DNA of 17,832 nucleotides, from assembly GCA_001412365.1 (NCBI GenBank), contig LKUE01000225.1:1-17832 (forward strand), in the 5' to 3' direction. Position 1 is the first letter of the stretch. Each line of letters begins with the position of its first letter. Positions 1 through 17,832 of the stretch are shown here, piece by piece. The DNA comes from Desulfuromonas sp. SDB. Its GTDB lineage: Bacteria; SDB-A. Below the pieces are notes generated by a model. It ran no database searches, was not told the DNA's origin, and worked only from the letters and a program-made list of their open reading frames with translations. Position numbers and translations under genes: made by a program.

Positions 1-93
1 TTCCTCTATCCCCCTCCAGGCGAACTCGTAACTGTAGCTGAACCCGGCAGGATTGAAGAATTTAGAACTGTCTATGGTTATATTATCGGTTAG
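1..93 (+). CDS. C-terminal fragment of an unrecognised protein (5' end outside the window)
   Basis: Frame 1 of the plus strand is open from the left edge for 30 codons and ends with TAG at 91-93. The peptide contains PPPGELVTVAEPG and ends in VYGYIIG; I do not recognise a family. The exactly antisense frame is also open (from a TTG at 162 with an AGGTGA upstream), so the strand had to be chosen. I chose plus because its codons look like the other genes here: by hand count about 60% G+C at codon position 1 and about 33% at position 3, with many G-starting codons. The antisense reading gives the reverse pattern. If plus is right, this gene is convergent with the lipoprotein gene ending at 289. 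The fragment is short, so confidence is moderate. Confidence 0.45.
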   Translation, partial: FLYPPPGELVTVAEPGRIEEFRTVYGYIIG

Positions 94-288
94 TTCATTG
101 GTTAAGCTAAAATCAATATCCCCTCCCAGGGAAAACATGAGTATGATAATCATATTAAACAATATAAATCACCTGTAATATAAATATTTCTCAAAAATTC
201 ATTAAAATTTACACACTTTACCTGCAAATAAACAATTTTTCAATGTTTGATTGCTATTAATTTTCTTAAATACTGGAATTAACAAGGA
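94..288. other. Intergenic stretch between convergent genes, with one small palindrome
   Basis: This 195 bp stretch is very AT-rich. It holds a perfect 13-base palindrome at 142-154 (TATGAT, central A, ATCATA) and a short CCCT/AGGG hairpin at about 121-131. Neither is followed by a clear T run on either strand, so I cannot call a rho-independent terminator. I see no convincing gene here. The other convergent junctions in this window have almost no spacer, which makes this one comparatively roomy. Confidence 0.35.
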
Positions 289-1596
289 TTAGAAGGCTCG
301 ATAAACTTCTCCTGAGAGTTTTGGATTGGAAAGAATAGACCGGATGACATCCACTGGAAATTTATTGTCTTTTTCCCATAGGAAAAAGACATCATCAATT
401 TGATAACTGTAAATGGGTACAGCTGCCAGTAGATTATCATCCATGTATAAAAGCAGTAATTTTCCGGGATTTGATGAAAATTTTGTATTTAATCTTTCTG
501 ACATTTCTGAACTTAAACCTAATTTTAAACCGATCCTTCCTGCAGGATCTGTATTAACCAATACCTCATCAATATCGGATTTGTCAATATATATTCTGTC
601 ATTTAAGGATATAACTAATCTATAGGGTATATCCCCAATAGTGTCCATAGTACTATTAACACCGTAAATCGAATCCATAATTTCAGGATTATCAATTAAC
701 AACTGGGGTGAGGTATCCGGCCATGCGCCAAGGTCAAACGAAAAAGAACCGGTACAAGTAACAAAACTCAAAAAGTCTGCAGGATCAACAGCACTGAGAA
801 ATGAAAGATTGATATTTCTGCCTGAAGAAGAAAACTCAACATTATCCATTCCCAGTTTTTCCATTCTCTTTCTGATAATGGCGGTATCTGAAATGTCGGT
901 AAAATTTAAACTATATTGATATTGGACAGCACGGGGGGATATTATCTTCTCTGAACTGGAGTAATCCAGGACTTTAAAATTCCAAAAAAGAGATGAATCG
1001 GGGGAATAAACTGATATTTCAGAAAGTAAACTATCCTGCTGACGTATAGTTACAAATCCGGTGGTCTGAATTACACTCAATGGATCTAACAGTGGAATAT
1101 TCGGTTGAAAAGCAAAAACAATCATATTATCATCGGTTAAACCGACAAAACGAAACTGCTGTTTTAAAAATATTAATTCCAGTTGAAAATCCAGATCAGA
1201 TAATTCACTCCGGGGATATTCCTCCCAATGATTCCCCACCCGGTGAAATTCACTAGACCCGTTTGCAATTATCTGCTGTTGCGCATCATAAGATCTTCCA
1301 ATCAATTTCAGTTTATCCGGAAAATTGTAAAAAAGATCGTATTTAACAGATAAATCCTGATAAGGTTCAATATCATTTCTGACAATTTCCCATTGAGATG
1401 AAAAGGAACCTAAGTTTAAAAGATTTGAAACAGCTATATCTATTAATTCCGATGTATACGGTGCTTCTTCCTGAACAATAACTAAATTTTGATTAGCTCC
1501 GCAGGAATATAGCAGACAGGAAATTATTATCCCTAACCAAATTAAGTTAAATCTAGTTTCGAGAAACGATGTGGCATTAAATCGGATAAACGACAT
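289..1596 (-). CDS. Lipoprotein with LolA-like N-terminal half and SecD periplasmic-head-like C-terminal half
   Basis: The 435 aa protein begins with a signal peptide: hydrophobic residues about 18-30, then LLYSC with the lipidation cysteine at 32. It is therefore a predicted lipoprotein. Residues about 50-225 read as a beta-rich LolA/LppX-like fold (inference, no sharp motif). Residues about 225-435 resemble the soluble P1 head of SecD. IIRKRMEKLGM (240-250) matches the SecD pattern of an Arg-rich helix followed by LG and a hydrophobic beta strand. Residues 337-395 match the SecD stretch with a DI...V...D..G pattern, then an NPGKLLLLYMDDNLLAAVPI segment like the SecD GKxLAIxLDxxxxSAPxI segment. 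SecD transmembrane helices are absent. The ATG at 1596 is the only standard start; GGAG lies 10 nt upstream. The first 18 codons overlap the end of the upstream gene in another frame. It is third in a minus-strand operon. Function is unknown; a role in envelope lipid or protein traffic is only suggested. Confidence 0.7.
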   Translation of the reverse strand: MSFIRFNATSFLETRFNLIWLGIIISCLLYSCGANQNLVIVQEEAPYTSELIDIAVSNLLNLGSFSSQWEIVRNDIEPYQDLSVKYDLFYNFPDKLKLIGRSYDAQQQIIANGSSEFHRVGNHWEEYPRSELSDLDFQLELIFLKQQFRFVGLTDDNMIVFAFQPNIPLLDPLSVIQTTGFVTIRQQDSLLSEISVYSPDSSLFWNFKVLDYSSSEKIISPRAVQYQYSLNFTDISDTAIIRKRMEKLGMDNVEFSSSGRNINLSFLSAVDPADFLSFVTCTGSFSFDLGAWPDTSPQLLIDNPEIMDSIYGVNSTMDTIGDIPYRLVISLNDRIYIDKSDIDEVLVNTDPAGRIGLKLGLSSEMSERLNTKFSSNPGKLLLLYMDDNLLAAVPIYSYQIDDVFFLWEKDNKFPVDVIRSILSNPKLSGEVYRAF

Positions 1597-2750
1597 CTTT
1601 TTTCATCTCCATTATTGTTTAAGATTAGTATTTCCGCTTCATCCGCAAATTCAGCGATTACCTGTAAACAAGCTCCGCAGGGATATACACCGGAGTTTGA
1701 AGCAATAACCATTTTTTTTATTTTTCTTCCCTTATCCTCGACCATGCTGAAGATTGCTGAACGTTCTGCGCACATTGTAAGTCCATAGGATGAATTCTCC
1801 ACATTACATCCCCCATAAATAAACCCCCGGTCATCCATTACCGCAGCACCAACCGGAAAATTAGAATAAGGGGTATACGCATTGGATTTCGCCTTGACTG
1901 CCATTTTCTTTAAATCTTCCCAATCATGTGAAGATTTGACCACCCATTCCAATTTATAAATATCTTCCCGGCGATCTTTTATCCGGTCATTATTTGTTCC
2001 GATAGTTTTTTTATCAGCCTGAGCAGGATCAAACTCAACTTCTAAAATTGATTCATCATCATTCAATGCGCCCAGTAATTCCCCCTGGGGGGAAACCACC
2101 TGAGTGCCCCCGGTAAAGGTCAATTCATCCAATCCTTCTCTTTCCCGACCGATTCGATTAGCAGTGGCGATAAATAATCCATTGGTCAGTGCTCTGGCAA
2201 TCATAGATCTCTGACACCAAGGTAAAACTAAATTAGCGGAATGCAAAACTACCTGCACCCCTTGCAGGGAAAGTAATCTGAATAACTCCTGAAAAACCCA
2301 GTCAAAACAAATCAACAGTGACAGTTTATAAGTACGGAATGAAAAAACAGGAGGTTTTTGACTGCCCGGTGTAAATATTTTCTTTTCTCTGCCGAATAAA
2401 TGCAGTTTGCGGTAAACCTCTACTATTCCATTTTTATCTACAGCTAAAACAGAATTAAACAAGCTAACCTTGCCCTCTTGTTCAGAAACTTCAGGAAGTC
2501 CAACTACAATTAATGAATCCCGAAAAGATGCTAAATCCTGAAAATATTTTACAATTTCCTGGTTTTGGGTAAGTTTATCAGCTAAGGGCAATAATGATTC
2601 CGTATTGGGATAAGCATAACCGGTGGTAGCTAATTCAGGCAATAATATGATATCACCCTGGGATTTTTTACAAAATTCTTCAATTTTTTTCAAATTGCCG
2701 GATTTATTTGATATTTCCGGAGCAAATTGAATCAGGGATAGTTTTACCAT
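1542..2750 (-). CDS. Fusion of a nitrilase-family amidohydrolase with a cytidine deaminase
   Basis: The 402 aa cytoplasmic protein has two enzymes in one chain. Residues 1-265 are a carbon-nitrogen hydrolase (nitrilase superfamily) with the full Glu-Lys-Cys triad: E39 in LLPELA, K115 in YRKLHLFG and C148 in ICFDW. After a short linker, residues about 275-402 are a homotetrameric-type cytidine deaminase. Its ribose-binding N316/E318 lie in GGCNVENSSYG, the catalytic E329 in MCAERSA, and the zinc ligands are C327, C358 and C361 (PCGAC). The length of about 130 aa matches stand-alone Cdd. Both halves appear active. The deaminase converts cytidine or deoxycytidine to uridine and ammonia; the nitrilase substrate cannot be read from sequence (beta-ureidopropionase, omega-amidase or another amide are candidates). 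The start overlaps the stop of the upstream gene by 7 nt with no clear Shine-Dalgarno, so translation is probably coupled. Both functional assignments at domain level are firm; the joint role is not. Confidence 0.9.
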   Translation of the reverse strand: MVKLSLIQFAPEISNKSGNLKKIEEFCKKSQGDIILLPELATTGYAYPNTESLLPLADKLTQNQEIVKYFQDLASFRDSLIVVGLPEVSEQEGKVSLFNSVLAVDKNGIVEVYRKLHLFGREKKIFTPGSQKPPVFSFRTYKLSLLICFDWVFQELFRLLSLQGVQVVLHSANLVLPWCQRSMIARALTNGLFIATANRIGREREGLDELTFTGGTQVVSPQGELLGALNDDESILEVEFDPAQADKKTIGTNNDRIKDRREDIYKLEWVVKSSHDWEDLKKMAVKAKSNAYTPYSNFPVGAAVMDDRGFIYGGCNVENSSYGLTMCAERSAIFSMVEDKGRKIKKMVIASNSGVYPCGACLQVIAEFADEAEILILNNNGDEKRCRLSDLMPHRFSKLDLT

Positions 2751-3148
2751 CTAATCTGATTGCTCTGATTAGTTTCAATTTTAACTGCAGGGGCTTGAAA
2801 TCCGACGGTAATAGTCATTTTGGGATTTATCTGATAAGTAACAATACCTGAAGATAACAGGTAATTTGTCCCCCATGAATTGAGATCACTAACCAAAGAA
2901 AGATTTACATCCATAATCAGATTTTGATAAGGATGATATCTGCCGGTAGTCCCCAACCAGGAAAAACTTGAACCGGATGAAGAGAAATAGCATCCCATGG
3001 AGTGATTGAACTGAAGATTTTGATAACACTGATTTAAACTATCCAAGCCAGGTAACCGGGTTGAAGAAATAAAATAAGGTTGATTAAACTGGGCAGCCAA
3101 GTTCAACGGCAATGCCAATACTATCAATAATAATATATAAAATTTCAT
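2744..3148 (-). CDS. Small exported protein, probably beta-rich outer-membrane associated
   Basis: This 134 aa protein starts with a clear signal peptide: K2, a hydrophobic run of about residues 4-18, and a likely cleavage after the Ala pair in NLAAQF. The mature part has alternating hydrophobic and polar residues, many Ser, Gly and aromatic residues (CYFSSSGSSFSWLG) and no further helix. It resembles short porin-like proteins with an SSG-rich strand that I associate with Cloacimonadota-like and related phyla, but I cannot name a family. The ATG at 3148 is preceded by a near-perfect AAGGAGG with good spacing. It is first in the minus-strand operon with the nitrilase-deaminase fusion and the lipoprotein, overlapping the former by 7 nt. 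Confidence 0.75.
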   Translation of the reverse strand: MKFYILLLIVLALPLNLAAQFNQPYFISSTRLPGLDSLNQCYQNLQFNHSMGCYFSSSGSSFSWLGTTGRYHPYQNLIMDVNLSLVSDLNSWGTNYLLSSGIVTYQINPKMTITVGFQAPAVKIETNQSNQIRW

Positions 3149-3172
3149 TTTTACCTCCTTGATACAAAAGTT

Positions 3173-3201
3173 ATTTTATTTTCTTTATGGTGATAAGTCA
3201 A
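3173..3201 (-). promoter_or_regulatory. Probable sigma70-type promoter of the minus-strand operon
   Basis: On the minus strand TTGACT (3201-3196) is followed after 17 bases by TAAAAT (3178-3173). Both hexamers are close to consensus. Predicted transcription start is near 3166, giving a leader of about 18 nt that contains the AAGGAGG of the first gene. Confidence 0.6.
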
Positions 3202-3208
3202 ATTGGTA

Positions 3209-3255
3209 AATTGTTGCAATTCAACTTTTTATTTATGGGTATATTGATATATAAT
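3209..3255 (+). promoter_or_regulatory. Possible butyrate kinase promoter with adjacent short inverted repeat
   Basis: A perfect TATAAT occurs at 3250-3255, about 45 nt upstream of the butyrate kinase start. No good -35 hexamer lies at the right distance; the best is TTTTTA at 3226-3231 with an 18-base spacer. A small inverted repeat, AATTG-TTG-CAATT, at 3209-3221 lies between this and the divergent minus-strand promoter and could be a regulator site, though it is short. Confidence 0.35.
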
Positions 3256-3300
3256 AGCTGTATTTTAACATTGTTTTATCCAAATGAGATTGGAGGTACT

Positions 3301-4368
3301 ATGTTTAAAATTTTAGCAATCAATCCAGGAGCTACTTCCACCAAAATTGGTATTTATGAAAATGAAAATCCGGTCCGGGTGGATATTATACGTCATGAAG
3401 GTTCGGAGCTGGCTAGATATCAAAAATCAGTTGATCAATATAAATACAGAAAGGAAATTATTGAAGATTCTCTTAAACTGCACAATTTTGATCTCAGCAG
3501 TTTTTCCGCAGTGGTGGGCAGAGGGGGTACATTTAAGCCCCTGCCAGGCGGAGTGTATGAAGTAAATCAGGCAATGATTGATGATGTGCTGGAGGGCAAA
3601 GTTCAAGCAGAACATGTATCTTTAATAGGATGCCTGCTGGCTAAACAGCTGGCTGATCAATACGGGATTCCCTCGTTTGTAGTTGACCCTGTATCTGTAG
3701 ATGAATTTACTGACACTGCCAAGATATCCGGTTTACCTGAATTACCCAGGAAAAGCTTATCTCATGCCCTGAATATAAAGATGGTGGCCAGGAAGTATGC
3801 TTCTTCCCAAGGAAAAAAAATACAGGAATTTAATTTGGTAATAGCTCATCTGGGAGGAGGGATCAGCATTGTACCTATGAACAGAGGAAAAATTATTGAT
3901 GCAAATAATGCCAATGACGGCGGTCCCATGTCTCCTCAGAGAAGCGGATATCTTCCAGTTACCGGTTTAATTAAATTATGCTACAGTGAAAAATATTCCC
4001 AGCCGGAAATGATTACCAAGGTCATTAAAAAGGGAGGATTAACTGCTCACTGCGGCACTGACGATCTCAGGGAAATTATCACCAGAATTGAGCAGGGAGA
4101 CCAAAAGGCTGATTTAATATTCAGGGCAATGGTTTATCAAATTGCCAAAGAAATTGGAGCAATGAGTGCGGTGCTGAAGGGGAATGTTGATGCAATAATT
4201 ATAACCGGAGGCATGGCTCATCAGCATCAACTCACCGATGCTCTTAGTGAATTTATATCCTGGATTGCTCCTATTGAGGTTTTTCCAGGTGAAGATGAAC
4301 TGGAAGCTTTAGTTAGAGGAACTTTACTGGTATTGAGAAAGGAGATTGAACCTGCAGTTTACCAATAA
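3301..4368 (+). CDS. buk: Butyrate kinase family acyl kinase
   Basis: The 355 aa cytoplasmic enzyme belongs to the acetate/butyrate kinase (ASKHA) fold and should interconvert butyryl phosphate plus ADP with butyrate plus ATP, the last energy-yielding step of butyrate or branched-chain acid fermentation. Visible motifs are the N-terminal phosphate loop LAINPGATSTK (residues 5-15), VVGRGG (about 72-77), DPVSVDEF, RKSLSHALN, VIAHLGGGISI and NDGGPMSPQRSG. The length equals that of classical Buk. An in-frame ATG exists at 3187, but the ATG at 3301 is preferred: it has GGAGG five nucleotides upstream and begins the conserved domain immediately. No phosphotransbutyrylase gene is in the window. Branched-chain or other short acyl phosphates are possible substrates. 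It heads a plus-strand operon with a membrane protein and two ABC genes. Confidence 0.92.
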   Translation: MFKILAINPGATSTKIGIYENENPVRVDIIRHEGSELARYQKSVDQYKYRKEIIEDSLKLHNFDLSSFSAVVGRGGTFKPLPGGVYEVNQAMIDDVLEGKVQAEHVSLIGCLLAKQLADQYGIPSFVVDPVSVDEFTDTAKISGLPELPRKSLSHALNIKMVARKYASSQGKKIQEFNLVIAHLGGGISIVPMNRGKIIDANNANDGGPMSPQRSGYLPVTGLIKLCYSEKYSQPEMITKVIKKGGLTAHCGTDDLREIITRIEQGDQKADLIFRAMVYQIAKEIGAMSAVLKGNVDAIIITGGMAHQHQLTDALSEFISWIAPIEVFPGEDELEALVRGTLLVLRKEIEPAVYQ

Positions 4369-4843
4369 CCGTCTCATAATTTTTACCTCGGTCGCAGCCA
4401 TGGTTTATGGAATCCTGGCTTTATGCTCAGGTAGTTCAGCATTGATACCGGAGAATATTGAAATTCCTGAATTTTATTCTAAGATTTTTAATCTAAACCG
4501 GGGATTAATTCTCAGTATTGGAGTATTTTTTGTTGTCGGCGGTTTTTTCCTCTGGCAGCTGAAATCTTGGGCTAGAAGTTTACTGTTATCCTCCGCCTGG
4601 TTCAGAATTGTGTGGTTGTTAATCTCATTAGGACTGACTTTTAAATTATTATCTTATTCAGAATATAAACAATACCTGGAAACGGAAATTGGCAGCTGGG
4701 ATATCGTATTAATGATATTAATTTTGCTGGCAATATTTATTCTGGAAGCCCTGCTTCCAGTGGTACTAATAATCATTCTCAGCAATCAAAAGGTTAAAGC
4801 TTTATTTAAACCTGAAAAGCCTTCTCCACCGCATGAAAATTAA
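4346..4843 (+). CDS. Unrecognised four-helix inner-membrane protein
   Basis: This 165 aa protein (from the TTG at 4346) has four predicted transmembrane helices at about residues 10-30, 53-71, 80-103 and 119-146, and a short charged, Pro-rich tail. I do not recognise a family and see no catalytic motif. The start is uncertain. TTG at 4346 overlaps the butyrate kinase end by 23 nt, but the GGAG beside it is only one base away. CTG at 4352 would have ideal spacing from the same GGAG. ATG at 4400 lies after the kinase stop but lacks a ribosome site and would cut into the first helix. Its 3' end overlaps the following ABC gene by 11 nt, which suggests coupled expression and possibly an accessory role for that exporter. 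Confidence 0.75.
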   Translation: MNLQFTNNRLIIFTSVAAMVYGILALCSGSSALIPENIEIPEFYSKIFNLNRGLILSIGVFFVVGGFFLWQLKSWARSLLLSSAWFRIVWLLISLGLTFKLLSYSEYKQYLETEIGSWDIVLMILILLAIFILEALLPVVLIIILSNQKVKALFKPEKPSPPHEN

Positions 4844-6569
4844 CCTTCCGGTTATAAAAAATCTTTTATTACTAACCAAACCCCACCACCGTTTATTATT
4901 TATGGGAACTGTAATTTTAGTTGTGGGAATTATAGCAGAGGCATTTTTTCCCTTAATTGTTAAAAATATAATTGATCAATCAATTCCATCGGGAAATATA
5001 AAAATGGTGATGGTAAATTCAGGATTGGCGTTGATTCTCATTGTTATTTCTTTAGGCTGTTCGTTTATACAAGTTTACTTTTTTATTTCCGCAGGTATTA
5101 AAATTGTAATTTCGTTAAAAGAAAAACTCTTCAATCACATTATCAATTTATCCATGGATTTTTTTGACCGGACCCCTCCGGGCAAGTTAATTGCCAGAGT
5201 TGAGTCGGATACTCAGCAAATTCAGGAACTGTTCAGCGTAACCATTATGGGATTATTTAAAATGTTTTTCAGCTTGACTATTATCCTGACCATGATGTTC
5301 ATAAATGCATTTAAAATCACTTTAGCCATATTAATTTTCTGCATACCCCTAATTCCCATAACTACAATAATTGCATTTATATTGAGGAAAAAGTTCATCA
5401 GGATAAGACAGAGATATGCTGAATTAACCGGATTTCTAGCTGAATACATTAAAGGTATTCCTATAATCCAGTCATTTTCACAATTGCCCTGGGTTAAGGA
5501 TATGCTTTCCCTTTACAATAAAAAACTCTACTCTCAGGAATCATCAACTTATTTTTTCTTGTACTCCAGCTGGGCTTTTTTAATGAGTGCGGAAGTCATC
5601 GCCATTATCATCCTGATATACTTTGGATTCTTAAAACCGGTGATTGCCATAACTGTAGGCACAACCATTATGATGATTGAATACACCCGTAAAATTTTTG
5701 TGCCGTTGATGAGCATTGGTGAAGAAATCTCAAGAATGCAGAGAGGTTTTGCCGCTGCAGAAAGAGCTTTTAACATCTTTCAATTAAGTTCTTCAACCAT
5801 TGAGCATCCACAAGCTTTACAAAATATTCCCCGGAAATGGCAGAAAATTCAATTTAATCAGGTAAGTTTCCAGTACCAACCCAATCAATACGCATTGAAA
5901 GAGGTAAGTTTAACCATTCCCCGGGGAAAAACAGTTGCATTAGTAGGAGTTTCCGGAGCGGGTAAAAGCACCTTGATAAATCTTCTGCTGAGATTTTATG
6001 ATCCCACTTCCGGCCATATCACTTTGGATCATACTGACATTCGAAAATTTTCTCTGCCGGTGTGGAGAAAAAACATCGGATTAATTTTACAGGATATTTT
6101 TATATTTCCCGGAACCATCCTGGATAACATCAGATACTTCTCCCCCCACATTGCCAGGGAAGAAGTTGAAGACATCCTAAATTTAATTGGAGTTAAAGAT
6201 TTCTATGAACAATTACCGCAAGGATTGGATACCTGGCTGGCTGAAGGGGGCATAAACCTATCGGTAGGTGAACGTCAGATAATATCATTTGCCCGGGCTA
6301 TGGTTAACCAGCCGGAAATCCTGGTGATGGATGAAGCCACATCATCTATTGATATAACCACTGAACTCAAGATGTTAAAGTCTCTGCAAAACAGCTCCCG
6401 AAACCGTACCGTAGTCATCATTGCCCATCGTTTATCTACGGTGAGTAATGCTGATAATATTGTAGTTCTGGACCAAGGGAACATTGTTCAACAGGGCGAT
6501 CATGCAGAGCTTTTCCAAAGTGAAGGCATCTACAAAAAACTTTACCGACTGCAGTATAAATCGGAGTAA
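4833..6569 (+). CDS. ABC exporter half-transporter (catalytic-glutamate subunit)
   Basis: The 578 aa protein has an ABC exporter (type IV) membrane domain of about 320 residues with six expected helices, followed by an ATPase domain. ATPase motifs are Walker A GVSGAGKST (372-380), Q-loop Gln420, signature LSVGERQ (476-482), Walker B ILVMDEATS with D500 and catalytic E501, and the switch His532 in IAHRLST. The signature departs from LSGGQ, with Val for Gly and Glu for Gln. The ATG at 4833 lies inside the preceding gene and has no obvious Shine-Dalgarno, so coupled translation is likely. The next gene, two bases downstream, is a second half-transporter; the pair most likely forms a heterodimer in the inner membrane. 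The substrate (drug, lipid or peptide) cannot be predicted. Confidence 0.9.
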   Translation: MKINLPVIKNLLLLTKPHHRLLFMGTVILVVGIIAEAFFPLIVKNIIDQSIPSGNIKMVMVNSGLALILIVISLGCSFIQVYFFISAGIKIVISLKEKLFNHIINLSMDFFDRTPPGKLIARVESDTQQIQELFSVTIMGLFKMFFSLTIILTMMFINAFKITLAILIFCIPLIPITTIIAFILRKKFIRIRQRYAELTGFLAEYIKGIPIIQSFSQLPWVKDMLSLYNKKLYSQESSTYFFLYSSWAFLMSAEVIAIIILIYFGFLKPVIAITVGTTIMMIEYTRKIFVPLMSIGEEISRMQRGFAAAERAFNIFQLSSSTIEHPQALQNIPRKWQKIQFNQVSFQYQPNQYALKEVSLTIPRGKTVALVGVSGAGKSTLINLLLRFYDPTSGHITLDHTDIRKFSLPVWRKNIGLILQDIFIFPGTILDNIRYFSPHIAREEVEDILNLIGVKDFYEQLPQGLDTWLAEGGINLSVGERQIISFARAMVNQPEILVMDEATSSIDITTELKMLKSLQNSSRNRTVVIIAHRLSTVSNADNIVVLDQGNIVQQGDHAELFQSEGIYKKLYRLQYKSE

Positions 6570-6571
6570 AT

Positions 6572-8224
6572 TTGAGAAGGAAGATTAAATGGTTTTGGGA
6601 ATTATGGTCAGGGAACAGACATTGGATCATTTATCTAGTGGTTTTGACTATATTGTCCGGTTTAGTTACCTCAGCATATCCGATGATATTAAAGAAATTG
6701 ATCAATACGATTTCCCAACAACTTACTGATAAATCAATTTTATCCAATATCATTTTACTACTAATCGCCTTAGCCGCAGGGAGATTTATAAGCTCTATGT
6801 ATCCGGCATTCAGAGCCATGCTTAATTTGAGGAATGCCATGAATTTACGCAATAGAGTTTTCAAGAAAATGATTGATAAAGACAATAGCATATTCTTTTC
6901 CTTTCAAACCGGTGACATTATTACCAGGATTACTGATGACATTAACGATTTTATATCCTGGTTTTCCTGTTCTGGAATTTTCCGGTTTGTGGATTCCTCT
7001 TCCCGGGTACTGTTCTGTCTGGTAGCAATGTTTATAATTAATAAAAATTTAGCGATTTATGCAGTTATCCCACTTCCCATCATGCTGCTGCTGTTTTTTT
7101 CGGTGCAATCAAATTTAAAGAGAATTGTAAAGGTCAGCCGGAATCAAGCCAGCCAGACCAGTTCAATTTTAGAGAATTCATTTTCCGGCATTAAGCTAGT
7201 CAAAGCGATGGGAGCTGAACAGCAGCAACAAAAAATACTTTCCTCAATATTGGAAAAAAGAGTTGAAGTTGAAATTAAACTTAGAATTATCATAAACCTG
7301 CTTCATTCACTGGACACTTTAATCGCCCAAACAGGAAAAATATTTATTTTAGCTTTCGGGGGCATATGGGTGGTACAGCAGAAAATTGACATAGGGACTT
7401 TATATGCTTTTTACCTGTATCTAGATTTAATTACCATACCTTTATTCGATATACCCAATTTCTTCATATCAGGAAAACAAACCACTGTGTCTATTGATAG
7501 AATTGATGAATTGGAGAACTACCCTCTGAGTTTAATCAGCTATAGGGGAAAAAGAATATCTAAAATTGATAATATTGAATTAAGAAACATTGGTAAAGAA
7601 ATCAGAGGAGCAGAAGTTTTCAAAGATGTGGATATATTTTTATCCAGGAGTGATTTTATTGCAGTGAAAGGCATTATCGGATCAGGAAAAACTACTTTGA
7701 TCAAATTAATAATGGGATTTATCCGCCCTGACTACGGTGAAGTTTTAATTAATAATATTTGTTTCTCCAGATGGGACACTGAAGTTTACCGCAACCGGAT
7801 AGGTTATGTCCCCCAGGAACCAATTCTATTTTCCAGATCAATTAGAGAAAACCTTTGTTTTGGTGAACAATATGACCGTGCTGAAATTTGGAAAGTTCTG
7901 GAGATAGTAGGTTTGGCTGATGAAATAAAAAGATTACCTGATGATATTGATTCACTGCTGCAGGTTAAGGGACTGTCATTATCCGGAGGTCAGCGTCAGA
8001 GAATGACGGTTGCCCGTGCTTTGATAAAAAATCCAGATTTCTTGTTAATGGATGATTGTACTGCCAATCTGGATGCAGAAAATGAAGAAAACTTATGGGA
8101 TAAGATCAAAGTAAACTATCCTCAAACTGGAATTTTAATAACCAGCCACCGTGAAGCAACCTTGAACCGCGCAAATACCCTTTATGAAATAAAATCAGGT
8201 AAACTGATTAAGATAAATCATTAA
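6572..8224 (+). CDS. ABC exporter half-transporter (degenerate Walker B subunit)
   Basis: The 550 aa partner of the preceding ABC protein has an N-terminal membrane domain of about 310 residues and an ATPase domain. Its motifs are Walker A GIIGSGKTT (367-375), a Q-loop in VPQEPIL, canonical signature LSGGQ (470-474), Walker B FLLMDD with D494, and a switch His in TSHRE. The residue after D494 is Asp495 where active ATPases have Glu, so ATP hydrolysis at its own Walker site should be weak. This is a hallmark of one subunit in heterodimeric exporters such as TM287/288. The start is TTG at 6572, with CGGAG six bases upstream lying over the previous stop codon. The 3' end overlaps the convergent GGDEF-family gene by four bases (TTAA). 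Confidence 0.9.
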   Translation: MRRKIKWFWELWSGNRHWIIYLVVLTILSGLVTSAYPMILKKLINTISQQLTDKSILSNIILLLIALAAGRFISSMYPAFRAMLNLRNAMNLRNRVFKKMIDKDNSIFFSFQTGDIITRITDDINDFISWFSCSGIFRFVDSSSRVLFCLVAMFIINKNLAIYAVIPLPIMLLLFFSVQSNLKRIVKVSRNQASQTSSILENSFSGIKLVKAMGAEQQQQKILSSILEKRVEVEIKLRIIINLLHSLDTLIAQTGKIFILAFGGIWVVQQKIDIGTLYAFYLYLDLITIPLFDIPNFFISGKQTTVSIDRIDELENYPLSLISYRGKRISKIDNIELRNIGKEIRGAEVFKDVDIFLSRSDFIAVKGIIGSGKTTLIKLIMGFIRPDYGEVLINNICFSRWDTEVYRNRIGYVPQEPILFSRSIRENLCFGEQYDRAEIWKVLEIVGLADEIKRLPDDIDSLLQVKGLSLSGGQRQRMTVARALIKNPDFLLMDDCTANLDAENEENLWDKIKVNYPQTGILITSHREATLNRANTLYEIKSGKLIKINH

Positions 8225-9069
8225 ATTCTGGCGGCAGTATTACCTCCTAAACCCCTGGCATGATTTACTGCTTTTTCCGCTACTTCCAATAACTCATCTC
8301 TGGTTATTGAGTCAGCAGGATAATTGGCAATGCCTATGCTTATGGTGGAGGGCAGGTTTTTTCTTCTGTACATTTCTAAAATTCTTGAACAAACCACATT
8401 GGAACCGTTTAAGTCGGTTTGAGAAAGCAGCAATAAAAAAGCTCCCGGGGCAAATGAGGCAATCCGGTCAGTTTCTCTAATAATTGTTTTTAAAAAACCA
8501 GCAACCTCCTTTAACTCCTGAATGCTATGATCATCGAAGTTTGCAAATTGATTGGAGTTAGAGTAATACTTATCCACTGCAATCAACAGCAAGGAAAATT
8601 CACCGCCATAACGATTAAGCTGTTTAATCACAAAATCAATTTCCTCAAAGATAAAATTTCTGCACAACAATCCGGTGGTCTGGTCAATTATGCCTGACAA
8701 TTCAGCTTGTTTAACCTGGGATCTCATGTCTTTAAATAAGGATAGTAAAAATACTGCTGACCATAGATAATATCTGGCATTGGATCTTTTGGGCAATTCA
8801 GCCAGGATGTAGCCTGATAAATCTGGAAAATCAATGTTAATAATATCGGTTGAGGACAAGTCATTGATATTTTTAATATTCTGTAGTGAGCCAAAGGAGT
8901 TGACAATTTCAGGATTATTCTGATTATAAATTATCAAGGATAATCCTTTGAATGCACTGCACTTTTTTGCTGCCTTAACCAACTGCTCAGCAGCAACATT
9001 GAAACTTGCCGTGGTTTTTAGCTGCTGATAGAAATAACTAATCCAAGTGCGGTTATCTGCAGATTGCAT
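8221..9069 (-). CDS. Degenerate GGDEF-domain protein, probable c-di-GMP receptor
   Basis: This 282 aa protein has an N-terminal region of about 115 residues that could be a GAF-like sensor (inference), then a diguanylate-cyclase fold. The fold is recognised from DQTTGLLCRNFI (129-140), LLIAVDKYY (161-169), STISIGIANYP (241-251) and the last helix AEKAVNHARGLGGN. At the active site, GGDEF is replaced by APGAF (207-211), removing the residues that bind substrate and metal. The inhibitory-site motif RETD (198-201) is kept exactly five residues before it, as in real cyclases. Family knowledge predicts no cyclase activity but possible c-di-GMP binding. There is no membrane helix. The ATG at 9069 has only a weak GGT upstream, and the predicted promoter is very close. 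The 3' end overlaps the convergent ABC gene by four bases. Confidence 0.85.
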   Translation of the reverse strand: MQSADNRTWISYFYQQLKTTASFNVAAEQLVKAAKKCSAFKGLSLIIYNQNNPEIVNSFGSLQNIKNINDLSSTDIINIDFPDLSGYILAELPKRSNARYYLWSAVFLLSLFKDMRSQVKQAELSGIIDQTTGLLCRNFIFEEIDFVIKQLNRYGGEFSLLLIAVDKYYSNSNQFANFDDHSIQELKEVAGFLKTIIRETDRIASFAPGAFLLLLSQTDLNGSNVVCSRILEMYRRKNLPSTISIGIANYPADSITRDELLEVAEKAVNHARGLGGNTAARI

Positions 9070-9079
9070 AATATTTTAT

Positions 9080-9106
9080 TTTACCATATTGAATTATTCT
9101 GGTAAA
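9080..9106. promoter_or_regulatory. Symmetric divergent promoter or operator between the GGDEF-family gene and rocD
   Basis: TTTACCA at 9080-9086 and TGGTAAA at 9100-9106 form a perfect inverted repeat with centres 20 bp apart. Read to the right it gives TTTACC, 17 bases, then TGG-TAAATA (9103-9108). Read to the left it gives TTTACC (9106-9101), 17 bases, then TGG-TAAAAT (9083-9078). Both therefore look like promoters with an extended -10 whose -35 lies inside the other's -10. The right-hand transcript would have a leader of about 40 nt with GGAGG before rocD; the left-hand one would start almost at its ATG. It may instead be a dimeric regulator site. Confidence 0.45.
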
Positions 9107-9153
9107 TATCTAGGTTGATATACAAAAATATTATTATTAAGGAGGAACATTAT

Positions 9154-10344
9154 ATGAACAGCAAGGATCTGATAAATTTAGAACAGAAATTTGGAGCTCA
9201 TAATTATCATCCTTTGGATGTAGTCATCACCAGAGGAAAGGGAGTATGGGTGTGGGATGTGGAGGGAAAAAAATACTTAGATTTTCTTGCTGCTTATTCT
9301 GCATTAAATCAGGGGCATTGTCATCCCAGATTAGTTGAAGCAGTGAAAACTCAAATTGAAAAACTGACCTTGACTTCAAGGGCATTCCGAAATGACCAGC
9401 TGGCATTATTTTACCAGACAGTAAATGAGTTGACCGGTTTTGAAGCTATTTTACCTATGAATTCCGGAGCAGAAGCGGTGGAAACTGCAATAAAAGTGGT
9501 GAGAAAATGGGGATATATGAAAAAGGGAGTTCCCACGGACAAAGCAAAAATCATTGTAAGTGAAAATAATTTTCATGGTCGGACCACTACCATTATCAGC
9601 TTCTCCAGTGAGCAAAGCTATCGAAAAGGATTCGGACCATTTACTCCCGGATTTGAGATAATTCCTTTTGGAGATATTGATGCGCTGAGAAATTGTATTG
9701 ATGAAAATACGGTGGCTTTTCTAACTGAGCCAATTCAAGGTGAATCAGGCATAATTATACCTCCTACCGGATTTTTAAAAGAGGCATTTCAATTATGCCG
9801 GCAAAATGAAGTATTATTGATACTGGATGAAATTCAATCAGGTTTAGGAAGAACAGGAAAAATGTTTGCTTATCAGCATGAATTGGAAAGTGAACCGGAC
9901 GGAGTAATAATTGGGAAAGCACTATCCGGAGGAATGTATCCAGTTTCTGCATTCCTCAGTAACTGGGAGGTAATGGAGGTTATCAAACCGGGAGAACATG
10001 GAAGCACCTTCGGTGGAAATCCCCTGGCTGCAGTTATTGCTCAAGAAGCATTAAAAATTCTGGTTGATGAAAAATTAATTGAAAATTCTGCACAGATGGG
10101 TGAGTATCTATTAGATCAACTAAAACAAATGAACATAAATAGTTTAAAAGAAATTCGGGGAAAGGGTTTATGGATTGGGATCGAACTAGATCATCCGGTA
10201 AGAAAAGAAGCAGAAAAATTGATGGATAAAGGTATCTTGTGCAAAGAAACTCATGAAAATACCCTGAGAATAGCCCCTCCCCTAATTATCAATAAACAGG
10301 AAATTGATTGGGCTTTAGATAAAATTAACACAGTTCTTGTTTAA
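9154..10344 (+). CDS. rocD: Ornithine aminotransferase
   Basis: This 396 aa class III PLP aminotransferase should convert ornithine plus 2-oxoglutarate to glutamate semialdehyde and glutamate, linking arginine or ornithine catabolism to proline and glutamate. Family-specific stretches are NYHPLDVVITRGKGVWVWD near the N terminus, SAYSA-like AYSALNQGHCHP, TLTSRAFRNDQL, PMNSGAEAVETA, NFHGRTTT, EPIQGESGI and DEIQSGLGRTGK. The PLP lysine is K255 in GKALSGG, and HGSTFGGNPLA and CKETHENTLRIAPPL follow. The closeness to Bacillus RocD makes this more specific than a generic class III call. An upstream in-frame ATG at 9115 exists, but ATG 9154 has AAGGAGGAA at ideal spacing and matches the family start. 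It is first in an operon with glgC (26 nt gap) and tyrS. Confidence 0.93.
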   Translation: MNSKDLINLEQKFGAHNYHPLDVVITRGKGVWVWDVEGKKYLDFLAAYSALNQGHCHPRLVEAVKTQIEKLTLTSRAFRNDQLALFYQTVNELTGFEAILPMNSGAEAVETAIKVVRKWGYMKKGVPTDKAKIIVSENNFHGRTTTIISFSSEQSYRKGFGPFTPGFEIIPFGDIDALRNCIDENTVAFLTEPIQGESGIIIPPTGFLKEAFQLCRQNEVLLILDEIQSGLGRTGKMFAYQHELESEPDGVIIGKALSGGMYPVSAFLSNWEVMEVIKPGEHGSTFGGNPLAAVIAQEALKILVDEKLIENSAQMGEYLLDQLKQMNINSLKEIRGKGLWIGIELDHPVRKEAEKLMDKGILCKETHENTLRIAPPLIINKQEIDWALDKINTVLV

Positions 10345-10370
10345 ACCTGACCAGATTTGAAGGGGGGTAC

Positions 10371-11609
10371 ATGAATAAAGGCAAAGTGGTGACAATTATC
10401 CTGGGAGGAGGTAAAGGGACACGTTTATTTCCCTTAACCCTGGAAAGATCTAAACCCGCAGTCCCGTTTGGAGCTAAGTACCGGTTAATTGACATTCCCA
10501 TTTCAAACTGCATAAATTCAAATTTAAACCGAATATTTATACTCACCCAGTTCAATTCAGAGTCATTAAACAGACATATCAACGAAACCTACCAGTTTGA
10601 TTCCTTCCGCAGCGGATTTGTTTCTCTTCTGGCCGCAGAACAAACTCTGGAAAGAAAAGAATGGTTCCAGGGTACCGCTGATGCGGTTAGACAAACTCTC
10701 CGCCACATCAGAGTACAAAGACCTGAGTTCGTATTAATACTTTCCGGGGATCAGCTTTACCACATGGATTTTAGAAAATTATGGAGATATCATCTTGAAC
10801 AAAATGCAGAAATCACCATTGCCACCCTTCCCGTAAGCCATCAAAATGCATCGTCATTTGGCATTCTGCAACTTGATCAGGATGATAAAATCATAAAATT
10901 TAACGAGAAACCCCCCTCAACAGAATTAGATCAGCTGACCAGTAAAAATATTGAAAATTCAGAGAAACCATTTTTAGCCAGTATGGGGATTTATTTCTTT
11001 AATTATGAAATTTTAGAAGAACTTCTGCTGAGTACAGATTTTACCGATTTCGGTCATCATATAATACCCTATTCCATTGACCATCACAAAGTTTACGGTT
11101 ATATCTTCGATGATTATTGGGATGATATCGGAAGCATAAAATCTTTCTATCAAGCCAATCTATCCTTAACAGACATTTTGCCGAAATTTACCTTGTACAA
11201 TGAGATAAACCATCCCATTTATTTTAGAAGAAGATATCTCCCCCCGGCAAAAGTTAGAGGATCTCGTATAGATCAGAGTATAATTGCTTCCGGAGCAATC
11301 ATTGAAGGGGCTACCATGATTAGAAGTTTAATAGGAATCCGTGCAATAATCAAAAAAGATACTACAATAATAAATTCAGTAGTCTTCGGCAACGACTATT
11401 ATCAAATGAATCATGAGGAACCGCTATTTATAGGAGAAGGCTGCCACATTGAGAGGACTATTATTGACAAAAACGTAAGAATCGGAGATCATGTAGTGAT
11501 CCGCAATCATAAAGATGATACCGATGTAAAAGAAGATCTTTACTGGATCAAAGACGGAATAACTGTCATTAAAAAAGGAGCGGTTATTCCTTCCCATACG
11601 GTCATATAA
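10371..11609 (+). CDS. glgC: Glucose-1-phosphate adenylyltransferase (ADP-glucose pyrophosphorylase)
   Basis: The 412 aa enzyme makes ADP-glucose from glucose 1-phosphate and ATP, the committed step of bacterial glycogen synthesis. The nucleotidyltransferase domain (about 1-280) shows LGGGKGTRLFPLT (11-23), the KPAVPFGAKYRLIDIPISNC block (28-47), WFQGTADA (98-105), LSGDQLYHMD with catalytic D127, and FNEKP (177-181). The C-terminal third (about 285-412) is a left-handed beta-helix with hexapeptide-like repeats, the usual site of allosteric control. Length is typical. ATG 10371 is preceded by GGGGGG in AAGGGGGGTAC, an acceptable ribosome site. No other glycogen gene is in the window; neighbours are rocD and tyrS (12 nt gap), so the operon looks like mixed housekeeping functions. 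Confidence 0.95.
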   Translation: MNKGKVVTIILGGGKGTRLFPLTLERSKPAVPFGAKYRLIDIPISNCINSNLNRIFILTQFNSESLNRHINETYQFDSFRSGFVSLLAAEQTLERKEWFQGTADAVRQTLRHIRVQRPEFVLILSGDQLYHMDFRKLWRYHLEQNAEITIATLPVSHQNASSFGILQLDQDDKIIKFNEKPPSTELDQLTSKNIENSEKPFLASMGIYFFNYEILEELLLSTDFTDFGHHIIPYSIDHHKVYGYIFDDYWDDIGSIKSFYQANLSLTDILPKFTLYNEINHPIYFRRRYLPPAKVRGSRIDQSIIASGAIIEGATMIRSLIGIRAIIKKDTTIINSVVFGNDYYQMNHEEPLFIGEGCHIERTIIDKNVRIGDHVVIRNHKDDTDVKEDLYWIKDGITVIKKGAVIPSHTVI

Positions 11610-11621
11610 AGGAGGAGATTT

Positions 11622-12917
11622 TTGGATTTATATGAAGATTTAAAAGCCAGGGATTTTATTTATCAAGCTACCGATCAGGAAACCATTGCGGATAAAGTAA
11701 ATAACCATAATGTAACTATTTACTGTGGTTTTGACCCTACTGGCGACTGTCTTCATATCGGTCATTTAATTCCACTGATACTCATGTCCAAGTTAAAAAG
11801 GGAAGGGCATGCCGTAATTGCAGTAGTGGGAGGAGGAACCGGACATATTGGAGATCCTTCTGGTAAAACCGAAGCACGATCTGTCCTCAGCTCTGAACAG
11901 TTGAACTACAACTGTTCAATGATATCTCAACAGATAGATAAATTTCTCTGCAAAACCGATGGACAACATTTAGTAATCAATAATTTACAATGGTTAAAGC
12001 AATTAAACTTAATTGAATTCTTAAGAAAAACCGGAGTTAACTTTTCTATCAATAAAATGCTGCAGGCAGAATCTGTAAAATCAAGAGTTAATTCAGAGCA
12101 GGGTTTATCTTTTCTTGAATTCTCCTACATGCTGCTACAGGCTTACGATTTTTATATATTAAATAAAAAATACCAATGCACTGTTCAAATTGGAGGACAA
12201 GACCAATGGGGCAATATAGTTGCGGGGATTGATTTAGTCCGAAGACTTTCCGGAAAAGAAGTATACGGCTTCACCACCCCTTTGCTGCTTTCCTCCACTG
12301 GTGAAAAATACGGCAAATCAGTGAAGGGAGCAGTGTGGCTTTCTCCGGAAAAATTATCGCCTTATGATTTTTACCAATTTTGGAGAAATTGTGATGACGC
12401 TGATGTAAAAAAATTGTTATTGAAATTTACAGAGTTGCCCCTGGATGAAATTGAATACCTCAGCAACCTGACTTCTCCCCTAATAAACCGCAGCAAGGAA
12501 ATTCTTGCTTATGAGATAACCAGTCTGGTCCATTCACCTGATCTAGCGGCAAAGGCAGCGTCGGCTTCCCTCAAAGAGTTTGGAGCAGCTGATCCTCAGG
12601 GATCAGTTAAAACTTCATCTTCAATAAAAAATATTAAATCCGATCAAGCTGAAATCCCAGCTCTAAAACTGAAAGATTCTGATTTTAAGCAGGGGAAAAT
12701 AAATATTGTAACTTTATTAGGATTGACTGAATTGGTCTCCAGCAATTCAGAAGCAAAAAGAATAATAAAACAGGGCGGGGTTTACTGGAGAGATCAGCCG
12801 ATCAGCGATTACAAAATTGATTTATCCAAAGAAGAGTTCGACAAATCGAATCCAGTTATCCGGGTAGGAAAAAAGAAAAGAAAAAAAATTCTGGTGGATT
12901 CAAATTCAGATAATTAA
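11622..12917 (+). CDS. tyrS: Tyrosyl-tRNA synthetase
   Basis: This 431 aa class I synthetase charges tRNA-Tyr. Its catalytic domain shows YCGFDPTGDCLHIGHL with the HIGH motif at 45-48, GGGTGHIGDPSGK (70-82), YMLLQAYDF (169-177), GGQDQWGNI (191-199) and a KMSKS equivalent KYGKS (229-233). Residues about 360-425 form the S4-type RNA-binding domain. Length is normal for the bacterial TyrRS subgroup with KFGKS. It begins with TTG at 11622, five bases after GGAGGA; no ATG is better placed. The last four bases (TTAA) overlap the stop of the convergent aminotransferase gene. I see no T-box leader, which is expected because it sits inside an operon. Confidence 0.95.
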   Translation: MDLYEDLKARDFIYQATDQETIADKVNNHNVTIYCGFDPTGDCLHIGHLIPLILMSKLKREGHAVIAVVGGGTGHIGDPSGKTEARSVLSSEQLNYNCSMISQQIDKFLCKTDGQHLVINNLQWLKQLNLIEFLRKTGVNFSINKMLQAESVKSRVNSEQGLSFLEFSYMLLQAYDFYILNKKYQCTVQIGGQDQWGNIVAGIDLVRRLSGKEVYGFTTPLLLSSTGEKYGKSVKGAVWLSPEKLSPYDFYQFWRNCDDADVKKLLLKFTELPLDEIEYLSNLTSPLINRSKEILAYEITSLVHSPDLAAKAASASLKEFGAADPQGSVKTSSSIKNIKSDQAEIPALKLKDSDFKQGKINIVTLLGLTELVSSNSEAKRIIKQGGVYWRDQPISDYKIDLSKEEFDKSNPVIRVGKKKRKKILVDSNSDN

Positions 12918-14071
12918 ATATTCACTAACCCCTGCTTTAACCGATTTAAATTTTGCTGTAAAACATAATGTTTTAAATTACCGTAGCTGATTCTGATAAA
13001 AGGAGTGCCGGTCATCCCAAATGGTTCACCGGGCATCACTGCAATCTTATGTTTTTTTGCAAGTTGCTCCACCACTTCCCATCCCTGCAAATTAGAAGAA
13101 GGTTTTAAACCGAGAAAAATATAAAATCCTCCCCAGGAAGGATAGACAGTAATCTTTTTTTCCAATTCCCTGTCCTTAAACATATTTAACAATAAATTTC
13201 TATTTGTTAATATCTCCCCGCCAAATCTTTCAGGCATTTTAGGATCATCTGTGATTAATTTTTCTCCCAGCAGCTGTGAAATTACCGGTGTACAAATATG
13301 AGTGCAATCAGCAATCTTCAGAATATTACCCACTAAGCTTGGGGGAAGCTTCATCCAACCTAATCTCCAACCGGAAATACCGTAGGATTTAGAGAAGGAC
13401 CAAATGCCAATCACTTTGGGATAATTAGTGGTCAATGGAGAAAAATGAGATTTATCCCAGCAAAAATCGTGATAAGCCTCATCAGATATAATATACAGCC
13501 CGAACTTATCAGCAATTTCTATTAAATCAAATACAGTAGACTTATCCACCATTGAGCCCGAAGGATTGTTGGGACTTACCACCACTATAGCTCTGGTACG
13601 GGGGGTTATTTTATCTGATAATTTTTCAGGATCAATTTTTAAATTTTCATCGGTATCCACTATCAGCGGATTTAAACCTAATATCTTCAGCGACATAAAG
13701 TGATTGAAATAATAGGGCTTGAACAGTATGATCTCGTCGCCGGGAGAAAACAACAAGCAGAAAATCATAAATGCAGCCTGATTAGCCCCCGGAGTAACTA
13801 CAATTTCTTCAGGGGTACTGTTAATATTGTAGTTAGACAAATGCTCACAGAGCAGATTCCTAAATCTTTCCCTGCCCTGATCAGGGCTGTAAATGTTGAA
13901 ATTTTCTTTTTGCCCTTTACTGAACAGATCTTTAACCATGTCTTCACTGGGAGAAAAAAAGGGAATTCCTTGAGATAGATCTAACCGGGGGTGAGTATTT
14001 TTAAACAACTTCCTCACCCTTACTACCGGAGCATCAATTATTCGATTAATCCGTTCGGCTGCATATTCCAT
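12914..14071 (-). CDS. Class I/II PLP-dependent aminotransferase
   Basis: The 385 aa fold-type I aminotransferase is of the aspartate/alanine/aromatic type. Motifs are DLSQGIPFF (31-39), NIYSPDQGRERFR (59-71), PGANQA (94-99), SPNNPSG (166-172), SDEAY with D197 contacting the PLP ring nitrogen, the PLP lysine K228 in SFSKSYGISGWRLGW, and the carboxylate-binding R360 in FIRISYG. Amino-acid donor and acceptor cannot be decided; subgroup resemblance allows aspartate, alanine, aromatic or kynurenine-type substrates. ATG 14071 lies nine bases after the stop of the ferritin-like gene, with only AAGAAG as a distant ribosome site inside that gene, so coupling is likely. It is last in the rubrerythrin operon, an unexpected partner, and overlaps tyrS by four bases at the stop codons. 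Confidence 0.92.
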   Translation of the reverse strand: MEYAAERINRIIDAPVVRVRKLFKNTHPRLDLSQGIPFFSPSEDMVKDLFSKGQKENFNIYSPDQGRERFRNLLCEHLSNYNINSTPEEIVVTPGANQAAFMIFCLLFSPGDEIILFKPYYFNHFMSLKILGLNPLIVDTDENLKIDPEKLSDKITPRTRAIVVVSPNNPSGSMVDKSTVFDLIEIADKFGLYIISDEAYHDFCWDKSHFSPLTTNYPKVIGIWSFSKSYGISGWRLGWMKLPPSLVGNILKIADCTHICTPVISQLLGEKLITDDPKMPERFGGEILTNRNLLLNMFKDRELEKKITVYPSWGGFYIFLGLKPSSNLQGWEVVEQLAKKHKIAVMPGEPFGMTGTPFIRISYGNLKHYVLQQNLNRLKQGLVNI

Positions 14072-14080
14072 ATATGCTGA

Positions 14081-14545
14081 TCAATCTTCTTGTAATATAT
14101 ACTGATCGTAGAGGGTTTCAATTTTTAATTTGTGATTAGCCTCTTCCTGAGCTAATGTTAAAAACAAATTCCTGGTGTTCTCAGTTATGGATAATTTAGC
14201 TAAGTCCTGATAAAGGTTATAAGATTCTTTTTCCCTTTTCATTGCAATGATTAAAGCATCTTGATAGTTGGTGTCTTCTGTTGGTTTAACTTCAACCAGG
14301 TAATCTGCAATCTTTAAATCGGGAACTTTTTGACGGGGAGCGTTAAAACTTTCTCCCAGACTAATATTCTTAATTTTTTCTTTGTGTTTTAATTCCTGCT
14401 GGGCAAATTCCAGAAATACTTCAGTTATTTCCTTATGATTAATTTTTTCAGCCCAATAAACATAGAAATCATGGGCTTCCTGTTCTTTATCCAGAGCAAA
14501 AGCAATGATGTCGTCAATAGAGTAAAGATCATTTTGTTCGGCCAT
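14081..14545 (-). CDS. Ferritin-like diiron protein of the rubrerythrin family, without rubredoxin domain
   Basis: This 154 aa four-helix protein carries two ExxH-type halves expected for a diiron site: E23 in EQEAHDFY, E51/H54 in QQELKHKE, E107 in KREKESYNLY and E134 or E135 with H138 in AQEEANHK. It lacks the CxxC rubredoxin-like tail, so electrons must come from another protein. Likely roles are peroxide reduction or iron handling in the cytoplasm. ATG 14545 has AAGGAAG upstream. It lies 17 bases downstream of the classical rubrerythrin and nine bases upstream of an aminotransferase, all on the minus strand. Confidence 0.85.
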   Translation of the reverse strand: MAEQNDLYSIDDIIAFALDKEQEAHDFYVYWAEKINHKEITEVFLEFAQQELKHKEKIKNISLGESFNAPRQKVPDLKIADYLVEVKPTEDTNYQDALIIAMKREKESYNLYQDLAKLSITENTRNLFLTLAQEEANHKLKIETLYDQYILQED

Positions 14546-14562
14546 AATAAAAACTTCCTTGG

Positions 14563-15066
14563 TTAAAAATTTTTGAATTTCTTACTACTTATTCCGCACA
14601 CCGGACAGCAATCCGGAGGTTTTCCGATATGAGTAAAACCACAGACCGGACATATATAAATCTCATCAATTTCCTGATCCTGTCCCAAATCCACTGCCTG
14701 TTTCGCCTGTTTAAACATTTCCGAATGAATTTTTTCAGCTTCTAATGCATAATGGATGGATTGTTCAGCTCCCTTCTCTTGCTGTAATTTAGCAACAGCA
14801 TCGAAGGCAGGATACATCTCCTCTACTTCATAATTCTCACCATCTATGCAGCTCTGTAAATTTTCAGCAGTTTCTCCGGTAATCTCTAAATTTCCAGCAT
14901 GATTGCCAGCATGAACTTGTTCAGCATAGGCAATTGCTTTAAACAAACGGGCTATATTTGCAAAACCTTCTCTATCCGCGATATCACTGAATAATAAATA
15001 TTTTAGATGGGCCATGGATTCTCCGGCAAAAGCTTCCTCAAGACATTTAGTAGTTCGGTCTTTCAA
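14563..15066 (-). CDS. rbr: Rubrerythrin
   Basis: The 167 aa peroxidase reduces hydrogen peroxide in anaerobes using electrons from NADH-linked rubredoxin-type donors. The N-terminal four-helix bundle has diiron ligand motifs around E16 (FAGESMAH), E49/H52 (YAEQVHAG), the E80-E83 region (YEVEEMYPAF), and E109 with H114 (ALEAEKIH). The C-terminal rubredoxin-like iron site is C139/C142 (ICPVCG) and C154/C157 (CCPVCG). The spacing between the pairs is short, as in rubrerythrins. The start is TTG at 15066, five bases after GGAGG; no ATG fits. It is first in an operon with a second diiron protein and an aminotransferase. The extra cysteine C153 next to C154 is a minor oddity. Confidence 0.95.
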   Translation of the reverse strand: MKDRTTKCLEEAFAGESMAHLKYLLFSDIADREGFANIARLFKAIAYAEQVHAGNHAGNLEITGETAENLQSCIDGENYEVEEMYPAFDAVAKLQQEKGAEQSIHYALEAEKIHSEMFKQAKQAVDLGQDQEIDEIYICPVCGFTHIGKPPDCCPVCGISSKKFKNF

Positions 15067-15109
15067 ACAGTCCTCCTTTGAAAAAAAATTTTATTACAGT
15101 TAAATTTAC

Positions 15110-15138
15110 ATCATAACACACAGCATTATCAAATATAA
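15110..15138 (-). promoter_or_regulatory. Possible extended -10 promoter of the rubrerythrin operon
   Basis: On the minus strand TGT-TATGAT (hexamer 15115-15110) forms an extended -10, 44 nt before the rbr start. The hexamer 17 bases upstream, TTATAT (15138-15133), is a poor -35. The surrounding 232 bp divergent region (15067-15298) is otherwise AT-rich without a gene; it also has a weak GTAAA/TTTAC inverted repeat at 15201-15217 on the mtnA side. Confidence 0.35.
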
Positions 15139-15298
15139 CCGCTGATAATTTTCACTTTTAAATGTGACTTTTTAGCTATTATAAATGAAATAAATCTTTT
15201 GTAAATATTTTGTTTACGGTATTAGATATTTTTAGTAACTTATAGTTTAGATTTTAATATAAGCAAGATTAAAACAATGAGTTAATAAACATCCAATC

Positions 15299-16252
15299 AT
15301 GCATGATTTTCTCACTCCTTTGATTTGGTCTGAAAACCAGTTAATATTTACTGATCAAAGGTTACTTCCCCATATTGAAGATGTCTTCATTGCAGATAAA
15401 GTGGAAAAAGTGGCGCAAGCGATATCTGACATGGTGATTCGTGGTGCACCTGCAATTGGAATAGCAGCAGCATTTGGGTGGGCACTGGGGAAAAAACAGA
15501 AATACAGTGATCAAATTATTTACGATTTGCTGATTAAAACCAGACCAACAGCCAGAGATCTAAGTTATGCCCTGGAATACATGTTAAAACATAATGCAAA
15601 TCCTCTGAAATCCGCTTTTAACTACCTGCAAACCATCACAGAATTAGAACTGGAATTAGTTAAACAGGTTTCCTCGGTTATTCACTCCCATGACAGGATA
15701 TTAACTCACTGCCATTCAGGTTCTTTAGCCATGTACAACTGGGGTACAGCACTGGGAGGAATAAATTATGCATGGCAGAAACAGAACAAAGAAATTTTTC
15801 TTTGGATTAAAGAAACCAGACCAAGAGTTCAGGGTAGGATTACTGCCTGGGAGGCTCGAAAAAGAGGAATACCCCACTGTATTATTGTTGATTCAACTGC
15901 TGCTTATCTTATCAGTTGTAGAAAAGTTGACAAAATAATTGTGGGTGCGGACAGGATTGCTAAAAATTTCGATGTAGCCAATAAAATCGGAACTTTAAGT
16001 TTGGCTATAACCGCCAGGCATTTTAATATTCCCTTTTATGTGGCTGCGCCTAAAACAACCTTCGATAAACAGGCGGATAGTGGAGCTAGTTTCATAATTG
16101 AGGAAAGAGATAATGACGAAATAAAAGCATTTAATAATAATTTAATTTATGAAAAGCAGGAAAATTACTTTTTTAATCCTGCCTTCGACATAGTTCCCCA
16201 TTGTCTAATAACCGCAATTATTACCGAACAGGGATTAATTGAATTAAATTAG
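15299..16252 (+). CDS. mtnA: MtnA-family isomerase (methylthioribose-1-phosphate isomerase or relative)
   Basis: The 317 aa protein belongs to the eIF2B-alpha/MtnA family of aldose phosphate 1-isomerases. It shows IRGAPAIG (47-54), PTARDL, ILTHCHSG with the catalytic Cys138, ETRPRVQG (172-179), VGADRIAKNFDVANKIGT with the catalytic Asp218, PFYVAAP and the C-terminal NPAFDIVP...ITAIITE block. Those features, especially DRIA..DVANKIGT, favour MtnA and methionine salvage. It is about 30 residues shorter than typical MtnA, and ETRPRVQGRITA resembles ribose-1,5-bisphosphate isomerases, so 5-deoxyribose phosphate or other substrates are possible. ATG 15299 has no Shine-Dalgarno; an in-frame TGA at 15278-15280 rules out a longer form. 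It stands alone on its strand with seven bases to the convergent HD gene. Confidence 0.82.
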   Translation: MHDFLTPLIWSENQLIFTDQRLLPHIEDVFIADKVEKVAQAISDMVIRGAPAIGIAAAFGWALGKKQKYSDQIIYDLLIKTRPTARDLSYALEYMLKHNANPLKSAFNYLQTITELELELVKQVSSVIHSHDRILTHCHSGSLAMYNWGTALGGINYAWQKQNKEIFLWIKETRPRVQGRITAWEARKRGIPHCIIVDSTAAYLISCRKVDKIIVGADRIAKNFDVANKIGTLSLAITARHFNIPFYVAAPKTTFDKQADSGASFIIEERDNDEIKAFNNNLIYEKQENYFFNPAFDIVPHCLITAIITEQGLIELN

Positions 16253-16259
16253 TTTTTAG

Positions 16260-17615
16260 TTATTTTTCTTCATCAAAAAACTGGGCTAGTGCATCTCTTC
16301 TGGTATAAGCTACTTTAGCACAAGCTTTACTTATATCCTTAATCACTTTGTCATCTATAATCTCAACAAATTTCCTATAGCTTAAATTATGATTGAATAA
16401 GTCCACCGCATATTGGTAATATTTCTCCACATTGGCTTTACCTAATGTCTGATAGACATAAGATGATATTGGTGAATTCTTAATATCAAAAAATGTGTCC
16501 TGATTTCTACCTTTCTCCAATAAATTTTGAACTTGAGGATTGTTCTCCTGCCTGGCTTGTTTAACTGAAGGGAGAAAATCTTTAGCTTTGTACTGATGGG
16601 GATTACCTGTATTTAAATCACCTAAAAACATATTGATAGGAGCATCTCCGCCTGAAAGCATTGCCAGAGACTCAATTATGGCTAATGTTAAAAGTTTTAC
16701 CCTTAAATAATCCTTGGCTATTTCAATGTTAATTCGAGCTTGGTTACTCATTTTATTATAATCCCGGTCATCAGGATAACTGTGATACTGATGAAAAATA
16801 TTTCGATAGTCCAGATTTGCCAGGAATGTCTCCATCTTTTTTAAAGCTTTCCGGTAGCTTTTAACTGAATAAAGTTTGGTTTTTAACAATATTGCATTTG
16901 ATTCAGGCAATAAGGACCAGGTGTTGTCAAGAAATTTGCCGGTATCGGAAAAAGCAAAGTTTTCAACATCCCGGTTAGCTAGTTGAACTGCTTTTAAAAT
17001 AGTCTTTTCAATACTTTCTGAACTAAAACCAAGGTCATATTTTTCATTTAGGTTAATTAAGCGCTCTTCCAATAAATCAAAACTGGATTTTCCATTTTTA
17101 TCTTTAGAACGGAAGGGAATTGTTCCTTCTATGCAGGCGGCAATTTCAGCTAAATACTTCAGAGAAAGGAATTTACTTAAATTTTTAACAGCAATTACCG
17201 CACTGAGAAATTCATTTAAACCATTGTTCAGTTGAATCTGCTGTCCCGGACTTAAATTAAATACATCACAGCACAGCTTAAATGACAGTTCATCCGGAGG
17301 ATTACTTCTAATTCTAAATTTCCTTTGCTCAATTTGGAGGAATGATTTTAAAAATTCTGTATGGGGAGGCAAACCCCCGTCAATCTGGTAATAAACCACG
17401 TCATGATATAATCCTGCTAGAATCTGAATAGGATCATCAGAGTCACAAACTAAAAATACATGCCTAGTTGTATGAAATATTCTCTTACCGTTTTCCATGG
17501 AACGATAAATAAAAACAGCAATATTTTCAATGTCTATTAGGGGTACATTAACTTCCAGAGATTTAAAAGATTTCAATAAAAGGTCTATTAAATTATTGAT
17601 TATTGGTTCAGTCAT
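16260..17615 (-). CDS. HD-domain metal-dependent phosphohydrolase-like protein of unknown function
   Basis: The 451 aa protein has an HD-like motif near its N terminus: H48 and H52 in FHTTRHVF, then H71-D72 in LAGLYHDVVYY. A later Asp, in ANRDVENF, could complete the metal site. This suggests a phosphohydrolase acting on a nucleotide or other phosphorylated compound, but the substrate is unknown. The remaining 230 residues are helical, with a SGGDAPINMFLGDLN stretch at about 323-337 and no motif I recognise. There is no signal peptide or membrane helix. ATG 17615 lies seven bases after the stop of a small membrane protein gene with only weak AAAG upstream, so coupling is likely. A seven-base inverted repeat (17616-17622 and 17627-17633) spans this junction and could affect initiation. 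Confidence 0.7.
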   Translation of the reverse strand: MTEPIINNLIDLLLKSFKSLEVNVPLIDIENIAVFIYRSMENGKRIFHTTRHVFLVCDSDDPIQILAGLYHDVVYYQIDGGLPPHTEFLKSFLQIEQRKFRIRSNPPDELSFKLCCDVFNLSPGQQIQLNNGLNEFLSAVIAVKNLSKFLSLKYLAEIAACIEGTIPFRSKDKNGKSSFDLLEERLINLNEKYDLGFSSESIEKTILKAVQLANRDVENFAFSDTGKFLDNTWSLLPESNAILLKTKLYSVKSYRKALKKMETFLANLDYRNIFHQYHSYPDDRDYNKMSNQARINIEIAKDYLRVKLLTLAIIESLAMLSGGDAPINMFLGDLNTGNPHQYKAKDFLPSVKQARQENNPQVQNLLEKGRNQDTFFDIKNSPISSYVYQTLGKANVEKYYQYAVDLFNHNLSYRKFVEIIDDKVIKDISKACAKVAYTRRDALAQFFDEEK

Positions 17616-17622
17616 TAAAGAA

Positions 17623-17832
17623 TTATTTCTTTAGAAATTTTTTTATATAACTGCCATGCCAAGTTATATGGAATATTGATATTATCATCATAGCAATACC
17701 TGATTCTACATGGATGAATAACAAATTAAAAGGCAAATTTAAAACAAGTTGAAAATTTATTTGAACAATTAAAAATATCGAGGAAAGCGAGCAGATGATA
17801 AAAAATATGAATAATAGAAAATTCCATATTTT
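17623..17832 (-). CDS. C-terminal end of a small membrane protein, probable b-type cytochrome (DUF4405-like); start outside the window
   Basis: The minus strand is open for 69 codons from the right edge to TAA at 17625-17623. It encodes two hydrophobic helices. The first runs from about residue 5 to 25 of the fragment. The second begins IHVESGIAMMIISIFHITWH, followed by a basic tail ending KKFLKK. Histidines H41 and H55 are 14 residues apart within one helix, followed by H59. The H..SG pattern with this spacing is what I know from small two-histidine heme membrane proteins such as the DUF4405/flavinylation-associated cytochromes. The resemblance is by eye, so heme binding is an inference. The stop lies seven bases before the HD-domain gene on the same strand, so the two are probably cotranscribed. 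Confidence 0.65.
   Translation of the reverse strand, partial: KIWNFLLFIFFIICSLSSIFLIVQINFQLVLNLPFNLLFIHVESGIAMMIISIFHITWHGSYIKKFLKK

Follow-up and report, generated by a model that had tools for sequence, protein, structure and literature searches.

The question raised by this locus is why a nitrilase-superfamily amidase and a cytidine deaminase should be joined in one polypeptide, and in particular whether the two reactions belong to a single pathway, as was suggested in the initial annotation, which proposed that the fusion may link the first and last steps of pyrimidine salvage or catabolism. The window, i.e. the whole stretch of 17,832 nt that was analysed, comes from a genome assembly of 3.14 Mb in 433 contigs. 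It carries a 402-aa open reading frame on the minus strand at 1542-2750, where the plus-strand frame is full of stops, and this frame is divided as follows:

1542..2750, minus strand: fusion gene, nitrilase-superfamily amidase plus cytidine deaminase, 402 aa (open reading frame, Pfam, NCBIfam, conservation in three further genomes, G001-G003)
1953..2750, minus strand: amidase half, residues 1-266, with E39, K115, E122 and C148 (CN_hydrolase, PaNit match, PH0642 fold match)
1932..1952, minus strand: linker, about residues 267-273 (pLDDT dip, junction identities)
1545..1931, minus strand: cytidine deaminase half, residues 274-402, with N316, E318, C327, E329, C358, C361 and F396 (TIGR01354, CDA structures)

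The Pfam family CN_hydrolase (PF00795) covers residues 4-245 (E 2.3e-35, 122.6 bits vs a curated cut-off of 23.2) and dCMP_cyt_deam_1 covers residues 278-370 (E 1.9e-18, above its curated cut-off), the two halves being separated by about 7-10 residues. An AlphaFold model of the fusion has two confident domains (mean pLDDT 94.6, pTM 0.76), with pLDDT falling to 72 at residues 271-280, and the linker region is poorly conserved among the fusion proteins, residues 267-279 showing 15-38% identity to the window protein. The complete catalytic sets claimed for both halves, E39, K115 and C148 in the amidase and C327, E329, C358 and C361 in the deaminase, lie exactly where they had been placed, and beyond these the amidase half has E122, the second glutamate of nitrilases, while N316 and E318 in the deaminase half are substrate residues of CDA.

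The description as a one-chain fusion is borne out by the reading frame, by both Pfam domains and by the presence of the full-length protein in three of the three relatives examined in the same family, all of another genus (g2) and 48-53% identical to the window protein. E39, K115, E122, C148, C327, E329, C358 and C361 are invariant in all four fusion proteins. In separate trees of each half the four fusion rows form one clade, and the branching order is the same in both, the source genome (G000) lying outside G001, which lies outside G002 plus G003. Both halves are under purifying selection, dN/dS being 0.07-0.17 in each in the comparisons with unsaturated synonymous sites, most pairwise dS values being saturated. 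The shared clades and branching order, the low dN/dS and a gene order that is kept in the family point to one old fusion that has been vertically inherited. An assembly error, which the initial annotation had asked to be checked by looking for separate genes in close relatives, is ruled out because the full-length fusion is present in four independent genomes, which likewise argues against chance; the invariant catalytic residues together with low dN/dS exclude a decayed fusion, in agreement with the original view.

Outside the family the arrangement was sought in 638 of the genomes G000 to G641, which were gathered as 60 relatives, 245 genomes of the G056 phylum, 386 relatives and 17 genomes of the G006 phylum. 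No full-length fusion was found among these 638, each match being to the amidase only or to the deaminase only, so that the arrangement is indeed uncommon, as had been supposed, and within the genome set covered only one family, small and deeply separate from other bacteria, has this architecture. The amidase of G006 is sister to the amidase half of the fusion. Long CDA reading frames in the GC-rich genomes L030 and L024 were set aside as not being fusions, their N-terminal parts resembling out-of-frame translation. A contig scan with six exact peptide patterns, which says little, gave a nitrilase of 27% identity as its sole match. Horizontal spread via plasmids or phages is unsupported: no place in the plasmid and phage collections covers 80% of the fusion query, and IMG/VR gave partial nitrilases only, with no full-length match. 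Two of the fusion proteins compared with known anti-phage defence systems have no PADLOC match at E 0.001. A literature search, with most subscription journals outside it, found no description of this architecture, which thus appears to be undescribed in the sources searched, both halves being of known kinds.

The deaminase half gives 134 bits to the tetrameric cytidine deaminase model TIGR01354 (cut-off 113.65), aligned over model positions 2-125 of 126, and matches the Enterococcus and Bacillus CDA structures at 4e-27 and 3e-25. It carries the CAE and PCxxC motifs, with zinc ligands C327, C358 and C361 and catalytic E329, and as in Cdd of B. subtilis (1jtk) and E. faecalis (8x6u) the Asn/Glu pair and the C-terminal Phe are kept as well. 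By score and by residues, as read from the sequence, this half is a canonical Cdd, unlike the free-standing Cdd proteins of about 130 aa in being the C-terminal domain of a longer chain. A Cdd-like 131-aa paralogue in the source genome reaches 59.6 bits against the TIGR01354 cut-off of 113.65, the remaining PF00383 genes in the family lie well away from Cdd, and the whole fusion used as query returned no further deaminase match better than 1e-6 in the four genomes; the fusion is therefore the only canonical-looking Cdd gene seen in them. A departure is seen in the YSxF motif, whose active-site aromatic at residue 298 (window 1857-1859) is F in the window protein and F or Y in all 12 free-standing CDAs sampled. 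The three genus-g2 fusions lack the usual F/Y and have I, V and I, a hint that deaminase specificity may have shifted in that genus.

The amidase half is closest among solved structures to the archaeal enzymes PaNit of Pyrococcus abyssi (4.5e-46) and PH0642 of P. horikoshii (4.9e-45), followed by a Nesterenkonia amidase (1e-22), N-carbamoylputrescine amidohydrolase (2e-14) and mouse Nit2 (1.8e-10), with Drosophila beta-ureidopropionase near the bottom of the list at 7.1e-4. It shares with PH0642 and PaNit (1j31, 6ypa, 3ivz) 36-38% identity over the whole amidase domain, the Glu-Lys-Glu-Cys set, the ICFDW motif and the fold (Z 39). The fold-comparison list for the fusion model contains nitrilases only, since the amidase domain fills it, and within this one superfamily PH0642 leads (Z 39.4, rmsd 1.3 over 257 residues), ahead of 6ypa (Z 39.2, rmsd 1.3), mouse Nit2 (Z 34.2) and two beta-ureidopropionases (31.8 and 31.5). 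PH0642 and PaNit are single-domain enzymes, unlike the fusion, and although the PaNit model NF040852 is the best NCBIfam match of this half, its 173 bits fall well below the equivalog cut-off of 500, so that PaNit specificity cannot be transferred. The P. abyssi enzyme has been described as highly specific for aliphatic dinitriles (PMC8280356), and 2-oxoglutaramate is removed by omega-amidases of the nitrilase superfamily (PMC6302742). The title of structure 6ypa describes the PH0642 amidase in complex with glutaramide; together with the omega-amidase background it makes a small omega-amide a candidate substrate of the amidase half, though this is a guess, if a reasonable one, drawn from one liganded structure title and general knowledge.

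The genes about the fusion are kept in the family in the order divergent butyrate kinase, exported protein of 131-134 aa, fusion, and predicted lipoprotein of 430-435 aa. The neighbours, in the window and in genus g2, are:

2744..3148, minus strand: 134-aa exported protein gene, directly upstream of the fusion, no Pfam family
289..1596, minus strand: 435-aa predicted lipoprotein gene, directly downstream of the fusion, no Pfam family over cut-off
3187-4368, plus strand: butyrate kinase ORF, matched by the family model from residue 39 onward
16260-17615, minus strand: 451-aa protein lacking a Pfam match over cut-off, with HD-like N-terminal motifs by eye (HTTRHVF, GLYHDVVY)
L036 8518-12594 and 12734-13774 (also in L037 and L038): peptidase C25 protein and PorV-like protein, the latter by eye

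In each of the four genomes the exported-protein gene runs 7 nt into the start of the fusion. At the other end the lipoprotein gene begins within the fusion gene in another frame, with GGAG about 10 nt before its ATG, and overlaps the fusion 3' end by 55 nt in the window and by 58 nt in each of the three relatives; that an overlap in different frames is conserved suggests that the two genes are translationally coupled. By eye the lipoprotein resembles, in its C-terminal part, the periplasmic domain of SecD, its model being poor (pLDDT 51.7). The position at which the butyrate kinase model begins, together with the 355-aa proteins in G002 and G003, indicates that the true start of that gene is probably downstream of 3187. 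Onward on the same strand in genus g2 there follow a peptidase C25 (gingipain-type) protein of ~1360 aa (PF01364, 1.3e-64) whose C-terminal domain is FlgD-like, the PorV-like gene and then TruB- and RibF-like genes, so that in this genus an exporter neighbourhood adjoins a cytosolic fusion enzyme.

These observations are best accounted for, in what we judge to be the probable though by no means settled reading, by a conventional Cdd and an independent small-amide hydrolase carried in one chain and kept for co-expression or co-assembly. The anatomy of the chain, its conservation, its relatives and the lack of a second Cdd above the curated cut-off are observed, and we infer the activities of both halves, their substrates, their oligomeric state and the reason for the fusion as follows. 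The two-enzyme chain would be stable and inherited vertically. Its C-terminal half would act as an ordinary zinc cytidine deaminase converting (deoxy)cytidine to (deoxy)uridine in salvage, presumably as the sole canonical Cdd of the family, and its N-terminal half would be a Glu-Lys-Glu-Cys thiol amidase of the PaNit/PH0642 type acting on a small aliphatic amide, for which a dicarboxylate omega-amide, e.g. 2-oxoglutaramate or glutaramide, is a plausible candidate. The two active sites would use different substrates and would not carry out consecutive steps. Ammonia is released by both the Cdd and the amidase reactions, so that neither feeds the other, which argues against channelling. Enzymes of the nitrilase family, like those of the CDA family, are obligate oligomers, and retention of the fusion may reflect nitrilase dimers joined to a CDA tetramer. 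What links the halves is thus probably co-expression or co-assembly, and not a pathway of two steps.

Precedents for such a chain exist in NitFhit (C. elegans, 1ems) and glutamine-dependent NAD synthetase, in which a nitrilase-superfamily domain also stands N-terminal to an enzyme of nucleotide metabolism; 1ems and 5kha are among the solved relatives matched by the amidase half. The present fusion has a different partner and a different nitrilase branch, and unlike the NAD synthetase amidase, which feeds ammonia to its partner, it is joined to a Cdd, which gives off ammonia and has no need of it.

Successive steps are often joined in fusions, and a dedicated two-step enzyme for one nitrogen-rich compound has to be weighed, in which the same chain would strip a cytosine nucleoside that bears a small amide as well, so as to detoxify or scavenge a modified nucleoside or a nucleoside antibiotic. 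The change of F298 to I/V in genus g2 could suit an altered nucleoside, and the amidase is not explained by any constant pathway neighbour. Nevertheless, orthologues of the amidase half are found as single-domain proteins in many phyla with no adjoining Cdd, none having been seen beside them in the neighbourhoods read, which indicates that the amidase serves a general function independently; the Cdd half moreover resembles a housekeeping Cdd and the PaNit-type amidase is related to small-amide enzymes, so that this explanation is unlikely. Equally improbable in our estimation is a structural passenger, in which one half serves only as a scaffold, the amidase for the deaminase tetramer or vice versa. 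The oligomeric habit of both families, as general knowledge, and the short linker would suit it, but no catalytic residue of either half varies across proteins of only 48-53% identity, and dN/dS is low in both halves. A further possibility that we regard as doubtful to about the same degree is a true two-step or cross-regulated enzyme, in which both halves would have one nitrogen-rich nucleoside, or one ammonia signal, in common; if true, this would be an undescribed reaction of nucleoside scavenging or detoxification in the family.

Less probable than these is pyrimidine catabolism, in which the fusion would join cytidine deamination as the first step to N-carbamoyl-beta-alanine hydrolysis as the last. 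Both enzyme families are right for it in broad outline, and the structure group of PaNit bears the molecule name 'Beta ureidopropionase' alongside 'Nitrilase', a name that on some PaNit PDB entries looks like annotation. The proposed link is nevertheless not supported by the identity of the amidase half, whose nearest relatives are PaNit (~1e-46) and PH0642, beta-ureidopropionase (Drosophila 2vhh, ~7e-4; 8pt4) being among the weakest solved relatives although of the same superfamily fold (Z 31 to 32); the tree of this half contains no beta-ureidopropionase row. Nor do the partner enzymes support it: in the four fusion genomes neither dihydropyrimidinase (TIGR02033) nor the PreA subunit of dihydropyrimidine dehydrogenase (NF006183) is found above cut-off, and pyrimidine-nucleoside phosphorylase (TIGR02644) has no match. 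The best hydantoinase-like gene, in G000:C412, scores 250 bits against the dihydropyrimidinase cut-off of 393 and matches allantoinase best (331.8 bits, below the cut-off of 357.85). Its locus (L057, 4761-16466) holds xanthine-dehydrogenase-like subunits (by eye), the allantoinase-like protein, SsnA-like and YgeY proteins, a DHOD-like protein with a ferredoxin domain, a carbamoyltransferase and a threonine-synthase-like protein, and has the look of a cluster for anaerobic purine degradation. A salvage role, from cytidine via uridine to UMP, suits the data better than a catabolic one. A uridine-kinase domain in a 550-aa protein of all four genomes (~90 bits, below the TIGR00235 cut-off) is a possible next step after uridine, and thymidine kinase matches are marginal, in frames of 359-373 aa.

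As improbable is a polyamine route, with an N-carbamoylputrescine amidase fused to Cdd by chance: the amidase half does match TIGR03381, but at 92.4 bits against a cut-off of 410.25, another nitrilase of G000 matches that model better (115 bits), and agmatine deiminase family members occur in only two of the four fusion genomes, so that such a role is not constant.

Nothing found thus connects the pair to pyrimidine breakdown; both halves look conventional, and the present evidence reveals no new reaction or pathway. What the locus adds is one more domain pairing among the few nitrilase fusions, and a functional hint of the Rosetta Stone kind for a widespread, physiologically uncharacterised bacterial amidase. 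As the fusion seemingly supplies the only canonical Cdd of its family, the role of the chain should be easy to test.
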